A program made the position numbers and the translations under genes. Positions 1 through 64,000 of a DNA stretch of 64,000 nt are shown here, one piece after another. Each line of letters starts with the position of its first letter. The first letter of the stretch is position 1. The DNA is from Baekduia alba. Lineage in GTDB: Bacteria > Actinomycetota > Thermoleophilia > Solirubrobacterales > Solirubrobacteraceae. The notes below the pieces were generated by a model that saw only the letters and a list, made by a program, of their open reading frames with translations, was not told the origin of the DNA and did no database searches. The stretch is taken from the NCBI RefSeq assembly GCF_028416635.1, contig NZ_CP114013.1:1736001-1800000 (forward strand). Reading direction: 5' to 3'.

Positions 1-1061
1 CGGGCGCGCGCACCGTGACGTTGGCCGCGGGCCTCGACGCGGCGCTCGCGGAGGTCGTAGCTTGTGATGGTCCTTGCGTCGTGCTCGCGAGCGGCGACCC
101 CGGCTTCTTCGGGATCGTGCGCACGCTGCGGCGCGGCGTGGGGGAGGAGCGCGTCGTCGTCCATCCCGCGCCGTCGTCGGTGGCGGTCGCGTTCGCGCGG
201 CTCGGGCTCCCGTGGGACGACGCGCTGGTGGTCTCCGCGCACGCGCGCGACCCGCGGCCGGCGCTGGCGGCGGCGCTGCGCCATCCCAAGGTCGGGATCC
301 TGACCGACGGCGAGGCGACGCCGGCGTGGTTCGCGGCGCGCATGGCCGGCAGCGGGCGAACGCTGGCGGTGGCCGAGCGGCTGGGCGAGCCCGACGAGCG
401 CGTGGTGACCGGGAGCGCCGAGGAGATCGCCGCGCTGCCGGCGTTCGCGCAACCCAATGTCCTCGTGTCGCTTGGCGCGGGGACCGCTGTCGAGGAGCTC
501 GGGCCGGCGTGGGCGCTGGCCGAGGACGCGTTCGACCATCGCGCGGGGATGATCACCAAGCGCGAGGTCCGCGCGGTCGCGCTGGCGGCGTTGGGGCCGC
601 GGACGGGGCAGCTGGTGTGGGACGTCGGGTGTGGGAGCGGGTCGGTCGCGGTCGAGTGCGCGCGGCTCGGCGCCGCGGTCTTCGCCGTCGACGACGACGC
701 CGACGCGGTGACGCGGACGCGGGGCAACGCCGAGCGGTTCGGCGTCCCGATCGGCGTCGTCGAGGGGCGCGCGCCGGCGGCGCTCGCGGGCCTGCCGGAT
801 CCCGACGCGGTGTTCGTCGGCGGCGGGGGCGCGGACCTGGAGGCGATCGTCGACGCGTGCGCGGCGCGCGCGACGGTGGGGCGGGTCGTGGTCACGCTGG
901 CGCTGGTCGAGCGGGTCGGGCCGGTGCTGGACCGGCTCGCGTCGCGCGGGTTCGCGGCCGAGGCGACGATGGTCCAGGCGTCCCGGCTCGCGCCGCTGGC
1001 GGGCGGGCATCGGCTGGCCGCGACCAACCCCGTGGTCGTCGTGGTGGGGCGGCGGTCGTGA
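1..1061 (+). CDS. cobL: Precorrin-6Y C5,15-methyltransferase (decarboxylating), CbiE-CbiT fusion; 5' end cut by window
   Basis: Methylates precorrin-6/7 at C5 and C15 and decarboxylates the C12 acetate in corrin ring synthesis. The N-terminal half is a tetrapyrrole methylase (CbiE) with GDPGFFG and SAHARD. The C-terminal half, from about residue 178, is a class I SAM methyltransferase (CbiT) with MITKREVRA and the glycine-rich SAM loop VGCGSGSVAVE. A GTG lies at 15, but the frame is open to the left edge and the CbiE domain is missing its first residues, so the gene starts outside the window. It is the first visible gene of the cobalamin operon, and its TGA overlaps the next start by one base. 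Confidence 0.93.
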   Translation, partial: GARTVTLAAGLDAALAEVVACDGPCVVLASGDPGFFGIVRTLRRGVGEERVVVHPAPSSVAVAFARLGLPWDDALVVSAHARDPRPALAAALRHPKVGILTDGEATPAWFAARMAGSGRTLAVAERLGEPDERVVTGSAEEIAALPAFAQPNVLVSLGAGTAVEELGPAWALAEDAFDHRAGMITKREVRAVALAALGPRTGQLVWDVGCGSGSVAVECARLGAAVFAVDDDADAVTRTRGNAERFGVPIGVVEGRAPAALAGLPDPDAVFVGGGGADLEAIVDACAARATVGRVVVTLALVERVGPVLDRLASRGFAAEATMVQASRLAPLAGGHRLAATNPVVVVVGRRS

Positions 1062-1435
1062 TGGTCGTCGGCGTCGGCGCGAGCCGCGGCTGCCCTCCGA
1101 TCGAGTTGGAGGCCCTGGTCGACGCGTCGCTGGACGCCGCGGGCGTGGCCGCCGCAGAAGTGATGGTCCTTGCCTCGGTCGACGTCAAGGGCGACGAGCC
1201 GGCGGTGCTGGCGCTGGCCGCGGCGCGCCGGTGGTCGCTGCGGTTCTTCGCGCCCGCCGCGCTCGGCGCGGTGGCGGTCCCGACGCCGTCGCCGGTCGTC
1301 GCGCGGCACGTCGGGACGCCGAGCGTGGCGGAGGCGTCGGCGCTGCTGGCCGCGGGCGTGGGGGCGGAGCTGGTGCTGGCCAAGCAGCGCTCGCGGCACG
1401 CGACCTGCGCGATCGCGCGCGGAGCAAGACGATGA
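1061..1435 (+). CDS. CobE / CbiG C-terminal-domain cobalamin biosynthesis protein
   Basis: A 124-residue protein matching the stand-alone C-terminal domain of CbiG, as in CobE. It opens with the typical GVGASRGCPPIELEAL block and has VDVKGDEPAVLALA further on. This domain belongs to the corrin ring-modification stage; CobE itself has no settled enzymatic activity. No CbiG N-terminal or middle domain is present here, so this is the single-domain form. ATG at 1061 overlaps the cobL stop by one base; a GTG at 1058 is also in frame. Its own stop is the TGA of an ATGA overlap with the next gene, so translation is probably coupled. Confidence 0.8.
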   Translation: MVVGVGASRGCPPIELEALVDASLDAAGVAAAEVMVLASVDVKGDEPAVLALAAARRWSLRFFAPAALGAVAVPTPSPVVARHVGTPSVAEASALLAAGVGAELVLAKQRSRHATCAIARGARR

Positions 1436-1647
1436 TCTACGCCGCGACGCTGGACTGCAAGGGCTGCGGCGCCTGCCTGAAGACGTGCCCTGAGCGGGCG
1501 CTGCGGCCGGCGCCCGCGTGGTTCGACGGCCCGCCGCTGCTGACGCTGGTCGACCGGTGCACGGGGTGCGGCGAGTGCCTCGAGATCTGCCCGGCCGACG
1601 CGTTCGTCCCGTTGCCGCCCGAGGAGGCGCCATGGCCCGCCGCGTAG
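1432..1647 (+). CDS. Small ferredoxin with two 4Fe-4S clusters, inside the cobalamin operon
   Basis: A 71-residue ferredoxin with two classical cluster motifs, CKGCGACLKTCP near the N-terminus and CTGCGECLEICP about 30 residues later, each C-x2-C-x2-C-x3-CP. It should be a soluble one-electron carrier. ATG at 1432 overlaps the previous TGA by four bases, and its end overlaps cbiC by 16 bases, so it is fully embedded in the operon. A role as electron donor to a corrin-pathway redox step, such as cobalt reduction or ring contraction, is inferred from position only. Confidence 0.85.
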   Translation: MIYAATLDCKGCGACLKTCPERALRPAPAWFDGPPLLTLVDRCTGCGECLEICPADAFVPLPPEEAPWPAA

Positions 1648-2219
1648 CCCATCCGATCGAGGTCGAGAGCATGGGCATCCTGCGTGCGCGCTACGACTTC
1701 ACGCGGTTCGCGCCGCTGTCGCGCGTGGTCGCCGAGCGCGTGTGCCACGCGTCGGCGGACCTGTCGTTCGCCGACTCGCTGGTGCTCGACGAGGGCGCGC
1801 TGCGTGGGGGACGGGCAGCGCTGGCCGGCGGCGCGCCGATCTACGCGGACGCGCGCATGGTCGCCGCGGGGGTGACGACGCGGGAGGTCGTCGTGACGCT
1901 GGCCGATCCACGGGTGCCCAAGCGGGCCGCCGCGGCCGGCGTCACGCGCAGCGCGGCGGCGATGGCGCTGGCGGCGCGCGAGGCGCCGGCGGGTGCGGTG
2001 TGGGTGGTGGGCAACGCGCCGACCGCGCTGTTCCAGCTGCTCGAGACGCCGCCGCCGGAGCCCGCGCTGATCGTGGGGTTGCCGGTCGGGTTCGTCGGGG
2101 CGGCGGAGGCGAAGGCGGCGCTGGTCGCGTCCGGGCTGCCGTGCGTGGCGAACGTCGGCGAGCGGGGCGGGAGCGCGGTGGCCGTCGCGGCGGTCAACGC
2201 GTTGTTGTACGCCGCATGA
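1632..2219 (+). CDS. cbiC: Precorrin-8X methylmutase
   Basis: Moves the C11 methyl group to C12, giving hydrogenobyrinic or cobyrinic acid. The 195-residue length is normal. Visible family features are HPIEVESM at the start, the RVCHASAD segment carrying the catalytic histidine, and the conserved GNAPTALFQLL and GLPVGFVGAAEAK blocks. ATG at 1632 follows a strong GGAGG ribosome-binding site (within gaggaggcgcc) that lies in the ferredoxin coding sequence. The stop forms an ATGA overlap with the next gene. Confidence 0.95.
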   Translation: MARRVAHPIEVESMGILRARYDFTRFAPLSRVVAERVCHASADLSFADSLVLDEGALRGGRAALAGGAPIYADARMVAAGVTTREVVVTLADPRVPKRAAAAGVTRSAAAMALAAREAPAGAVWVVGNAPTALFQLLETPPPEPALIVGLPVGFVGAAEAKAALVASGLPCVANVGERGGSAVAVAAVNALLYAA

Positions 2220-2878
2220 GCGGCACGGCGTTGGTGGTGGACTTCGGGGGCGTCCGGCGCTGCCTCTCCAGCGCGGTCGTCGGTGGCGGCCTGCGCGACG
2301 CGACCGGCTGGCTGAACCTCCAGGTCCCGCACGGCTACGCGCGGATGGACCCCGACGCGCACCTGCGCGAGGCGATGGCGGCGCGCGGGGTCGACGTCGC
2401 GACGACGCTTGGCGCGATGACCGCCGCGCACGTCGACCGTGCGCAGTGGTGCGAGGAGCCGGGCGCGGCTCGCGTGGTCGCGACGGTCGGGATCGGCGTG
2501 CCGCTGGCCGCCGCCGGCCGGGTGCTGCGCGAGGTGCCGCCGGTCAACACCATCAACATGCTGGTGCTCGTGGAGGCCGCGCTGACCGACGCCGCCCTGG
2601 TCTACGCCGTCCAGACCGCGACCGAGGCGAAGGCCCAGGCGCTGAGCGACGCCGGCATCGTGGCGCGCAACCACGACGGCCCGGCGACGGGCACCGCGAC
2701 CGACAGCATCTGCGTCGCCGCCCGTCCCGGGGCGACCGAGCCGTTCGCCGGCCCGATGGCGCCGGCGGGCACCGCCATCGCCCGCTGCGTCCACACCGCG
2801 GTGATGGCCGGCGCGCTGGACTTCGAGCGGCGACGCGGGGCGGAGTTCAGGTGGGTGGGCGATGGCGATCGCGCGTAG
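2216..2878 (+). CDS. cbiZ: Adenosylcobinamide amidohydrolase, CbiZ family
   Basis: CbiZ hydrolyses the aminopropanol side chain of adenosylcobinamide (or pseudocobalamin) to adenosylcobyric acid, a salvage reaction. The 220-residue protein has the CbiZ core: NTINMLVLVEAAL, then DGPATGTATDSICVA and the closing GTAIARCVHTAV. ATG at 2216 overlaps the cbiC stop by four bases. Its product feeds CbiB, encoded immediately downstream with a 17-base overlap, so the order makes pathway sense. It is notable beside CobU, which offers the alternative bacterial salvage route. Confidence 0.88.
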   Translation: MSGTALVVDFGGVRRCLSSAVVGGGLRDATGWLNLQVPHGYARMDPDAHLREAMAARGVDVATTLGAMTAAHVDRAQWCEEPGAARVVATVGIGVPLAAAGRVLREVPPVNTINMLVLVEAALTDAALVYAVQTATEAKAQALSDAGIVARNHDGPATGTATDSICVAARPGATEPFAGPMAPAGTAIARCVHTAVMAGALDFERRRGAEFRWVGDGDRA

Positions 2879-3782
2879 CGTCGGGCTGGCCGCCGCGGTC
2901 GTGCTCGACGCGGCGCTCGGCGATCCGGCGCGGTGGCATCCGGTCGCGGGCTTCGGGCGGGCGGCGCAGGCGGCCGAGCGCGCGACCTACCGGTCCTCGC
3001 GGCTGGTCGGCGTGGTCCATGCCGGCGTGCTCGTCGCGGTGCCGACGGCGGTCGTCGCGCGGGCGGGCCGGGGCGGCGTCGCGCGGCGCGTGCTCGTCAC
3101 CGCGACGTGCGGATGGGCGGCGCTCGGCGGCCGGTCGCTGCGGCGGACCGCGACGCGGATGGCCGAGCTCGTCGACGACGGCGACCTCCCGGCCGCGCGC
3201 ACGCTCGCGCAGTCGCTCGTCGCGCGCCGGACCGAGGCGCTGGACGGCGCCGAGCTGACGCGCGCCGCGCTGGAGTCGCTGGCGGAGAACACGGCCGACG
3301 CCGAGGCGGGGACGCTGCTGTGGGGCGCGGTCGCGGGCGCGCCGGGCGCGGTGGCCCACCGCACGGCGAACACGCTCGACGCGATGGTCGGCTACCGCAG
3401 CGCCCGCTACGAGCGCTTCGGCTGGGGCGCGGCGCGGCTCGACGACGTCCTCGGCTTGCCGGCCGCGCGGGTGTGCGCGGCCGCGACGGTCGTGGCGGCG
3501 GCGCTGTGCGGCGAGGACGCGGCGGGCGCGTGGCGTGCGTGGCGGCGGGACGGCGCACGCCATCCGAGCCCGAACGCGGGCCGGGTGGAAGCCGCCTTCG
3601 CCGGTGCGCTCGGCGTGACGCTGGGCGGTGCCAACGACTACGACGGGCGGGTCGAGGAGCGGCCGCGCCTGGGTTCCGGGCCGCCGCCGGACACCGCCGC
3701 GCTGCGCCGGGCGGTGCGGCTGAGCGCGACGACGAGCGCGGTCCTGGCGACCGCCGCGGTGGCGGTGGCGGCGTGGCGCTGA
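2862..3782 (+). CDS. cbiB: Adenosylcobinamide-phosphate synthase CbiB (CobD of aerobic nomenclature)
   Basis: Membrane enzyme that attaches aminopropanol (phosphate) to adenosylcobyric acid. The 306 residues show the family blocks ALGDPARWHPVAGFG near the N-terminus, ESLAENTADAEAGTLLWGA near residue 145, NTLDAMVGYRSARYERFGW, and the C-terminal HPSPNAGRVEAAFAGALGV. Hydrophobic segments occur near residues 48-62, 200-215 and at the C-terminus. ATG at 2862 lies 17 bases inside cbiZ. The end overlaps the GTG start of cobU by ten bases. Confidence 0.92.
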   Translation: MAIARSVGLAAAVVLDAALGDPARWHPVAGFGRAAQAAERATYRSSRLVGVVHAGVLVAVPTAVVARAGRGGVARRVLVTATCGWAALGGRSLRRTATRMAELVDDGDLPAARTLAQSLVARRTEALDGAELTRAALESLAENTADAEAGTLLWGAVAGAPGAVAHRTANTLDAMVGYRSARYERFGWGAARLDDVLGLPAARVCAAATVVAAALCGEDAAGAWRAWRRDGARHPSPNAGRVEAAFAGALGVTLGGANDYDGRVEERPRLGSGPPPDTAALRRAVRLSATTSAVLATAAVAVAAWR

Positions 3783-4312
3783 CGCTCGTCCTCGGGCCGC
3801 GCCGGTCGGGCAAGAGCCCGATCGCGGAGGCGCTGGCGCGGGAGCCGGGCGCGCCGGTGGTCGTCCTCGCCCCGCTGACGGTGACCGACGCGGAGATGGC
3901 GGCGCGCGTCGCGGCGCACCAGGCGGCGCGGCCGGCGGCGTGGGCGACGGTCGAGCGGATCGACGTGGTCGGCGCGCTGCGCGCCGCGCCGCCGGGGGCG
4001 ACCATCCTGATGGACTCGCTCGGGACCTGGATGAGCGAGGTGCTGTGGCGCGCGGGCGCGCTGGAGGACGGGGCGGACGGCGCCGCGGCGGCCGCGGAGC
4101 TGCGCGCGGCGGCGCGGGCGTTCGCCGCGGTGGCGCGGGAGCGGCCGGGCGCGACGATCGTCGTCGCCGAGGAGGCCGGTTGGGGCCCGGTGCCGCCGAG
4201 CGCCGCGACGCGGCTGTGGCTCGACGTCCTCGGCGACACCGCCCAGACGCTGGGCGAGGCGGCCGACCGCGCGCTGCTCGTCGTCGCCGGGCGCGTCGTG
4301 GAGCTCCCGTGA
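3773..4312 (+). CDS. cobU: Adenosylcobinamide kinase / guanylyltransferase CobU
   Basis: Phosphorylates adenosylcobinamide and transfers GMP to give AdoCbi-GDP. The 179-residue protein starts with a P-loop, GPRRSGKS, at residues 8-15. His49 in AAHQAARPAAW matches the histidine that carries the GMP intermediate, and DSLGTWMSEVLW follows. The usual GGxRSGKS is slightly changed (GPRRSGKSP). GTG at 3773 was chosen because it precedes the beta-strand leading into the P-loop and overlaps cbiB. The stop forms a GTGA overlap with cobC. Confidence 0.92.
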   Translation: MALTLVLGPRRSGKSPIAEALAREPGAPVVVLAPLTVTDAEMAARVAAHQAARPAAWATVERIDVVGALRAAPPGATILMDSLGTWMSEVLWRAGALEDGADGAAAAAELRAAARAFAAVARERPGATIVVAEEAGWGPVPPSAATRLWLDVLGDTAQTLGEAADRALLVVAGRVVELP

Positions 4313-5328
4313 GCGGCGGCGCGACGACCGCCGACGTCCACGGCGATGCCTGGGCGCGCGGCGCCGCCGCGGACCACGCGGTGAACGTCGCGACGGGCGG
4401 GCCGCCGGCGTGGTTGCGGGCGGCGCTGGCCGAGGAGCTCGCGACCGCGGTCGCGGCGTATCCCGACGAGCGCGAGGCGGTGGAGGTCGTCGCCCGGCGC
4501 CACGGCCGCGCGACCGACGAGGTCGTGATGCTCAACGGCGCCGCGCACGGGTTCCAGCTGGTCGCCGACGTGCTCGCGCCGCGGCGGCCGGTGGTCGTCC
4601 ATCCGCAGTTCACGGAGCCGGACCGGGCGCTGGGCGGGCGGGCGCGGCACGTCCTGCTGCCCGACCCCTATGACTTCGATCCGGAGGCGGTCCCGGACGA
4701 CGCCGACCTCGTCGTGATCGGCAACCCGACCAACCCGACCGGCGTGCTCCATCCGGCCGACGCGATCACGGCCCTGGTCAGGCCGGGCCGGACGGTCGTC
4801 GTCGACGAGGCGTTCATGGACTTCGTCGCGGGCGAGGAGGCGTCGCTGGCGGCCCGCGCGACCGAGGGGTTGGTCGTGCTCCGCAGCCTCACGAAGATCC
4901 TGGGGGCTCCCGGTCTGCGCGTCGGCTACCTGCTCGCGCCGCCCGATCTGGCCGGGGCGCTGCGCGCGCGCCGGCAGGCGTGGCCCGTCAACGCCCTCGC
5001 GCTCCTCGCGGTGGAGCACGCGACGCCGGAGCGGCTGCGCCCGATCGCGGCGCGCGCCCGCGCGGACCGGCGCGCGCTGGAGGCCGCGCTGCAGCGGGCG
5101 CTGCCGCTCGGGCGCGTCCACGTCTACCCCGGCGCCGCGAACTTCGTCCTGGTCGAGCTCGCCACCCGCGACGCGCTGGCGCTCGCCCACGACCTGCGCG
5201 ACCAGCTGGGCATCGCCATCCGGCCGGCCTCCACGTTCCCCGGGCTCACGCCGCGCCACGTCCGCCTCACCGCACGCGGCGGCGAGACGGACGCGCGGCT
5301 CATCGCCGCGCTCAGCCAGCGCGTGTGA
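4309..5328 (+). CDS. cobC: L-threonine-O-3-phosphate decarboxylase, class I PLP aminotransferase fold
   Basis: Makes (R)-1-amino-2-propanol phosphate, the linker added by CbiB. The 339 residues carry the aminotransferase fold I signature: GNPTNPTGVL for substrate binding, DEAFMDF, and SLTKILGAPGLRVGY with the PLP lysine near residue 196. The N-terminal AYPDEREAVEVVARRHG block is typical of CobC/CobD and histidinol-phosphate aminotransferase relatives. Operon position favours the CobC assignment. GTG at 4309 overlaps the cobU stop by four bases. It is the last gene of the operon. Confidence 0.9.
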   Translation: MSGGATTADVHGDAWARGAAADHAVNVATGGPPAWLRAALAEELATAVAAYPDEREAVEVVARRHGRATDEVVMLNGAAHGFQLVADVLAPRRPVVVHPQFTEPDRALGGRARHVLLPDPYDFDPEAVPDDADLVVIGNPTNPTGVLHPADAITALVRPGRTVVVDEAFMDFVAGEEASLAARATEGLVVLRSLTKILGAPGLRVGYLLAPPDLAGALRARRQAWPVNALALLAVEHATPERLRPIAARARADRRALEAALQRALPLGRVHVYPGAANFVLVELATRDALALAHDLRDQLGIAIRPASTFPGLTPRHVRLTARGGETDARLIAALSQRV

Positions 5329-5374
5329 GCAACCTGCAACAAGCGCCAACGCGCCAGCTCGTCCGAACTTGCGG

Positions 5375-5683
5375 CTAGCCCTCGGCCAGCGCGCGCTGCA
5401 CCGACGCGACCTTGTCCTCCAGCGTCTGCGCCTTGTCGCGGCGCTCGTCGAGCTTGAGCACGGTGTAGACGCGCGGCAGGCCGAGCTCGAACGGCACGGC
5501 GTGCAGCTCGCCGACCAAGGCCAATATGTCGCTCGTCTCGCCCTCCAGCGACGTGCCCATCGCGTGGAGCACGTGCTTGACGCGGTCCTGGGCGGCGAGC
5601 TTGCGCTGGATCGCGGCGATGTAGCGGCTGGCGGAGGGATCGCTCCGGCCCAGCCCGATCACGGTCAGGTCTGCGGTGGCCAC
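5375..5683 (-). CDS. Thiamine-binding / MTH1187-YkoF family protein (UPF0045)
   Basis: A 102-residue small alpha/beta protein of the MTH1187/YqgV family. It has the typical opening MATADLTVIGLGRSDPSASRY and the VLHAMGTSLEGETSDILALV block, in which the conserved GT and E residues line the ligand pocket in family structures. Members bind thiamine-like ligands and are thought to be soluble carriers. It converges on the cobalamin operon across a 46-base gap and is likely transcribed alone. Confidence 0.85.
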   Translation of the reverse strand: MATADLTVIGLGRSDPSASRYIAAIQRKLAAQDRVKHVLHAMGTSLEGETSDILALVGELHAVPFELGLPRVYTVLKLDERRDKAQTLEDKVASVQRALAEG

Positions 5684-5846
5684 CCGGCGACGCTAGCGCG
5701 TGCGCAGCCCGGACAGGAGGTGGTCGTGGACGAACGCCGTCGTTGATGGCGATGATCCCGCTGAAGGCGGCCACGGCCTCGGCGTCGCCGGCATTGGCTG
5801 GTCGCGACCGGGATCGCGCTCATCGCCTGAGCGGCGGGACGCCCGG

Positions 5847-6122
5847 CTACCAGGCCTGATCCGTGCCGCAGTGCGGGCACGAGACCGACGTGGTGACCGC
5901 GGCCTGGAACTGGAAGCCGCAGGAGCAGGAGTAGTGCGCGGTGTCCTCCGACGTCACGCACTCGCGGTGGCGACGCTCGGCGGCGTGGTCCTCGACGACC
6001 TCGGCGCTGACGACCTCGACCTCGGCCTCGACCTCGGCCTCGGCCGGGCGGCCGAAGACATGCGGGCGGCGCTCGGTGCGGGGAGGACGGCGGTCGGTGG
6101 GGCGAAGGGGGCGGACGCGCAT
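5847..6122 (-). CDS. Small zinc-ribbon-like protein of unknown function
   Basis: A 91-residue reading frame whose C-terminal third looks like a zinc ribbon: SCSCGFQF, then CPHCG about 15 residues later (C-x-C ... C-x2-C). The N-terminal half is basic, and a Glu/Val/Ala stretch (AEVEAEVEVVSAEV) links the two parts. ATG at 6122 is preferred over an in-frame TTG at 6143; neither has a clear Shine-Dalgarno site. Third positions are GC-rich in this frame. It is alone between the thiamine-binding gene and ccmE. I do not recognise a family beyond the metal-binding motif. Confidence 0.6.
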   Translation of the reverse strand: MRVRPLRPTDRRPPRTERRPHVFGRPAEAEVEAEVEVVSAEVVEDHAAERRHRECVTSEDTAHYSCSCGFQFQAAVTTSVSCPHCGTDQAW

Positions 6123-6331
6123 GGCGTGGGGTCTGTTCCTCAAGACACCGGGAGGCGCGAGAGGTTTCGCACAACGTCATCGTCGGACCGACCTGGCGCT
6201 TGAGCAGTCCTGGACGCCTGCCCTAACCACGGGTGGGGAGCGGTTCATCGCGCAGAGGCCGAGCCTCGCTCGCTCGGGGTCATGTCGGGGTGCGGGCGGT
6301 TCCGCGCGCGAGGCTGCGATACTGCGTGTCG

Positions 6332-6742
6332 ATGGACCCTGCACGCAAGCGCCGCGTACGTCTCGTCGTGGCGCTGAGCGCGGCCCTCGTCCTGTCGGTC
6401 GCCCTCATCTACCAGAGCTTCAGCGCCTCCTCCGAGGCACGCACCCCCAGCCAGCTGCTGGCCAGCGCCGATGCCGGCCGCAGCTACCAGCTGACGGGCA
6501 AGGTCGTGGACGGCTCGATCAAGAAGGTCGGCACGACCTACCAGTTCCGCGTGCGCGACCGCAACGGCAAGGCCTCCGTGCCGATCCGCTACACGGGCTC
6601 GGTCGCCGACACGTTCCGCGGCGGCCGCGAGGTCATCGTGACCGTGAAGCGCGAGGGCAGCACGTTCGTGGGCGAGAAGGACTCGCTCGTGACGAAGTGC
6701 CCGTCGAAGTTCCAAGAGCAGTCCAAGACGCAGTCGACCTAG
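6332..6742 (+). CDS. ccmE: Cytochrome c-type biogenesis heme chaperone CcmE, cysteine type
   Basis: Receives heme and passes it to the CcmF synthetase for attachment to apocytochrome c. The 136-residue protein has a basic N-terminus, one membrane anchor (VVALSALVLSVALIY-like, residues 10-26) and a beta-barrel OB domain with YQLTGKVVDG, YQFRVRDRNG and VPIRYTGSVADTF. The heme-linking position is Cys123 in TKCPSKF, so this is the Cys-type protein known from archaea and Desulfovibrio, not the His type. The usual tyrosine four residues on is Phe127 here. ATG at 6332 gives the correct short cytoplasmic tail. ccmF follows 15 bases later. Confidence 0.88.
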   Translation: MDPARKRRVRLVVALSAALVLSVALIYQSFSASSEARTPSQLLASADAGRSYQLTGKVVDGSIKKVGTTYQFRVRDRNGKASVPIRYTGSVADTFRGGREVIVTVKREGSTFVGEKDSLVTKCPSKFQEQSKTQST

Positions 6743-6757
6743 TGGGCAGCGCCGCTC

Positions 6758-8944
<2,187 letters not shown>

Positions 8945-8956
8945 CCGCGCGCAGCG

Positions 8957-9250
8957 ATGGACGTGGCGGCGGTTCTGCTGGTGCTGGCCGCCGCCGTGGC
9001 CGCGGGCTACGCGATCGCGGGTCCGCTGCGCGGCGGTCACATGGAGACCGAGGACGCCGAGTACCAGGCGGCGTTGGAAGACCTCGAAGCCGCCAAGGAG
9101 GCGCGCTACCGCGAGATCCGCGAGGTCGAGATGGACTACCGCACCGGGAAGCTGTCCGAACAGGACTGGAAGGCGATCGACCGCGAGCTGCGTGCCGAGG
9201 CCATGGAGCTCCTGCGCAAGCTGGATGCGCTCGGCGCCGGGGACGACTAA
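8957..9250 (+). CDS. Short membrane-anchored coiled-coil protein, CcmI-like
   Basis: A 97-residue protein with one N-terminal membrane segment (residues 3-20) and a charged, probably helical cytoplasmic part: EYQAALEDLEAAKEARYREI, EVEMDYRTGKLSEQDW, then DRELRAEAMELLRKLDAL. The heptad-rich sequence and the D-Y-x-T-G-K-L-x-x-x-D-W pattern resemble the N-terminal part of CcmI/CycH. The apocytochrome-binding TPR domain is absent. It sits 12 bases after ccmF, so a role in cytochrome c maturation is likely by context. Translation of secG begins 13 bases later. Confidence 0.7.
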   Translation: MDVAAVLLVLAAAVAAGYAIAGPLRGGHMETEDAEYQAALEDLEAAKEARYREIREVEMDYRTGKLSEQDWKAIDRELRAEAMELLRKLDALGAGDD

Positions 9251-9263
9251 CCTTCACCGCGCA

Positions 9264-9494
9264 ATGCTCGAAACGATCCTCAGCGTCGTCCAGGTGATCA
9301 TCAGCATCGTGCTCATCTTCCTGGTGCTCATGCACTCCGGGAAGGACGCGGGGCTGTCCGGCGCCTTCGGCGTCGGCTCCGGCCAGGGCTCCCTCGGCGG
9401 CGGCTCGCTGGTCGAGCGCAACCTGAACCGCTGGACCGTCGGGTTCGCGATCCTGTTCGCGCTGAACACGATCGTCCTCCTCAAGATCAACTAG
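9264..9494 (+). CDS. secG: Protein translocase subunit SecG
   Basis: Small accessory subunit of the SecYEG channel. The 76 residues show two membrane segments (about 5-25 and 55-73) separated by a glycine-rich cytoplasmic loop. The loop includes LMHSGKDAGLSGAFG, the SecG hallmark, and LNRWTVGFAILF in the second helix. ATG at 9264 lies 13 bases after the CcmI-like gene, so it may be co-transcribed with the ccm genes. A hairpin follows at 9501. Confidence 0.95.
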   Translation: MLETILSVVQVIISIVLIFLVLMHSGKDAGLSGAFGVGSGQGSLGGGSLVERNLNRWTVGFAILFALNTIVLLKIN

Positions 9495-9500
9495 CCGGGC

Positions 9501-9520
9501 GCGGCGCGTTTGCGCGCCGC
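9501..9520 (+). terminator. Hairpin after secG
   Basis: Perfect 8-bp stem (GCGGCGCG / CGCGCCGC) with a TTTG loop, starting six bases after the secG stop. There is no U-tract, which is common for terminators in very GC-rich actinobacteria. The arm sequence also matches the inverse of the GCGCAAACGCGCCGC block in the adjacent 92-bp repeats, so it could equally belong to that repeat family. Confidence 0.5.
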
Positions 9521-9530
9521 CTCGCCGCGC

Positions 9531-9714
9531 CTGGAGGCACCGACCGGCTTGACGGGCTGGCGCCCGCCGGCACTCGCCCGGCGCCCCCAGCCACGACGAT
9601 GCGGGGCGCAAACGCGCCGCGCCTGGAGGCACCGACCGGCTCGACGGGCTGGCGCCCGCCGGCACTCGCGCGGCGCCCCCAGCCACGACGATGCGGGGCG
9701 CAAACGCGCCGCGC
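9531..9714. repeat. Two tandem 92-bp direct repeats
   Basis: Copy 1 is 9531-9622 and copy 2 is 9623-9714. They differ at only two positions. Each ends in a block containing GGCGC-AAAC-GCGCC, which can form a small hairpin. The unit contains several inverted GC-rich parts, such as GGCGCCCGCCGG. The stretch from secG to the next gene (9495-9846) holds no convincing gene; frames through it are open only because the repeat lacks stop codons. Confidence 0.85.
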
Positions 9715-9846
9715 CGCGCGCCGGCCGCTCGGTTGCCGTGCCCCTCGCCTCGGGCGCCGCCACTGTTGTCGGCCACGATCTGCCGCCCTGGCAGTGCCAC
9801 GCGCCTCCGCATCGATCGTCACCGTCTCGGCGCTAGGGTCGAGCGC

Positions 9847-10653
9847 ATGGCGCGGTTTGACCTGACCGGGAAGACGGTGTTGATCACCGGGGCGACGGAC
9901 GGCCTCGGGCGGGCGCTCGCGCGGGAGGTGCTGGATGCGGGGGCCACGGTGATCGTCCATGGCCGCAGCGCGGACCGGATCGAGGCCACGGTCGACGAGC
10001 TCGATGGCGGCGGCGGGGTGCGGTCCTACCGGGCGGACTTCGCGTCGCTCGCGCAGGTGCACGGGTTGGCGGATGCGCTGATCGCCGCGGACGAGCGGAT
10101 TGACGTCCTGGTCAACAACGCCGGGATCGGTGCGCGGACGGGACGGGTCGAGGAGCGGGAGGTCAGCGCGGATGGCCACGAGCTGCGGTTCGCCGTCAAC
10201 TACCTCGCGGGCTTCGCGCTGACGCAGCGGCTGCTGGCGGAGGACCGGATCGCGGAGCGGATCGTCAACGTCTCCTCGCTCGGACAGCAGGCGATCGACT
10301 TCGACGACGTGATGCTCGAGCGCGGCTACTCGGGCGTGCGCGCCTACTGCCAGAGCAAGCTCGCGCAGATCCTCTCCACCGAGGAGCTGGCGCCGCAGGT
10401 CGCGCCGGCGCTGACCGTCAACGCGCTGCATCCCGCGACCTACATGCCCACCAAGATGGTGCCGTCGCCGATCTCGACCCTCGAAGAGGGTGTCGAGGCG
10501 ACCTTCCGCCTCGTCGCCGACCCGGCGCTCGACACCGTGACCGGCCGGTTCTTCGACGGGCTGCGGGAGGCGCAGCCGGATGCCCAAGCCGCCGACGCGG
10601 AGGCGCGCCGGCGGCTGTGGGCGTTGTCGGAGGACTTGACGGCGCGACGCTGA
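9847..10653 (+). CDS. Short-chain dehydrogenase/reductase
   Basis: A 268-residue classical SDR, a soluble NAD(P)H-dependent oxidoreductase. It has the nucleotide-binding TGATDGLGRA at residues 14-23, NNAG near residue 92, serine in NVSSLG and YCQSK as the catalytic Tyr-x3-Lys. The arginine in HGRSADRI after beta-2 suggests NADP(H) preference. The insertion DFDDVMLERGYSG before the catalytic tyrosine is the pattern of retinol-dehydrogenase/WWOX-like members. The substrate cannot be told. Its TGA abuts the stop of the convergent gene with no spacer. Confidence 0.88.
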   Translation: MARFDLTGKTVLITGATDGLGRALAREVLDAGATVIVHGRSADRIEATVDELDGGGGVRSYRADFASLAQVHGLADALIAADERIDVLVNNAGIGARTGRVEEREVSADGHELRFAVNYLAGFALTQRLLAEDRIAERIVNVSSLGQQAIDFDDVMLERGYSGVRAYCQSKLAQILSTEELAPQVAPALTVNALHPATYMPTKMVPSPISTLEEGVEATFRLVADPALDTVTGRFFDGLREAQPDAQAADAEARRRLWALSEDLTARR

Positions 10654-11160
10654 TCAGCAGCTCAGGGGCTTGCCGACGCGGTCGCCGACCTTGCGGTCGC
10701 GCAGGTTGATGACCTTGGTCGAGGACACGGTGTTGCCGTCCTTGTCCTTGGCCGACATCACGGCGAGGTACTTGCCGGGGCTGCCCTTGGCGCCCTTGCC
10801 GCCGCTCTTGGTGTAGAAGTGGCCGTCCTTGAGCGGCACCGTGAAGGTGTAGCACTTGGACTGCTTGCCGCCGACGGAGCCCACGGAGCCGCCGTGGTGG
10901 CCGCTCAGCGAGCCGCCGGCGCGGATGAGGCCGTCGAAGCGGCGCGGCGCCTCGCCGTGGGTCTTGACGACGACGACGATCAGGCGCTTGTTGGAGGGCT
11001 TGAAGCTGTCGTAGTAGGCGTAGCCGCTCTCGATCTTGATCGAGGCCTTGGTCGCGGGGATCGTGGCCGTGTGGTCGCTGCCGGCAGCGAGGGCGCTGGT
11101 GGTCGGGACGATCGCGGTGGTGGCGAGGGCGAGGATAGGGAGGAGGTTCTTTCGGGTCAT
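10654..11160 (-). CDS. Secreted protein of unknown function
   Basis: A 168-residue protein with a clear Sec signal peptide: MTRKN, a hydrophobic core (LLPILALATTAIVPT) and cleavage probably after SALA. The mature part is lysine- and glycine-rich and predicted as beta structure, with SIKIESGYAYYDS near its start, a GHHGGSVGSVGG loop and a C-terminal cysteine that may pair with the one in KCYTF. ATG at 11160 was chosen because it places the signal peptide at the N-terminus; an upstream in-frame ATG would bury it. No family is recognised. Confidence 0.7.
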   Translation of the reverse strand: MTRKNLLPILALATTAIVPTTSALAAGSDHTATIPATKASIKIESGYAYYDSFKPSNKRLIVVVVKTHGEAPRRFDGLIRAGGSLSGHHGGSVGSVGGKQSKCYTFTVPLKDGHFYTKSGGKGAKGSPGKYLAVMSAKDKDGNTVSSTKVINLRDRKVGDRVGKPLSC

Positions 11161-11356
11161 GTCCTTGGAACGGGCCCCGTGCGCCGAGGGGCACGGCACC
11201 TAGGTGGAGTGTTCCCACACCTGCCGGGTTCCGCCAGATTGGCGTATGTCAGGAGGGCGCCAGGTTGCCCATCGGCCGTGCGCGGCGGTGGTACGTTCGC
11301 GCCCGGTCCGAAGGGTCAACCGGCACGGATGCCACCGGGGTGGGAGTGGTGCTCGT

Positions 11357-14300
11357 ATGCGTCGTCTGCGGAGCGTCGGTGTCGTGATGGTGGTCGTCGG
11401 GATGCTGGGCGGCGCGGCGAACGCGCTGGCCGCCAACCCGCCCGCGACCGACGGGCCCGGCTCGCTCAGCCACTACGACCTCGCGCGCAAGGACTGCGTC
11501 GGCACCGCGCGCAACCGCACCTCCAAGGTGTGGTTCACGGTCGCCAACGGCGTCCTCAGCGACGTGTACTTCCCGACCAACGACAACACCAACGTCGAGA
11601 CCATGCAGTACGTGGTCACCGACGGCGCGTCGTTCACCGACCTCCAGACGCGCGACATGACCTACACCGTCCGCGCGCTCGACGACCGCGTCCCGGGTTG
11701 CCGCGTGACCGCCCGCGCCAAGAGCGGGCGCTACCAGATCGTCACCGACTACCTGACCGATCCGCAGCGCAACGCGGTCGTCACGCACAGCCGCTTCGTC
11801 CCGCTCAAGGGCCGGTTGTCCAACTACCGCGTCTACGTGCGCTTCGACCCGACGCTGAACGGCAACGGCGGCGGTGGGACCGGCAACGGCGGCCCGGACA
11901 ACGGCGCGAGCCTGCGCCGCGACGGCCACGACGTCCTGATCGGCTCCGACCCCGTCACCGCCACCAACGCGGCCAACCGCGACTACGCGGTCCCCGTCTT
12001 CAGCGCGCTCGACGCCAGCCGCCCGTTCAAGGCCATCACCAACGGCTTCGCGGGCTCGGACTCCGACGGGCTCAAGCAGCTCGACGCCAGCCATCGCCTG
12101 ACCCAGCGGCACGACGCCACCGACAACGCCGGCAACCTCGTCCAGACCGCCGAGGTCGACCTCGGCCGTGACGGCACCTTCGACCTCGACCTCGGCTTCG
12201 GGACCACCGCGGCCGACGCCGCCTCCACGGTCCGCTCCGCGCTGCGCACCAACGCGCTGGCGACCGCCGCGCGCTACGCCGTCGGCTGGCTGGCCTACGA
12301 CGCCGGCCTGCGCCGCCCGCAGCGCCCGCGCGGCGTCGCGCCGTCGACCTGGAACACCATCCTCGGCGAGTACTACACCTCGGCCAACTACGTGAAGACC
12401 GCCGAGGACAAGACGTTCCCCGGCGCGGTCGCCGCCGCGATGGCGTCCCCGTGGGGCCAGGCGGTCTCGGCCGGCGATCCGGCGAACACGTACTTCGGGT
12501 CCTACCGCGAGGTCTTCGCCCGCGACCTCTACGAGGCGTGGACGTCGCTGTACCTCGCCGGCGACACGGGCACCGCGCGCGACATGACGCGCTTCCTCTT
12601 CGAGCGCCAGCAGCTGCCCGACGGCTCGATGCCGCGCAACTCGCTGGCCAACGGCAAGACCGCGCCCGACTCGTTCGGCACGCAGCTGGACGAGTGCGCC
12701 TACCCGATCGTGATGGCGCTGGCCGTCGGCCTGACGAGCAAGGACTACTACAACGACCACATCAAGCCGGCGGCGAACTACGTCATCGCCCACGGCCCGG
12801 CGTTCGGCAACGAGCGCTGGGAGGAGCAGTCCGGCTACTCGCCGTCCACGATCTCGGCCGAGATCGCCGGGCTGGTCGCCGCGGCCGAGATCGCGGACAA
12901 GAACGGCGACGCGGCCTCGGCCCAGGTCTGGCGCGGCGTCGCCGACGAGTTCCAGCGCAACCTCAAGACGTGGACGCTGACGACCAACGGGCCGCGCAGC
13001 AGCGACCCGTACTTCATCCGCCTCTCCAAGACCGGCGACCCGAACGCGGCGATCGTCTACAACGTCGGCAACGGCGGCCCGGACCTCGACCAGCGCGACG
13101 TCATCGACGCGGGCTTCCTCGAGTACGCGCGCCTCGGCCTGCTGCCGGCGAGCGACCCGGACATCGTGCGCTCGCTGACGGTGGTCGACGGCGCGATCCG
13201 GAAGTCCACCGCCTCGGGCGACGGCTTCTACCGCTACAACGGCGACGGCTACGGCGACCGGTCCAGCGACGGCCGGCCCTGGCCGCCGAGCAACCAGGGC
13301 AACGGCCATCTCTGGCCGGTGCTCGCCGGCGAGCGAGGCCAATATGAAGTCGCGCAGGGCGACACGGGCGCCGCGGTCGGCCGGCTGAAGGCCATGATGA
13401 ACATGTCCTCGGGCGTCGGCCTGATCCCCGAGCAGGCCTGGGAGCTGCCCGACCTGCCGGCGTCGCCGTTCGGGACGGACCCGACGGTGGCGTCGATCGG
13501 GTTCGCCAACGGCAAGCCCGCCGGCAGCGCCAGCGCGCTGACGTGGTCCGCGGGCCAGTTCGTCCGGTTGACGCTCGACGCGGCCGCCGGCCGCCAGCTC
13601 GACACGCCGGCCTACACGACCGACCGCTACGTCACGCACACGCAGGGCAGCACGCCGCTCACGGTCACCTCGCCGGCCGACGAGAGCGCGGTCGACGGCA
13701 CCGTCGCCGTCCAGGGTACGACCAAGGCGGGCAACGCGATCGCGATCACCGCGACCAACACCGACAACGACTTCAAGAGCACGACGGTCACCGGCACCGC
13801 GGGCCCCGACGGCACGTTCGCGGTCGACGTCCCGGTCACCGGCGGCACCTCGGTCCTCAACGTCGTCGCGACCGACCCGGCCACCGGTGGCACGGGCCGG
13901 CAGGTCCGGACCGTCGTCTTCGACTTCGTCCCGGGCACGCTGATCTACGAGACCAACGATCCCGACGGCGACGACCACGGGCCGGGCACGTTCCAGTACC
14001 CGACGTCGTCGAACTTCCACGACGGCGCCTACGACCTGCAGCAGTTCCAGGTCTTCGACGGCGGCGAGACCATCATCTTCCGGGCGCGCCTGCGCGATCT
14101 GACGAACACGTTCGGCAGCCCGGTCGGCGCGCAACTGCTCGACCTCTTCGTGCACGTGCCCGGCGCCGCGCCGACGTCGACGGCCGCGCCGTTTGCGACA
14201 CGCAACTTCTCCGTCGCGCCGTCCGGCGCGTGGAGCCGGTTCATCGAGGTCCAGGGCTTCGGCCAGACCTACCGCGACGCGAGCGGCGCCACGCTGGGCA

Positions 14301-14635
14301 ACGTCAGCATCAGCGGCAACCCGATCTCGCGCTACATGACGTTCAGCGTGCCGAAGGCGAGCCTCGGCACGCCGACGTCGGGCTGGGGCTTCACGGTCGT
14401 CCTGCACGGCCAGGACGGGTTCAGCCCCGACCTGGCGCGCGGCTTCCAGCCCACGCCGCAGGACTTCCAGTTCGGCGTGTGCCCGGCCAGCGACACCAGC
14501 CCCGCGATCTGCTCGACCGACCCCAACTCGGTGCCCAAGGCGATGGACGTGCTCACGCCCGCCGGCGTCGACCAGGCCACCGAGCTCGACCCGCTCGCCG
14601 GCCCCGTGACGATCGCCCCGGTGGTGATCCCGTGA
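11357..14635 (+). CDS. Secreted glucodextranase / glucoamylase-like GH15 enzyme, multidomain
   Basis: A 1092-residue exported glucan hydrolase. Order: signal peptide (1-28), GH15 N-terminal beta-domain (to about 300), (alpha/alpha)6 catalytic barrel (about 310-760), an Ig-like domain (about 768-858) and a C-terminal domain like the glucodextranase C domain (about 862-1085). WEEQSGYSPSTIS near residue 490 contains the general acid glutamate region, and GLIPEQAWELP near 692 the catalytic base. SYREVFARDLYEAW and LPDGSMPRNS are typical substrate-site blocks. It should release glucose from alpha-glucans such as dextran or starch outside the cell. ATG at 11357 is preceded by a GGGAG site and gives the signal peptide. 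Confidence 0.9.
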   Translation: MRRLRSVGVVMVVVGMLGGAANALAANPPATDGPGSLSHYDLARKDCVGTARNRTSKVWFTVANGVLSDVYFPTNDNTNVETMQYVVTDGASFTDLQTRDMTYTVRALDDRVPGCRVTARAKSGRYQIVTDYLTDPQRNAVVTHSRFVPLKGRLSNYRVYVRFDPTLNGNGGGGTGNGGPDNGASLRRDGHDVLIGSDPVTATNAANRDYAVPVFSALDASRPFKAITNGFAGSDSDGLKQLDASHRLTQRHDATDNAGNLVQTAEVDLGRDGTFDLDLGFGTTAADAASTVRSALRTNALATAARYAVGWLAYDAGLRRPQRPRGVAPSTWNTILGEYYTSANYVKTAEDKTFPGAVAAAMASPWGQAVSAGDPANTYFGSYREVFARDLYEAWTSLYLAGDTGTARDMTRFLFERQQLPDGSMPRNSLANGKTAPDSFGTQLDECAYPIVMALAVGLTSKDYYNDHIKPAANYVIAHGPAFGNERWEEQSGYSPSTISAEIAGLVAAAEIADKNGDAASAQVWRGVADEFQRNLKTWTLTTNGPRSSDPYFIRLSKTGDPNAAIVYNVGNGGPDLDQRDVIDAGFLEYARLGLLPASDPDIVRSLTVVDGAIRKSTASGDGFYRYNGDGYGDRSSDGRPWPPSNQGNGHLWPVLAGERGQYEVAQGDTGAAVGRLKAMMNMSSGVGLIPEQAWELPDLPASPFGTDPTVASIGFANGKPAGSASALTWSAGQFVRLTLDAAAGRQLDTPAYTTDRYVTHTQGSTPLTVTSPADESAVDGTVAVQGTTKAGNAIAITATNTDNDFKSTTVTGTAGPDGTFAVDVPVTGGTSVLNVVATDPATGGTGRQVRTVVFDFVPGTLIYETNDPDGDDHGPGTFQYPTSSNFHDGAYDLQQFQVFDGGETIIFRARLRDLTNTFGSPVGAQLLDLFVHVPGAAPTSTAAPFATRNFSVAPSGAWSRFIEVQGFGQTYRDASGATLGNVSISGNPISRYMTFSVPKASLGTPTSGWGFTVVLHGQDGFSPDLARGFQPTPQDFQFGVCPASDTSPAICSTDPNSVPKAMDVLTPAGVDQATELDPLAGPVTIAPVVIP

Positions 14636-14660
14636 GCGAGCGCCGGGCCGGGCGCGCCCG

Positions 14661-16022
14661 TCAGCCGGTCACACGGAAGCCGCTCGCGCGCAGCGCCGGG
14701 CAGACGGTGCCGAACGCGAAGCGGCGGCCGTAGTACTCCGCCTCGGTCGTCAGCCGGGGTGACGCGCTCAGCGCCTCGGTCGCGTCGAGCAGGCGCAGGA
14801 CCGAGTCGGTGAAGCGCACGTCGCGCAGCGGCCGGGCGATCCTGCCGTCCTCGATCAGGAACGTGCCGTCGCGCGTGGTCCCGGTCAGCAGCGTCTGCTT
14901 GGGGTGGACGACGTTGAGGTACCAGAGCCGCGTCACGTAGATGCCGCGCTCGATCGGCGCCGCGAGCTCGTCGACGCCGGACGCGCCGCCGCCGGCGAGC
15001 ACGAGGTTCGTCGCGTACGGGCCGCCGGCGCTGCCGCCGGGCGCGACCGCGTGGCCGGTCGAGCGCGCGCCACCGCCGGCGACCGCGGCCGAGCGCGTGT
15101 CGTGCACGACGGCATGGGCCACGCCGTCCTGGATCAGCGGGAGCGGCGCCTTCGGGACGCCCTCGAAGTCGAAGGCGCGCGTCCACGTCCTGGCGTAGCG
15201 CGGCGTGTCGGCCAGGTTGACGCTCGGCGCCGCGACGCGGGTGCCGAGAAGACCGTCCAGGGCGCCGCGGCCCTCGGCGTGGGCCAGCCCGTTGAACGCG
15301 AGGCCGCCGAGCATCTCCAGCAGGCCACCAACGGCCTCGGCGTCGAGCACCACCGGGTACTCGCCGGGGTCGAGGCGGACCGGCTCGCCCGGCACGACCT
15401 TGGCCGCGGCCGCCCGCGCGATCGCCTCGCCGTCGAGGTCGGCCGCGCGCACCGCGGCCTGCGAGAGCTGGCCGGTCCGGGCACGCGCGTCGCGGCACAT
15501 GACCTTCATGTAGGCGTCGGTCACGCGGTCGACGGCGAGGATGCCGCGCGAGGACGCGATCGCGGTCTCCACCGCGCCCGCGGTCCAGACGCCGAAGGCC
15601 TCGAGGTCGTGCTCGGCCGCCACGGCGAAGGCCTGCGCGAGCGCGGCGCCGCCCGGCTCGGGGTCGAGCGCCGCGGTCGCCGCGTCGTAGCCGTCGTGCT
15701 GGCGGTAGCCGCCGTCCGGCGGGCCCGGGAGGCCGGGATGGTCGCCGTCGCCGCCGGCCGCCCGCGCCGCGGCCTCGGCCGCGTCCATCGCGCGGCGGGC
15801 GGTCGCGCGCAGGCTGTCGTCGTCGGTGAGGTTGGTGGTCGCGCCGCCGACGTGGCCGTCGCGCAGCGCCAGCAGGTGGACGCTCGTGTCGTCGAGCTCG
15901 GTCGCCTGCGTCGGTGCCGAGCGCGCGTAGCGCAGCAGGAGCGAGCGCTCGTGCTCGACCGTCGCCTGGCCCTCGCCGGAGAGGAACGTCAGCGCGTGGG
16001 CGGCGAGGTCGTCGCCGGTCAC
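14661..16022 (-). CDS. pmbA: TldE/PmbA-type subunit, metalloprotease partner protein
   Basis: A 453-residue member of the TldD/PmbA (U62) family without the HExxxH zinc site, so it is the non-catalytic TldE-like subunit. Family blocks include GVWTAGAVETAIASSRGI, VMCRDARARTGQLSQAA, LDPGEYPVVLDAEAV, GGPYATNLVLAGG and LWYLNVVHPKQTLLTGTTRD. TldD and TldE form a heterodimer that cleaves unfolded peptides and matures some ribosomal peptides. GTG at 16022 forms a GTGA overlap with the tldD stop, which fits stoichiometric synthesis. Confidence 0.88.
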   Translation of the reverse strand: MTGDDLAAHALTFLSGEGQATVEHERSLLLRYARSAPTQATELDDTSVHLLALRDGHVGGATTNLTDDDSLRATARRAMDAAEAAARAAGGDGDHPGLPGPPDGGYRQHDGYDAATAALDPEPGGAALAQAFAVAAEHDLEAFGVWTAGAVETAIASSRGILAVDRVTDAYMKVMCRDARARTGQLSQAAVRAADLDGEAIARAAAAKVVPGEPVRLDPGEYPVVLDAEAVGGLLEMLGGLAFNGLAHAEGRGALDGLLGTRVAAPSVNLADTPRYARTWTRAFDFEGVPKAPLPLIQDGVAHAVVHDTRSAAVAGGGARSTGHAVAPGGSAGGPYATNLVLAGGGASGVDELAAPIERGIYVTRLWYLNVVHPKQTLLTGTTRDGTFLIEDGRIARPLRDVRFTDSVLRLLDATEALSASPRLTTEAEYYGRRFAFGTVCPALRASGFRVTG

Positions 16023-17470
16023 GACGCCACCCCGACGCGCACGTCGCGGAACCGCGCCGGCGACGTGCCGTGCGAGACGTGCATGAGCTGCCCCGGCTCG
16101 CCCTTGCCGCAGTTGGTCAGGCCCCACAGGCGCCACTCGTCCGGGCCGCACACCGCGTCCAACGAGCCCCAGAACTCCGGCGTGATCCCCGCGTACAGCG
16201 GGTTCCGGTACAACCTGCCCAGCTCGCCGCCGCGGATCTCGCGCGCGAGCTCGGTTGCGAACTGGAACTGCCAGCGGCGGTCGTCGATCGACCACGAGCG
16301 GTTGGACTCCAGGTAGAGGGCGCCGTCCTCGGTGTCGGCGAGGAGGTCGGCCAGCGACCCCGCGTCGCCGGGCTCGACCGACACGTTGGTCATGCGCACG
16401 ATCGGCTGGCGGGCGAAACCCTCGGCGCGGGCGCAGCCGCCGGAGGCGCCCAGCCCGATCGCCGCGGCCGACTGGCGGTCTGACAGCGTCGCGGTGAGCA
16501 GGCCGCCCTCGATCAGCGGCGTGCGCGCGCCCGGGACGCCCTCGTCGTCCCAGCCGAAAGTGCCGAGAGCGCCGGGGACCGTCGCGTCGGCGGTGACGTC
16601 GAGGCGCTCGGAGCCGTAGCGCAGGCCGGCGGCCAGGTCGGTGGGCTGGACCCAGCTCGTGCCCGCGTAGGACGCCTCGCCGAGCAGCATGCGGTCGAGC
16701 TCCAGCGCATGGCCGATGGACTCGTGCAGCTGGAGCGCGAGCTGCTCGCCGTGGAGCACGATCGTCCGCTGGCCTTCGGGGACCTCGGGCGCGGTCAGCA
16801 GCTCGATGGCCTCGGCGGCGACGCGCGGCGCGTGGCCGAGCAGGTCGAGGGCGATGACCTGCTCCCAGCCGGCGGCGGCCACCGTCCCGCCGTGCGAGCA
16901 CGGGTAGGTGCGGATCTGCAGCTCGCCGTCGCCGACCGCGGTCGCGGCGATCCCGGCGCCGCACTCGGTCAGCACCTGCGTGACCGCGGTGCCGTCGCTG
17001 GTGGCCAGCGCCTTGGTCGTGCGCATCAGTTCCGCCGACGCGTCGGCGCGGACGATGCGGGCGTCGCCGCGCATCGCGGCGACGGCGGCGAACAGGTGGG
17101 CCAGGCGCTCCTCGAGCGGGAGCGCGAACGGGTCGATCGCGCACCGCGACTCCCAATGGCCGGTCGCGGGCGCGACCGGCGCCAGCGGCCGGGCGCCGGC
17201 GGCGGGCTGGGCGGCGGCGACGGCCAGCGCGCGCCTCAGCGCCTGCTCGGCGCCGGCGGCGGTGATGTCGCGCGTGGCCGCGAAGCCCCACGCCCCGCCG
17301 ACCAGGACGCGGACGCCGATGCCCTCGGACTCGGTGGCGTCGACGCTGTCGACGAGCTCGTCGTGGACCGCCAGGTGCTCCTCGCGGCTGTGGACGTGAC
17401 GGGCCTCGGCGTAGGCGCAGTGGCCGGCCGCGCGGTCCACGGTCTGGCGCAGCAGGTCGAGCATGCTCAC
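16019..17470 (-). CDS. tldD: TldD-type zinc metalloprotease subunit
   Basis: A 483-residue U62 peptidase. The zinc-binding HESIGH motif sits near residue 249, and the NCGKGEPGQ segment near the C-terminus supplies the third ligand region. SEGIGVRVLVGGAWGFAA and ALYLESNRSWSIDDRRWQFQ are typical family blocks. Cytosolic, partner of the PmbA-like protein encoded next. GTG at 17470 overlaps the stop of the upstream dehydrogenase gene by four bases; an ATG at 17464 is also possible. No candidate precursor peptide gene is visible nearby. Confidence 0.9.
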   Translation of the reverse strand: MSMLDLLRQTVDRAAGHCAYAEARHVHSREEHLAVHDELVDSVDATESEGIGVRVLVGGAWGFAATRDITAAGAEQALRRALAVAAAQPAAGARPLAPVAPATGHWESRCAIDPFALPLEERLAHLFAAVAAMRGDARIVRADASAELMRTTKALATSDGTAVTQVLTECGAGIAATAVGDGELQIRTYPCSHGGTVAAAGWEQVIALDLLGHAPRVAAEAIELLTAPEVPEGQRTIVLHGEQLALQLHESIGHALELDRMLLGEASYAGTSWVQPTDLAAGLRYGSERLDVTADATVPGALGTFGWDDEGVPGARTPLIEGGLLTATLSDRQSAAAIGLGASGGCARAEGFARQPIVRMTNVSVEPGDAGSLADLLADTEDGALYLESNRSWSIDDRRWQFQFATELAREIRGGELGRLYRNPLYAGITPEFWGSLDAVCGPDEWRLWGLTNCGKGEPGQLMHVSHGTSPARFRDVRVGVAS

Positions 17471-18447
17471 CAGGCCTCGGCGTACAGCGCGCGGAGCTCG
17501 TCGCGGTCGGCGGCGGGCGGCGTGTAGGCGAGGTCGGCGCGCTGCGCGGCGGCGTCGGCGATCGCGTCGAGCTCGGCCTCGTCGACGCCGAGGCGGCGGA
17601 TGCCGTCCGCGCCGGCGCGCGCGGCCAGGCGGCGGGCGAGCGTCGTCAGCGTCCCGTCGGGATCGACGCGGCCCGGGAAGCGCCGCTCCAGCGCGCCGAT
17701 CGCGACCGGCAGGACCGCGGCGTTGGCCTGGCCGTGCCCGGCGCCGCCGACGCGCACGAGCGTCTGGGACAGCACGTGGCTGAGCCCGTACTTGGTGGTG
17801 TCGATCGCGTAGCCCGACAGCAGCGCGGCATGGGCGAGCTGCGTGCGGCCGTTGTAGGACGGGTCCTCGCCGTCGACGAGCCAGGCGACGTCGATCAGCC
17901 GGATGGCCTCGCGCGCGGCGAGCGTCGGGACCGTCGAGGTGAAGATCGTGACCGGCGCCTCCACGGCGTGGGCCAGGGCGTTGGCCGACGACGCGGCGAG
18001 CTCGCCCGCGGGCTGCGAGGCGGAGATGTCGGGGTCGTTGATCACGATCGCGGGGCGGACGTTGCGCGCCTCGCGCTCCCGGCCCGCGGGGCGGCGGTGG
18101 ACGATCGTCATCTCCGCCGCGCTGAGCGTCGTCGGGATCGCCGCGGCGCGCGCGCCCGCGCGGCAGCCCGCGAGCGCCTTGGCGACGTCGATCACGCGCC
18201 CGCCGCCGAGCGCGACGATCAGCGACGCGTCGCCGACCTCGGCGTCCAGGTCGGCCGCGAGCGCGTCGACGAGGCCGCTCGGGACGTGAAGCACGCGGTC
18301 GGCGCGCTGCACGACGTCGGGCGCCATCGGCGCGGCGCGCTCGGTCGTGAGCAAGGTGTAGGAGTCGCCCAGCAGCGCGGGGGCGTCGGCGATGACGCCA
18401 CGGCCGAACCGGATCGTGCGCTCGCCGTCCTGCCAGGTGAAGTCCAT
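17467..18447 (-). CDS. Iron-containing (type III) alcohol dehydrogenase family, maleylacetate-reductase-like
   Basis: A 326-residue protein of the Fe-ADH/maleylacetate reductase group. The NAD(P)-binding segment is ALGGGRVIDVAKALAG near residues 80-95, followed by PTTLSAAEMT. Metal-ligand histidines fall in SSANALAHAVEA, YGLSHVLSQ and GHGQANAAVLP. Overall similarity to maleylacetate reductases (TTxxxxEMT, NALAHAVEA) suggests reduction of a ring-cleavage product or ketone. It lies 30 bases downstream of hmgA and overlaps tldD by four bases, so it links tyrosine catabolism and the TldD/E pair in one transcript. Confidence 0.82.
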   Translation of the reverse strand: MDFTWQDGERTIRFGRGVIADAPALLGDSYTLLTTERAAPMAPDVVQRADRVLHVPSGLVDALAADLDAEVGDASLIVALGGGRVIDVAKALAGCRAGARAAAIPTTLSAAEMTIVHRRPAGREREARNVRPAIVINDPDISASQPAGELAASSANALAHAVEAPVTIFTSTVPTLAAREAIRLIDVAWLVDGEDPSYNGRTQLAHAALLSGYAIDTTKYGLSHVLSQTLVRVGGAGHGQANAAVLPVAIGALERRFPGRVDPDGTLTTLARRLAARAGADGIRRLGVDEAELDAIADAAAQRADLAYTPPAADRDELRALYAEAW

Positions 18448-18477
18448 GCCGGGCAGGCTATTGCCCCGGCGGGGCGG

Positions 18478-19662
18478 TCACGCCCTCGGGGTCGCCTCGC
18501 GGTCCGGGTTCCACGAGTAGGCGTACTCGGGCTTGTCGTTGTCACGCCACAGCGCCGCCAGCTTCAGCGGCTTGAAGGTGTCCCACATGACCGCGAGCTC
18601 GTTGGTCGAGGTGGCGCCGAGCGCCTTCTCGACCGTGCCCGGCTGCGGCCCGTGCGGCAGCCCGCTGGGGTGCAGCGTCAGGCAGCCGACCTCCACGCCC
18701 TTGCGCGCGGCGTAGTCGCCGTCGGCGTAGAACATGACCTCCTCGGACTGGATGTTCGAGTGGTGGTACGGGATCGGGACGGCCTGCGGGTCCCAGTCGA
18801 GCATCCGCGGCGCGAACGTGCAGATGACGAAGTTCAGGCCCTGGAACGTCTGGTGGGCGGGCGGCGGCAGGTGGAAGCGGCCGGCGCGCGGCTCGAAGTC
18901 GTCGGCGTTGAAGGTGTAGGGGAAGACGTAGCCGTCCCAGCCGACGACGTCGAACGGGTGGCGGTCCAGGAGGTAGGACTGGACGCCGCCGCGGACGCGG
19001 ACGGTCAGCTCGAACTCGCCGGCCTCGTCGTGCGTCTCCATCTGCGCCGGGCCGTGGAAGTCGCGCTGCGAGTACGGCGCGTGCTCCAGGAGCTGGCCAT
19101 AGCGGTTGCGGTAGCGGTTGGGCGTCTCGATCTCGCCCGGCGTGTGCATGCACACCCAGAACTGCTCGACGCCCGGGTCGGGCTCGAAGCGGTAGGTCGT
19201 CCCGCGCGGGATCACGAGGTAGTCGCGCTCGCGGAACGTGACCGGGCCGAAGACCGTGCGCAGCTTGCCGCTGCCGCGGTGGACGTAGATGACCTCGTCG
19301 CCCTCGCCGTTGCGGTGGAAGCGGGTCATCGCCTCGGTCGGCTTGGCGATCGAGACCTCGAGGTCGTCGTTGAACATCAGCAGCCGGCGGCCGCCGACGG
19401 GGTCGCCGCCGCTCGGCGCCCCGTTGGCGTCCGCCAGCCGGTGCACGTGCGCCTCGGGCACCCACTCCTCCCGGACCGTCGGCGTGAAGGCGCCGACCTC
19501 AGCGATCCGGCAGGGGGAATGCAGGTGGTACAGGATGGTCTCGTTGCCGCTGAAGCCCTCGTAGCCGAGGACCTCCTCCGTCAGGAGCCGGCGCGAGCCG
19601 TTCTGCCGCCACACCTGCGCGTGACGCTTGGGCGGGACCTCGCCGAGGCTGACGTAGCGCAT
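18478..19662 (-). CDS. hmgA: Homogentisate 1,2-dioxygenase
   Basis: Non-heme iron enzyme that opens the homogentisate ring to maleylacetoacetate. The 394 residues show the cupin-type fold with FHRNGEGDEVIYVHRGSG, the central QFWVCMHTPGEIETPNRYRN, and the iron site region YHHSNIQSEEVMFY plus LHPSGLPHGPQPG. It is shorter than the roughly 430-residue proteobacterial and eukaryotic enzymes, as is common for actinobacterial members. It starts three bases after the hpd stop, so the two are co-transcribed and their reactions are consecutive. Confidence 0.95.
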   Translation of the reverse strand: MRYVSLGEVPPKRHAQVWRQNGSRRLLTEEVLGYEGFSGNETILYHLHSPCRIAEVGAFTPTVREEWVPEAHVHRLADANGAPSGGDPVGGRRLLMFNDDLEVSIAKPTEAMTRFHRNGEGDEVIYVHRGSGKLRTVFGPVTFRERDYLVIPRGTTYRFEPDPGVEQFWVCMHTPGEIETPNRYRNRYGQLLEHAPYSQRDFHGPAQMETHDEAGEFELTVRVRGGVQSYLLDRHPFDVVGWDGYVFPYTFNADDFEPRAGRFHLPPPAHQTFQGLNFVICTFAPRMLDWDPQAVPIPYHHSNIQSEEVMFYADGDYAARKGVEVGCLTLHPSGLPHGPQPGTVEKALGATSTNELAVMWDTFKPLKLAALWRDNDKPEYAYSWNPDREATPRA

Positions 19663-19665
19663 GCC

Positions 19666-20796
19666 TCAGAGGTTCCCACGACGGTCCTGCTCGCGCTCGA
19701 GCGCCTCGAACAGGGCCTTGAAGTTGCCGTCGCCGAAGCCGCGGGCGCCGTGGCGCTCGATGACCTCGAAGAAGACCGTCGGCCGGTCGCCGACCGGCTT
19801 GGTGAAGATCTGCAGGAGGTAGCCCTCGTCGTCGCGGTCGACCAGGATGCCCTGCTTGCGCAGGTCGTCGAGCTGCGGGGCGACCTCGGGGACGCGGTCC
19901 GGGACCTCGTCGTAGTAGGCCTTGGGGATGTCGAGGAACTCGACGCCGCGCCGGCGCAGCTCGATCACGGTCGCGACGATGTCGCGCGTGGCGACCGCGA
20001 GGTGCTGGGCGCCCGGGCCCTCGTAGAACTCCAGGTACTCCTCGATCTGGGACTTGCGCTTGCCCTCGGCCGGCTCGTTGATCGGGAACTTCACGACGCC
20101 CTTGCCGTCGGCGACGACCTTCGACATCAAGGCGGAGTACTCGGTCGAGATGTCGTTGTCGGTGAAGTGGATCATCTCCTTCATGTTGAAGACGTCCTCG
20201 TAGAACTTCACCCACGGGTCCATGTGCTCGACGTTGCCCACGATGTGGTCGAGCGCGAGCAGCATGGGGTGGGCGGGATCGTCGTCTGGCGAGCCGTCGT
20301 CGCGGGCCTCGTAGCCCGGGAGGAAGGCGCCCTTGTAGTGCGAGCGGTCGACGAACGTGTGCAGCGTCTCGCCGTAGGTCTCGATCGTCGCGAGGCGGGC
20401 CGTGCCGTGCTCGTCGGTCGCGTCGTGGGGCTCGGCGACGCCGGTGGCGCCGCGCGTCGTCGCCTCGCGGTAGGCGTGGTCGACGTCGGGGACCGAGAGC
20501 GCGATCACCTTCACGCCGTCGCCGTGGCGGCGCTGGTGCTCGGCGATGGGCGAGTCGGAGTGCAGCGCGCCGGTGAGCACGAGCCGGATGCGGCCCTGCT
20601 GGACGACGTAGGACGCGCGGTCGCGCACGCCGGTCTCCAGCCCGCTGTAGGCCACGAGCCTGAAGCCATAGGCGCGCGTGTAGAAGTAGGCGGCCTGCTT
20701 GGCGTTCCCCACGAACAGCTCCACGTGGTCCACGCCGTTGAGCGGCATGTAGTCCTGGAGGCTCTTGTGGGCAGGAGTGGTCTCGACCGTGCTCAT
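19666..20796 (-). CDS. hpd: 4-hydroxyphenylpyruvate dioxygenase
   Basis: Converts 4-hydroxyphenylpyruvate to homogentisate with Fe(II) and O2. The 376-residue protein is two VOC domains: the first opens with GVDHVELFVGNAKQAAYFY, the second with LALDHIVGNVEHMDPWVKFY. Iron ligands fall in LDHIVGNV, GAQHLAVATRDI and PTVFFEVIER. The C-terminal FGDGNFKALFEALEREQ is the substrate-gating helix. ATG at 20796 (MSTVETT) was chosen over the in-frame ATG at 20826, which would add ten non-conserved residues. It is the first gene of the minus-strand operon. Confidence 0.95.
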   Translation of the reverse strand: MSTVETTPAHKSLQDYMPLNGVDHVELFVGNAKQAAYFYTRAYGFRLVAYSGLETGVRDRASYVVQQGRIRLVLTGALHSDSPIAEHQRRHGDGVKVIALSVPDVDHAYREATTRGATGVAEPHDATDEHGTARLATIETYGETLHTFVDRSHYKGAFLPGYEARDDGSPDDDPAHPMLLALDHIVGNVEHMDPWVKFYEDVFNMKEMIHFTDNDISTEYSALMSKVVADGKGVVKFPINEPAEGKRKSQIEEYLEFYEGPGAQHLAVATRDIVATVIELRRRGVEFLDIPKAYYDEVPDRVPEVAPQLDDLRKQGILVDRDDEGYLLQIFTKPVGDRPTVFFEVIERHGARGFGDGNFKALFEALEREQDRRGNL

Positions 20797-20821
20797 GACG
20801 AAATGATCTGCCTGTCGAGGG

Positions 20822-20835
20822 GGCATATCAATGCC
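20822..20835. promoter_or_regulatory. Dyad in the hpd / Lrp divergent promoter region
   Basis: GGCAT-ATCA-ATGCC is a 14-bp inverted repeat between the hpd start (20796) and the Lrp-type gene start (20870). The divergent arrangement and short spacing make it a reasonable site for the Lrp protein or overlapping promoters. This is a sequence observation; binding is inferred. Confidence 0.45.
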
Positions 20836-20869
20836 GATCCGTTGCGTGTGGCGCCGTTAGGATGGGTCG

Positions 20870-21310
20870 ATGGACGACATCGATCGCAAGATCGTTGCGC
20901 TGCTGCGCAGCAACGCCCGCCGCTCCTTCGGCGACATCGGCACGCACGTCGGCCTGAGCGCGCCGGCGGTCAAGCGCCGCGTCGACCGGCTGCAGGACGA
21001 CGGCGTCATCAAGTCCTATGCCGCGGTCATCGATCCGGCCGCGATGGGCTGGCACACGCACGCGGTCGTGGCGCTCTACTGCGAGGGGCGCATGTCCGGC
21101 GGCGAGGTCCGGACGGCGATCGAGCCGCACCCCGAGGTCGAGGCCGCCTACACCGTGGCCGGCGAGGCCAGCGCGATCCTCCACGTCCGGGCGGCCGACA
21201 CCCAGCACCTGGAGGAGGCGCTGGAGCGCCTGCGCGACACGCCCGGCGTGCGCCGGACCCACACGCAGGTCGTCCTGTCGACGCTGTTCGAGCGGCCGGT
21301 GGCGCTGTGA
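20870..21310 (+). CDS. Lrp/AsnC family transcriptional regulator
   Basis: A 146-residue regulator with an N-terminal winged helix-turn-helix (DDIDRKIVALLRSNARRSF, then LSAPAVKRRVDRLQDDGVI) and a C-terminal RAM ligand-binding domain (HTHAVVALYCEG, YTVAGEASAILHVRA). It is divergent from hpd-hmgA, so it most likely senses an aromatic amino acid or intermediate and controls tyrosine breakdown. It starts with MDDIDRKI at 20870. Confidence 0.92.
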   Translation: MDDIDRKIVALLRSNARRSFGDIGTHVGLSAPAVKRRVDRLQDDGVIKSYAAVIDPAAMGWHTHAVVALYCEGRMSGGEVRTAIEPHPEVEAAYTVAGEASAILHVRAADTQHLEEALERLRDTPGVRRTHTQVVLSTLFERPVAL

Positions 21311-21400
21311 CGACGCCGACGCGCCCGAAATCCCAGACCTTCGTATATCTACGCATGCCTGCGCGCGACGCGCCCCTCGAACGCCGATAGGGTCGCGCGC

Positions 21401-21844
21401 ATGCCCGTCCGTCGCCGTGCCGCCGCCTTCGCCGTCCTCGCCACCACCGCGCTCACCCCGGTCGCGATCGCCCAGGCAGCGAAGGTCCCGACGATCGACG
21501 TGTGGTCGGGGAAGACCCACAAGAAGAGCGACATCACCACCATCTACAACGAGCGCGGCACCAAGGCCGTGCCCGTGTCGGTGACCGTCAACTGCGTGTC
21601 GACGACCGGCGCCAAGCAGCAGATCACGCTGAGCGCCACCGGCAAGCTCGCCAACGGCAAGGTCGACGTCACCAACAAGAAGGCCGACGGCGTCGGCGGC
21701 ACGCTGACCGTCAAGGCGAAGCTGCCGACGACCCGCGCCGCGACCGGGACCGTCTCCTGGAAGCTGGCCGCGTCCAACGCGATCGCGGCGTGCGAGGGCA
21801 GCGACACCTTCAAGCTCAAGCACACGATCTCGCACGGCGGCTGA
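21401..21844 (+). CDS. Secreted protein of unknown function
   Basis: A 147-residue protein with a signal peptide: MPVRRR, hydrophobic AAAFAVLATTALTPVAIA and probable cleavage after AQA. The mature domain is Thr/Lys/Val-rich and beta-predicted, with repeated K-V or K-L-containing strands and two cysteines (NCVSTT and ACEGSD) that could form a disulfide. It resembles no family I can name. It stands alone between the Lrp gene and the convergent thioesterase gene. Confidence 0.7.
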   Translation: MPVRRRAAAFAVLATTALTPVAIAQAAKVPTIDVWSGKTHKKSDITTIYNERGTKAVPVSVTVNCVSTTGAKQQITLSATGKLANGKVDVTNKKADGVGGTLTVKAKLPTTRAATGTVSWKLAASNAIAACEGSDTFKLKHTISHGG

Positions 21845-21865
21845 GCGCGGGGGCCGCCGCGGCCG

Positions 21866-22372
21866 CTAGCGCGGCTGCAGGATCAGGCAGGTCGAGGTCG
21901 CGTGGGCGATCTTCTTGCCGGTTGCCGCGTCGGTGATGGTGGCCTCGGCGAGCACGGCGGTGGAGCCGCGGTGGATCACGGTGCCGGCGGCGAGCAGCCG
22001 CGCGCCGCCGGCGAAGGAGGGGCGGAGGAAGTTCACCTTCAGCTCCAAGGTGGTGTACATGCCGCCGGCCGGGAGCGTGGTGTGGACCGCGCAGCCCATC
22101 GCGCTGTCCAGCAGCGTGGAGATGATCCCGCCGTGGACGGAGCCGAGCGGGTTCTGATGGGCCTCGAGCGGGTCCATCGAGAAGACGACGCTGCCCTCGT
22201 CGACGCGATCGATGCCGAAGCCGAGCAGGCGGGCGACGGGCGGCGCGGGCAGGTCGCCGTCCTTGATCGCGCGCATGAGCTCGATGCCGGTCAGCCGGGC
22301 CGCGGCGTCGACCATCGGCGCGGGGTCGTCCCACGCCACGCTGCGCATGCGCTCCGCGTCGACGGCGGTCAT
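21866..22372 (-). CDS. PaaI-type hotdog thioesterase
   Basis: A 168-residue single hotdog-fold protein. The hallmark is NPLGSVHGGIISTLLDSAMG, with the HGG loop and the downstream Asp/Ser typical of PaaI/4-hydroxybenzoyl-CoA thioesterase relatives. TTLELKVNFLRPSF is the conserved second half. It should hydrolyse acyl- or aryl-CoA. ATG at 22372 was chosen; a TTG 33 bases upstream would overlap the MFS stop. It is probably transcribed with the upstream exporter genes. Confidence 0.88.
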   Translation of the reverse strand: MTAVDAERMRSVAWDDPAPMVDAAARLTGIELMRAIKDGDLPAPPVARLLGFGIDRVDEGSVVFSMDPLEAHQNPLGSVHGGIISTLLDSAMGCAVHTTLPAGGMYTTLELKVNFLRPSFAGGARLLAAGTVIHRGSTAVLAEATITDAATGKKIAHATSTCLILQPR

Positions 22373-22401
22373 GCCCACGACTTGCGAGCGCTCTGCGCGA
22401 G

Positions 22402-23823
22402 TCAAGCCGCAACCTCCGGCGCCATCGACGCGATGGCCTCTTCGATCTCCTCGGTCACGGTCTCCTCCTTGTGCGACAGCGGCCCGACGGCCACGAACGA
22501 CAGCGCCGACAGGGCACCGGCGCCGATCATCATCCACCAGGCGCCCTGGAACGCGTCGACGACGTCGGCCGGCGACGGCGTCCCGAGCACGGCCACCAGC
22601 AGCGCGACGCCGAGCGCGGAGCCGAACTGGCGCGACATCGTCAGGACGGCGCTGCCGGTGGCGAGGCGGTTGGGCTCCAGCTGCGCGGTCGCCGCCGCGG
22701 CCAGCGACGGGTTGACGAAGCCGACGCCCGCGCCGCCGATGATGATCCCGGGCAGGTAGTCGGCCGCGTAGTGGGGCTCGACGCCGAGGTGCGTGACCCA
22801 CCAGACGCCGCCCAGGACGAAGAGCGTCGCGCCGATCGTCCCGACCAGGCGCGGCCCGATCCGGCCGCCGAGGATGCCGCCGGCGACGGCGAAGACCGCC
22901 GCGGTCGCCGGGCCGGGCGCGATCTTCAGGCCCGCCTGCAGCGCGGTGTCGCCCCAGACCTCGGTCAACCACAGCACCGACCCCAACAACATCGCGCTGA
23001 ACCCGATGAAGAAGAACACGCCCGCGAGGTTGGACGCCGCGAAGGCGCGGACCTTGAGCATCGCCGGCTCGACGACCGGCACGGGATGGCGCGCGGAGCG
23101 GACCGCGAAGGCGACGAGCAGCACGGCGGCGACGGCGAAGAGCCCGACGACGCGCGGGTCGCTCCAGCCCCAGTCCGGCCCCTCGACGATCCCGGCGATG
23201 AGCGTCGCGACCGCGACGACCAGCAGTCCGGCGCCGACGAGGTCGGGCTGCGGCGCGCTCGACTCCTCGCGGATCTCGCGCAGCGTCCGCGCGCCCGCGA
23301 CGATCGCGACGATGCCGACCGGCACGTTGACCAGGAAGACCCAGCGCCACGACAGCTCCACCAGCAGCCCGCCGAGCACCGGGCCGGCCGCCGCGGCGGT
23401 GCCGCCGACCGCCGCCCACAGGCCGATCGCCAGCCCGCGCTTCTCGGGCGGGAACTCGGGGAGCAGCAGGCCGAGCGAGGCCGGCGTCAGGATCGCGGCG
23501 CCCGCGGCCTGCACGGTCCGGGCCGCGACCAGGACGCCGACCGACGGCGCCGCGGCGCACGCCGCGCTCGCGACGGTGAACAGCGCCAGCCCGCCGAGGA
23601 ACGCGCGCTTGCGGCCCGTGCGGTCCGCCCAGCGGCCGGCGGGCACGAGCAGCGCGGCGAAGACGATCGCGTACGCGTTGAGGATCCAGGAGAGCGAGGC
23701 CAGCGACGTGCCGGCGAAGTCCTGCTGGATGTCCGGGAACGCGATGTTGACGATGAAGAGGTCGAGGCTGGCGACGAAGACGCCGACCGACACGATCGCC
23801 GCGACGCGGGCGCGATGGCTCAT
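22402..23823 (-). CDS. MFS drug exporter, DHA2 (EmrB/QacA) type
   Basis: A 473-residue transporter of about 14 membrane segments. Motif D1 (VASLDLFIVNIAFPDIQ) and motif A (GRWADRTGRKRAFLGG) are clear, and motif C-like AGPVLGGLLVELSWRWVFLVNVP confirms an antiporter of the DHA2 group. ATG at 23823 gives a short cytoplasmic N-terminus. The frame stays open upstream into the next gene, but that extension has no family similarity. A palindromic operator lies just upstream at 23843-23865. Confidence 0.92.
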   Translation of the reverse strand: MSHRARVAAIVSVGVFVASLDLFIVNIAFPDIQQDFAGTSLASLSWILNAYAIVFAALLVPAGRWADRTGRKRAFLGGLALFTVASAACAAAPSVGVLVAARTVQAAGAAILTPASLGLLLPEFPPEKRGLAIGLWAAVGGTAAAAGPVLGGLLVELSWRWVFLVNVPVGIVAIVAGARTLREIREESSAPQPDLVGAGLLVVAVATLIAGIVEGPDWGWSDPRVVGLFAVAAVLLVAFAVRSARHPVPVVEPAMLKVRAFAASNLAGVFFFIGFSAMLLGSVLWLTEVWGDTALQAGLKIAPGPATAAVFAVAGGILGGRIGPRLVGTIGATLFVLGGVWWVTHLGVEPHYAADYLPGIIIGGAGVGFVNPSLAAAATAQLEPNRLATGSAVLTMSRQFGSALGVALLVAVLGTPSPADVVDAFQGAWWMMIGAGALSALSFVAVGPLSHKEETVTEEIEEAIASMAPEVAA

Positions 23824-23842
23824 GCCGGAGCACGGTAGCGGA

Positions 23843-23865
23843 GTCAGTTGCATCGTGCAACTGAC
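23843..23865. promoter_or_regulatory. Perfect palindrome upstream of the DHA2 exporter
   Basis: Ten-base arms GTCAGTTGCA and TGCAACTGAC flank a three-base centre (TCG). The site lies 20 bases upstream of the exporter ATG (minus strand) and touches the stop codon of the preceding EamA gene. Its size and AGTTGCA-TGCAACT core are typical of MarR or TetR operators controlling efflux pumps. No such regulator is adjacent, so it would act in trans. Confidence 0.7.
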
Positions 23866-24800
23866 TAGGCCGGCGCCTCCGTCTCCCGTCTGACGATCAC
23901 CACGACCGACGCGATCACCAACGCCATCCCGGCGATCGTCGCGGCCATCACGTCCTCCGACAGGAACACCGCGCCGAGGACGACCGCGATCACCGGGTTG
24001 ACGTAGGCGTAGGTCGAGACCTGCGAGATCGGCGCGTTGGCCAGCAGCCACGAGTAGCAGGAGAACGCCACGATCGAGCCGACGACTACCAGGTAGGCGA
24101 AGGCCAGGATCGACTTGGTGGAGAACGCGCCGACGTCCAGCTCGCCGCCCTCGCCGGCGATCAGCCCGCACACCACGAGCACGCCGCCGCCGATCAGCAG
24201 CGACCAGCCCGTCGAGACCAGCGGGTCGCGCGGCAGGTCCACGCGCGGGGAGATGAACGAGCCCAGCGCCCACGACAGCGAGGCGACGACGACCAGCAGG
24301 GTCATCCCCAGCGGCACGTCGTCGGGGCGCCCGCCCGGCAGCATCAGGATCCCGACGCCGACGAAGCCCAGCGCGACGCCGCCGAGCGTCATGCGGCCCA
24401 CACGGTCGCCGGTCAGGCCGCGCAGCAGGACGATCAGCAGCGGCTCGGTCGCGATCAGCAGCGCCGCCAGGCCCGACGGCACGTCCTGCTCGGCGACCGT
24501 CACCAGCCCGTTGCCGCCCGCCGCCAGCAGCGAGCCGACGATGGCCGTCCACAGCAGCTGCGACCGGCTCACGCGCACGCGCGCGAGACCGCCGCGCCGT
24601 GCCGCCAAGAACACCAACATGGCGCCGCCGGCGAGCAGGAAGCGCACGCCGGCGCCCAGCGCCGGCGGAACGGTCTCGACCATCAGGCGGATCGCCAGGT
24701 AGGTCGAGCCCCAGATGAGGTAGATGGCGCCGAGCGCCACCCACACCCGCGTGACCTGAGGAGGGGACGCCTTGGGCGTGGGGGCGCTGCGGCTGGCCAT
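23865..24800 (-). CDS. EamA / DMT-family inner-membrane exporter
   Basis: A 311-residue protein with ten predicted membrane segments in two EamA repeats. LGAIYLIWGSTYLAIRLMVE is the signature N-terminal helix, VPSGLAALLIATEPLLIVLL closes the first repeat, and YAYVNPVIAVVLGAVFLSEDV closes the second. Members export amino acids or metabolites. Its stop overlaps the palindrome that controls the next gene, so it is probably a separate unit with partial read-through. Confidence 0.9.
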   Translation of the reverse strand: MASRSAPTPKASPPQVTRVWVALGAIYLIWGSTYLAIRLMVETVPPALGAGVRFLLAGGAMLVFLAARRGGLARVRVSRSQLLWTAIVGSLLAAGGNGLVTVAEQDVPSGLAALLIATEPLLIVLLRGLTGDRVGRMTLGGVALGFVGVGILMLPGGRPDDVPLGMTLLVVVASLSWALGSFISPRVDLPRDPLVSTGWSLLIGGGVLVVCGLIAGEGGELDVGAFSTKSILAFAYLVVVGSIVAFSCYSWLLANAPISQVSTYAYVNPVIAVVLGAVFLSEDVMAATIAGMALVIASVVVIVRRETEAPA

Positions 24801-24813
24801 CTGCCACCCGAGG

Positions 24814-25164
24814 CTAGCCGCGCGCTAGCGCGGGACGCCTGCGGGTGCTCACGCCCACGCGCCGGAGGATGTCCCGGCGGCCGAGGCTGCGTGCCGTGTC
24901 GGCGGCGTGCAGCCGGAGAAGGGCCACCAGGTCGGCGGTGGGCGAGAAGGGGTCGGCGATCGTCGCGCCGTCGTCGGTCGCGATGGCCGCCAGGAGGCGG
25001 CCGTCGCGCTCGGCGACGAGCATCGGCCCGCCGAGGGGGCGGCGGGAGTCGAGGCGTGCGAGACGTTCGAGCGTGGACGCGTCGTCGGGGTAGGCGGGGC
25101 GGATGACGACGGCGGCCAGGAGGGGGAGCTTCGGGGAGGGGGCGCTGCGAGACATGTCCACCAT
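24814..25164 (-). CDS. Small GNAT-like protein of unknown substrate
   Basis: A 116-residue protein with the N-terminal strands of an acetyltransferase fold (VVIRPAYPDDASTLERLARL, then GPMLVAERDGRLLAAIATDD). It lacks the usual acetyl-CoA loop (Q/R-x-x-G-x-G/A). The C-terminus, RLHAADTARSLGRRD, is helical and basic. Short proteins of this sort are frequent in actinobacteria and may be degenerate acetyltransferases. ATG at 25164 was used; ATG at 25155 is equally possible. It is divergent from the LysR gene across a palindrome. Confidence 0.6.
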   Translation of the reverse strand: MVDMSRSAPSPKLPLLAAVVIRPAYPDDASTLERLARLDSRRPLGGPMLVAERDGRLLAAIATDDGATIADPFSPTADLVALLRLHAADTARSLGRRDILRRVGVSTRRRPALARG

Positions 25165-25187
25165 GATGGGGTTTGGAGGGGATTAGC

Positions 25188-25202
25188 TCAAATGACATTT
25201 GA
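25188..25202. promoter_or_regulatory. LysR-type operator palindrome
   Basis: TCAAATG-A-CATTTGA is a perfect 7-1-7 palindrome located 24 bases upstream of the LysR ATG and 23 bases upstream of the divergent GNAT-like gene. LysR proteins usually bind an interrupted dyad in the divergent promoter they share. The AT-rich block stands out in otherwise GC-rich sequence. Confidence 0.7.
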
Positions 25203-25226
25203 TGACCGACCGAGTAAGTTCTCCTT

Positions 25227-26162
25227 ATGCTTGACGTTCGCCGCCTCAGGATCCTGCGGGAGGTGGCCGCCCAGGGGTCCTTCTCGGCCGCCGCCGACGC
25301 GTTGTCCTACACGCAGTCCGCGGTCTCGCAGCAGATCGCGGCGCTGGAGCGCGAGGCGGGCTCGCAGCTGGTCGAGCGCGCGGCGCGCGGCGTGACGCTC
25401 ACCGACGCCGGCCGCGCGCTGGTGACGCACGCCGACGCGATCCTCGCCCGGCTGGCCGACGCCGAGGAGGAGCTGCACGCGATCGCGGGCCTGCGCGGAG
25501 GCCGGCTGCGGCTCGCCGCGTTCCCGAGCGCGTGCGCGACGCTGATGCCGCTGGCGGTGGCCCGCTTCCGCGAGCGCCATCCCGGCGTCGAGCTGACGCT
25601 CAGCCCGGCCGAGCCCGACGACGGCGTCCGGCTGCTGCGCGGCGGCGACTGCGACGTCGCGGTGTCGATCGAGGCGGAGTTCACCACGCGCAACGACGGC
25701 GAGCTGGACACCGTCGTGCTGCTCGACGATCCCATGTACATCATGTTGCCGCGCGACCATCCGATGGCCACCCGGGCGAGGATCAAGCTCACCGACCTCG
25801 TCGACGAGCCGTGGATGATCGGGACCGCCGGGACGTGCGCGGACACGAGCATCTTCCTGCGCGCCTGCACGGTCGCGGGCTTCGAGCCGAACATCGCCTT
25901 CAACCTGGACGACTACAACGCGATCCAGGGCTTCGTCGCCGCGGGGATGGGCGTGTCGTTCATCCCGGACCTCGCGCTGATCAACGTCCGCGACGACATC
26001 GTCGTGCGCTCGCTGGGCGGGCGGCCGCCGGTCCGGCGCATCGTGGCGCTGACGCTGGCCGACTCCTTCCGCTCGCCGGCCAAGCAGGCGATGCTCGACG
26101 TCCTGCTCGAGGTCTCGGCGGAGTTCGGGGCGCGGCGCACCGAGCTCGCGCTCGCGTCGTAG
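25227..26162 (+). CDS. LysR family transcriptional regulator
   Basis: A 311-residue LysR protein. The N-terminal helix-turn-helix covers about residues 3-60 (LRILREVAAQGSFSAAADAL, then TQSAVSQQIAALER). A periplasmic-binding-like effector domain follows, from RLRLAAFPSACATLMP to the C-terminus. It probably regulates itself and perhaps the divergent GNAT-like gene or the downstream DUF488 gene, which starts 10 bases after its stop. The inducer is unknown. Confidence 0.93.
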   Translation: MLDVRRLRILREVAAQGSFSAAADALSYTQSAVSQQIAALEREAGSQLVERAARGVTLTDAGRALVTHADAILARLADAEEELHAIAGLRGGRLRLAAFPSACATLMPLAVARFRERHPGVELTLSPAEPDDGVRLLRGGDCDVAVSIEAEFTTRNDGELDTVVLLDDPMYIMLPRDHPMATRARIKLTDLVDEPWMIGTAGTCADTSIFLRACTVAGFEPNIAFNLDDYNAIQGFVAAGMGVSFIPDLALINVRDDIVVRSLGGRPPVRRIVALTLADSFRSPAKQAMLDVLLEVSAEFGARRTELALAS

Positions 26163-26172
26163 CGGACCGCCC

Positions 26173-26715
26173 GTGGACCTCCTGACCGTCGGGCACTCGT
26201 CGCACGCCGTCGACGCGTTCGCGGCGCTGCTGCGGGGCGCCGGCGTGCGACAGGTCGCCGACGTGCGCCGGTGGCCCCGGTCGCGGCGCCACCCGCACTT
26301 CGACGACGACGCGCTGGCGGTCGAGCTGGCGTCGCACGGGATCGCCTACGCGCACCTCGTGGAGCTCGGCGGGCACCGGGAGCGCGTGGCCGGTTCGGTC
26401 AACGACGGCTGGGACGTCGAGGCGTTCAACGGCTACGCCGACCACCTCGCGACCGAGGAGCTCGCGCGCGGCGTGACCAGGTTGACGGGGTTGGCCGGCG
26501 CGCGGCCGACCGCGGTCATGTGCGCCGAGGGCGACTGGCGCCGCTGCCACCGGCGGCTGCTTGCCGACGTCCTGGTCCTGCGCGGGGCGGCAAGCGTGCG
26601 GCACCTCGGCGTCGACGGGACGCTGGAGGCGCACGCGATCACCGAGTTCGCGGTGTTCGCCGCGGACGCGGGCCTGCCGCGCTATCCGGCGCAGCAGCTG
26701 GGCCTGGGGTTCTGA
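26173..26715 (+). CDS. DUF488 family protein
   Basis: A 180-residue DUF488 protein. The signature features are DLLTVGHSSHAVDAFAALL at the start, VADVRRWPRSRRHPHF in the middle, and the conserved MCAEGDWRRCHRRLLAD motif with its Cys-Ala-Glu and Cys-His residues. The molecular role of the family is not established. GTG at 26173 lies ten bases after the LysR stop, so the two may be co-transcribed. It converges on the FAH-family gene with nine intervening bases. Confidence 0.88.
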   Translation: MDLLTVGHSSHAVDAFAALLRGAGVRQVADVRRWPRSRRHPHFDDDALAVELASHGIAYAHLVELGGHRERVAGSVNDGWDVEAFNGYADHLATEELARGVTRLTGLAGARPTAVMCAEGDWRRCHRRLLADVLVLRGAASVRHLGVDGTLEAHAITEFAVFAADAGLPRYPAQQLGLGF

Positions 26716-26724
26716 CCGGCGCCG

Positions 26725-27576
26725 CTAGACGATCGGCGCCGTCAGCGCGCCGAGGCCCGGCGCCGCGATCGTCACCGTGTCGCCGGGCTGCAGCCAGCGC
26801 GCCGCGCCGCGCTCGGGCAGCTCCGCGTTGAGCTCCAGCAGGCAGCCGCGGGTCAGCGTGCCCGAGCCCAGGACGTCGCCCGGCTTCAGCTGCGTCTCCC
26901 GCGCGGCCTGCGCGACGATCTGCGGCCAGCTCCAGTGCATCGCGCCCGCCGCGCTGCGCGTCAGCTCCTCGCCGTTGACCGTCACGGTGGCCTCGAGCTG
27001 GAGGCGCCCGTCCTCGAGCGTCAGCTCGTCGGGCGTGACCAGCCACGGCCCGATCGACGTCGCGAAGTCCTTGCCCTTGGCCGGCCCGAGCCCGACGGTC
27101 ATCTCGCGGCGCTGGATGTCGCGCGCGCTCCAGTCGTTGAAGAGCGTGAAGCCGGCGATCTCGCCGTCCTCGCCGATGACGGCGGCGATCTCGAGCTCGA
27201 AGTCCAGCCACTGGCAGTGCAGCGGGCGCTTGACCGGCTCACTCGGCCCGTGGATCGAGGCCGGGTTGGAGAAGTAGAAGACCGGCGCCTCGTACCAGGC
27301 CTCCGGGATCTCGCCTCCGCGCAGCCGCCAACCGGTCGCGACGTGGCCCTCGTAGGCGAAGAAGTCGCGCACGCTCGGCGGCGCGGCGATCGGGGCGAGC
27401 AGGAAGACGTCGGCCAGCGCGTGGTCGCGGCCGGCCGGCGCGTGGCCGTCGCCGCGCAGGTAGTCGAGCATCGTCGGGGCCGACAGCTCGACGACGCGGA
27501 CGTCGTCCTCGGTGTCGCCGTCGAGCCGGCCGACGCGGGTGGAGCCGTGGGGATCGCGGAACGTCACGAGGCGCAT
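26725..27576 (-). CDS. Fumarylacetoacetate hydrolase family protein
   Basis: A 283-residue FAH-fold enzyme. The metal site and active-site context appear as SVRDFFAYEGHV, LDFELEIAAVIG (the Asp/Glu metal ligands) and FTLFNDWSARDIQRRE, with KGKDFATSIGPWL following. The length fits the bifunctional 2-hydroxyhepta-2,4-diene-dioate isomerase/decarboxylase class as well as short FAHs. With hpd and hmgA 6 kb away it could finish tyrosine breakdown, but this is an inference. ATG at 27576 is the start that matches the conserved N-terminal strand. Confidence 0.85.
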   Translation of the reverse strand: MRLVTFRDPHGSTRVGRLDGDTEDDVRVVELSAPTMLDYLRGDGHAPAGRDHALADVFLLAPIAAPPSVRDFFAYEGHVATGWRLRGGEIPEAWYEAPVFYFSNPASIHGPSEPVKRPLHCQWLDFELEIAAVIGEDGEIAGFTLFNDWSARDIQRREMTVGLGPAKGKDFATSIGPWLVTPDELTLEDGRLQLEATVTVNGEELTRSAAGAMHWSWPQIVAQAARETQLKPGDVLGSGTLTRGCLLELNAELPERGAARWLQPGDTVTIAAPGLGALTAPIV

Positions 27577-27704
27577 GGGGGCGTTGAAGGTAGTGGCTGG
27601 GGAGCCTGCGCGTGTTTGGCGGCATGAAACCTGCAACCGGTGCGAAACCGACCAATCGTCCCCCAGCGATGGTGCGGGTTGCGATAGTTGTCGGAGCCGT
27701 GGGG

Positions 27705-28244
27705 GTGAGGAACATCGACATCGTGCGCCAGGCGTTCGCCGCGTTCGAGCAGCGCGATCCCGAGTTGCTGATCGCGATCGCGTCGCCGGACGTCGTCTTC
27801 GAGCCCGTGACCGCCCAGATCGCCGCGGGCGGCGAGGCCTATCGCGGCCACGACGGGCTGCGGCGCTACCTGGAGGACGTCGCGCGCGTGTGGCAGGAGC
27901 TGCGGCCGTCGCCGGACACGTTCTACGAGCGCGACGGCGGGATCGTCGTCGCGACCGGGCGCGTCTACGCGTGGGGCGCCGGCCGTGTGGTCGACGCCCC
28001 GGCCGGCTGGCTGTGGCGGATCGAGGGCGGCCTGCTCGTCTACGGCCGGATCTTCGAGACCGCGGCGGGCGCGCTGGCCGCCGCCGGGATCGAGGACGCG
28101 ACGCAGGCCGGCGCGTCGCCCGCGTCTGATGAGTTGGTACAACCAACGTCGGTAACCCCAACCAACCTCCCCGAACCGAAGGACGACCGAGGAGGAGCGG
28201 GCGGCCTACCGCGCGCGTACCCGACGCCCGACACGCGCGGGTAG
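27705..28244 (+). CDS. NTF2-like / SnoaL-like protein with an unusual C-terminal tail
   Basis: The first 130 residues are a SnoaL/NTF2-like alpha+beta barrel: NIDIVRQAFAAFEQRDPELL, then YRGHDGLRRYLEDVARVWQE and an aromatic-rich C-terminal sheet (GWLWRIEGGLLVYGRIFET). The last 45 residues are Pro/Thr/Gly-rich and look unstructured. GTG at 27705 is preferred because GGAG sits eight bases upstream and the domain begins immediately; an in-frame ATG at 27669 is an alternative. Members bind or turn over small hydrophobic ligands. Confidence 0.7.
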   Translation: MRNIDIVRQAFAAFEQRDPELLIAIASPDVVFEPVTAQIAAGGEAYRGHDGLRRYLEDVARVWQELRPSPDTFYERDGGIVVATGRVYAWGAGRVVDAPAGWLWRIEGGLLVYGRIFETAAGALAAAGIEDATQAGASPASDELVQPTSVTPTNLPEPKDDRGGAGGLPRAYPTPDTRG

Positions 28245-28502
28245 CGGCTCGGCGCCCTGGTCGGCCGGGTGCAGGTCCCAGGCCGGCGCGGCGGCGCGGC
28301 GCGCGGAGTCTTGACGGCCGTCGGCGACGAAGCGCTCGGCGGCCTCCGCGGAGGCGGCGCGGGCCATGGGCCGGATCGGCGCGAGCCTACCGGCGTTCGT
28401 CGCGCCCGCGTGCGGTGCATCGGGGCCGGTGGCGACGGTAGTCCGAGATGGCGTGTCTCCCGGCTGCCCGTACGCCACGGCGCCCAACCCGCGCTGCGTC
28501 AT
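28206..28502 (-). CDS. Possible small protein, weak prediction
   Basis: A 98-codon frame from ATG 28502. The second part (from an internal ATG at 28367, MARAASAEAAERFVADGRQD) has strongly GC-biased third positions and a plausible amphipathic helix. The first part looks less coding. Its 3' end overlaps the tail of the NTF2-like gene on the other strand. No family is recognised. This 28245-28548 interval otherwise holds only the promoter of the dehydrogenase gene. Confidence 0.3.
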   Translation of the reverse strand: MTQRGLGAVAYGQPGDTPSRTTVATGPDAPHAGATNAGRLAPIRPMARAASAEAAERFVADGRQDSARRAAAPAWDLHPADQGAEPLPARVGRRVRAR

Positions 28503-28548
28503 GATGGGATCTCCCTGCTGATCCATCGAGCAAAGGACCGAGAGCTTC

Positions 28549-29919
28549 ATGGCCGATTACGCGGTTGTCGACCCGGCGACGGGCGAGACGATCAAGGAGT
28601 ATCCGACGATCAGCGACGGCGATCTTGACGCGGCGATCGGCCGCGCCCACGCGGCGCACGAGGGCTGGGGCAAGGGCAGGACCGTCGCCGAGCGCGCGGC
28701 GCTGATCCGCAAGGTCGGCGAGCTGCACGACGAGCGCAAGCAGCAACTGGGCGAGATCATCTCGCGCGAGATGGGCAAGCCGATCGAGCAGGCCGTCGGC
28801 GAGGTCGAGTTCAGCGCGGCGATCTACGCGTACTACGCCGACAACGCCGAGTCGCTGCTGGCCGACGAGTCGATCGAGCTGCTCGAGGGCGAGGGCTCGG
28901 CGTTCATCCGCCGCAGCTCCATCGGCGTCCTGCTGGGCATCATGCCCTGGAACTACCCCTACTACCAGGTGGCGCGCTTCGCCGGCCCGAACCTCGTGAT
29001 CGGCAACACGATCCTCCTCAAGCACGCGCCGCAGTGCCCGGAGTCCGCCGAGGCGATCGAGCAGATCTACCACGACGCGGGCGTCCCGGTCGACGCCTAC
29101 GTCAACGTCTACGCCACCAACGACCAGATCTCGACGGTCATCGCCGACCCGCGCGTCCAGGGCGTGTCGCTGACCGGCTCCGGCCGCGCCGGCGCCGCGG
29201 TGGCCGAGCAGGCCGGCCGCCACCTCAAGAAGGTCGTGCTCGAGCTCGGCGGGTCGGACCCGTTCCTGGTCCTGGGCACCGACGACATGGACGCGCTGGT
29301 CGAGTCCGCGGTCGGCGGCCGGCTGGAGAACGGCGGCCAGGCGTGCAACGCCGCCAAGCGCTTCATCGTCGTCGACGAGCTCTACGACACGTTCCTGGAG
29401 AAGTTCACGGCCGCCCTGACCGCGGTCGAGCCCGGCGACCCCAAGGTCGAGGGCACGGCGCTCGGCCCGCTGTCCTCGTCCGGGGCGACCGACCGCCTGG
29501 AGGACCAGGTCAAGCGCGCGACCGACCAGGGCGCCAAGCTCGTGGCCGGCGGCGGCCGTGACGGCAACTTCTTCAAGACGACCGTCCTGACCGGCATCAC
29601 GCCGGACAACGACGCCTACAAGGAGGAGTTCTTCGGCCCGGTGGCGTCGGTGTACAAGGTCGGCTCGGAGGACGAGGCGATCACGCTCGCCAACGACACC
29701 GAGTACGGCCTCGGCTCCTACGTGTTCACCAACGACTCCGACCAGGCGCTGCGCGTGGCCGACCGGATCGAGGCCGGCATGGTGTTCATCAACGCCGTCG
29801 GCGCCGAGGGCGTCGAGCTGCCCTTCGGCGGCGTGAAGTCCTCGGGCTTCGGCCGCGAGCTGGGCCGCTTCGGCGCGGACGAGTTCGTGAACAAGAAGCT
29901 CATCCGCGTCGCGGGGTAG
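28549..29919 (+). CDS. NAD(P)-dependent aldehyde dehydrogenase, succinate-semialdehyde dehydrogenase type
   Basis: A 456-residue ALDH. The cofactor region is GIMPWNYPYYQVARF and LLKHAPQCP; the NAD loop is LTGSGRAGAAVAEQ. The general base glutamate lies in VVLELGGSDPF and the catalytic cysteine in ENGGQACNAAKRF. PFGGVKSSGFGRELG closes the domain. LLKHAPQCP and the short length match the actinobacterial GabD/GabD2 group acting on succinate semialdehyde. A ribosome-binding GAGAG precedes the ATG. No GABA transaminase is nearby. Confidence 0.9.
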   Translation: MADYAVVDPATGETIKEYPTISDGDLDAAIGRAHAAHEGWGKGRTVAERAALIRKVGELHDERKQQLGEIISREMGKPIEQAVGEVEFSAAIYAYYADNAESLLADESIELLEGEGSAFIRRSSIGVLLGIMPWNYPYYQVARFAGPNLVIGNTILLKHAPQCPESAEAIEQIYHDAGVPVDAYVNVYATNDQISTVIADPRVQGVSLTGSGRAGAAVAEQAGRHLKKVVLELGGSDPFLVLGTDDMDALVESAVGGRLENGGQACNAAKRFIVVDELYDTFLEKFTAALTAVEPGDPKVEGTALGPLSSSGATDRLEDQVKRATDQGAKLVAGGGRDGNFFKTTVLTGITPDNDAYKEEFFGPVASVYKVGSEDEAITLANDTEYGLGSYVFTNDSDQALRVADRIEAGMVFINAVGAEGVELPFGGVKSSGFGRELGRFGADEFVNKKLIRVAG

Positions 29920-29934
29920 CCGCTGCGCGGGACC

Positions 29935-29966
29935 GGACGGCGCGGCCGGCACGGGCCGCGCCGTCC
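29935..29966. terminator. Strong bidirectional terminator
   Basis: A perfect 13-bp inverted repeat (GGACGGCGCGGCC and its complement) with a six-base loop, placed between the convergent dehydrogenase and YihY genes. It lacks a U-tract, but its stability and position mark it as a shared terminator. Confidence 0.8.
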
Positions 29967-29972
29967 GCGACG

Positions 29973-30902
29973 CTAGCGCTTGATCTTGCGGTCGTCGCGC
30001 AGCTCGGCCTGGAGCTCGTCCTCCGCGGGCAGGCCGGCTTCCAGCTCGCGGCCGCGCTCCAGCTCGGCGTTGAGCTCGGCGCCGAGGAGCACGGCGAGGT
30101 TGGCGATCCATAGCCAGACCAGGAAGGCGATGACCCCGCCGAGCGCGCCGTAGGTCTTGTTGTAGGAGCTGAAGCTCGCGACGTAGATCGCGAACAGGGC
30201 CGAGGCGATCAGCAGGATGACCAGCGCGACGACGCCGCCCACGGTGATCCACTTGAAGCCCGGCTGCTTGACGTTCGGCGCGGCGAAGTACAACACCGAG
30301 AACATCAGGCTGACGACCAGCGCGATGATCGGCCACTTGGCGATGTCCCAGGCGGTGACGGCGGCCGAGCCGGCGCCGACGACGTCGCCGAGCTGCTGGG
30401 CGATCGGCCCGGTGACGACGACGGCGATCGCGCACGCGGCGAGCAGGAAGATCATCGACGTGGTGACGATCAGCTGCATCGGACGCAGCTTCCAGAACGG
30501 CCGCCCTTCCGGCACTTCGTAGATCGCGTTGGAGGCGCGGGCGAAGGCGCCGACGTAGCCCGAGGCGCTCCAGATCGCCAGCGCGATGCCGCCGATGAAC
30601 GCGACGCTCGCGCTGCCGCGGCCGCTGGCGACCTGCTTGACCGCGCCGGACAGGATGTCGTTCGCCGGGCCCGGGGTCAGCGTCGCGAGGTTGTCGAGGA
30701 TCGGCTGGGTGGCCGACGGCCCGATCAGGCCGATGATCGAGATCAGCGCGATGATCGCCGGGAAGATCGCCAGCACGCCGTAGTAGGTCAGCGCGGCGGC
30801 CCAGTCGGTCAGGTTGTCGTGCTGGAACTCCTTGACGGTGCGCTTGAGCACCCCGAACCAGGAACGGCCGGAGAGGTCGGTGGGATCGTCGGGCGCGGAC
30901 AT
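29973..30902 (-). CDS. YihY/BrkB family inner-membrane protein
   Basis: A 309-residue integral membrane protein with six to seven helices. Family landmarks are DNLTDWAAALTYYGVLAIFP near residue 30, the SASGYVGAFARASNAIYEV segment, and YNKTYGALGGVIAFLVWLWI near residue 240. The C-terminal tail (ELNAELERGRELEAGLPAED) is acidic and cytoplasmic. The function of the family is unresolved; it was once misassigned as RNase BN. ATG at 30902. Confidence 0.92.
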   Translation of the reverse strand: MSAPDDPTDLSGRSWFGVLKRTVKEFQHDNLTDWAAALTYYGVLAIFPAIIALISIIGLIGPSATQPILDNLATLTPGPANDILSGAVKQVASGRGSASVAFIGGIALAIWSASGYVGAFARASNAIYEVPEGRPFWKLRPMQLIVTTSMIFLLAACAIAVVVTGPIAQQLGDVVGAGSAAVTAWDIAKWPIIALVVSLMFSVLYFAAPNVKQPGFKWITVGGVVALVILLIASALFAIYVASFSSYNKTYGALGGVIAFLVWLWIANLAVLLGAELNAELERGRELEAGLPAEDELQAELRDDRKIKR

Positions 30903-30967
30903 GTCGTCGGCGTTCCCGGCACGCCGCCGAGATATACGGGGATCCGGCGAGGCCGCCTCACGCGTGA

Positions 30968-31260
30968 CGGCGCCGGCCAGCGGGCAGCGCGAGGAGCGCG
31001 TCCGCGAACAAGCTGCCGGCCACCCCGTCGCGGATCCAGCCGCCGGCGCTGGCCGGCCGGATCGCCGGCGGGGCGTTCGCCGGACGCTGCGTGGCGGGCG
31101 TGCCGGGTGCCGCCGTGGGCGCGGCGGCCAGCACGGTGGCGTCCTACCGGGCGCGCGGCGCGCCGGTCGAGCGGACCGGGCTGCCGGATCCGGTGGTCGC
31201 CGTCGCCGAGGACGCGTTGACGATCGCGCTGGCGCTGGTCGGGAGCCACCCGCCGCGTCA
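30968..31260 (+). pseudogene. Remnant of a DUF4126 membrane-protein gene (C-terminal half only)
   Basis: In the frame starting after an in-frame TGA at about 30965, the translation gives NKLPATPSRIQPPALAGR, then a glycine/alanine-rich membrane stretch, then RTGLPDPVVAVAEDALTIAL. This is the characteristic C-terminal half of DUF4126 proteins (D/N-KLPATPSR and LPDPxxAxxEDxL). There is no start codon or N-terminal half, and the frame runs past the expected end without a stop, into sequence antisense to the TetR gene. It looks like a truncated relic. No other gene fits in 30903-31257. Confidence 0.55.
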
Positions 31261-31857
31261 GTCCGGGAACGCCCGGCTCAACGCCGCGATCGCCGGGTCG
31301 AGCGCCGCGCGCGTGCGGCGCTCGATCGTCCTCGCCGAGCGGCCCTCCACGAACGCGGTGATGATCGTGTCGTGGCGCAAAGCCAGCACGCCGGTGACCA
31401 TCGCCGCCCAGGCCGGCGATCCCGACGCCGCGGCCAGCGGCGCGGTCCAGGAGTGCAGGATCGCCAGCCGCCGCGCGCTGAGCGTGGGCGACGCGCGCTC
31501 GCACGCCGCGAACGCGCGGATGCGGTCGTAAAGGTCGCCGCGCATCTGCGACCAGCGACACGGGCCCGCCAGGATCGGCCCGTCCAGGAACGGCGCGAGC
31601 GCACCGGTGGGAGAGACGCCCGCGGGCCGCGCGCGCACCGCGTCGACCAGGAACGCGAGCACCGCGTCCTCGGCGTCGAAGAACAGCTCCTCCTTGCTGC
31701 CGAAGTGGTTCCAGATGGTCTTGACCGAGACGTCGGCGGCGTCGGCGATGTCGGCCAGGCTGACGGCCTCGAAGCCGCGCGCCTCGAACAGCCGGGTGGC
31801 CGCGTCGGAGATCGCCTGACGGCGCTCGGCCTTGTGACGATCGCGGCGAGATTCCAT
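31258..31857 (-). CDS. TetR/AcrR family repressor
   Basis: A 199-residue regulator. The DNA-binding domain is at residues 5-55: RQAISDAATRLFEARGFEAV, then SLADIADAADVSVKTIWNHF and GSKEELFF. The C-terminal two-thirds is a helical ligand domain with no recognisable specificity. ATG at 31857 (MESRRDRHK) fits the family start; an upstream in-frame start would add residues overlapping the operator. It is divergent from the SDR gene across a palindrome and likely represses both. Confidence 0.93.
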   Translation of the reverse strand: MESRRDRHKAERRQAISDAATRLFEARGFEAVSLADIADAADVSVKTIWNHFGSKEELFFDAEDAVLAFLVDAVRARPAGVSPTGALAPFLDGPILAGPCRWSQMRGDLYDRIRAFAACERASPTLSARRLAILHSWTAPLAAASGSPAWAAMVTGVLALRHDTIITAFVEGRSARTIERRTRAALDPAIAALSRAFPD

Positions 31858-31867
31858 CCTCGGGAAG

Positions 31868-31884
31868 ATTACCACCGTGGTAAT
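31868..31884. promoter_or_regulatory. TetR operator
   Basis: ATTACCAC-C-GTGGTAAT is a perfect 8-1-8 palindrome in the 48-base gap between the divergent TetR and SDR genes. It is the obvious binding site for the adjacent TetR protein. Confidence 0.85.
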
Positions 31885-31905
31885 TCCGTGCTAGCGTCTC
31901 GCCGC

Positions 31906-32721
31906 ATGAGCGCGGAGCAGGTCTGGTTCATCACGGGTGCGAGCAGCGGCTTCGGCCGCGCGATCGCCGAGGTCGCCGTTGCCCGCGGGCATCCCGTGAT
32001 CGCGACCGCACGCGACGTGACGACGGTCGCCGACCTCGGCGCGCACGCGCTGGCGCTCGACGTGAGCGACCCGGCGTCGGTCGACGCCGCGGTCGCGCGC
32101 GCGGTCGCGCTGACCGGCGGCATCGACGTCCTCGTCAACAACGCGGGGTACGGCCTGCTCGGCGCGGTCGAGGACGTCGGCGACGCCGAGCTGCGCGCCG
32201 CCTACGAGACCAACCTGTTCGGCCCGATGCGGCTCGCGCGCGCGGTCCTCCCGGGCATGCGCCGCCGCGGCGGCGGGCGCATCGTGCAGATGTCGTCGGT
32301 CATCGGCGTCACCTCCGGCCTCGGCGGCTCGGCCTACGCCGGCCCCAAGGCGGCGCTCGCGGCGATGTCGGAGTCGCTGGCCGCGGAGGTCGCCGGCTGG
32401 GGCATCCGCGTGACGATCGTCGAGCCGGGCGCGTTCCGGACGGACTTCAGCGGCCGGTCGCTGCGCGTCGCGGAGATCAGCCCGCCCTACGCGGAGGTGG
32501 TCGGCCCGCCGAGCCGCGCGTTCCGCGACGGGCACGGGACGCAGGCCGGCGACCCGCGGCGCGGCGCCGAGGCGATCGTCGCCGCGGTCGCGCTCGACGA
32601 CCCGCCGCTGCGGCTCCCGCTCGGCGACGACGCCTCCACATGGATCGCGGCCTACCTGCGCGACCGCCTCGACGCGCTGGAGGCCGCGCGCCCGCTGGGG
32701 GCGGACACGGCCTTCGCGTGA
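31906..32721 (+). CDS. Short-chain dehydrogenase under TetR control
   Basis: A 271-residue classical SDR. TGASSGFGRAI binds the nucleotide; ATARDVTTV with arginine suggests NADP(H); NNAGYGLLGAVED, MSSVIG and YAGPKAA complete the active site. The long C-terminal part (RTDFSGRSLRV onwards) resembles the oxidoreductases near TetR genes that reduce aldehydes or ketones. It begins 22 bases after the TetR palindrome. The substrate is likely the TetR ligand or a derivative. Confidence 0.9.
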   Translation: MSAEQVWFITGASSGFGRAIAEVAVARGHPVIATARDVTTVADLGAHALALDVSDPASVDAAVARAVALTGGIDVLVNNAGYGLLGAVEDVGDAELRAAYETNLFGPMRLARAVLPGMRRRGGGRIVQMSSVIGVTSGLGGSAYAGPKAALAAMSESLAAEVAGWGIRVTIVEPGAFRTDFSGRSLRVAEISPPYAEVVGPPSRAFRDGHGTQAGDPRRGAEAIVAAVALDDPPLRLPLGDDASTWIAAYLRDRLDALEAARPLGADTAFA

Positions 32722-32733
32722 CGGCGGTCGCCC

Positions 32734-33507
32734 TCAGGCGCTGACGCGGGCGGCGAGGAAGTCCTCCCACGTGCGGTGGCCGATGGTCTGGTCGTAGGCG
32801 AGGTTCTCGCCGGCCTTGTAGGCGCGGCCGGCCTTGCCGGGGAGGCCGATCGGCAGGATCGCGCGGTGCTTGCCGCGCGCACGGACGTAGCTGCGGATCA
32901 GGTCGCCCATCCCGTGCACCTCGGGTCCGGCGAGGTCCGGAACGGCGCCGGCCGGCGCGTCGAGGGTCAGGTGCACGAGCCGGGTCGCCACCTCGTCGGC
33001 GTCGACCGGCTGCCAGCGGATCGCCGACGGGACGGGCAGGACCGGCAGCTTCGTCATCTTCTCGGCGACCATCAGGACGAAGTCGTGGAACTGCGCGGCG
33101 CGCAGGATCGTGAACGGCAGCCCGGAGTCGCGGATCGCCTGCTCGGCGCCGAGCTTGGCCTTGAAGTAGCCCAGCGGAACGCGGTTGGCGCCGATGACCG
33201 AGATGTGCACCAGGTTGCTCGGGCCGCCGCCGAACCGGGTCGCGGCGCGCACGAGGTTGCGGGTCGCCTCGTCGTCGCCCTTGGGGCCGCCGGCGAGGTG
33301 CAGGATCGTGCCGGCGCGGTCGACCGCGGCGTCGATGCCATCGCCCTTCAGCAGGTCGCCGGTGACGTAGGTGACGCCGGGCTGCGGGTCGTGGCGGCGG
33401 CGGCTGAGCACGCGGACGTCGCAGCCGGCGTCGCGCAGCTTCGGGACGACGAGCCGGCCGAGGGTGCCGGTGCCGCCGGTGACGAGGACGGGAGAGGTCA
33501 TGGTCAT
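32734..33507 (-). CDS. NAD(P)-binding NmrA-like / atypical SDR protein
   Basis: A 257-residue atypical SDR. It has the TGGTGTLGR nucleotide loop at residues 10-18, then LSRRRHDPQPGVTYVTGDLL, and the HISVIGANRVPLGYFKAKLG region with a tyrosine and lysine in Y-x3-K spacing. PFTILRAAQFHDF is the typical NmrA/NAD(P)H-azoreductase-like block. Members act as NADP-sensing or reductase proteins. It converges on the SDR gene with a 12-base gap. Confidence 0.88.
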   Translation of the reverse strand: MTMTSPVLVTGGTGTLGRLVVPKLRDAGCDVRVLSRRRHDPQPGVTYVTGDLLKGDGIDAAVDRAGTILHLAGGPKGDDEATRNLVRAATRFGGGPSNLVHISVIGANRVPLGYFKAKLGAEQAIRDSGLPFTILRAAQFHDFVLMVAEKMTKLPVLPVPSAIRWQPVDADEVATRLVHLTLDAPAGAVPDLAGPEVHGMGDLIRSYVRARGKHRAILPIGLPGKAGRAYKAGENLAYDQTIGHRTWEDFLAARVSA

Positions 33508-33544
33508 GCTGATCTGACCGGCCCGGCCGCGGCGGCGTGACCGG

Positions 33545-33943
33545 TCAGCGCCACGCCTCCGGCGGCAGCTCGACGTAGCTGGCCTGCCCGCGCCCGAACG
33601 ACCAGTCCTCGCGCGTGTTCTCGATCAGGGCCACCGCGAGGTCCTCAGGGCGGAGGTCGGCGCGCTGCGCCAGCAGCTCGGCCAGGCCCTGGTAGAACGC
33701 CTGCTTGGCCTCGGTGGTCCGGCCGGCCGAGAGCGTGACACGGACGAGGACGAAGCGCTCGCTGCGCTCGATGTCGAGGTAGCTGGGATCGAAGCGCAAG
33801 GTGCGCGCATCGTGTTCGGTCAGGATCTGGAAGCGGTCGCGCTCGGGCACGCCGAGGTGCTCCACCAGCGCCTCGTGCACGGCGGTGAGGACCACTTCCG
33901 GATCGGTGCTGCCCTTGCGGAGGTCGACGGTGACGAGCGGCAT
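33545..33943 (-). CDS. Tautomerase family protein
   Basis: A 132-residue member of the tautomerase superfamily, two fused beta-alpha-beta units. Pro1 after the initiator methionine (MPLVTVDLRKGSTD) is the catalytic base. The remaining signature includes ERFVLVRVTLSAGRTTEAKQ and ENTREDWSFGRGQASYV. ATG at 33943 is fixed by the required N-terminal proline. It starts 24 bases downstream of the flippase-like gene's stop and may be co-transcribed with it. Confidence 0.88.
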   Translation of the reverse strand: MPLVTVDLRKGSTDPEVVLTAVHEALVEHLGVPERDRFQILTEHDARTLRFDPSYLDIERSERFVLVRVTLSAGRTTEAKQAFYQGLAELLAQRADLRPEDLAVALIENTREDWSFGRGQASYVELPPEAWR

Positions 33944-33966
33944 GGGCCGCACGCTATGCGACCGCG

Positions 33967-35055
33967 TCAGCCGGTCGGCTTGAGCGTCCGCCGGTGGACC
34001 ACGTAGGCCACCAGGCCGACCGGCAGCGGCAGCCAGTAGGACACCAACCGGTAGGCGAACGTCGCGAGCACGGCGTTGCCCGCCGACACGCCGGCGAGCG
34101 TGAGCATCGCGGTCAGGCCCGCCTCGACGAAGCCCAGGCCGCCGGGCGTGATCGGGATCTGCGCCAGCAGCTGCGCCGCGCAGAAGGCGAGCAGGACCAG
34201 CGCGGCGCGCGGGTGCGAGCCGACCGCGGCGAGCGCCGCGAGGAGGCTGCCGTAGTCGAAGGCCCAGCGGCCGGTCGTCGCCAGCAGCGCGCGCAGCCAC
34301 TGCGGGCCGAGGGTGGTGAGGATGCGGTCGCGCTCGCGCAGCAGCCGGCTCGGGAGGCCGCGCAGTGGCTCGGCGTGCCGGCGCAGGCGGTTGCGGACGC
34401 GCTGGATGGCGCGGCCGACCCCGCGCAGCGGCGCGTCGTAGCGCAGGCACACCGCGCCGGCGACGGCCAGGACCGCGAAGGCGACGACGCCGACGACGGT
34501 CGCGTTCACGAGGTCGCGCGGCACGGCGCCGCGGATCAGCGCCGGGATGGCGAGCACCGGCATCGCGAGCACGAGGGCGAACGTGAGCAGGTTGGCGGCG
34601 GTGAGCCCGCCGACGACGGTCGTCCGCTCCAGGCCGGCGTCGACGAGCATCCGGTACTGCACCGCGGCGCCGACGGCCCCGCCGCCCGGGGCGATCTTCG
34701 ACATGGCGTTGCCCGCCAGCTGCGAGGTGATCACCGGCGCCCAGCGCCGCGCCCGGATCGCCAGCCGCTGCAGCACCCAGAGCGAGCCGAGCGACAGCGC
34801 CTGGCAGGCGGCCATCACCAGCAGCCAGCCCACGCCGATCCGGGCGATGTCCTTCCAGGAGCTGAGGACGTCGAGCAGGCTCGGCGCGACGAGATAGAGC
34901 GAGATCGCGGTCAGCCCGAGCCAGATCGCCGTGCGCACGAGGTGCCGGCGCTCGGGCTCGCTGGTCTCCCCGCGCGCGATGTCGTCTTCGAGCTCGGTCC
35001 GCTGCTCGATCGCACGCTCGAGCCGGTCTCCGACGCTGGACACCGGGGCGGCCAT
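33967..35055 (-). CDS. Flippase-like membrane protein (UPF0104 / LPG synthase TM-domain family)
   Basis: A 362-residue integral membrane protein with about eight helices. The family blocks are SKIAPGGGAVGAAVQYRML near residue 120 and IPITPGGLGFVEAGLTAML near 300, the paired P-G-G motifs seen in AglD/MprF-type transmembrane domains. The first 40 residues are charged and cytoplasmic. It lacks the soluble synthase domain of MprF. It probably moves or modifies a lipid-linked substrate; the substrate is not known. Confidence 0.88.
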   Translation of the reverse strand: MAAPVSSVGDRLERAIEQRTELEDDIARGETSEPERRHLVRTAIWLGLTAISLYLVAPSLLDVLSSWKDIARIGVGWLLVMAACQALSLGSLWVLQRLAIRARRWAPVITSQLAGNAMSKIAPGGGAVGAAVQYRMLVDAGLERTTVVGGLTAANLLTFALVLAMPVLAIPALIRGAVPRDLVNATVVGVVAFAVLAVAGAVCLRYDAPLRGVGRAIQRVRNRLRRHAEPLRGLPSRLLRERDRILTTLGPQWLRALLATTGRWAFDYGSLLAALAAVGSHPRAALVLLAFCAAQLLAQIPITPGGLGFVEAGLTAMLTLAGVSAGNAVLATFAYRLVSYWLPLPVGLVAYVVHRRTLKPTG

Positions 35056-35130
35056 GCGTCAGACGATCGCGGGCGGCGGGGTGAGCCGCCCTCCTCCGGC
35101 CGGGGTGAGCGCGCGTGGCCCGCATCTGCC

Positions 35131-35178
35131 TTGACAACGCCGTAAAGCGAGGTATTTTAGGTTTACAACGCTGTAAAC
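35131..35178 (+). promoter_or_regulatory. Promoter with two operator copies for the DHA2 exporter
   Basis: A -35 TTGACA (35131-35136) and a -10 TATTTT (35153-35158) are 16 bases apart. A perfect palindrome, GTTTACA-ACGC-TGTAAAC, occupies 35161-35178, covering the expected transcription start. A second imperfect copy (TTGACAACGCCGTAAA, two changes) overlaps the -35 box 31 bases upstream. This is the layout of a TetR-type repressible promoter. No regulator gene is adjacent. Confidence 0.75.
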
Positions 35179-35202
35179 TCGAAGCAGGCGGAGACCGACA
35201 CG

Positions 35203-36642
35203 ATGAACCACGGCACGACCGACGCCGACCGCGCAGGCGGCGTCGCAACCCTCGCTCCCGGGACCACGCCGTCGCGGGCGGTGCTCGCGCTGCTCGTCGT
35301 CGCGCAGTTCATGGTGGTCTTGGACATCAGCATCGTCAACGTCGCGCTCCCGGCGATCGACGCGAGCCTGCACTTCGCCGCCGGCGACCTGCAGTGGGTC
35401 GTAACCGCGTACGTGCTGTGCAGCGGCGGGCTGCTGCTGGTCGGCGGACGCGCGGCCGACCTGCTCGGGCGCCGGCGGATCTTCCTCACCGGCCTGCTGC
35501 TGTTCACCGCGGCCTCGCTGGCCAGCGGGCTGGCCCCGTCGCCGGCGGCGCTCGTCGGCGCCCGCGCCGTCCAGGGGACCGGGGCCGCGATGCTCACGCC
35601 CGCGGCGCTCTCGATCATCACCACCACCTACAGCGGTCCGGACCTCGCCAAGGCGCTGGCGCTGTGGGGCGGCGTGGCCAGCGCCGGCGTCGCGGTCGGC
35701 GTGATCGTCGGCGGGATGCTGACGACCTGGCTGAGCTGGCACTGGGTCTTCCTGGTCAACGTCCCGGTCGGCCTCGTCGCCGCGGCGTTGACCCTGCGCA
35801 TCGTCCCGGCCGGTGCGGCGCCGGCGCGCGGCGGCGGGCTGGACCTGCCCGGCGCCGTGTCCGCCGTCCTCGGCCTGGCCGCGCTCGTCTACGGGATCTC
35901 GGGCACCGCGACGCACGCCTGGGGCTCGGCGCACACGGTCGTGCTCCTCGTCGCCGCCGCGGCGCTGCTGGCCACGTTCACCCTGATCGAGCGCTCGGCC
36001 CGCCACCCGCTCGTGCCGCCGGTCACCTGGCGCAACGGGCCGCTGGTCGCCGGCGCCGGCCTGATGCTCGCCGCGACGGGGATCATGGCCGGGACGTTCT
36101 TCCTCAACTCGGTCTACCTCCAGGACGTCCTCGGCTGGTCGGCGCTGCGCAGCGGCCTGGCCTTCCTGCCGTTCGTCGTGGCGATCGGCGCCGGCGTCCA
36201 CCTGACCTCACACGCCGTCGCGCACATGGGCAGCCGGTCGGTGGTCGTCGCCGGGCTGCTGCTCGCGGCCGTCGGGTCGCTGCTGCTCGCCAGCGCGCCC
36301 GACCACGCCCACTACGCCCCGGACCTCCTGCCCGGCTTCTGCGTGCTCGGCCTCGGGATGGGCCTGGCCTTCCCCGCGCTGTCGATCACGGCGCTGAGCC
36401 GCGTCGACCACGCCTCGGCCGGGCTCGGGTCCGGGCTGCTCTCGACCGGCCACGAGGTCGGCGCCGCCCTGGGCGTGGCGGTGCTGTCGACCGTCGCGGT
36501 CGGGGCCGGCGGCGGCCTCGCGGTGGGCTACGGCGACGCGTTGACGGCCGCCGCCGTGGCGGCCGGCGCGTTCGCGGCGGTCGCCGCGCTGGTGGTGCCG
36601 GTCGTGCGACCGGCGCCGGGCGCGCGCGTCGGCATGCACTGA
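35203..36642 (+). CDS. MFS drug exporter, DHA2 (EmrB/QacA) type
   Basis: A 479-residue 14-helix antiporter. Motif D1 is VVLDISIVNVALPAIDASL, motif A is GRAADLLGRRRIFLTG, and motif C lies around VGVIVGGMLTTWLSWHWVF. It probably exports a hydrophobic drug or metabolite. ATG at 35203 follows the strong AT-rich promoter/operator region. It is followed by a hairpin and the convergent ABC exporter genes. It differs in sequence from the two other DHA2 exporters in the window. Confidence 0.93.
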   Translation: MNHGTTDADRAGGVATLAPGTTPSRAVLALLVVAQFMVVLDISIVNVALPAIDASLHFAAGDLQWVVTAYVLCSGGLLLVGGRAADLLGRRRIFLTGLLLFTAASLASGLAPSPAALVGARAVQGTGAAMLTPAALSIITTTYSGPDLAKALALWGGVASAGVAVGVIVGGMLTTWLSWHWVFLVNVPVGLVAAALTLRIVPAGAAPARGGGLDLPGAVSAVLGLAALVYGISGTATHAWGSAHTVVLLVAAAALLATFTLIERSARHPLVPPVTWRNGPLVAGAGLMLAATGIMAGTFFLNSVYLQDVLGWSALRSGLAFLPFVVAIGAGVHLTSHAVAHMGSRSVVVAGLLLAAVGSLLLASAPDHAHYAPDLLPGFCVLGLGMGLAFPALSITALSRVDHASAGLGSGLLSTGHEVGAALGVAVLSTVAVGAGGGLAVGYGDALTAAAVAAGAFAAVAALVVPVVRPAPGARVGMH

Positions 36643-36664
36643 CGCGCGTCGGGCGTCGCGCGTC
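36641..36664. terminator. Hairpin between convergent genes
   Basis: GACGCGCG-(8 nt)-CGCGCGTC, an 8-bp perfect stem beginning at the exporter stop codon and ending 12 bases before the stop of the convergent ABC permease gene. No U-tract. Confidence 0.5.
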
Positions 36665-36676
36665 GCGGAGCGTGCG

Positions 36677-38272
36677 TCACCCCGCCTGGGCGACGTCGCG
36701 GCGGCGCAGCGCGGCGAGCCCGCCCGCCACGAGCGCCGCCGCGATCGCCGTCAGCGCGAGCAGCGCCACCGGGTCGGCGGGGGCCGCCGGCACGGCGGGC
36801 AGGTGCTGGAAGGGCGAGACGTCGAGCACCCAGCTCGGGACGTCGACGACCGGGCCGACGACCCAGATCGCGAGGCACAGCACGATGGCGGCCCACGCGA
36901 GCGCGGTCGCGCGCGGCGCCGCGCCGAGCAGCAGCATCGTCACCCCGGCCAGCGTCCACACGGCGGGCGCCTGGGCCAGCGTGGCCCCCGCCTGGACCGC
37001 CACGGCGTCGGCGCCACGGCCGGACAGCGCGTCGGCGATGCCGAGCCCGAGGCCGGCGGCCAGCAGCAGGCCGGCGCTGCCGCCGATGGCGAGCGCGAGG
37101 TGGCTGCCGGCCCACCGCAGCCGGCCGATGGAGGTCGCGAGCAGCAGCTCGGCGCGGCCGGTCGTCTCGTCGCCGCGCGGGCGCAGCGTCGCCTGCACGG
37201 CGTAGGCGCTGGCGACCAGGGCGAGGATCACGATCATGGCCGCGAAGAACTCGTCGCGCACGTCGCCGCCGCCGCGCAGCACGATGTCCTGCGCGCCGCC
37301 GCCGCCGCCGCCGGTCGCGAGGTCGTCGGCGCTGCGCGCCGCGCCGCCGAGGCCGAGCCCGGACACGAACAGGCCCGCCGCCCAGCCGAGGAGGCTGGCG
37401 CGCTGCAGCCGCAGCGCGAGGCCGAGCGGGCGGGTGAGCGCGGGCGCCGCGCGCGGCGGTCCCGGGCGTGACGGCACGATCCCCGAGCCGAGGTCGCGCC
37501 GGCGCAGCAGCCGCTGCGCCGCCAGGACCAGCGCGCCGGTCGCGAGCGGGAAGAGCGCGAGCGGCCACCAGCGCTCGTCCGCGAACGCGTGCAGCTCCTC
37601 GCCCCAGCCCAGCGGCGACAGCCAGGTCAGCGCCCCGTCGCCCGTGTCGCCCACGGCGCGCAGCGCGAACGCGGCGCCGAGCGCCGCGGCCGCGAGCCCG
37701 CTGGCGCCGCGCGCACTCGGCGCCAGCTGCGCCGCCACGATGCCGACCGCGCCGAAGACCAGGCCAGTCCCGAGCAGCCAGCCGCCCACGGCGAGCGCGC
37801 CGGCGATCCCGACGCCGGTGGCGGCGAGCCCGGCGGCGGCCAGCACCGCCACCAGCGCGTCGAGGACGGCGACCAGCGCCAGCGCGGCGGCCAGCGGCGC
37901 GTCGCGCCCGGTGGCCGTGGCGAGGACCAGCTCGGTCTGTCCGCGCTCCTCGTCGCCGCGGGTGTGGCGCACGGCGAGCAGGGCGCTGATGAGCCCGACG
38001 GCCATGGCCGCCCACAGGCCCGTCTTCCACACCGTCAGCCCGCCGATCGTGTCCAGCGCGCGCGCCGGGCCGGCGATCGCGACCAGCGAGGCGTTGGTCG
38101 CGATGGTCTCGGCCGCGCGCTGGCGGTCGGCGGCCGTCGCGTACATGCTCGTGTAGCTCACGGCGGTCAGCGTGAGCATGCCCGCGACGCCGAGCGCGGA
38201 GAGCGCGACGACGAGCCGGTCGCGCCGCAGCGCCAGGGCCAGGAGGCGGCCGGTGTTGGCGTAGGTCGTCAT
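36677..38272 (-). CDS. ABC-2 type exporter permease, large two-repeat form
   Basis: A 531-residue membrane protein with about twelve helices in two similar halves. Each half contains a cytoplasmic segment of the form RGDE(E/T)xGRxELx[22 protein letters not shown] in the first and [20 protein letters not shown] in the second. This internal repeat is typical of the actinobacterial 'exporter of polyketide antibiotics' permeases. It pairs with the ATPase encoded upstream with a four-base overlap. A glycine-rich loop ([16 protein letters not shown]) precedes the second half. Confidence 0.88.
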
Positions 38273-39177
38273 GCCGCGGCCGCCTCCGGCCCGTAGTGGC
38301 GCAGGAACAGCTCCTCGAGCGTCGGCGGCCGGCTCTCGAGGCTGCGGATCCCCAACGCGGACAGATGCCGCAGAGCGTCGTCCAGCGCCGTCGCCTCCAC
38401 GGCGAAGTGCACGCGGTCGCGATCGACCTGGACGTCGTGCACGCCCGGCAGCGCGGCGAGGCCGTCGGGCGCGCGGACCGTCTCGGCGGTCACGCTCGTG
38501 CGGGTCAGGTGGCGCAGCTCGTCGAGCGTGCCGCCGTCGACGACGCGGCCGCCGCGGATGATGCTGACGCGGTCGCACAGCGCCTCGACCTCGGCGAGGA
38601 TGTGGCTGGAGAGCAGGACGGTGCGGCCGTCGTCGCGCAGCTCGCGCACGCAGCGCTGGAACGCCGCCTCCATCAGCGGGTCCAGTCCCGACGTGGGCTC
38701 GTCGAAGATGTACAACTCGACTTCGGAGGCCAGGGCGGCGACGAGCGCGACCTTCTGGCGGTTGCCCTTCGAGTAGGCGCGGCCCTTCTTGGTGGTGTCG
38801 AGCTCGAAGCGCTCCACCAGCTCGGCCCGGCGGCGCTCGTCCAGGCCGCCGCGCAGGCCGGCGAGGACGTCGATCGTCTCGCCGCCGGTCAGGTTGGGCC
38901 ACAGCGTGACGTCGCCTGGGACGTAGGCGAGCCGGCGGTGCAGCGCGACGGCGTCGGCCCAGGGGTCGCCGCCGAGCAGGCGGACGTCGCCGGCGTCGGC
39001 GTCGAGCATGCCGAGCAGCACGCGCAAGGTGGTGGACTTGCCGGCGCCGTTGGGGCCGAGGAACCCGTGCACGGCGCCGGCGGCGACCTCGAGGTCGAGC
39101 CCGTCCAGCGCCGTGAAGCGGCCGAAGCGCTTGACCAGGCCGCGCACGGCGATGGCGGGGGAGGACGACGAAGGCAT
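38269..39177 (-). CDS. ABC exporter ATPase subunit
   Basis: A 302-residue nucleotide-binding protein. Walker A is [10 protein letters not shown] near residue 42, the signature loop is [15 protein letters not shown], Walker B is [13 protein letters not shown], and the switch histidine is in LLSSHILAE. The signature is S-K-G-N instead of the usual S-G-G-Q, a variant common in this exporter subgroup. A C-terminal dimerisation-like domain follows residue 215. ATG at 39177 was chosen; it sits 12 bases from an operator palindrome. Confidence 0.93.
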
Positions 39178-39189
39178 GAATTTCAATAG

Positions 39190-39207
39190 TTTCACAAATC
39201 TGTGAAA
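39190..39207. promoter_or_regulatory. Operator in the ABC exporter / GbsR-type divergent promoter
   Basis: TTTCACA-AATC-TGTGAAA is a perfect 7-4-7 palindrome in the 46-base gap between the divergent ATPase gene and the GbsR/MarR regulator gene. It is the likely site for the adjacent regulator. Confidence 0.8.
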
Positions 39208-39223
39208 GTCGTAAGATGACGGC

Positions 39224-39682
39224 GTGGAGCGCGACGACGCGGGGCAGCGCCAGTTCATCGAGGCCTTCGGCCTCCTGCTCGCTGACGCCGGTATGCCGCG
39301 GATGGCCGCGCGCGCGTTCGCCGCGATCCTGTCCGACGACGCCCCGGGCCTGACCGCCGGTGAGCTCGGCGAGCGGCTCGGGGCCAGCGCCGCCGCGATC
39401 TCCGGCGCGGTCCGCTACCTCACCAAGGTGGGGATGTTGCGCAAGCTCCGGGAGCCGGGCGCGCGGGTCGACCACTACAGCTTGGGCGACGACGTCTGGT
39501 ATGAGCTGCTCGCCGAGCGCGAGGCGCGGCTGACCCGCTGGGAGCGGACGCTCGCCGACTGCGCCGCCGGCCTGCCCGACGGGCCGGGCGCCCGCCGGTT
39601 GCGCGAGTCGGAGGAGTTCTACGCGTTCCTGCGCGGCGAGCTGACCGGCCTGCTCGAGCGCTGGCGCGCGCGCTCCGCCTAG
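39224..39682 (+). CDS. GbsR/MarR-type winged-helix regulator
   Basis: A 152-residue regulator. The helix-turn-helix lies at about residues 40-75: [20 protein letters not shown], then [20 protein letters not shown], the form seen in GbsR-like proteins placed next to drug ABC exporters. The C-terminal helices ([17 protein letters not shown] onwards) mediate dimerisation. GTG at 39224 lies 16 bases after the palindrome. It most likely represses the divergent ABC exporter and itself. Confidence 0.88.
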
Positions 39683-39695
39683 CCGGCCGCGGCGA

Positions 39696-40145
39696 TCAGC
39701 CCGGCTGCTCGTCGAGCGCCGCGAGCACGCGCTCGAGCAGGTCGCGGAGCGCCGCGACCTCCTCGGGGCTCGTCAGCTGCGCCCAGTGCTCCTCGACCGC
39801 GCGGCCGGCGGCGCCGCCGACGGGGCGGACCGCGTGGCCGCGGGGGGTGAGGAACACCCGCCGGGCGCGGCGGTCGTTGGGGTCGGCGCGACGCTCGACG
39901 TAGCCGACGCGCTCGAGCTGCTCGACCGCCTGGGCCATCGTCTGCTTGGTCACGTTCGCGACCCGCGCGAGCTCGGACACCTGGATGCCGTCGTCGGGGA
40001 CGAACGGGAAGACGTTGGCGTGGGCCGGGCGGATGTCGCCGAAGCCGGCGGCGCGCAGCGCCGCGTCGACGTCTTGGGCGTGGTGCTGGTGCAGCAGGCG
40101 CAGGAGCAGCCCGAGGACGGGGCGGGAGGAGACGGAATCAGGCAT
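39696..40145 (-). CDS. MarR family transcriptional regulator
   Basis: A 149-residue MarR protein. The winged helix runs from about residue 50 to 105: IQVSELARVANVTKQTMAQA, then VEQLERVGYVERRADPNDRR and the wing ARRVFLTPRG. It is divergent from the haloalkane dehalogenase gene and shares with it a region containing a long imperfect inverted repeat. It probably responds to the substrate of the neighbouring enzymes. Confidence 0.92.
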   Translation of the reverse strand: MPDSVSSRPVLGLLLRLLHQHHAQDVDAALRAAGFGDIRPAHANVFPFVPDDGIQVSELARVANVTKQTMAQAVEQLERVGYVERRADPNDRRARRVFLTPRGHAVRPVGGAAGRAVEEHWAQLTSPEEVAALRDLLERVLAALDEQPG

Positions 40146-40152
40146 CGAAGTA

Positions 40153-40194
40153 GACAGGTGACTGTCGATCGTCTAAGATCGTCAGCCACCTGTC
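40153..40194. promoter_or_regulatory. Long inverted repeat in the MarR / dehalogenase promoter
   Basis: Two 18-base arms, GACAGGTGACTGTCGATC and GATCGTCAGCCACCTGTC, are complementary at 16 of 18 positions and are separated by GTCTAA. The repeat spans nearly half of the gap between the divergent genes. It probably contains the MarR operator overlapping both promoters. Confidence 0.75.
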
Positions 40195-40227
40195 CATCGT
40201 AGTCGATCGCGCCGCAGAGGAACCGCC

Positions 40228-41097
40228 TTGCCGACCATCGAAGTCCTTGACTCCACCATGTCCTATCGCGACGTCGGCACCGGCATCCCGGTCGTCTTCC
40301 TCCATGGCAACCCGACGTCGTCGCATCTGTGGCGCGGGGTCCTGCCCGCGATCGGCGAGGCGGTGCGCGGGCTGGCGCCCGACCTCATCGGGATGGGCGA
40401 CTCCGGCAAGCCGCCGTCGGACTACCGCTTCGCCGACCACGCGCGCTACCTCGACGCGTGGCTCGACGCGCTCGCGCTCGACCGCGTCGTGCTCGTGGGC
40501 CACGACTGGGGCGGCGCGCTGGCCTTCGACTGGGCCGCCCGGCACCCCGACCGCGTCCTCGGCGTGGCGTTCCTGGAGACGATCGTGCGGCCGATGTCCT
40601 GGGAGCAGTTCCCCGAGAGCGCGCGGGAGCGGTTCCAGGCGTTCCGCACCGCCGGGGTCGGGGAGGAGCTGGTCCTGGAGGGCAACGTCTTCATCGAGCA
40701 GGCGCTGCCGAACGGGGTCGTCTCGGGGCTCGGTGCCGCCGACCTGGAGGTCTACCGCCGGCCGTACCCCACGCCCGCGAGCCGCCTGCCGTTGTTGCAG
40801 TGGTCGCGGTCGATGCCGCTGGACGGCGAGCCGGCCGACGTCGTGCAGCGGATCGAGGCCTACGACGGATGGCTGGCCTCTAGCCCCGACGTGCCCAAGC
40901 TGGCGATTGCGTTCGACCCCGGGCCCGGGCTGCTGATGGACCACGACGCGCTGGCGTGGTGCGCGGCGAACATCGCCGGCCTGGAGCTCGAGCACTGCGG
41001 TGCCGCCGGCCATCACGCCCCCGAGGACCAGCCCGACGCGATCGCCGCGGCGATCGCCGGCTGGCTCGACCGCCACGACCTGCGGGGTGCACGATGA
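40228..41097 (+). CDS. Haloalkane dehalogenase (HLD-II-like alpha/beta hydrolase)
   Basis: A 289-residue hydrolase. The nucleophile Asp93 lies in VGHDWGGALAF, followed by the halide-binding Trp94. HGNPTSSHLWR supplies the second halide ligand, asparagine. Glu117 in FLETIVRP matches the HLD-II catalytic acid, and AGHHAPEDQPD near residue 267 supplies the histidine. This full set supports dehalogenase activity rather than a generic esterase. The start is TTG at 40228. The stop overlaps the next gene (ATGA), so both are co-translated. Confidence 0.88.
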   Translation: MPTIEVLDSTMSYRDVGTGIPVVFLHGNPTSSHLWRGVLPAIGEAVRGLAPDLIGMGDSGKPPSDYRFADHARYLDAWLDALALDRVVLVGHDWGGALAFDWAARHPDRVLGVAFLETIVRPMSWEQFPESARERFQAFRTAGVGEELVLEGNVFIEQALPNGVVSGLGAADLEVYRRPYPTPASRLPLLQWSRSMPLDGEPADVVQRIEAYDGWLASSPDVPKLAIAFDPGPGLLMDHDALAWCAANIAGLELEHCGAAGHHAPEDQPDAIAAAIAGWLDRHDLRGAR

Positions 41098-41705
41098 ACA
41101 TCGCGATCCTCGGCACCGGGCGGGTCGCCCGGACGCTGGCCGCGGCGCTCGCGCAGGCTCACCACGAGGTCGTCTTCGGCTCGCGCGCCCCGGAGGCGGT
41201 CGACGCCGCGTTCCCGGCCCTGGACCATGCGGTCGCGATCGGGCCGGCCGACGTCGTCGTCAGCGCCGTCAACGGCGGCGCGGCGCTGGACGCGCTGACC
41301 GCCATCGGGCCTGACGTGCTCGCCGGCAAGGTCCTGCTCGACCTCGGCAACGCGGTGACGCCGGCGTTCGCGCTGATGTACCCCAACAGCAGCCTCGGCG
41401 CGCAGCTGCAGGCGGCGCTGCCGCGCACCGAGGTCGTCAAGACCCTGAACACCGTGTCGGCGCCGGTGATGGTCGCTCCGTCGAGCGTCGCCGACAGCAC
41501 CGTCTTCGTCTCCGGCGACGACGAGGACGCCAAGGCGACCGTCAAGGGCCTGCTCGGAGACCTGGGCTGGCGCACGACCGCGGTGCTCGACCTCGGCGAC
41601 ATCGCCACGGCGCGCGGGCCCGAGCACTACTTCCTGCTCTTCGCCGCGATCTGGCGGGCGACGAACGAGCCGCTGTTCAACATCAACATCGCACGGCGGG
41701 CGTAG
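41094..41705 (+). CDS. NADP/F420-dependent reductase-like protein (NADP oxidoreductase, coenzyme F420 family)
   Basis: A 203-residue Rossmann protein with ILGTGRVARTLAAALAQAHH at the N-terminus and VVFGSRAPEA after beta-2, where the serine-arginine pair suggests NADP. LLDLGNAVTPAF and VVKTLNTVSAPVM are typical of the F420-dependent NADP reductase/ProC-like group. ATG at 41094 overlaps the dehalogenase stop. It may oxidise or reduce the product of that enzyme; F420 use is not proven by sequence. Confidence 0.82.
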   Translation: MNIAILGTGRVARTLAAALAQAHHEVVFGSRAPEAVDAAFPALDHAVAIGPADVVVSAVNGGAALDALTAIGPDVLAGKVLLDLGNAVTPAFALMYPNSSLGAQLQAALPRTEVVKTLNTVSAPVMVAPSSVADSTVFVSGDDEDAKATVKGLLGDLGWRTTAVLDLGDIATARGPEHYFLLFAAIWRATNEPLFNINIARRA

Positions 41706-41708
41706 CCA

Positions 41709-41794
41709 TGGCGATCGCCATCATCGTGAACCGCCCGTTCATCGTCGATCTGGATGCCACAGTAGTCAACATCGCCTTGCCAGACATCGACCCC
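41709..41794 (+). pseudogene. Fragment of a DHA2 MFS exporter N-terminus
   Basis: From ATG 41709 the first 27 codons translate to a sequence containing NRPFIVDLDATVVNIALPDI, which is the DHA2 motif D1 (V-x-LDATxVNxALPxI). Similarity then stops abruptly and the frame continues into unrelated sequence. The codon use and base composition also change here (lower GC). It is a 5' gene fragment left after a rearrangement. Confidence 0.55.
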
Positions 41795-42043
41795 AGTCGG
41801 AGCCCTTGCAGTAGCGGCACGTTGGCCGTGTCCCAGCGCAGCGGGGCCGGCAGCGTCTCGACGAACGTCAGCTTGTTGTAGGACTCGGTCGCTCCAACGC
41901 TGCTGTTGACGTTGATCGTCCAGCCGAAGGTGACCGTGTCGGCGAGCGCGAAGACGGCGAACAGGGAGAGCGCGAGCACGCGCCGCGCGAGGGAGGAGGG
42001 CACGGGCCGGAGGTCGGCAACCGCGAAGCCCGTGCATAGGCAA
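41795..42043 (-). other. Orphan interval of lower GC with a possible minus-strand membrane peptide
   Basis: This interval lies between the exporter fragment and the DUF2231 gene. On the minus strand a frame shows ARRVLALSLFAVFALADTVT (a plausible membrane segment), then GWTINVNSSVGATESYNKLT and APLRWDTANVPLLQ before running into the reverse of the exporter fragment. The hydrophobic segment is convincing but there is no intact gene. Base composition is visibly lower in GC than the neighbours. I cannot assign a family. Confidence 0.35.
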
Positions 42044-42088
42044 ATGACGTTCGTAGATGTCCTATGGAGAACCGGGTAGCACGCCGGC

Positions 42089-42613
42089 ATGGACCCTCAT
42101 GCGCTGACCGGACCGATCGAACAGCTCGCGGCGGTGGACGGTCCGTCCGAGGCCGCCGGCACCGCCGTTCGCGGCGCCGTCGGCGACGGCGCCTTCCGCT
42201 CGGCGCTGCGCGGCGACTGGATGGGGCACGCCCTGCACCCGCTGTTGACCGACACGGTGATCGGCACCTGGACGAGCGGCCTGCTGCTGGACCTCACGGG
42301 CGGCCGGGGCGGCGATCGCCTGGTCGCCGCCGGGATCCTCGCCGCGCTGCCGACCGCGTTGACCGGGGCCAGCGACTGGGCCGAGGTCGAGGCGCGCGAC
42401 CCCGCCGCGCGCCGGGTCGGCGCGGTCCACGCGCTGGCCAACGTGGGCGCCCTCGGGCTCCAGATGGGCTCGCTCGCGGCGCGCCTGCGCGGCGCGCGCG
42501 GCCGCGGGATCGCGCTGTCGCTGGTCGCCAACGGGCTGCTCGGCGCCAGCGGCTACCTCGGCGGCCACCTCAGCTACGTGCAGGGCGTCGGCACCGGACC
42601 GCGCAAGCCGTGA
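42089..42613 (+). CDS. DUF2231 membrane protein
   Basis: A 174-residue protein with about four membrane helices. GDWMGHALHPLLTDTVIGTW near residue 47 carries the conserved HPxL motif of DUF2231. The central TALTGASDWAEVE and the C-terminal GYLGGHLSYVQGVG complete the pattern. Histidines in these segments could bind heme or metal, as proposed for related domains. ATG at 42089; convergent with the next gene with seven bases between. Confidence 0.8.
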   Translation: MDPHALTGPIEQLAAVDGPSEAAGTAVRGAVGDGAFRSALRGDWMGHALHPLLTDTVIGTWTSGLLLDLTGGRGGDRLVAAGILAALPTALTGASDWAEVEARDPAARRVGAVHALANVGALGLQMGSLAARLRGARGRGIALSLVANGLLGASGYLGGHLSYVQGVGTGPRKP

Positions 42614-42620
42614 GCTGACC

Positions 42621-43352
42621 TCAGCCCGCGTGCGCGGCGGCGGCACGCGCCACGGTGTCGCGTACCTGCGCGGCGTTGCCGGGCGCGCGGCCTCCGTCGC
42701 GGGCGACGATCGCGTCCTCGAGGCCGACGCGCACGTCGCGTCCGGCCGCGATCCCGGCGTCGACCACCGCCCAGGACGCCCGGCCGTCGCCGTGCCACAG
42801 CCGCGGGCGGCCGAGCTCCGCCGTCCGGGCGTCGATCGCGCGGGCCAGCGCGACGGCGTCGTCGGGCTCGTGCGCGTAGATCACCTCGACGAGCACGCGC
42901 CGGACGTCGCCCGCCCACGGCGCGCCGAGCAGGCGCTCGGCGTCCTTCAGCGTGAAGATCCCGGCCTCGATGCCGACGCCGCGCTCGAGCAGCGCCGCGC
43001 CCAGCGTCAGCGCGTCGTCCTGCTCGAGGTTGAGGGAGACGACGTCGGGCGGGCTGGTCCACGCGCGGATCGCCGCGGCGCGATCCGCGGCGCCGCCGAG
43101 GTCGATGTCCTCCTGGGTCGAGCAGGAGATCTCGAGGTCCGGTGCCGCCGCGCGGACCGCGGCGACGACGGCGTCGTGCGTCGCCGCCGCCAGCGTCTCG
43201 CGACCGTCGTCGGCCCGCCGCGGGTGGAAGTGCACGGACGCCGCGCCCGCCGCATGGCACGCGACGGCGTCGGCGACGACCTGCTCGAGCGACACCGGCA
43301 CCTCGGGATGGTGGTCCCGCGTCCAGCTCCCGTTCATCGCGCATTGGATCAC
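42621..43352 (-). CDS. BKACE family (DUF849) beta-keto acid cleavage enzyme
   Basis: A 243-residue TIM-barrel protein. The start VIQCAMNGSWTRDHHPEVPV matches the usual M-I-Q-x-x-x-N-G opening, so the GTG at 43352 is preferred. ASVHFHPR holds the zinc-binding H-x-H, and DISCSTQ-type and YAHEPDDA segments follow. BKACE enzymes condense a beta-keto acid with acetyl-CoA to give acetoacetate and a CoA ester. It is shorter than the 270-310 residues of characterised members. The substrate is unknown. Confidence 0.82.
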   Translation of the reverse strand: MIQCAMNGSWTRDHHPEVPVSLEQVVADAVACHAAGAASVHFHPRRADDGRETLAAATHDAVVAAVRAAAPDLEISCSTQEDIDLGGAADRAAAIRAWTSPPDVVSLNLEQDDALTLGAALLERGVGIEAGIFTLKDAERLLGAPWAGDVRRVLVEVIYAHEPDDAVALARAIDARTAELGRPRLWHGDGRASWAVVDAGIAAGRDVRVGLEDAIVARDGGRAPGNAAQVRDTVARAAAAHAG

Positions 43353-43565
43353 GGGTGTCGTCCTTCCCCTGACGCGTCCGGATCTATCGCCGCCACACGA
43401 TGCGCGATGAGCGACCACGCAGACGCGCTCACCCCGGCTGCGGCTCAGGTCGCGGCCATGCGCGACGCCGCGCGGTGCGGATCGCGCTGATGGCGCGGGT
43501 GTTCCGCGGGCCGACGGGCCGTGCGCCGCGACACCTGCCGTTCCGACCCCCGGCTCGGGATGGCC

Positions 43566-43866
43566 GGCGTCTTCCTCTCGCTCCGCCGCGTGCTGCCGGA
43601 CCGCTATCCGCTCGCGCTCGACGTGGAGCGCTACATCGCCGACGAGCAAGCGACTCGGGCGCATGCTCGACCACGCGGTGATCGTGCCGCGCCTGCAACG
43701 CCTGTACGAGTGGTCAGCCGAGGAGCTGGGCGAGCCGCGCGTGCTGGACCTCGTGCGCGACGGCAGCCCCATCTACGCCTGGCGCTTCGAGCACCGTGAC
43801 GTCTGGCGCACGCGGCAGATGCCGTTCGCGGGTCGTGCGTTCGAGCGGCTCACCCGACCGCGCTGA
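43566..43866 (+). pseudogene. Probable frameshifted gene of unknown function
   Basis: Frame one reads GVFLSLRRVLPDRYPLALDV and then ERYIADE up to about 43650; a neighbouring frame takes over with SKRLGRMLDHAVIVPRLQRL, continues to WRFEHRDVWRTRQMPFAG and stops at 43866. Both parts have the codon bias of real genes, so a single-base indel near 43645-43655 would join them into one protein of about 100 residues. The part in frame from ATG 43663 could still be expressed alone (67 residues). No family is recognised. The stretch 43353-43565 shows only a 27-codon frame at 43407 and no convincing gene. Confidence 0.4.
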
Positions 43867-43873
43867 CGCGCGC

Positions 43874-45307
43874 TCAGCCGCCGAGGGACGTCAGCAGGTC
43901 AAGTGCGGTGACCTGCGGTGCGCCCCCGAGGGCGGTCGTCAGCTTGGTGGCCGGCAGCCGGGCGGCGACGAGCCGTTGCTGCAGCGTGCTCAGCGCGGCG
44001 GCCGCCGCGGCCGGGTCGAGCGTCACGTTCAAGCCGGCCCCGCGGAGGATCTGCGCCACGCCCTTGGCGGCAGCGATCTCCGCGCGCCGGCGTGCGGCGA
44101 AGCTGCGTCCGAGCGTCCTGAGCGTGCGGTCCTGAAGCGCGGTCGCCTTGCGGTCGTCGGCCTTGAGCGCGGCGGTCTCGCGGCTGATCGTCGTGTCGAT
44201 CGCGGTCGCCGCGGCCTCCGTGGCGCGAGTCGCGCGCAGCAGAGCCTGCCCGGCCGGCTGGAGCTGCGCGCACACCGCGCCGGGCGAGCCGGCCCCTTGG
44301 GAGGCCGGACACGCGGGGAGCTTCGCCGCGGGCGCGCGGACGGGCTGGATCTTCGCCGCGGTCCGGTACCCCGGCTTCGGCGGATCGGCGACGGTGTCGG
44401 CCTCGTCCTTGATCGTCTTCAGGTAGGAGAGGCACAGCGGCGTCGTCAGCGCGCTCATCGTGCCGCCGACCGCGACGCCCACCGGCCCGGCGGCGATCAG
44501 CGCGGTGCCGACGCCGACCCCGACGCCGCAGGGGTACAGCGCGCGCTGCATCGTGTCCTTGAGCGCGTCGAGCGCGTCGAGCTTCGCCTGCTTGCGCGCC
44601 GGCGTGAAGCTCTGCGGCGGCGACCCTCCGGCGTCCGCCGGCCTGCGGGCGCTGTTGGACAGCGTCAGCGTCGCGTGAAGGCTCGCGGTGTTGCGGCCGT
44701 CGGGGGTCTTGCCGTCCGCGTCGAAGCGTCGCGTGACGCTCGGCCCGCCGAGCTGCGCCTCGATGCCGGCGACCTCTGCCTCCCCGTAGACCGTGGCCAC
44801 GGCTTCCGGGAGCTGGTCGCCGACGCCCGCGCCACCGCTCTGCGGGAGCTCGCACGAGGGTGCCATCGACGTCGCCCCGGTCGACATCGCATAGGAGCCG
44901 GTGATCGGCAGGATCGCCGAGCCGCCGATCGGCGCCGTCCCGTGCCACACCGCGTTCAGCGGCGACAGCTGGCCCTTGGCGAACGGCGAGCGGGGCACGA
45001 TCGCGAAGCTGCAGTTCTGATTGGTGTTGGGCGGCGCGTAGGTCGAGGACTGCCGGCCCGCGATGCTGAGGTGCAGGCCCTCGGACTTCACGGTGTCGGT
45101 GCCCGTCAGGTGGAACACCTGGCGCTCAGCCCAGACGAAGTGCAGCGTCGCCTGCCAGACCGAGGGGTCGCTCGGCTGGTAGACGAAGGACTCGTCGAGC
45201 GTGCCCTTGTACTCGACGGTGACCCAGCCGTCCGCGTGGGCCACGGCGGGAGCGAGCGCGCACGTCAGCGCGACGGCGAGAGCAGAGACCGCGCGCTGGG
45301 CTGTCAT
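43874..45307 (-). CDS. Large secreted protein of unknown function
   Basis: A 477-residue exported protein with signal peptide MTAQRAVSALAVALTCALAP and probable cleavage after AHA. The first half is beta-rich (DGWVTVEYKGTLDESFVY onwards). A hydrophobic alanine/glycine segment, VGVGVGTALIAAGPVGVAVG, lies near residue 265. The C-terminal 150 residues are helical and Ala/Arg/Lys-rich with coiled-coil character. Several cysteines (NCSF, SCEL, PCGV, ACPAS) could pair. ATG at 45307 overlaps the stop of the upstream membrane-protein gene by four bases, so both belong to one transcript. Confidence 0.75.
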   Translation of the reverse strand: MTAQRAVSALAVALTCALAPAVAHADGWVTVEYKGTLDESFVYQPSDPSVWQATLHFVWAERQVFHLTGTDTVKSEGLHLSIAGRQSSTYAPPNTNQNCSFAIVPRSPFAKGQLSPLNAVWHGTAPIGGSAILPITGSYAMSTGATSMAPSCELPQSGGAGVGDQLPEAVATVYGEAEVAGIEAQLGGPSVTRRFDADGKTPDGRNTASLHATLTLSNSARRPADAGGSPPQSFTPARKQAKLDALDALKDTMQRALYPCGVGVGVGTALIAAGPVGVAVGGTMSALTTPLCLSYLKTIKDEADTVADPPKPGYRTAAKIQPVRAPAAKLPACPASQGAGSPGAVCAQLQPAGQALLRATRATEAAATAIDTTISRETAALKADDRKATALQDRTLRTLGRSFAARRRAEIAAAKGVAQILRGAGLNVTLDPAAAAAALSTLQQRLVAARLPATKLTTALGGAPQVTALDLLTSLGG

Positions 45308-46131
45308 CGGCGCGACTGTAGCCGGGTGTATTGAGGCGCACAAGCGCGGGTCTGGTCCGTCTTGGTGATGCTCAGGAAGGCCACGAGCGCGAGGATGCAC
45401 GCCAGGAAGATCGAGGAGGTGCCGGTGGTGCCGAGGCCGAGGCCGCCGTACTTGTGGCTGTTCTGCGACAGCTCGTCGCCGATCGAGGCACCGAGCGGGC
45501 GGGTCAGGATGTAGGCCATCCAGAACGCGAGGACCGCGTTGAGGCCGAGCACGTAGTGGGCGAAGGCGACCGCCGCGATGGCGCCGGCGAAGATGGCGAT
45601 CGAGACCGCGTAGCCGAGGTCGGCCTTCTCGGCGAGCAGGTCGCCGGCCGCGGTGCCCAGCGCGAAGGTGAAGAGGATCGCCAGCCAGTAGAAGGCCTCG
45701 CGGCGGGTGGTGACGATCGTGTGGATCGACAGCGTGCGCTCGACCGCGTACCAGGCGGCGAACACGCCGGCGAGGATCACCGAGAAGACGATCGTGCTCG
45801 TCGTGAGCGGCACGTCACGGGCGTCGGTGAGGTTGTCGGTGATCAGCGTGCCGAAGACGCTGACGACGACCACGACCGACCAGTACGTGAGCGGGACGTA
45901 GCGCTTGAGCTGGAACTGCACCAGCAACAGCACCGCGAGCAGGGCTCCCGTGAAGTACGTCGTGTTGGCCAACCCGAACCCGAGGTTGTCGTTCAGGTAG
46001 TCGGCGGCGGTCTCGCCGACGGTGGTGCACATGATCTTGATGACCCAGAAGAAGAGCGTGACCTCCGGGACCTTGTTCAACATCTTGCGCCCCAGCGATG
46101 GCACGGCGTCGGGGTGGGCGGTGGTCGTCAT
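45304..46131 (-). CDS. COG4705-type membrane protein (copy A)
   Basis: A 275-residue integral membrane protein with about eight helices. Landmarks shared with copy B are NKVPEVTLFFWVIKIMCTTV at the start, GETAADYLND, HTIVTTRREAFYWLAILFTF, LGTAAGDLLAEKADLGY and LTRPLGASIGDELSQ. Family members are often found near two-component systems and metal or stress genes; no function is established. It is divergent from copy B at 46245, with three 11-bp direct repeats between them. Confidence 0.85.
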   Translation of the reverse strand: MTTTAHPDAVPSLGRKMLNKVPEVTLFFWVIKIMCTTVGETAADYLNDNLGFGLANTTYFTGALLAVLLLVQFQLKRYVPLTYWSVVVVVSVFGTLITDNLTDARDVPLTTSTIVFSVILAGVFAAWYAVERTLSIHTIVTTRREAFYWLAILFTFALGTAAGDLLAEKADLGYAVSIAIFAGAIAAVAFAHYVLGLNAVLAFWMAYILTRPLGASIGDELSQNSHKYGGLGLGTTGTSSIFLACILALVAFLSITKTDQTRACAPQYTRLQSRR

Positions 46132-46202
46132 GGCGCCACAGTGCGGGAGGCAACCTTGCGCTGGCCTGACTGCCGGGCGCGCCTGGGATCCGGTCCGGCG
46201 AG

Positions 46203-46233
46203 GTGTTCAGGTCGTGTTCAGGGCGCGTTCGCA
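46203..46233 (+). promoter_or_regulatory. Three 11-bp direct repeats between the COG4705 genes
   Basis: GTGTTCAGG occurs at 46203-46211 and 46214-46222, and a weaker GCGTTCGCA at 46225-46233, each exactly 11 bases apart. Eleven-base spaced direct repeats, one per helical turn, are the usual layout for OmpR/PhoP-type response regulators in actinobacteria. The block sits 12 bases before the copy B start. Confidence 0.65.
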
Positions 46234-46244
46234 GACTCGAGGAC

Positions 46245-47087
46245 ATGCGCAAGAGCAAGGAGCCGCTGGCGGCCAAGGTCCCCGAGATCACCGTGTTGTT
46301 CTGGGTCCTGAAGATCCTGACGACCGGGATGGGGGAGGCGATGTCGGACTTCATGGGCCAGCACAGCGTCCCGCTCGCCGGGCTCGTCGGCGTCTTCGGG
46401 ACGCTGTTCGCGTTCCGGCTGCAGTACCGGCGCCGCGAATACCACGCGCCGACCTACTGGTTCACGGTCATGATGGTGGCCATCTTCGGGACGATGGTCG
46501 CCGACGGCATCAAGGACGGCCTCGGGCTCTCCTACGCGGTCACGACGCCGTTCTTCGCCGCCCTCGTCGGGGTCGTCTTCTGGCGCTGGCTGCGCAGCGA
46601 GGGCACGCTGGACATCCACACGATCACCACGCGCCGCCGCGAGACCTACTACTGGGCGGCGGTCCTGGCGACGTTCGCGCTCGGCACCGCCGCGGGCGAC
46701 CTGACGGCGATCACGCTCAACTGGGGCTTCCTGCCCTCAGCCGCCCTGTTCTTCGGGATCATCGCGCTGCCGATGCTCGGCTGGTGGCGCTTCGGCCTCA
46801 ACCCCGTCGTCGCGTTCTGGGCCGCCTACGTCGTGACCCGCCCGCTCGGCGCCTCGTTCGCCGACTGGTTCAGCAAGCCCTACGTCGACACGGGCCTTGG
46901 CCTGGGCGACGGCACCGTCTCGGCGATCGAGTTGGTGGTCTTCGTCGCGCTGGTCACCTACACGGCGATCCGCAAGGACGACATCCAGGGGCCGGGTGGG
47001 GGCGATCGTGGCGGGCTGCCGCCGCGCCCGCGCGCCGAGCACCGGCAGCGTCGGGGGCTCCTGCGACCTCAGCCCGCCGAGGGCTGA
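46245..47087 (+). CDS. COG4705-type membrane protein (copy B)
   Basis: A 280-residue paralogue of copy A. AAKVPEITVLFWVLKILTTG, then GEAMSDFMGQ, HTITTRRRETYYWAAVLATF, LGTAAGDLTAITLNWGF and VTRPLGASFADWFSK align with it throughout. Both have acidic residues in two membrane helices (GEA/DF and LGTAAGDL) that could bind a cation. The C-terminal 30 residues are a basic, Pro/Gly/Arg-rich tail absent from copy A. ATG at 46245. Confidence 0.85.
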   Translation: MRKSKEPLAAKVPEITVLFWVLKILTTGMGEAMSDFMGQHSVPLAGLVGVFGTLFAFRLQYRRREYHAPTYWFTVMMVAIFGTMVADGIKDGLGLSYAVTTPFFAALVGVVFWRWLRSEGTLDIHTITTRRRETYYWAAVLATFALGTAAGDLTAITLNWGFLPSAALFFGIIALPMLGWWRFGLNPVVAFWAAYVVTRPLGASFADWFSKPYVDTGLGLGDGTVSAIELVVFVALVTYTAIRKDDIQGPGGGDRGGLPPRPRAEHRQRRGLLRPQPAEG

Positions 47088-47221
47088 GCCCCCAGGATCT
47101 CGCGCACCGGCTGGGCGACGCGCGCGGCCCGCGGGCGATCGACGTGCTGCTGGCTACCGCGGTCGCTTCGGCCGGCTGGCGCTCCGCGGCGACGACGGCT
47201 GACGCCGTGGGTCCAGGCGGC

Positions 47222-47698
47222 TCACCCCGTCTCGCCGCGCTCGCCCGGCCCGGCCGTGCGACCGAGCACGATCAGCGTCTTGGTCCCGATGATCTTCGCG
47301 CCGCCGCGCCGGCCGCGTCGCACGCGGTCGATCACGCGCTTGAGGTGGTCGACGTCGTCGACGCGGACGCGGACGAGCGCGTCGGGGTCGCCGGCGAGCG
47401 TGAAGCTCTCGACCAGCTCGGGCAGGTCGACGAGCGCGCGGTCGATGTCGTCGACCTGCGTGCCGGGCGCGAAGCGCAGCTCGGTGAACGCCTCGAGCGC
47501 GTGGCCCAGCTTGGCGTGATCGAGGACCGCGGTGTAGCCCTTGATGACGCCGACCTCCTCGAGGCGGTCGATCCGGCGCTTGGTCGCGGCGGGCGAGAGG
47601 CTCACCAGGCGCCCGATCTCGCTGGCCGAGCGGCGCGCGTCGGCCGTGAGGAGCGCGACGATCCGCTGGTCGATGGCGTCAATCTCCAGCCTAGGCAC
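47222..47698 (-). CDS. Lrp/AsnC family regulator
   Basis: A 158-residue regulator with the winged helix-turn-helix at residues 5-55 (IDAIDQRIVALLTADARRSA, then LSPAATKRRIDRLEEVGVIK) and a RAM domain (ESFTLAGDPDALVRVRVDDV). The last 25 residues form an extra basic and glycine-rich tail. It starts at GTG 47698. It is divergent from the E1-E2-E3 operon and most likely controls it. Confidence 0.92.
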   Translation of the reverse strand: MPRLEIDAIDQRIVALLTADARRSASEIGRLVSLSPAATKRRIDRLEEVGVIKGYTAVLDHAKLGHALEAFTELRFAPGTQVDDIDRALVDLPELVESFTLAGDPDALVRVRVDDVDHLKRVIDRVRRGRRGGAKIIGTKTLIVLGRTAGPGERGETG

Positions 47699-47726
47699 GG
47701 AGGTATCGTAACGTCATCGGCTAGTT

Positions 47727-47744
47727 CGACGCAAAAATTCGTCG
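47727..47744. promoter_or_regulatory. AT-rich dyad between Lrp and the dehydrogenase operon
   Basis: CGACG-CAAAAATT-CGTCG is an inverted repeat with an AT-rich centre in the 109-base divergent region. Lrp proteins favour AT-rich centres, so this is the best candidate site there. Binding is inferred. Confidence 0.5.
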
Positions 47745-47807
47745 TTCACGGTCGGCGCGACAGCGATCGGCTGGACAGCACGCGCGAACGCGCGCGACAC
47801 TGACCGC

Positions 47808-50138
47808 ATGGCGGCCACCGAGCAGCAGCGTCCGTCGCTGGCCACGCTGGAGGCGGTGCAGGATCGCGTCCTGTGGCTGGCGACGTCGATCATCCACCAC
47901 GCCAACAAGGTCCGCTCGACGCCTTCGGGCGTGAAGGTGGGCGGCCATCAGGCGTCGTCGGCGTCGATGGTCTCGATCATGACCGCGCTCTGGTTCGACC
48001 ACCTGCGCGGCCCTGACCGCGTGTCGGTCAAGCCGCACGCCTCGCCGGTGCTGCACGCGATCGAGTACCTGCTCGGCCAGCTCGATCCCGAGCACCTCAC
48101 GACGCTACGCGCGTTCGGCGGGTTGCAGTCCTACCCGAGCCGGCTCAAGGACCCGGTGCCGGCGGACTTCTCGACGGGCTCGGTCGGCATCGGCGCGACC
48201 GCGCCGATCTGGAGCGCGATCGCCCACCGCTACGTCGCCGGGCACTTCGAGGTGCCCCAAGGCGGGCGCCAGGTCGCGCTGCTGGGCGACGCCGAGCTGG
48301 ACGAGGGCGCGATCTGGGAGACGCTCGTCGACCCCGTCGTGCCCCACCTCGGCGAGGTGCTGTGGATCGTCGACCTCAACCGCCAGTCCTTGGACCGGAT
48401 CGTCCCCGACATCGCGGCGGGCCGCATCGCCGCGATGTTCGACGCCGCCGGCTGGCAGACCATCACCGTGAAGTACGGGCGCTGGCTGCGCGAGCTGTTC
48501 GAGCGCGACGGCGGCGGCGCGCTGCGCAAGCGCATCGACCAGATGCCCAACGAGGAGTACCAGCGGCTGCTGCGCTCCGGGCCCGACGAGCTGCGCGACC
48601 GGCTGCCCGGCGAGGGGCGCGGCGTGCGCGACCTCACGAAGCTGATCGGCGACCTCGACGACGACGAGCTGCTGCGCGCGATCCGCGACCTCGGCGGCCA
48701 CGACCTCGCCGACCTGCGCGACGCCTACGCCCAGGCCGACGCGGTGACCGACCGGCCGTCGGTCATCTTCGCCTACACCATCAAGGCGTGGCGCCTGGCG
48801 ACGCAGGGCCACCCGGCCAACCACTCCGCGTTGCTCGGCGCCGCGCAATGGCGCGACCTGGCGGGCGCGACCGGCGCCGACGCCGACGCTCCATGGGCGC
48901 GCTTCGCCGAGGACTCCGACGAGGCCACCCTGTGCCGCGCGACGGCGGCGCGGCTGACCCGCCCGAAGACCGAGCTGACCACCGCGCCGGCGCCGCCCGC
49001 CGACGTGGGCCGCGCACACGGCGGCCGCGCCTCGACGCAGCAGGCGTTCGGGCGGTTCTTCGTCGACCTGTCGCACAAGGCGCCGGAGGTCGCGGCGCGC
49101 GTCGTGACCGTCTCGCCCGACGTCGCGTCGTCGACCAACCTCGGCGGCTGGATCAACCACGTCGGGATCTGGCACCTCGGCGACCGCATCGACTGGTTCG
49201 CCGACGACACCGACACCTTGGTCCGCTGGCGCGAGAGCGCGCACGGCCAACACGTCGAGCTGGGGATCGCCGAGGGCAACCTGGTGGGGTTGCTCGGCGA
49301 GCTCGGCGCGACGTGGTCGCGCGACGGCCAGGCGCTGCTGCCGATCGGGACGATCTACGACCCGTTCGTCAACCGCGCGCTGGAGCCCTGGTCGTTCGGC
49401 ATGTACGCCGGCGGGCAGTCGATCCTGGTCGGCACGCCGTCGGGCGTCACGCTCGCGCCGGAGGGCGGCGCGCACCAGTCGATCATCACGCCGTCGGTCG
49501 GCCTGGAGCAGCCGCGCTGCGTGGCGTGGGAGCCGGCGTTCGGCCAGGACCTGGAATGGACGTTGTTGTCCGCCTTGAGCCAGCTCGGGCGCCCGGACGG
49601 CACGTCGGCCTACTTCCGGCTGACGACGCGGCCGATCGACCAGGCGCTGGCGGACGTGCCGGACGACGCCGAAGCGCGCGAAGCCCGGCGGCGCGACGCG
49701 CTGCGCGGCGGCTACCGGCTGCGGGCCGCGCCTGGGACGCCCGCGCTCACCCTGGTCGGCGTCGGCGCGCTGCTGCCGGAGGTGTGCGCGGCGGCCGACG
49801 CGCTCACCGGCGCGGGCATCGCGTGCGACGTCGTCTGCCTCACGTCGCCCGACCTGGTCTTCCGCGCGCTGCAGGCGCGCCAGGGTCTGGCCGACGGCGA
49901 CGACGGGATCCTCGACGCGCTGCTGCCCGCCGACCGCGCGGCGCCGATCGTCAGCGTCCTGGACGGCCACCCGCACACGCTGAGCTTCCTGTCGGCGATC
50001 CGCTGCGTGCCGATCGCCTGCCTGGGCGTCGACGACTTCGGCCAGTCCGGCGACGTCGACGACCTGTACCGGTACTTCGGCATCGACACCGAGACGATCG
50101 TCGGCGCCGCCGTGGACCTCCTGGAGACGAGCTCGTGA
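47808..50138 (+). CDS. Pyruvate dehydrogenase E1-type component (single-chain, AceE/transketolase-like)
   Basis: A 776-residue thiamine-diphosphate enzyme of the homodimeric E1 type. The N-terminal ThDP domain has SVKPHASPVLHAIEYLLGQL and GDAELDEGAIWETL, with LNRQSLDRIV about 30 residues on completing the GD-x~28-N cofactor motif. The central domain has HVELGIAEGNLVGLLG, carrying the catalytic glutamate, and the C-terminal domain has GTPSGVTLAPEGGAHQSI. It is shorter than AceE (about 890). It decarboxylates a 2-oxoacid, probably pyruvate, and acylates E2. It is the first gene of the operon. Confidence 0.9.
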   Translation: MAATEQQRPSLATLEAVQDRVLWLATSIIHHANKVRSTPSGVKVGGHQASSASMVSIMTALWFDHLRGPDRVSVKPHASPVLHAIEYLLGQLDPEHLTTLRAFGGLQSYPSRLKDPVPADFSTGSVGIGATAPIWSAIAHRYVAGHFEVPQGGRQVALLGDAELDEGAIWETLVDPVVPHLGEVLWIVDLNRQSLDRIVPDIAAGRIAAMFDAAGWQTITVKYGRWLRELFERDGGGALRKRIDQMPNEEYQRLLRSGPDELRDRLPGEGRGVRDLTKLIGDLDDDELLRAIRDLGGHDLADLRDAYAQADAVTDRPSVIFAYTIKAWRLATQGHPANHSALLGAAQWRDLAGATGADADAPWARFAEDSDEATLCRATAARLTRPKTELTTAPAPPADVGRAHGGRASTQQAFGRFFVDLSHKAPEVAARVVTVSPDVASSTNLGGWINHVGIWHLGDRIDWFADDTDTLVRWRESAHGQHVELGIAEGNLVGLLGELGATWSRDGQALLPIGTIYDPFVNRALEPWSFGMYAGGQSILVGTPSGVTLAPEGGAHQSIITPSVGLEQPRCVAWEPAFGQDLEWTLLSALSQLGRPDGTSAYFRLTTRPIDQALADVPDDAEAREARRRDALRGGYRLRAAPGTPALTLVGVGALLPEVCAAADALTGAGIACDVVCLTSPDLVFRALQARQGLADGDDGILDALLPADRAAPIVSVLDGHPHTLSFLSAIRCVPIACLGVDDFGQSGDVDDLYRYFGIDTETIVGAAVDLLETSS

Positions 50139-51376
50139 CCGAGATCACCATGCCCAAGTTGTCCGACTCGATGGAGGAGGGCACGATCCTGACGTGGCTG
50201 AAGGCCGACGGCGAGACGGTCGCCGCGGGCGAGGACCTCGTCGAGATCGAGACCGACAAGGCCACCGTGACGCATCCGGCCGACGCGGCGGGCGTGCTGA
50301 GCATCGTCGCGCCGGAGGGCACGTCGCTGCCGGTCGGCGCGACGATCGCGCGGGTGGGCGAGGCGAGCGAAGGCGCGCCGCCGACACCCCGCGAGAGCGC
50401 GCCGAGGTCCAGCGGCGCCGAGATCCCGGCCGGGGCGAACGGCAACGGCGTCGTCTCACCCGCCACGGTGAAGGCGACGCCGCTGGCCCGTCGCATCGCC
50501 GCCCGGCACGACGTGGCGCTCGACGACGTCGCCGGCTCCGGTCCGCTCGGTCGCGTGACGCGCGCCGACGTCCTGCAGCGCGCCGGCGTCGACGACCCGC
50601 TCACGCTGCCGAGCGCGCGGCCCGCCACCGCTGCGCCGGCCGTCGCACCACCACCGTCTTCGCCCGCGGCGGCCCCCGCCCCCGGCGGCGCGAAGGGCGA
50701 CGTGGAGGTCGTCGAGCCCACGCGGCTGCAGGCCGTCGTGGCCCGGCGCATGGCCGAGGCCAAGGCGACGATCCCGCACTTCCAGGTGCAGACCGATGTC
50801 GCGATGGATGCGGCGATCGCCTTTCGGGCGCAGCTGAAGGCCACCGGCGCCGACGCGCCCTCGTTCAACGACCTCGTCGTCAAGGCCGCGGCGCTGGCGC
50901 TGCGGGCGCACCCGCTGGCCAATGGCTCCTACCGCGACGGGCGCTTCGAGCAGTACGCGCGGATCAACGTCGGGATCGCGGTGGCCGCCGACGGCGCGCT
51001 CGTCGTCCCGACGATCTTCGACGCCGACGAGAAGTCGCTCGGCGCGATCGCCGCCGAGGCGCGGCGCCTGGCCGGCCGCGTGCGCGAGGGTACGGTGAGC
51101 CCGCCCGAGCTGGCCGGCGCGACGTTCACGGTGTCCAACCTCGGCATGTACGGGATGACCGCGATCACGCCGGTGATCAACGCGCCGCAGGCCGCGATCC
51201 TCGGCGTGGGGGCGATGCGTGAGGTGCTGGCGCGCGTCGACGGCGAGATCGTCGATCGCCAGCTCATGACGCTGACGCTCAGCTGCGACCACCGGATCCT
51301 CTACGGCGCCGAGGCCGCGCAGTTCCTGTCCGACCTCCGCGCGCTGCTCGAGCAGCCGCTGCGCCTCGCGCTCTGA
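50135..51376 (+). CDS. Dihydrolipoamide acyltransferase E2
   Basis: A 413-residue E2 with an N-terminal lipoyl domain (lipoyl lysine near residue 42 in EIETDKATV), a Pro/Ala linker, a peripheral subunit-binding domain (ATPLARRIAARHDVALDDVA near 115) and a catalytic CAT domain. The active-site motif reads SCDHRILYGAEAAQF: the histidine is present but the usual aspartate of DHxxxDG is a tyrosine. To my knowledge cyanobacterial and plastid E2s also have this tyrosine. GTG at 50135 overlaps the E1 stop by four bases. Confidence 0.92.
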   Translation: MTEITMPKLSDSMEEGTILTWLKADGETVAAGEDLVEIETDKATVTHPADAAGVLSIVAPEGTSLPVGATIARVGEASEGAPPTPRESAPRSSGAEIPAGANGNGVVSPATVKATPLARRIAARHDVALDDVAGSGPLGRVTRADVLQRAGVDDPLTLPSARPATAAPAVAPPPSSPAAAPAPGGAKGDVEVVEPTRLQAVVARRMAEAKATIPHFQVQTDVAMDAAIAFRAQLKATGADAPSFNDLVVKAAALALRAHPLANGSYRDGRFEQYARINVGIAVAADGALVVPTIFDADEKSLGAIAAEARRLAGRVREGTVSPPELAGATFTVSNLGMYGMTAITPVINAPQAAILGVGAMREVLARVDGEIVDRQLMTLTLSCDHRILYGAEAAQFLSDLRALLEQPLRLAL

Positions 51377-51380
51377 GAGC

Positions 51381-52724
51381 ATGTCCGACACGACGTTCGA
51401 TGTCATCGTCATCGGCTCCGGTCCCGGCGGCTATGTGGCTGCCGTGCGTTCGGCGCAGCTTGGTCTGAGCACGGCGGTGATCGAGCGCGACGGCGTCGTC
51501 GGCGGTCGCTGTTTGAACTACGCGTGCATCCCGGCCAAGGCGGTGCTGCGCTCGGCCGATATCTTGAGCGAGGTCCGCGACGCCGGGGAGTTCGGGATCA
51601 GCCTGAACGGGACCGAGCCGACGGTCGACTTCGGCGCGATCGGCGAGCGGCGCACGAAGGTCATCACGACGCTGACCGGCGGCGTGTCGGGGTTGTTCAA
51701 GAAGAACGGCGTCGAGGTCATCGCCGGTGAGGCGTCGCTGACGCCCGACGGCCAGGTCAAGGTCGGCGACACGGTGTACACGGCCAACAAGGCGGTGGTG
51801 TTGGCGACCGGCAGCGTCAAGAGGGCGCTGCCGGGCCTGGAGTTCGGCGCCAACGTGATCGGGACCGAGGAGGCGTGGGCGCTGAGCGAGCTGCCCGAGA
51901 CGCTGGCGGTCATCGGCGCGGGGGCGTCGGGGACCGAGATCGCCAGCGCCTATCAGCGCCTGGGCTCGGACGTCACGTTGTACGAGGGCCTGGACCGGGT
52001 GCTGCCGACCGAGGACGCCGACATCTCCAAGGCCGCCGCCCGCGGGTTCAAGAAGCAGGGCATCACGGTCAAGACCAACACGTTCTTCGACCCGGCCGAC
52101 GCCGGCGGCTTCGACTGGGTCGTGATCGCCGCCGGCCGCGGGCCGGATGTTGCAGCACTTGGTCTGGAGGCCGCCGGCGTCGAGCTGACCGAGCAGGGCC
52201 TGATCAAGGTCGACGGCGCGCTGCGCACGTCCAAGGCCAAGGTGTATGCCATCGGCGACCTCGTCCCCGGCCCCGCGCTCGCGCACAAGGCCTCAGACGA
52301 GGGGATCATCGCCGTCGAGGACGCCGCCGGCCACAAGACGCACCCGATCTCCTACCTCGACATCCCGCGCGCGACGTTCTGCACCCCGAACGTCGGCAGC
52401 TTCGGGCTGACCGAGGAGCAGGCCAGGGAGCAGGGCTACGACGTCGTCGTCGGCAAGGTCCAGTACGGCGCCGTGGGCGCGGGCACGGTCTACGGCGACC
52501 GCACCGGCGTCATCAAGATCGTCGGCGACAAGACCTACGGCGAGATGCTCGGCGGCCACATCGTCGGCACCCGCGCCACCGAGCTCATCCAGGAGCTCGT
52601 CAACGCCAAGCTCGCCGAGGCCGGCTACCCGGACGTCGCGCGCATGATCCACGGCCACCCGACGCTCTCCGAAGGTGTGATGGAGGCGGCCCGCGCCGCC
52701 GACGGGTGGCTGATCCACGGCTGA
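51381..52724 (+). CDS. lpdA: Dihydrolipoyl dehydrogenase E3
   Basis: A 447-residue flavoprotein that re-oxidises the lipoyl group. FAD binding: VIGSGPGGYVAAVRSAQLGL. The redox disulfide is in GGRCLNYACIPAKA (C-x4-C; the usual CLNVGC is CLNYAC). NAD binding: VIGAGASGTEIASAYQRLG. The C-terminal HGHPTLSEGVMEA holds the catalytic His-Glu pair. It is slightly shorter than typical E3s (about 460-470). It starts four bases after the E2 stop, completing an E1-E2-E3 operon. Confidence 0.95.
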   Translation: MSDTTFDVIVIGSGPGGYVAAVRSAQLGLSTAVIERDGVVGGRCLNYACIPAKAVLRSADILSEVRDAGEFGISLNGTEPTVDFGAIGERRTKVITTLTGGVSGLFKKNGVEVIAGEASLTPDGQVKVGDTVYTANKAVVLATGSVKRALPGLEFGANVIGTEEAWALSELPETLAVIGAGASGTEIASAYQRLGSDVTLYEGLDRVLPTEDADISKAAARGFKKQGITVKTNTFFDPADAGGFDWVVIAAGRGPDVAALGLEAAGVELTEQGLIKVDGALRTSKAKVYAIGDLVPGPALAHKASDEGIIAVEDAAGHKTHPISYLDIPRATFCTPNVGSFGLTEEQAREQGYDVVVGKVQYGAVGAGTVYGDRTGVIKIVGDKTYGEMLGGHIVGTRATELIQELVNAKLAEAGYPDVARMIHGHPTLSEGVMEAARAADGWLIHG

Positions 52725-53058
52725 CGCCCGAGCCTCGACAGGGGCGCTCTATGCCCTCCTGCACGATCGGCAGCGACGGGTCGTCGACCGCCAGCAGCGT
52801 CGGGAGGTGAAAGGCTTCGCCGGCGAGGCACCCGACGCGAGCTACCTGGAACGTCGGTGGTCGACTTGACGATTCGTGGACAACTCGACGAAGCTGGCCG
52901 GCTGATGCTCTACGCGGCGCCCGCGTCAGAAGCTCAACTCGGTCAGGCCCGACCCGTTCATCAACGCCATCGCGCCGTCCTCGACGACCTTGCTGTCCGT
53001 CGCGCGTCGCCGCGGCGCCCCATGGTTGCCGGAGCCCAGCGCGGGTAGGTGGAACCGC
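52725..53058. other. Non-coding or degraded stretch
   Basis: No intact gene is seen. On the minus strand, separate frames contain protein-like pieces, FHLPTLLAVDDPSLPIVQEG and, nearer the right end, SKVVEDGAMALMNGSGLTEL. They are interrupted and in different frames, which could mean a decayed gene. The aldo-keto reductase promoter must lie at the right end. Confidence 0.3.
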
Positions 53059-54051
53059 ATGCGCTTCCGCAACCTCGGCGACTCCGACGTCCAAGTCTCC
53101 ACGATCTCGCTCGGCTCGTGGCTCACGTACTCAGGCGGCGTCGAGCGCGACGCCACCGAGGCGTGCACGCGCGCGGCGTTCGAAGCGGGAGTCACGTTCT
53201 TCGACACGGCCAACGTCTACGGCGCCGGTGCATCAGAGACCGCGTGGGGTGAGATCCTCAAGGACTACCCTCGCGACTCCTACATCTTGGCGACCAAGGT
53301 GTTCTTCCCGATGTCGGACGCTGACCGCGGCCTGTCCGCGGCGCAGATCGCCAAGCAGATCGACGCGTCGCTGCAGCGGTTGCAGACCGACCACGTCGAC
53401 CTGTACCAGTGCCATCGCTTCGATCCGACCGTCCCGATCGAGGAGACGATGGAAGCGCTTTCGGAAGTCGTGCGCTCCGGCAAGGCCCGGGCGATCGGGT
53501 TCTCGGAGTGGAACCCGGAGCAGATCCGCGCCGGCCTCGCCGTCGAGAGCGCGGTCAAGTTCGTGTCGTCGCAGCCGCAGTACAGCGCTCTGTGGCGCGG
53601 GCCCGAGGCGGAGGTCTTCCCGGTCTGCTCCGAGAACGGCATCTCGCAGGTCGTGTGGTCGCCGTTGGCCGAGGGCGTCCTGACCGGCAAGTACCAGCCG
53701 GGCGAGCCACCGCCGCCTGACTCGCGCGCGGCGAGCGACTCGATGTCGACGTTCATCAAGCGCCGCCTGGACGACCGCGCGCTGGACGCCGTCCAGGAGC
53801 TCCTGCCGATCGCCGATGGCCTCGGCCTCTCGCCGGCCCAGCTGGCGCTGGCCTGGGTCCTGCGTCGCCCAGAGGTCGCCTCGGCGATCGTCGGCGCGTC
53901 ACGCCCCGAGCAGGTGTTCGACAACGCCAAGGCGTCCGACATCGACCTCGACGACGACACGATCGCGGCGATGGACGCCGTGCTGGCACCGGTGGCGATC
54001 ATCGACCCCCAGCCCGCGCCGGGCTTCCAACCGGGCGTCCTGCATCGCTGA
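53059..54051 (+). CDS. Aldo-keto reductase (YghZ / Kv-beta-like)
   Basis: A 330-residue NADPH-dependent AKR barrel. The catalytic residues appear as Asp in FFDTANVYGAGASE, Tyr within NVYG, Lys in ILATKVFFP and His in YQCHRFDPTVP. GFSEWNPEQIRAG and SQPQYSALWRGPE follow. The Q-x-x-Y-x-x-x-x-R pattern and length fit the Kv-beta/YghZ subgroup that reduces aldehydes such as methylglyoxal. ATG at 53059 (MRFRNLGDS) is the conserved start. The following 54052-54338 contains no gene I can support. Confidence 0.9.
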   Translation: MRFRNLGDSDVQVSTISLGSWLTYSGGVERDATEACTRAAFEAGVTFFDTANVYGAGASETAWGEILKDYPRDSYILATKVFFPMSDADRGLSAAQIAKQIDASLQRLQTDHVDLYQCHRFDPTVPIEETMEALSEVVRSGKARAIGFSEWNPEQIRAGLAVESAVKFVSSQPQYSALWRGPEAEVFPVCSENGISQVVWSPLAEGVLTGKYQPGEPPPPDSRAASDSMSTFIKRRLDDRALDAVQELLPIADGLGLSPAQLALAWVLRRPEVASAIVGASRPEQVFDNAKASDIDLDDDTIAAMDAVLAPVAIIDPQPAPGFQPGVLHR

Positions 54052-54338
54052 GCTCGGGGTGGTCGGTCGGCACGGCGGGGGTTCTCAACTGCCCGAGGCC
54101 CAGCGGTGGCCAGGCAAGCGCGGTCGTGTGTGCCCCTCTCGCTCCCGGTCGCTGCAGTCGCCGGTGGCTCCTGCACGATCGTGCCGGTCACCCGCCTCGC
54201 CGACCGCGCCCATGTGGCTCCATCCGGGCCCACTCTCGTGGGGTCGCCGTCTCGCTCAGCCGGATCGGTGCCGCCATCTCCGGGCTCCGGGCTGGAGATC
54301 CGAGCCCCGATCCGGCCGCCCCGTGTCCTGCCTGCCGC

Positions 54339-55418
54339 TCAGCCCACGTCGATGTAGATGACTTCCACGGCGTTGTTGCCGTATCCGAGGCGGTTCCAGG
54401 GCGGGACCTCTGGTTGGGTGTGGCCGGCGGCGTCCGTCGCCCGGGCGCGAAGCGTGTGGCGTCCGACGTCGTCGGCCGCCCAGTCGAACGACCACTCCTG
54501 CCAGTGGTACGGCCCGGTGGGCGGTTCGAGGTGGGCCGGGTGCCAGTCGCCCTCACCCGTCAGGCTGACCTCCACGCGGGTCACCGGACCCGTCCCCGAC
54601 CACGCCTTGCCGCGCACCGTGTGCGTTCCCGGCTCGAGCCTCGCGCCGGCGGCAGGCGCGGTGATGCGCGCGCGCACGCGCATCAGGCTGACCGCCTCGT
54701 GCTCGCGGTCGGGCCATTCGTAGATGTAGTGGCCGGTCTGGAACTCGCCGGCGTAGGGCTCGGCGAGCACGTCGATGCGCGCGAGCCACTTCACGGAGGC
54801 GACGGCGTACCAGTGCGGCACGATGAGCCGGAAGGGCGCACCGTGATCGGCGCGCAGCGGCGCGCCGTTCATCTCGTAGGCGATCAGGATCTCGGCGGCT
54901 GGGTCGACGGCGAGCGCAAGCGGGAGCGAGCGCACGAAGCGCAGGTCGTCTTTGTTGGTGTCCTTCAGGACCGGGTTGAGGTGATAGGCGCCCGCGTCGG
55001 CGCCCGAGAACCGCACGTCGACCCCTTCGGGCGACGGATGGACCCGGTTCAGGACGTCGTGCAGCCGGGCGCCCCGCCAGCGCGCCGTCGAGACCGCGTA
55101 GTCCCCCCAGGGCTCGCCGATCGGGAGCGGCCGGGTCTCCAGACGCCCGTTGCCCGCGCACTCCAAGGTGACCGCGCGCTCGTGGGACGGCATCGCTCGC
55201 AAGTCGTCGAGCGTCAGCGTGGTCGGGTGCTCCACGGCGCCGCCGATCTCCAGCGTGCCGTCGTGCGTGGGCACGGCGAAGTTGCTGCGGACGTAGTGGA
55301 GGTGGGTCGGGGTGATCTCGCCCTCCAGCGCCTCGGGCGGCGCCTCCGCGTTGTACGGGGCCGGGTTGATCATCTGCAGCGCGGCGCGATCACGGGCGAA
55401 CTGGTCGGCTAGGGCCAT
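54339..55418 (-). CDS. Sulfite-oxidase-family molybdopterin oxidoreductase
   Basis: A 359-residue protein with the Moco-binding sulfite oxidase domain and the C-terminal Mo-co dimerisation domain. The molybdenum-ligand cysteine is Cys87 in VTLECAGNGR. ADHGAPFRLIVPHWYAVASV is the conserved region near the cofactor, and KWLARIDVLAEPYAGEFQ follows. No heme domain and no Tat signal is present, so it is probably cytoplasmic and uses an unknown electron acceptor. The substrate could be sulfite or another oxo-acceptor. It is the last gene of the five-gene operon, 46 bases after the crotonase gene. Confidence 0.9.
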   Translation of the reverse strand: MALADQFARDRAALQMINPAPYNAEAPPEALEGEITPTHLHYVRSNFAVPTHDGTLEIGGAVEHPTTLTLDDLRAMPSHERAVTLECAGNGRLETRPLPIGEPWGDYAVSTARWRGARLHDVLNRVHPSPEGVDVRFSGADAGAYHLNPVLKDTNKDDLRFVRSLPLALAVDPAAEILIAYEMNGAPLRADHGAPFRLIVPHWYAVASVKWLARIDVLAEPYAGEFQTGHYIYEWPDREHEAVSLMRVRARITAPAAGARLEPGTHTVRGKAWSGTGPVTRVEVSLTGEGDWHPAHLEPPTGPYHWQEWSFDWAADDVGRHTLRARATDAAGHTQPEVPPWNRLGYGNNAVEVIYIDVG

Positions 55419-55464
55419 GGCTGGGGCTCCTCGGGGGTGGGTGGTTCACGCCGGGCGCCGCGCA

Positions 55465-56331
55465 TCAGTAGTCGGCGTCCTTGAAGGTGGGCTCGCGGCC
55501 CTCGTTGAACGCGCCGATGCCCTCGACGCGATCCGGGTGGACGGCCGACCGCCAATGCATGTCCATCATGATCGCGATCGCCTGCTCGATCGGCTGCCCC
55601 TCGCCGAGTTGGACGGCCCGCTTGACGGCCTGCACCGCTGTTGGGGAGTTGCTCGCGATCTTCGTCGCGATGCGCCGTGCCGCCTCGAGCAGCTCGTCCT
55701 GCGGGTGGAGCTCGTTGACCATGCCGAGCCGGTGCGCCTCCTGCGCGGTGATCGGGTCGCCGGTCATGAGCATCTGCAGGGCCCGGCCCGGCGGCAGCAG
55801 CCGCGGCAGGAGCGCCGGCGAGCCGCCACCTGCCGCGAGACCGAGCATCGCCTCCGGTTGCCCGAAGGTGGCGTTCTCCGCGGCGATGATGAAGTCGGTG
55901 CTCTGGGCGAGCTCGCAGCCGCCGCCGTAGGCGGTCCCGTTCACGGCGGCGAAGATCGGCTTGCGCAGCTGGCGGACCGTGTAGAGCGTCCGGTCGAAGT
56001 CCTGGCGCTGGCGCAGCCAGTCCTCCTTGGTCATGTTCTTGCGCTGGCGCAGGTCGCTGCCGACGGAGAACGCGCGCTCGCCCGCACCAGTGAGGATCAC
56101 CGCTCGGACCGCCGTCCGCGTGGCGATCGTCTCGACGATCTCCGTCAGCCGGGCCCCCATCTCGGTGGTGATCGCGTTGTCGGCGTGGGGGCGGTTGAGG
56201 GTGATCAGCGCCACTCGGCCCTCGTCGAGGTCGTCGACGAGGACCGGTGAGTCGGGCTCTTCGAGGCCGGACGGCGGCGGGCCGAAGTCGAGGGTGCTCC
56301 ACCGGTCGGTGCGGGTCGCGTTCGTGGTCAT
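55465..56331 (-). CDS. Crotonase / enoyl-CoA hydratase family protein with an altered active site
   Basis: A 288-residue crotonase-fold protein. The oxyanion-hole segment is AVNGTAYGGGCELAQSTDF. The first catalytic glutamate is kept in FGQPEAMLGL. The second, in the A-M-E-M block of true hydratases, is Gln here (GRALQMLMTGD), and the usual GGTQRLPR is GGGSPALLPR. It is thus unlikely to be a simple hydratase; isomerase, hydrolase or lyase activity is possible. An N-terminal extension of about 35 residues precedes the fold. It is 29 bases downstream of the DyP gene. Confidence 0.87.
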   Translation of the reverse strand: MTTNATRTDRWSTLDFGPPPSGLEEPDSPVLVDDLDEGRVALITLNRPHADNAITTEMGARLTEIVETIATRTAVRAVILTGAGERAFSVGSDLRQRKNMTKEDWLRQRQDFDRTLYTVRQLRKPIFAAVNGTAYGGGCELAQSTDFIIAAENATFGQPEAMLGLAAGGGSPALLPRLLPPGRALQMLMTGDPITAQEAHRLGMVNELHPQDELLEAARRIATKIASNSPTAVQAVKRAVQLGEGQPIEQAIAIMMDMHWRSAVHPDRVEGIGAFNEGREPTFKDADY

Positions 56332-56360
56332 GTCGTGCTCCTCGGGTAGCTCCGGGCCGG

Positions 56361-57704
56361 TCACGTCTCGAGCTCCGCCAGCCAGCGCATCGCACGCAGG
56401 CTCGGGACGAAGCAGTACTCGCCGCCGCGCGTGACGACGAACGGCGGCAGCTCCTGCAGCCGGCGGCGGATCGGTCGCGCGGGCACGGTGAACGTGCCGG
56501 TGCCGTCGTTCGCGCCGACCAGCGGATCCTTCTCCTCCGGGGCGCCGATGAAGATGCCGTCGTTCAGCCACTGGGTCTTGACGAACTCGAACTGGCGACC
56601 GATGTGCGTGCCGGCGAACACGAACACGATCCCGCGGTCGGCGCCGTCGTCCTCGAGCACGCCCTCGGGGAGCGTGGGCCCGTAGCTGGTGCCGCGGCGG
56701 ATCATGCGGTGCAGGCGAACGTCGACCGCGCCGTCGCCGTCGAAGGCGTCACGGGGGTTGGCGCGTCGCGCGTGGGCGCCGAGCGGGCACTTGAGGCCGC
56801 GCGGGTCATCCCCGTAGGCGTAGTCGTTGTGGCGCTGCGGGTCGGCGCCGAGCGCTGGGTCGTCGCGCTCGGGCGAGACCGCAAGCGGCGCGCCGCTCTG
56901 CCACCGCCCGACCATCTTGGCGCCGAGGAGCGCGGCTTCCTCGCGGCTGGCGCTCTTCGCGCGCAGGTACTGCCGGTAGGCGGCCACGCGCGTGTGGAGC
57001 TTGCGGAAGACGATGTACGTGCCGTTTCGACCGAGGACGTCCGGGACCGGCATCGGCGGCAGCTCACCCGTCTCATCCGGGTAGCCGAGGATGATCTCGC
57101 CGGGCTTGAGAGGACGCTCGCGGGGGTTGGACGGTGGCCGGCCGCTGCCCTCGACCGCCGGCTGCCCGATCCCGTCCTTGAAGCCGAAGGAGGTCCGGCC
57201 CGTCGGCAGTTGGTAGCAGTCCTGCCGCCAGATCAGCTCGACGCCGGCCAGCTCCCGTTCGGCGCGCAGGGCCTTGTCGACCACGGCCTGCAGCCGCGCG
57301 GCATCGGGGGACAGGGCCGCCAAGGCGACGTGGACGTCGGGCGAGCCGAGCGGCTTCTCCCAGTGCTGAGGGCTGCTCTGTCCCACGTCTCCCAGCTCGG
57401 CGGCGCGGGCGGCCATGCCTTGCCGGAACTCCGGCGCGAAGCTGTCCAGGGAGGCCTGCGGCACGCCCAGCGCCTCGAGACCGTTGTACGTGAAGGCCGC
57501 GGTGATCCACGCGTCGCGAGCGGGATCGGTCGATGGTCGTCCCGTGTCGACGATGCCGTGCAGCCGCCCGACCAGCTCGCGCCCCGCGGCGCGATCGTCG
57601 ATGCGCAACAGCAGGTAGGTGCCGACGTAGGGCGACGGGCGCTCGTGCAGCGCCCCACTCTGGATGTCGTCGAGCTCCAGCCGGATGCCCTCAGTCGCCG
57701 TCAT
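56361..57704 (-). CDS. Dye-decolorizing (DyP-type) heme peroxidase
   Basis: A 447-residue DyP peroxidase of two ferredoxin-like halves. The distal catalytic Asp177 is in the G-x-x-D-G motif (FGFKDGIGQP), the proximal heme ligand is His311 in GAHARRANPRD, and the distal arginine is in HRMIRRGTSYGP. The absence of a Tat signal places it in the cytoplasm. DyPs are often encapsulin cargo, but no encapsulin gene or C-terminal targeting peptide is seen; the protein ends in RWLAELET. It is 20 bases downstream of the DUF4331 gene. Confidence 0.93.
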   Translation of the reverse strand: MTATEGIRLELDDIQSGALHERPSPYVGTYLLLRIDDRAAGRELVGRLHGIVDTGRPSTDPARDAWITAAFTYNGLEALGVPQASLDSFAPEFRQGMAARAAELGDVGQSSPQHWEKPLGSPDVHVALAALSPDAARLQAVVDKALRAERELAGVELIWRQDCYQLPTGRTSFGFKDGIGQPAVEGSGRPPSNPRERPLKPGEIILGYPDETGELPPMPVPDVLGRNGTYIVFRKLHTRVAAYRQYLRAKSASREEAALLGAKMVGRWQSGAPLAVSPERDDPALGADPQRHNDYAYGDDPRGLKCPLGAHARRANPRDAFDGDGAVDVRLHRMIRRGTSYGPTLPEGVLEDDGADRGIVFVFAGTHIGRQFEFVKTQWLNDGIFIGAPEEKDPLVGANDGTGTFTVPARPIRRRLQELPPFVVTRGGEYCFVPSLRAMRWLAELET

Positions 57705-57724
57705 GGCTGCACGCCCGCCATCGC

Positions 57725-58858
57725 TCAGTGATGCTCGGGCGGATCGGGCGGATCCGGGTTGGGCTCGGCCAGGTACGGGAACGTGCGAGTGCCCGGGCGC
57801 GTCGACCGATCGACGCCGTCGCGGATCACGGGTCCGGTGCCCGCGTTGATGATCTGCGTGTAGATGATGTCCATCACGTCGTCGTTGAGCGTCCGTCCGC
57901 CGCACGTCTGATGCGCCTCGCCACGCAGCGCGGCCAACTCGATCTCCCAGTACGACCCGTGCTCGACGTAGGGCTTGGTCAGGTCGACGACGAGGTAGTC
58001 GGCGAGGACCAACTCGGTCAGCGGATGGCTGCCGTCCGCCCGTGGCGTCCAGTCGGCCTTGTCGTCCAGGCCGTCCCAGAAGGCCAGGTTGGCGTTCAGC
58101 CGGGCCCGGTAGGCCCCCAGGTAGCCGTCCGCCAGGGCGAATGCGTCCTCCATGTTGTAGAGGTCGCGGATCTCCAGGTCGCGGTTGACCGGGTCGAACT
58201 GCTTCGGGGCCAGCATCATGTTCTTGACCTCGGGCCGCCCGACGCGCTCGATCCGCACGTTGAACGAGCCACGAGTCAGCGTCTCGGCGACGACGGCCAC
58301 CAGCTCGGAGCCGCCGAGGAGCGCCGTGTCGAGCTCGACGACGAGGCTCAGGACGTCCTTGCCGTCGAGGTAGATCGACGACGGGTCGGTGAACGCCAGC
58401 TTGCCCGTGGCGATGGTCTTCAGCGCGGCGGGGGCGTCCATGATGAACGGGTCCCAGCGCGCGCCGGCGAAGACCCGGACGCCGTGCCCCTCGCCGCCGG
58501 CCGGATCGTTGACCCGGAAGGTCACGGTCTCGCCCCCCGGAAGGGTGCACGTGCCCTCCTGCTCGAAGCGCCGGGGCCCGTTGGGGTGCACGTGCGGCGA
58601 GAACACGGTGTCGAGGACGACCTCGTCGTCGCCCGCCGTGAACGGCGCCGCGTCGCCGTCCGCGCTCGGGGTGAGGGGCCGCAGCCGGAAGCGGTAGATG
58701 AGCCCCTCCGAGAGCGCGTCCCACGGCTTGGCGAACGGGAGCGTGTTCATGACCAGCACGAGGCGGCCGGGCCGCTCGGGGCTCGGGAAGGCGTACACGT
58801 CGGTGATGTCGGCGATCGGATCGGACAGCGCCCGCGGTCCGGAGATGTGGTCGGACAT
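57725..58858 (-). CDS. DUF4331 family protein
   Basis: A 377-residue protein of the DUF4331 family. The opening DPIADITDVYAFPSPERPGR and LVLVMNTLPF are the family signature, and GRTLNDDVMDIIYTQIINAG closes it. Family proteins are usually exported and of unknown function, predicted as a beta-propeller-like or beta-rich fold. This copy has no signal peptide, which fits the cytosolic peroxidase encoded next. ATG at 58858 follows the stop of the upstream gene by two bases, so they are tightly coupled. Confidence 0.85.
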   Translation of the reverse strand: MSDHISGPRALSDPIADITDVYAFPSPERPGRLVLVMNTLPFAKPWDALSEGLIYRFRLRPLTPSADGDAAPFTAGDDEVVLDTVFSPHVHPNGPRRFEQEGTCTLPGGETVTFRVNDPAGGEGHGVRVFAGARWDPFIMDAPAALKTIATGKLAFTDPSSIYLDGKDVLSLVVELDTALLGGSELVAVVAETLTRGSFNVRIERVGRPEVKNMMLAPKQFDPVNRDLEIRDLYNMEDAFALADGYLGAYRARLNANLAFWDGLDDKADWTPRADGSHPLTELVLADYLVVDLTKPYVEHGSYWEIELAALRGEAHQTCGGRTLNDDVMDIIYTQIINAGTGPVIRDGVDRSTRPGTRTFPYLAEPNPDPPDPPEHH

Positions 58859-58860
58859 GG

Positions 58861-59409
58861 CTAGTCCGCGGCCTCGTCGAGCAGCGGCTTGAGCGCCGGG
58901 TGCTGCAGCGCGCCGGCGGCGTCCGGGTGGTCGAGCACCTGCTGGAAGGCCGCGTTCACCCGCTGCGCCTTCCGGACTTCCTTGACGGTGCCGCCGTAGT
59001 TGCGGGCGTACGCCGCAGCGGTCTGCTGCGCGCTGAGGACGAAGCTCTTGACCGCGGCCACGTCCGGCAGGCCGTCGTAGCCCTCGGTGTGACGGAAGAT
59101 CACGTCGAAGAGCCCGAGCGTCGGCCCGGACGTGAAGAAGTCCTCCATGTAGGCGTCCCACGGGCCGTCGAAGCTCGTGATGAACGCCAGCCGCGTGTCG
59201 TCGTCGAACAACACGAACCGCGCCTCGTGGATCGACGAGATCGCCATCCCGTAGTCCCCCGGCCGGTAGCCAGGGGTGTCCTGCAGGTCACGCAGCGCCG
59301 CTCGCAACGGCGCGCCGTCGCCCGGCTTGACGCGGAAGAACAGGCTGAACTCGCTTGTCGGTCCGACGGTGACGCCGGGGCCGGGCGCTCCTCTCGCAGC
59401 CGTGGCCAT
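58861..59409 (-). CDS. Uncharacterised protein, possible dimeric alpha/beta-barrel fold
   Basis: A 182-residue protein, the first gene of the operon. The N-terminal half has strand-helix-strand patterns: EFSLFFRVKPGDGAPLRAAL, HEARFVLFDDDTRLAFITSF, then DGPWDAYMEDFF. This resembles the ferredoxin-like dimeric alpha/beta-barrel seen in DyP halves and related proteins. The C-terminal half is helical (KSFVLSAQQTAAAYARNYGG). It lacks the DyP catalytic motif. I do not recognise a named family. ATG at 59409. Confidence 0.75.
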   Translation of the reverse strand: MATAARGAPGPGVTVGPTSEFSLFFRVKPGDGAPLRAALRDLQDTPGYRPGDYGMAISSIHEARFVLFDDDTRLAFITSFDGPWDAYMEDFFTSGPTLGLFDVIFRHTEGYDGLPDVAAVKSFVLSAQQTAAAYARNYGGTVKEVRKAQRVNAAFQQVLDHPDAAGALQHPALKPLLDEAAD

Positions 59410-59732
59410 GCCTTCCCCTCTCAGAGCGCCGATCGAGACCGGCTCGCGGTACAGGCGCGCTGAGCGTGCCCGATTGCGGTCAGTGTTCCGCGGCTGGGGA
59501 GCCCGCGCATCACCTCTACCGGGTGATTGGCACGGCGGGTCTGGCGACCGCGCCGCGAACCGCCCTGCCCGATCGGCGGCGAACCCGCCGACCCGTCCCG
59601 AGCCGCGACGAAGCGGTTCTTCCTCGAGGATCTCCTGGCGTGGGTCGCGATCGACGACGCGTGGCCGTCTTCGAGCTCCAGGCGCGCGATGGACCGGAAG
59701 AGCGCGCGCAGCGCGCACGGCACGCCCGCGGC
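59410..59732. promoter_or_regulatory. Upstream region of the five-gene operon; no gene
   Basis: A 323-base gap before the five-gene operon (minus strand) and after the stop of the LuxR-type gene. It holds no convincing gene. A short dyad, ATCACC-(7 nt)-GGTGAT at 59509-59527, is the only regular structure I see. It should contain the operon promoter; no clear -35/-10 boxes are recognisable. Confidence 0.4.
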
Positions 59733-60446
59733 TCAGGCCTGCGGCTGCTCGGCGAGGTAGAGCAGCGTGGCCTTCACGCGGCGGGAGACGTCGGTCGCGT
59801 CGCTCAGCCCGAGCTTGAGGAAGATCCCGTTGATGTGCTTCTCGACGGCGCGCTTGGTCAGGACGAGCTCGTCGGCGATCGCCTGGTTGCTGGCGCCGCG
59901 GGCGATGAAGGTCAGGATCTCGAGCTCGCGTGGGGTGAGCTCGTTCAGCGGCGAGTGCTCGGAGCGACTGCGCTCCGCGATCAGGCCCTCGACGACCTTG
60001 GCGTCGATGAACGACCCGCCGTGGGCGACCGACTCGATCGCGGTGATGAGCTGGCCGCGATAATGAACGCGATCCTTGAGCAGGTAGGCGCGCCGATCGG
60101 CGCCGTCGTCCAGGAGCGCGAGCCCGTACCGTGGCTCGGCGAACTGGCTGAGGATCACGACGCCGACGTCCGGGTGGGACACGCGCAACTCTCGTGAGAC
60201 CCGCAGCCCCTCGTCGGTGTTCGTCGGCGGCATCCGGATGTCGGTGACGACGACATCCGGCGGGGCGGCCTCGACCGCGGCGATCAACGCGTCGTAGTCC
60301 GGGCAGGTCGCCACGAGGTCGATGCCGTCCGCAGCGCTGAGCACGTGGGTCACGGCCTCGCGCACGAGGTAGCTGTCGTCGGCCAACACGACCCGGAGGA
60401 TCCGGGGCTCGCCGAGCGACCGCGTGTCGGGCGCTTTGGAACTCAA
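59733..60446 (-). CDS. LuxR/NarL-type response regulator
   Basis: A 237-residue two-domain regulator. The receiver domain has the acidic pair in VVLADDSYLV and the phosphorylation aspartate in VVTDIRMPP, with lysine in YLLKDRVHY. The C-terminal HTH is LTPRELEILTFIARGASNQA, then KRAVEKHINGIFLKLGLSDA. It starts at TTG 60446. It lies next to and upstream of the five-gene operon, making it the prime candidate for its control, and is near a histidine kinase gene. Confidence 0.93.
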   Translation of the reverse strand: MSSKAPDTRSLGEPRILRVVLADDSYLVREAVTHVLSAADGIDLVATCPDYDALIAAVEAAPPDVVVTDIRMPPTNTDEGLRVSRELRVSHPDVGVVILSQFAEPRYGLALLDDGADRRAYLLKDRVHYRGQLITAIESVAHGGSFIDAKVVEGLIAERSRSEHSPLNELTPRELEILTFIARGASNQAIADELVLTKRAVEKHINGIFLKLGLSDATDVSRRVKATLLYLAEQPQA

Positions 60447-60578
60447 CGAGCCGACTATCCGTCATCGACACCATGCGCGTCAATGACCGCCTGCGGCATG
60501 TCGTGCACGCACGTCACCGATCTGGTTGGGCGTGCCCTTGTGTCGCGAGGCGTCGGCCGGGGAGCCTCGGAGGCTGAC

Positions 60579-60962
60579 ATGCCGGTGACTGTCCTCATCG
60601 TCGATGACCAGGAGGTGTTCCGTCGGGTCGCCCGTGGGCTGCTCCTCGCGACGGCGGGGTTCGAGCAGATCGGTGAGGCCAGCTGCGGCGAGGATGCGCT
60701 CGCGCTCGCCGCCGAGCTGCACCCTGATCTGGTCCTGCTCGACGTGCGGATGCCCGGCATGGACGGCATCGAGACCGCGCGACGGCTGGCCGCGGTCGTG
60801 CCCGACACGGTCGTCGCGCTCGTCTCGCTCGACGGGCCCGCCGACCTGCCTTCGACGATCGACGACGCGAGCGCGGCGACGCAGATCCGCAAGCAGGACC
60901 TGTCGCCGCAGAAGCTGCGCGACGTCTGGCGGGCCCACGGAAGCGGCGCTCAGCTGCGCTGA
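60579..60962 (+). CDS. Stand-alone response-regulator receiver protein
   Basis: A 127-residue single receiver domain without an output domain. VLIVDDQEVFRRVARGLLLA holds the acidic pair, LVLLDVRMPGMDG the phospho-acceptor aspartate near residue 54, and TQIRKQDLS the conserved lysine. Such proteins act as phosphate sinks or relay intermediates. It is divergent from the LuxR-type gene (132-base gap) and convergent with the kinase gene, overlapping it by 13 bases. Confidence 0.88.
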   Translation: MPVTVLIVDDQEVFRRVARGLLLATAGFEQIGEASCGEDALALAAELHPDLVLLDVRMPGMDGIETARRLAAVVPDTVVALVSLDGPADLPSTIDDASAATQIRKQDLSPQKLRDVWRAHGSGAQLR

Positions 60963-62797
60963 CCACCGGCCGGCCTGTCGCGCCTGGCCGGAACGCGCCC
61001 GCGCACCTCGGTGCCGATTCCCCGCCGGCAGATGACGTACAACTCTCCGCCGACGGCCGACGCGCGGTCCTGCATGTTGGTGATCCCGGCGCCCCGCGGC
61101 TCGGGCCGGCCCGTCGCCGCGCCGTCGTCGCGGACGCTGAAGCGCAGCTGGTCGTCGACGCCGGCGTCGAGGCGGACGACGACGCGGCGTGCTTCCGGCG
61201 CGTGCTTGGCGACGTTCTGCAGCGCCTCCAGCACACAGAAGTAGACGGCGCTTTCGACCTCCGGGGTGTAGCGGACGACGCCGTCGACCTCGAGCGCGGT
61301 CGGGACCGAGCACCGCGCGGCCACGGCCCTGACGGCTTCCTGTAGCCCTTGGTCGGCGAGCAATGGAGGGCAGATGCCGTGCGCCAGCGATCGCAGCTCC
61401 TCGAGCGCATCGTCCAGCGCGTTCTCGAGCTGGTGGATCCGCGCGGCGCACTGCCTCGGGTCGGTGCGGGCGAGGTCCTCGGCGAGGCCGAGCTCGATGC
61501 GGATCGCGACGAGCTGCTGCTGCGCGCCGTCGTGGAGATCGCGCTCGATGCGCCGCCGCTCGCGATCGGCGGTGGCGGCGATGCGCGCCCGCGAACGCAG
61601 GACCTCGGCGGCCGCCGCGTCCGCCTCCTCGGTCAGCCGCAGGTTGGCGAGCGCCACCGCCGCGATCGTCCCGGCTGTCTCCACGAGCTCCCGGCATTCG
61701 GCCAGCGACGTGTCGTAGTCGATCGTCGCGACCTCTACGCCGTGGTGGTCGTGGACGGGGATGGTCCGGCGGTCGGCGCGCCCGCCGGCTGCGGTCTCGG
61801 GGTCGCCGCGGCCGGCGTCCGCGGAAGTCAGGGTGATGCGCAGATCCGCATCGTCGAACGTGTCGGCGAACGCTCGCTGGAGCGTCGGGACGTCGGGCAT
61901 GCGGCCAGCGCAGCTCGCCAGCTGGCGCAGTGCGCGATCCCAGGACAGGCGGAGCCGGAGCAGACCCACGAGGAAGGCGATCGCCAGCAGCGGGGTGCAC
62001 CAGGCGATCGTCGCCGCTCCCGCGCCGGCCAGCGTGTCGTCCGGGTCGATCTCGCGCGCGACCACCGCGATGCCCACCGCGGCGACGCGCACCATCCCGA
62101 CGGCGAGGACGGGGACGAGCATCCGTCGGAGCAACGGCGAGGCGCGGCCGAGGTGGCGCTGCAGCTGGACGAGGACGGCGACCATCAGGCAGAACACCAG
62201 GAAGCTGCCGGCGGCGAAGAAGGCCGGCTCGACGAACGCCGGTTGGCGCTCGAAGGCCATCAGGATGCTCCCCGGGCAGTCGCTGATGCAGCTGGTGTAC
62301 GGGCTGGGCACCTTGAGCGCGTCCGCGAACACGAGGGTGGGGAGGTCGGCGATGGCGACGACGGCGCACATCGCGCCCGCGAGCCGGCGGTCCGCCGCGT
62401 CGGTCAGCCGGCCCGAGGGGAACGCGAGCAGCGCGACGACGACCAGCGCCTCCAGCAGCCATCCGGCGGTCCGGCCGAGCGTGTAGAGCGTGGCGTCCGA
62501 CGACTCGGCCAGCGTCGTCACGAAGGCCGTGAGACCGATGATCAGGAGCAGGCGCGCGAACCGGGTGTACTGCCGCGTGGCGCTGGCGTAGAGGCCGACG
62601 CCCAGCGGCGCGGCGACCAGGCTCCCCCGCAGCAGCGCAGTGGCGTCGGGGTCGGCGTCGGGGCCTGGAACCATCGCGCCCAGCACCGCGGCGGTCGTCA
62701 CGAGCGCCGTCGCACCGGCGCTGGCCGTGATCAGGGCCGCCCGGCGCGGGTCGCGCCAGCGTGAGAGCGCGGGTGCGGTCGGGATCGCGACGCCCAT
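60950..62797 (-). CDS. Membrane sensor histidine kinase, NarL/DegS (HisKA_3) type
   Basis: A 615-residue kinase. The N-terminal 290 residues contain about eight membrane helices. A GAF-like segment follows (about 310-400). The phospho-acceptor histidine is near residue 420 in RRIERDLHDGAQQQLVAIRI, the HisKA_3 signature. The ATPase domain has EALQNVAKHA and a G2-like GAGITNMQDRASAVGG. A predicted extracytoplasmic loop has the cysteine pair CISDCPG near residue 172. It matches the LuxR-type regulator class encoded 500 bases away and is its likely partner. Confidence 0.92.
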   Translation of the reverse strand: MGVAIPTAPALSRWRDPRRAALITASAGATALVTTAAVLGAMVPGPDADPDATALLRGSLVAAPLGVGLYASATRQYTRFARLLLIIGLTAFVTTLAESSDATLYTLGRTAGWLLEALVVVALLAFPSGRLTDAADRRLAGAMCAVVAIADLPTLVFADALKVPSPYTSCISDCPGSILMAFERQPAFVEPAFFAAGSFLVFCLMVAVLVQLQRHLGRASPLLRRMLVPVLAVGMVRVAAVGIAVVAREIDPDDTLAGAGAATIAWCTPLLAIAFLVGLLRLRLSWDRALRQLASCAGRMPDVPTLQRAFADTFDDADLRITLTSADAGRGDPETAAGGRADRRTIPVHDHHGVEVATIDYDTSLAECRELVETAGTIAAVALANLRLTEEADAAAAEVLRSRARIAATADRERRRIERDLHDGAQQQLVAIRIELGLAEDLARTDPRQCAARIHQLENALDDALEELRSLAHGICPPLLADQGLQEAVRAVAARCSVPTALEVDGVVRYTPEVESAVYFCVLEALQNVAKHAPEARRVVVRLDAGVDDQLRFSVRDDGAATGRPEPRGAGITNMQDRASAVGGELYVICRRGIGTEVRGRVPARRDRPAGGQRS

Positions 62798-62887
62798 CGC
62801 TTACGACGTTAGTCTGGTGCCGGACCTCCGTGGGAATTCCTTGTCCGAACAGGTGAGCAGTAGGGACTGTCGACCATTTACCGGTGT

Positions 62888-64000
62888 CTATGCAGCGTCG
62901 CGGGTGTGGCCAGGCAGCCGGCGCGTGAACCACAGCGACACCGCCGCGAACAGGGCGATCGCGCCCATCGCCCGGCGCAGGCCGTCGAGCTGTGCGTCGC
63001 CGTAGTCGTCGGCGAGCTCCGCGGCCTGCCGTGGGGGGACGCCGGCGTCGCGCGCCGCCTGCTCGACCTCCGCGACGGGCGCGACCGGAATGCCCTTCTG
63101 GGCGACCGCCGCGACCTGCTCCTGCACCGCCGGGCGCAGGGCTGGGTTGGCCTGCACCTTCGCGACGAAGCCCGAGCTCAACGACGCGATCAGCACCGAC
63201 CCGATGAACGCGGTGCCGAGCGACGCGCCGAGGTTCTGAGCGGTGCCCTGGAGCCCGCCCGCCTCGTTGGTCTGGGACGGGTCGACCGACGACATGATGA
63301 CGTTGCCCAGCTGCGACAACAACAAGCCGGCACCGACGCCGAACAGCGCGAGCGACACGGCGAAGCCGGTGTCGTTGAGCTCGACGTCGATGGTCTCCAG
63401 CAGCAGGACCGCGGCGACGACCAGCGCCACCAGGCCGACCTGGGCGACGCGCTTGGGCGCGAAGCCGGCGGCGAGCCGCGGGCCGAGCAGGGCCGCGACG
63501 AACATCGTCACCGACATGGGGAAGAGGCGCTTGCCCGTCTCGAACGCGTCGAGCCCGAGCACGACCTGGAGGTAGACCGGCAGGACGAAGAACGTCCCCA
63601 GCAGGATCAGCTGCTGCATCATCAGCGTGCTCAGGCCGGCGCGCAGGGCCGGGATCTTGAGCAGGGCGCGATCCAGGAGCGTGTCGAGGCCCAGGCGCTC
63701 GCGGCGCTCCTCCCAGACGGCGAAGGCCGCGAGCAGCCCGCCGCCGGCGAGGATGAGGAACGGGACGACGGAGAACCCGAGCGGGGTGATCTCCTGGCCG
63801 CCGATCGTCATCGCGCCGAGCGGCTCGATCCAGCCCCACTCGCTGCTCTTGAGGATCCCGAACACCGTGAGCGCCAGGCCGATCGCCGAGAGCAGCACGC
63901 CGACGACGTCGAGCTTGGGCGGGTGCGCGACGGGCGGGCTCTTGTGCAGTCGGCGGCGCACGACCAGGATGGCGACGACCACCACGACCTCGCCGACGAA
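62888..64000 (-). CDS. MFS exporter, DHA2 type; 5' end beyond the window
   Basis: The C-terminal 370 or so residues of a 14-helix exporter; the frame is open at the right edge, so the N-terminus with motifs A and D1 is outside. Visible parts are HPPKLDVVGVLLSAIGLALT, ERLGLDTLLDRALLKIPALR, QLILLGTFFVLPVYLQVVLG and GLQGTAQNLGASLGTAFIGS. A hydrophilic loop with PALRPAVQEQVAAVAQKGIP lies before the last helix, typical of this subgroup. The gap to the kinase gene, 62798-62887, shows no gene. Confidence 0.9.
   Translation of the reverse strand, partial: FVGEVVVVVAILVVRRRLHKSPPVAHPPKLDVVGVLLSAIGLALTVFGILKSSEWGWIEPLGAMTIGGQEITPLGFSVVPFLILAGGGLLAAFAVWEERRERLGLDTLLDRALLKIPALRAGLSTLMMQQLILLGTFFVLPVYLQVVLGLDAFETGKRLFPMSVTMFVAALLGPRLAAGFAPKRVAQVGLVALVVAAVLLLETIDVELNDTGFAVSLALFGVGAGLLLSQLGNVIMSSVDPSQTNEAGGLQGTAQNLGASLGTAFIGSVLIASLSSGFVAKVQANPALRPAVQEQVAAVAQKGIPVAPVAEVEQAARDAGVPPRQAAELADDYGDAQLDGLRRAMGAIALFAAVSLWFTRRLPGHTRDAA

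Follow-up and report, generated by a model that had tools for sequence, protein, structure and literature searches.

For many DyP peroxidases, neither the natural substrate nor the way in which the enzyme is activated has been settled. Some of these enzymes have dedicated gene partners, and EfeUOB, DtpA-GlxA and the encapsulin systems are presented as such in the accessible part of PMC8197335. The DyP of Deinococcus radiodurans (DR_A0145; PDB 8RE2 and 8RE3) is blocked at neutral pH, and a role for interacting proteins such as encapsulin has been the subject of speculation (PMC10820274). Here, we analyze a DyP gene present in a 64,000-nucleotide stretch of the Baekduia alba genome (contig NZ_CP114013.1, positions 1,736,001 to 1,800,000; hereafter the window). 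The window DyP, whose closest solved relative is the D. radiodurans enzyme, likewise appears to have dedicated partners, but none of those named for EfeUOB, DtpA-GlxA or encapsulin in the accessible part of PMC8197335 is present in its five-gene unit. An exported DyP of the EfeB/Tat type was ruled out on the basis of its TIGR01412 score (25.5 bits against 428) and the absence of an RR pair in the first 35 residues, and an encapsulin-cargo DyP was ruled out by the neighbours, the encapsulin gene being located at 4454226 and the operon near 1794000, which is 2.66 Mb apart.

Organization and spread of the five-gene unit

The first-pass annotation had proposed an operon of five minus-strand genes at 54339-59409 with gaps of 2, 20, 29 and 46 bases, and this layout is exact to the base (Table 1). 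It had also described a redox gene set lacking export signals. The redox character is upheld, and a hydropathy scan, which is not a trained signal-peptide predictor, detected no hydrophobic N-terminus in the five proteins, nor two consecutive arginines within their first 35 residues.

Table 1. Location of the five genes and of the adjoining features in the window
Feature	Positions	Strand	Remarks
G1	58861-59409	-	182 aa; no Pfam/NCBIfam family above cut-off
DUF4331 protein	57725-58858	-	377 aa; PF14224 E 2.3e-25
DyP, Dyp-type haem peroxidase (predicted)	56361-57704	-	447 aa; TIGR01413 108.1 bits
Crotonase-fold protein	55465-56331	-	288 aa; ECH_1 E 4.8e-60
Sulfite-oxidase-family molybdoenzyme	54339-55418	-	359 aa; PF00174 E 5.2e-48, PF03404 E 3.3e-12
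Palindromic operator (predicted) TCACCC-N5-GGGTGA, one mismatch	59510-59526		centre 109 nt upstream of G1 start codon
Response regulator, GerE domain	59733-60446	-	adjoins operon, outside conserved unit; possible alternative regulator

A scan seeded with G1 returned 35 loci (36 with that of the window), and in 31 of the 35 all five genes are present in the same order and on the same strand. The operon-like unit is thus conserved, which argues for more than a chance grouping; scattering of the genes among relatives, the outcome that had been held to speak against a unit, is absent from these 31 loci of the G1-seeded scan. The hosts are for the most part Actinomycetota and belong to many families. 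In the 32 complete copies, 4 to 125 nt separate the aligned ends, and when the matrices of pairwise identity are compared among the five proteins, r values of 0.73 to 0.87 are obtained. Furthermore, in a tree (11 sampled) the DyPs of the five-gene loci form a single clade (100/100), inside which the DyP of Kribbella steppae is placed apart from that of K. pittospori, as expected of transfer between genera. We conclude that the operon is well supported by the conservation of its order, and that the five genes are a horizontally mobile unit, kept as one fixed set across distantly related bacteria. The unit is also carried by short contigs of MAGs that bear Chloroflexi and Acidobacteria labels. 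These may be misbinned, and we do not lean on the cross-phylum spread, which rests on them, in our main reasoning.

The biochemical steps of the five proteins form no obvious chain, as might be expected of genes that share no function and simply move as a group. However, the order and strand retained in 31 of 35 loci from many families, the correlated divergence, and one operator common to 22 of 36 loci (see below) make this explanation very improbable. The fixed gene set and the diversity of its enzymes could indicate a complete catabolic or biosynthetic pathway in which the five enzymes act on one compound in sequence. This seems quite improbable to us, as none of the other genes in the 36 loci is a constant companion of the unit and the scanned neighbours vary. 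Every ORF family that recurs in more than nine of the 36 loci lies inside the operon, and the upstream neighbours mostly differ among the 18 that were scanned, PLDc_N/SHOCT proteins recurring in three and DUF2254 in two. Nor did the ORF families of the 36 loci and 20 scanned neighbours reveal a constant regulator or transporter beside the operon. As the first-pass annotation had supposed, no described pathway with this set of five genes was found in the open-access literature, among the matches listed.

G1, DyP and the accompanying proteins

On profile and motif, the window DyP fits a predicted Dyp-type peroxidase. It exceeds the TIGR01413 cut-off of 100.5 bits, and Pfam DyP_N falls just under its own (27.3 against 27.5). 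The residues G174-F-K-D177-G178 correspond to the GXXDG motif, H311 would be the proximal histidine and R336 the distal arginine; in the 32 complete copies, all of these are invariant (D177, H311 and R336 included) except K176.

A tight pairing of the DUF4331 and DyP genes had been emphasized earlier. The two genes do form a tight pair, but a secondary one: the link between G1 and DyP is older, and the DUF4331 gene lies between these two. In 30 of 31 plasmid records a distant homologue of G1 has a DyP gene next to it, the D. radiodurans DyP being one of these, and G1 is the constant gene neighbour of one DyP subgroup. A 346-residue neighbour in Nostoc was considered as a catalase relative and was rejected upon comparison. 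G1 itself, reported before as unrecognised, indeed belongs to no Pfam or NCBIfam family above cut-off. Residues G12, H61, R64, D69, D81, D85 and Y87 are invariant among 18 diverse homologues. The fold model of G1 (pLDDT 72.8) suggests an alpha+beta, ferredoxin-like fold, possibly of the ABM type, and its best structural match is WhiE-ORFI (VIA Z 10.4; 107 aligned residues, 3.5 A), the other matches listed having Z scores of 5.5 to 8.2 and the best Foldseek E value being 1e-3. No sequence match of G1 backs this putative antibiotic biosynthesis monooxygenase-like fold, and a search of the Protein Data Bank by sequence gave no credible relative of either G1 or the DUF4331 protein. The latter reaches the PF14224 gathering score (90.1 bits against a cut-off of 27), and its model (pLDDT 73.8) yielded only weak immunoglobulin-like matches in the fold search, with a Z score of 6.1 at best.

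In the crotonase-fold protein, E140 and E160 align with the two catalytic glutamates of the solved enoyl-CoA hydratase 1ey3, and both are invariant in the 32 complete copies. None of the NCBIfam equivalogs scored above cut-off (best 25 of 73 models). The molybdoenzyme contains the Oxidored_molyb and Mo-co_dimer domains, as in the sulfite oxidase family. Its residues C87, R44, R92, W104 and Y231 align to C185, R138, R190, W204 and Y322 of 1sox, a solved sulfite oxidase from chicken; presumably these are the Mo-ligating cysteine and substrate-pocket residues. All five are invariant in the 32 complete copies. The protein does not reach the equivalog scores of SorA, SorT and SoxC (177, 154 and 183 bits against cut-offs of 600, 570 and 420, respectively).

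A shared upstream operator and its putative targets

The putative operator TCACCC-N5-GGGTGA is present upstream of 22 of the 36 operon copies, against 0.35 expected by shuffling. The palindrome was spotted by eye in the same upstream regions in which it was later counted; the genome-wide counts are an independent test. In the B. alba genome it occurs at 40 places, against none for the reversed control; 35 of the 38 sites examined are intergenic, and at 17 of 34 sites the centre lies 43-47 nt from a start codon. Seven other host genomes contain 39 sites against one for the control, and a hand count across 201 genomes of the order gave 131 exact sites against 20 control matches. As a sequence element the predicted operator is therefore well supported. 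It is not universal, however. At 14 of the 36 loci there is no site within one mismatch, three of these having a two-mismatch site, and genome G196 carries the operon yet has no exact site anywhere. Among 20 other G1-DyP cassettes, an operator was found close upstream of G1 in L062 only. L043 has two sites, located upstream of the gene that precedes G1. Six sigma-factor promoter patterns showed no clear excess in the 36 regions upstream of G1 (0, 1, 3, 0, 0 and 0 matches), the three matches of the sigH-like pattern comparing with a shuffled mean of 0.7 and maximum of 4. When 54000-60500 was scanned for sigma-70 promoters, a single weak site came up, and nothing resembling a terminator was found in that interval.

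In its own genome the operator lies upstream of four of the five sulfatases and of the stronger of the two genes with an FGE (sulfatase-activating) domain, and it also precedes operons encoding SulP permeases and MalT-like (LAL) regulators. Two LAL proteins are encoded at 3.13-3.14 Mb of this genome. A hypergeometric figure of 1.8e-8, for which 45 of 5600 genes were taken as targets, should be read as a rough indication. Sulfatases or FGE adjoin the operator in genomes G138, G090, G023, G042 and G160 and in Jiangella as well, and LAL genes are found next to operator sites in several genera. In two sets of operator regions from other genomes, 7 of 20 and 6 of 20 lacked any neighbour similar to a labelled target. 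Through the shared operator the operon is connected with sulfatases, an FGE gene, sulfate permeases and stress genes, and a wider stress and sulfate-ester gene set appears to be switched on together with it. No description of this regulon was found in the open-access literature, among the matches listed. Because the operator is common to sulfatases and an FGE gene, the putative sulfur link of the operon has gained support from sequence. As acid-stress-like, transport and sulfur genes all occur among the targets, these name no substrate.

With respect to the regulator, the neighbour in the window is a response regulator and not an LAL. Control of the operon by this protein and the adjacent histidine kinase would fit its GerE domain, and a 56% identical regulator is located beside the regulon block at 3.92 Mb. 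However, when the 36 loci were compared, no more than 5 of them, that of the window included, showed a related regulator, and the recurrence of LAL genes beside operator sites in several genera argues for an LAL instead; we regard control by the response regulator as rather unlikely.

Possible functions and relation to known systems

We give even chances to the reading that the mobile operon encodes a cytosolic peroxide-driven oxidation module belonging to an LAL-controlled stress and organosulfur regulon. The substrate, the regulator and the chemistry of this module are what we infer as follows. DyP would oxidise a small, probably hydrophobic substrate with a peroxide. G1 would be its dedicated partner, either turning the resting, blocked haem active or passing substrate to DyP, and the DUF4331 protein could be the third member of the complex. 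The hydratase may add water to an unsaturated acyl-CoA derived from the substrate. In the cytosol, sulfate may be formed by the sulfite-oxidase-type enzyme from sulfite or from an anion like it. The operator suggests that TCACCC-N5-GGGTGA upstream of G1 would be bound by a large regulator of the LuxR family related to MalT (LAL).

It is possible, though not likely, that the module serves defence against lipid peroxides. DyP-G1 would then clear fatty-acyl hydroperoxides or their breakdown products, the hydratase would disarm reactive enoyl thioesters, and the sulfite oxidase would remove sulfite, which peroxidases can turn into radicals. Elsewhere, G1-DyP is accompanied by catalase-like proteins, and fatty-acid genes lie near it, namely those for 3-hydroxyacyl-CoA dehydrogenase, oleate hydratase and thioesterases. 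On the other hand, we found no lipid substrate reported for this DyP subgroup in the literature consulted, and a scan of three five-gene copies (L069-L071) for the catalase-like gene did not detect it.

Another candidate role is scavenging of organosulfur compounds. DyP, G1 and the DUF4331 protein would free sulfite from soil sulfonates by oxidation, the molybdoenzyme would turn this sulfite into usable sulfate, and the co-regulated sulfatases would do likewise for sulfate esters. Besides the sulfatase and FGE targets in B. alba and the other genomes, this idea draws on Rhodococcus koreensis, where an arylsulfatase gene is found less than 3 kb from G1-DyP-catalase, and on an alkanesulfonate monooxygenase gene before G1-DyP in Acinetobacter lwoffii. 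However, a Pfam search of 30 operator-near proteins detected no sulfonate monooxygenase or transporter and no cysteine-synthesis family, and general stress is the more natural context for the decarboxylase, DUF308, PPK2, the chloride channel and the cation ATPase; scavenging seems rather unlikely. The most far-reaching version of our proposal holds that G1 represents a new class of obligatory DyP partners, able to turn resting, hydroxide-blocked DyP active at neutral pH, that the five-gene form is a new oxidative desulfonation or organosulfur module, and that this module is part of a so far undescribed regulon of stress and sulfate-ester genes, controlled by an LAL and spread across genera of soil Actinomycetota; taken as a whole, we consider it unlikely. 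Detoxification of a CoA compound, suggested in the first-pass annotation, is one possibility that our data neither support nor refute.

Some described systems share parts of this arrangement. The molybdoenzyme has the domain order and pocket residues of 1sox but, unlike sulfite oxidases and dehydrogenases, lacks a haem domain and a signal peptide. The operator half-site GG[GA]TGA resembles the MalT box GGA[TG]GA given in the accessible part of PMC9628970, and LAL genes adjoin operator sites here; the operator differs, however, in being an inverted repeat with a 5-bp spacer, and the LAL target sets described in the accessible parts of the sources are unlike the sulfatases, SulP, decarboxylase and DyP operon found here. 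For the LAL SCO6993, the accessible part of the paper gives no matching operator, and the Leptospirillum 'och' operon (PMC9080137), in connection with which DyP and an oxidative-stress operon are mentioned, concerns other genes in the part of the text available.

In the case of the rhizobial clusters of Sinorhizobium chiapasense (L107) and Bradyrhizobium CB82 (L110), G1, DyP and DUF4331 are located near a molybdoenzyme, as in the window. Their DUF4331 proteins are 34-35% identical to that of the window but are fused to a Polyketide_cyc2 domain, their molybdoenzymes carry a molybdopterin cofactor-binding annotation and have 2Fe-2S and cytochrome c partners, and the gene order differs.

The closest parallel for the G1-DyP pair is found in D. 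radiodurans. The whole length of the 8RE2/8RE3 chains matches the DyP of the record examined, and a single base separates the gene from the G1 homologue in front of it. The proximal histidine and the distal aspartate and arginine align between the two enzymes, whereas the motif is GXXDM in D. radiodurans and GXXDG in the window. Unlike the window operon, the D. radiodurans cluster contains a 3-hydroxyacyl-CoA dehydrogenase and a catalase-like gene, and the 15 annotated genes covered there include no DUF4331, hydratase or sulfite oxidase. The conserved neighbour of this DyP, blocked as it is at neutral pH, makes G1 a direct partner candidate.

The five genes as a conserved mobile set

The first-pass annotation had described five minus-strand genes separated by gaps of 2, 20, 29 and 46 bases, and the ORFs and sequence agree with it to the base. 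Its family names, and the lack of an assignment for the 182-residue protein G1, were likewise borne out by Pfam and NCBIfam; every enzyme of the unit falls in a known superfamily. In line with the missing export signals noted then, none of the five proteins has a hydrophobic N-terminus. Of the redox operon that it proposed, the conserved gene set stands as an observation; that the five genes are co-transcribed we infer. Apparent genes for pyruvate dehydrogenase E1 and E2 and dihydrolipoamide dehydrogenase, recognized by eye from translations, lie near the operon on the genome's single 5.86 Mb contig.

Coordinates of the features discussed (G000, own genome; L numbers, individual loci)
Feature	Location	Coordinates	Strand	Remark
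G1	window	58861-59409	minus	no family above cut-off in Pfam or NCBIfam
DUF4331	window	57725-58858	minus	Pfam and NCBIfam agree with first-pass name
DyP	window	56361-57704	minus	Pfam and NCBIfam agree with first-pass name
Hydratase-like (crotonase-fold)	window	55465-56331	minus	Pfam and NCBIfam agree with first-pass name
Sulfite-oxidase-type	window	54339-55418	minus	Pfam and NCBIfam agree with first-pass name
Candidate operator	window	59510-59526
Apparent pyruvate dehydrogenase genes	window	47808-52724	plus
Neighbour of about 335-345 residues	L105	4969-5979
Same	L106	4950-5963
Same	L109	7350-8390
Same	L064	9814-10818
Same	L065	10048-11082
DUF4331-Polyketide_cyc2 (SRPBCC) fusion	L107	8321-9820		rhizobial plasmid
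Same	L110	7587-8834		rhizobial plasmid
Second DUF4331 gene	G000:C1	5433600-5434649		L135:5601-6650
Encapsulin (Linocin_M18) gene	G000:C1	4454226-4454972
G1, DUF4331, DyP pieces	L042	4133-6802		Rhodococcus sp. ARC_M6
DyP C-terminus-like stretch	L011	13930-14070
Same	L012	13934-14074

A scan of the genome collection with G1 as seed yielded 35 loci, each of which was then searched by tblastn with all five proteins. All five genes, with order and strand kept, were found in 31 of the 35 (L009-L030 and L033-L041), so that the co-occurrence put forward earlier as a check is indeed seen across genomes. One of these copies (L011) contains frame breaks, and another (L028) has internal gaps and a contig that ends within the last gene. 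Among the other loci, L031 breaks off within DUF4331, where its contig stops; L032 carries the first four genes, the fifth not being detectable by tblastn in the remaining 1.3 kb of the contig; in L043 a G1 of 41% identity is directly followed by DyP; and in L042 the arrangement is scrambled, the broken and rearranged pieces reflecting either decay of the copy or faulty assembly. Being seeded by close relatives of G1, the scan is uninformative on hydratases and molybdoenzymes elsewhere.

In the 32 complete copies (the window, two from the genome search and 29 from the scan), aligned ends are separated by 4 to 125 nt, a figure that counts the stop codons, and the identity matrices of the five proteins correlate with r values of 0.73 to 0.87. 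No further gene constantly accompanies the unit when the ORF families of 36 loci are compared. Flanking genes were called with a codon-usage script, and a Pfam scan of 18 upstream and two downstream neighbours showed them to differ mostly between loci, with PLDc_N/SHOCT upstream in three, DUF2254 in two and the others single. In two Arthrobacter genomes (L011 and L012), a further stretch with 51-60% identity to the DyP C-terminus over 47 residues is found downstream of the operon, on the opposite strand.

The unit is rare and patchy. G1 matches were found in 10 of 396 genomes of the phylum, in 6 of 201 of the order (five at no less than 70% identity) and in two of five of the genus; DUF4331 of the window type (at least 70% identity) occurs in 2 of the 396, the remaining matches reaching at most 54 bits. 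G196, a genome of the host's own family, has its G1 match at contig coordinates identical to those of locus L010 of Solirubrobacter pratensis, which places the host in one family with that species. In the DyP tree, the 11 sampled DyPs of five-gene units form one clade (support 100/100), within which Kribbella steppae stands apart from K. pittospori, and the latter groups with Terrabacter (98/98). Together, the conservation, the DyP tree and the varied flanks match the picture expected of an operon that is self-contained and has been transferred, and they show the five genes to be a conserved mobile set.

The older G1-DyP pair

Distant G1 homologues, all below 60% identity, were found in 31 plasmid-collection records and paired by eye with DyP matches by position. 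In 29 records the listed G1 match and a DyP share a strand and are no more than about 1.1 kb apart, G1 being upstream in 28 and downstream in one; in a thirtieth (NZ_CP108366) a second G1 copy is the DyP-adjacent one, and in NZ_CP109357 the distance is 6.7 kb among the matches listed. DyP matches occur in 84 plasmid records, so DyP is also found without G1 and the converse of the rule fails.

The partners of the pair vary. A catalase-family gene accompanies it in annotated records of Deinococcus radiodurans, Ketogulonicigenium, Rhodococcus, Sphingomonas, Methylorubrum and Acinetobacter, and a 3-hydroxyacyl-CoA dehydrogenase in Deinococcus and Acinetobacter. In actinobacterial genomes, two plasmids of Streptomyces and one of Nostoc, the neighbour is another unassigned protein, some 335-345 residues long; the pairs compared share 59-86% identity, and no Pfam match was obtained for it in L105, L106 and L109. 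Sinorhizobium chiapasense and Bradyrhizobium CB82 also combine the pair with DUF4331 and a molybdoenzyme; their DUF4331 proteins are fused to a Polyketide_cyc2 domain and are 34-35% identical to that of the window. The rhizobial plasmid clusters with this fusion include genes of cytochrome c, 2Fe-2S and molybdopterin enzyme type. From the pairing in plasmid records and the varied partners it therefore follows that G1 and DyP are the core, to which DUF4331, hydratase and molybdoenzyme were added in this lineage. The own genome holds a second DUF4331 gene, whose product starts with MSHH and lacks an export signal; a separate preceding gene has a Tat-like N-terminus.

Active sites and possible roles

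Alignments show that the predicted active sites of DyP, hydratase and molybdoenzyme are intact. Asp177, His311 and Arg336 of the window DyP, which has a regular GXXDG motif, are present in all 32 complete copies. The hydratase-like protein retains both catalytic glutamates, and no equivalog was assigned to it among the NCBIfam models listed. On the detoxification of a CoA compound raised in the first-pass annotation, which is conceivable, its presence implies that an acyl-CoA is involved somewhere, but no further gene constantly accompanies the unit. In the molybdoenzyme, for which neither a haem domain nor an export signal was found, the Cys and four pocket residues are invariant and align with those of a solved sulfite oxidase, and the enzyme may handle sulfite.

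The closest solved structure to the window DyP is that of D. radiodurans (E 4.5e-127; entries 8RE2 and 8RE3, PMC10820274). In the record examined, that same DyP has a G1 homologue one base upstream. The enzyme is reported to be inactive at physiological pH, with a six-coordinate low-spin haem, and its authors suggested that other proteins may govern its activity; the words "operon", "gene cluster" and "neighbour"/"neighbor" do not occur in its main text (PMC10820274). An encapsulin gene of the own genome is located far from the operon.

The fold model of G1 has a predicted beta-alpha-beta-beta-alpha order. Its best structural matches belong to the ABM/SchA-like alpha+beta group, with WhiE-ORFI first (Z 10.4, 107 residues, 3.5 A); the others shown have Z values of 5.5 to 8.2. 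DyP itself has been assigned to the wider ferredoxin alpha+beta barrel superfamily (PMC4835899, in the part available). Across 18 diverse homologues, seven residues (G12, H61, R64, D69, D81, D85 and Y87) never vary, so that G1 may well have a working site rather than being a mere spacer. G1 and DUF4331 could act on or with DyP.

A candidate operator common to sulfatase and stress genes

Upstream regions were read at 36 window-type loci, namely 33 of the 35 scan loci (including the partial L031 and L032), the window and two further genomes of the order (G063 and G138). Allowing up to one mismatch and a spacer anywhere from 2 to 9, we found the palindrome TCACCC-N5-GGGTGA in 22 of the 36, versus 0.35 in first-order shuffles; seven copies are exact and 20 of the 22 have spacer 5. 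Three of the 14 loci without it have a two-mismatch copy. In the window its centre lies 109 nt from the G1 start. Because the palindrome had been spotted by eye in those regions, the genome-wide count is an independent test: with up to one mismatch allowed, it recurs at 40 places in the own genome, 9 of them exact, versus none for a backward-read control. Of the 38 covered by the 26 regions fetched, 35 are intergenic if positions up to 60 nt into a gene are allowed, versus 15.4% expected under the same rule. Among the 34 places that have a start codon no more than 400 nt away, 17 have their centre 43 to 47 nt from it, a typical activator position if transcripts are leaderless.

Exact sites occur in 60 of 201 genomes of the order (131 sites by hand count of the list, versus 20 for the control); the genomes with window-type G1 have nine (G000), eight (G138), four (G063), three (G199) and none (G196). 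In seven genomes that host other operon loci, exact sites number 39, versus one for the control. Among 20 other G1-DyP cassettes, 18 lack the operator within 2 kb upstream of G1. L062, which is built differently and comes from a different family within the phylum, carries an exact site 204 nt ahead of G1 and two sites near its catalase-like gene. In the L043 cassette two sites lie upstream of the preceding hydrolase gene.

The same candidate operator is shown to be common to the operon and a sulfatase and stress gene set. It is found upstream of four of the five own-genome sulfatase genes, with centres at 36, 44, 84 and 348 nt (in the last case a divergent gene is closer), and 46 nt upstream of the stronger of two FGE-domain genes. 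Two of the four SulP permeases are in site-headed same-strand runs, and two are beside sites without clear direction. The other targets, by Pfam, are a pyridoxal-dependent decarboxylase, which we take to be glutamate decarboxylase, DUF1269, DUF6325/SHOCT, PLDc_N/SHOCT, DUF7144, chloride channel, DUF2252, DUF1254/1214, baeRF, cation ATPase, PPK2, DUF308, SfLAP, M20 peptidase, a holin/phosphodiesterase-type protein and a thioredoxin-like protein. Of the 30 proteins near sites that were scanned, four had no Pfam family. One exact site heads a minus-strand run of DUF1269, a 226-residue protein, SulP, a LAL (large MalT-like LuxR regulator) and, after 227 nt, a second LAL, both with GerE and one also with TPR_MalT.

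Within the order, 20 regions around exact sites were taken from nine further genomes, and a target-like neighbour is present in 13 and absent in seven; the neighbours include sulfatases (G138, G090, G023, G042), FGE (G160), decarboxylase, DUF7144, DUF1269 and LAL. A second set of 20 regions, covering 28 of the 39 sites, came from Jiangella, Leifsonia, Arthrobacter, Nocardioides, Occultella and Kribbella. Target-like neighbours are present in 14, one being the operon itself, and absent in six; they comprise LALs, SulP, DUF7144, DUF1269, cation ATPase, chloride channel and, in Jiangella, a sulfatase. Eight of nine putative LALs have GerE, and the L196 fragment matches only AAA and TPR. The operator places mark a putative, apparently undescribed regulon common to several actinobacterial genera, in which the setting of the operon would be stress or organosulfur use.

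Among the matches listed, no description of the five-gene set, the G1 family or the operator was found in the open-access literature. The half-site is close to the MalT box, GGA[TG]GA, given in the accessible part of PMC9628970, and a LAL might bind the operator. In the portion of the 2021 DyP review available (PMC8197335), the partnerships described are EfeUOB, DtpA-GlxA and encapsulin, from all of which that of the five-gene unit differs.
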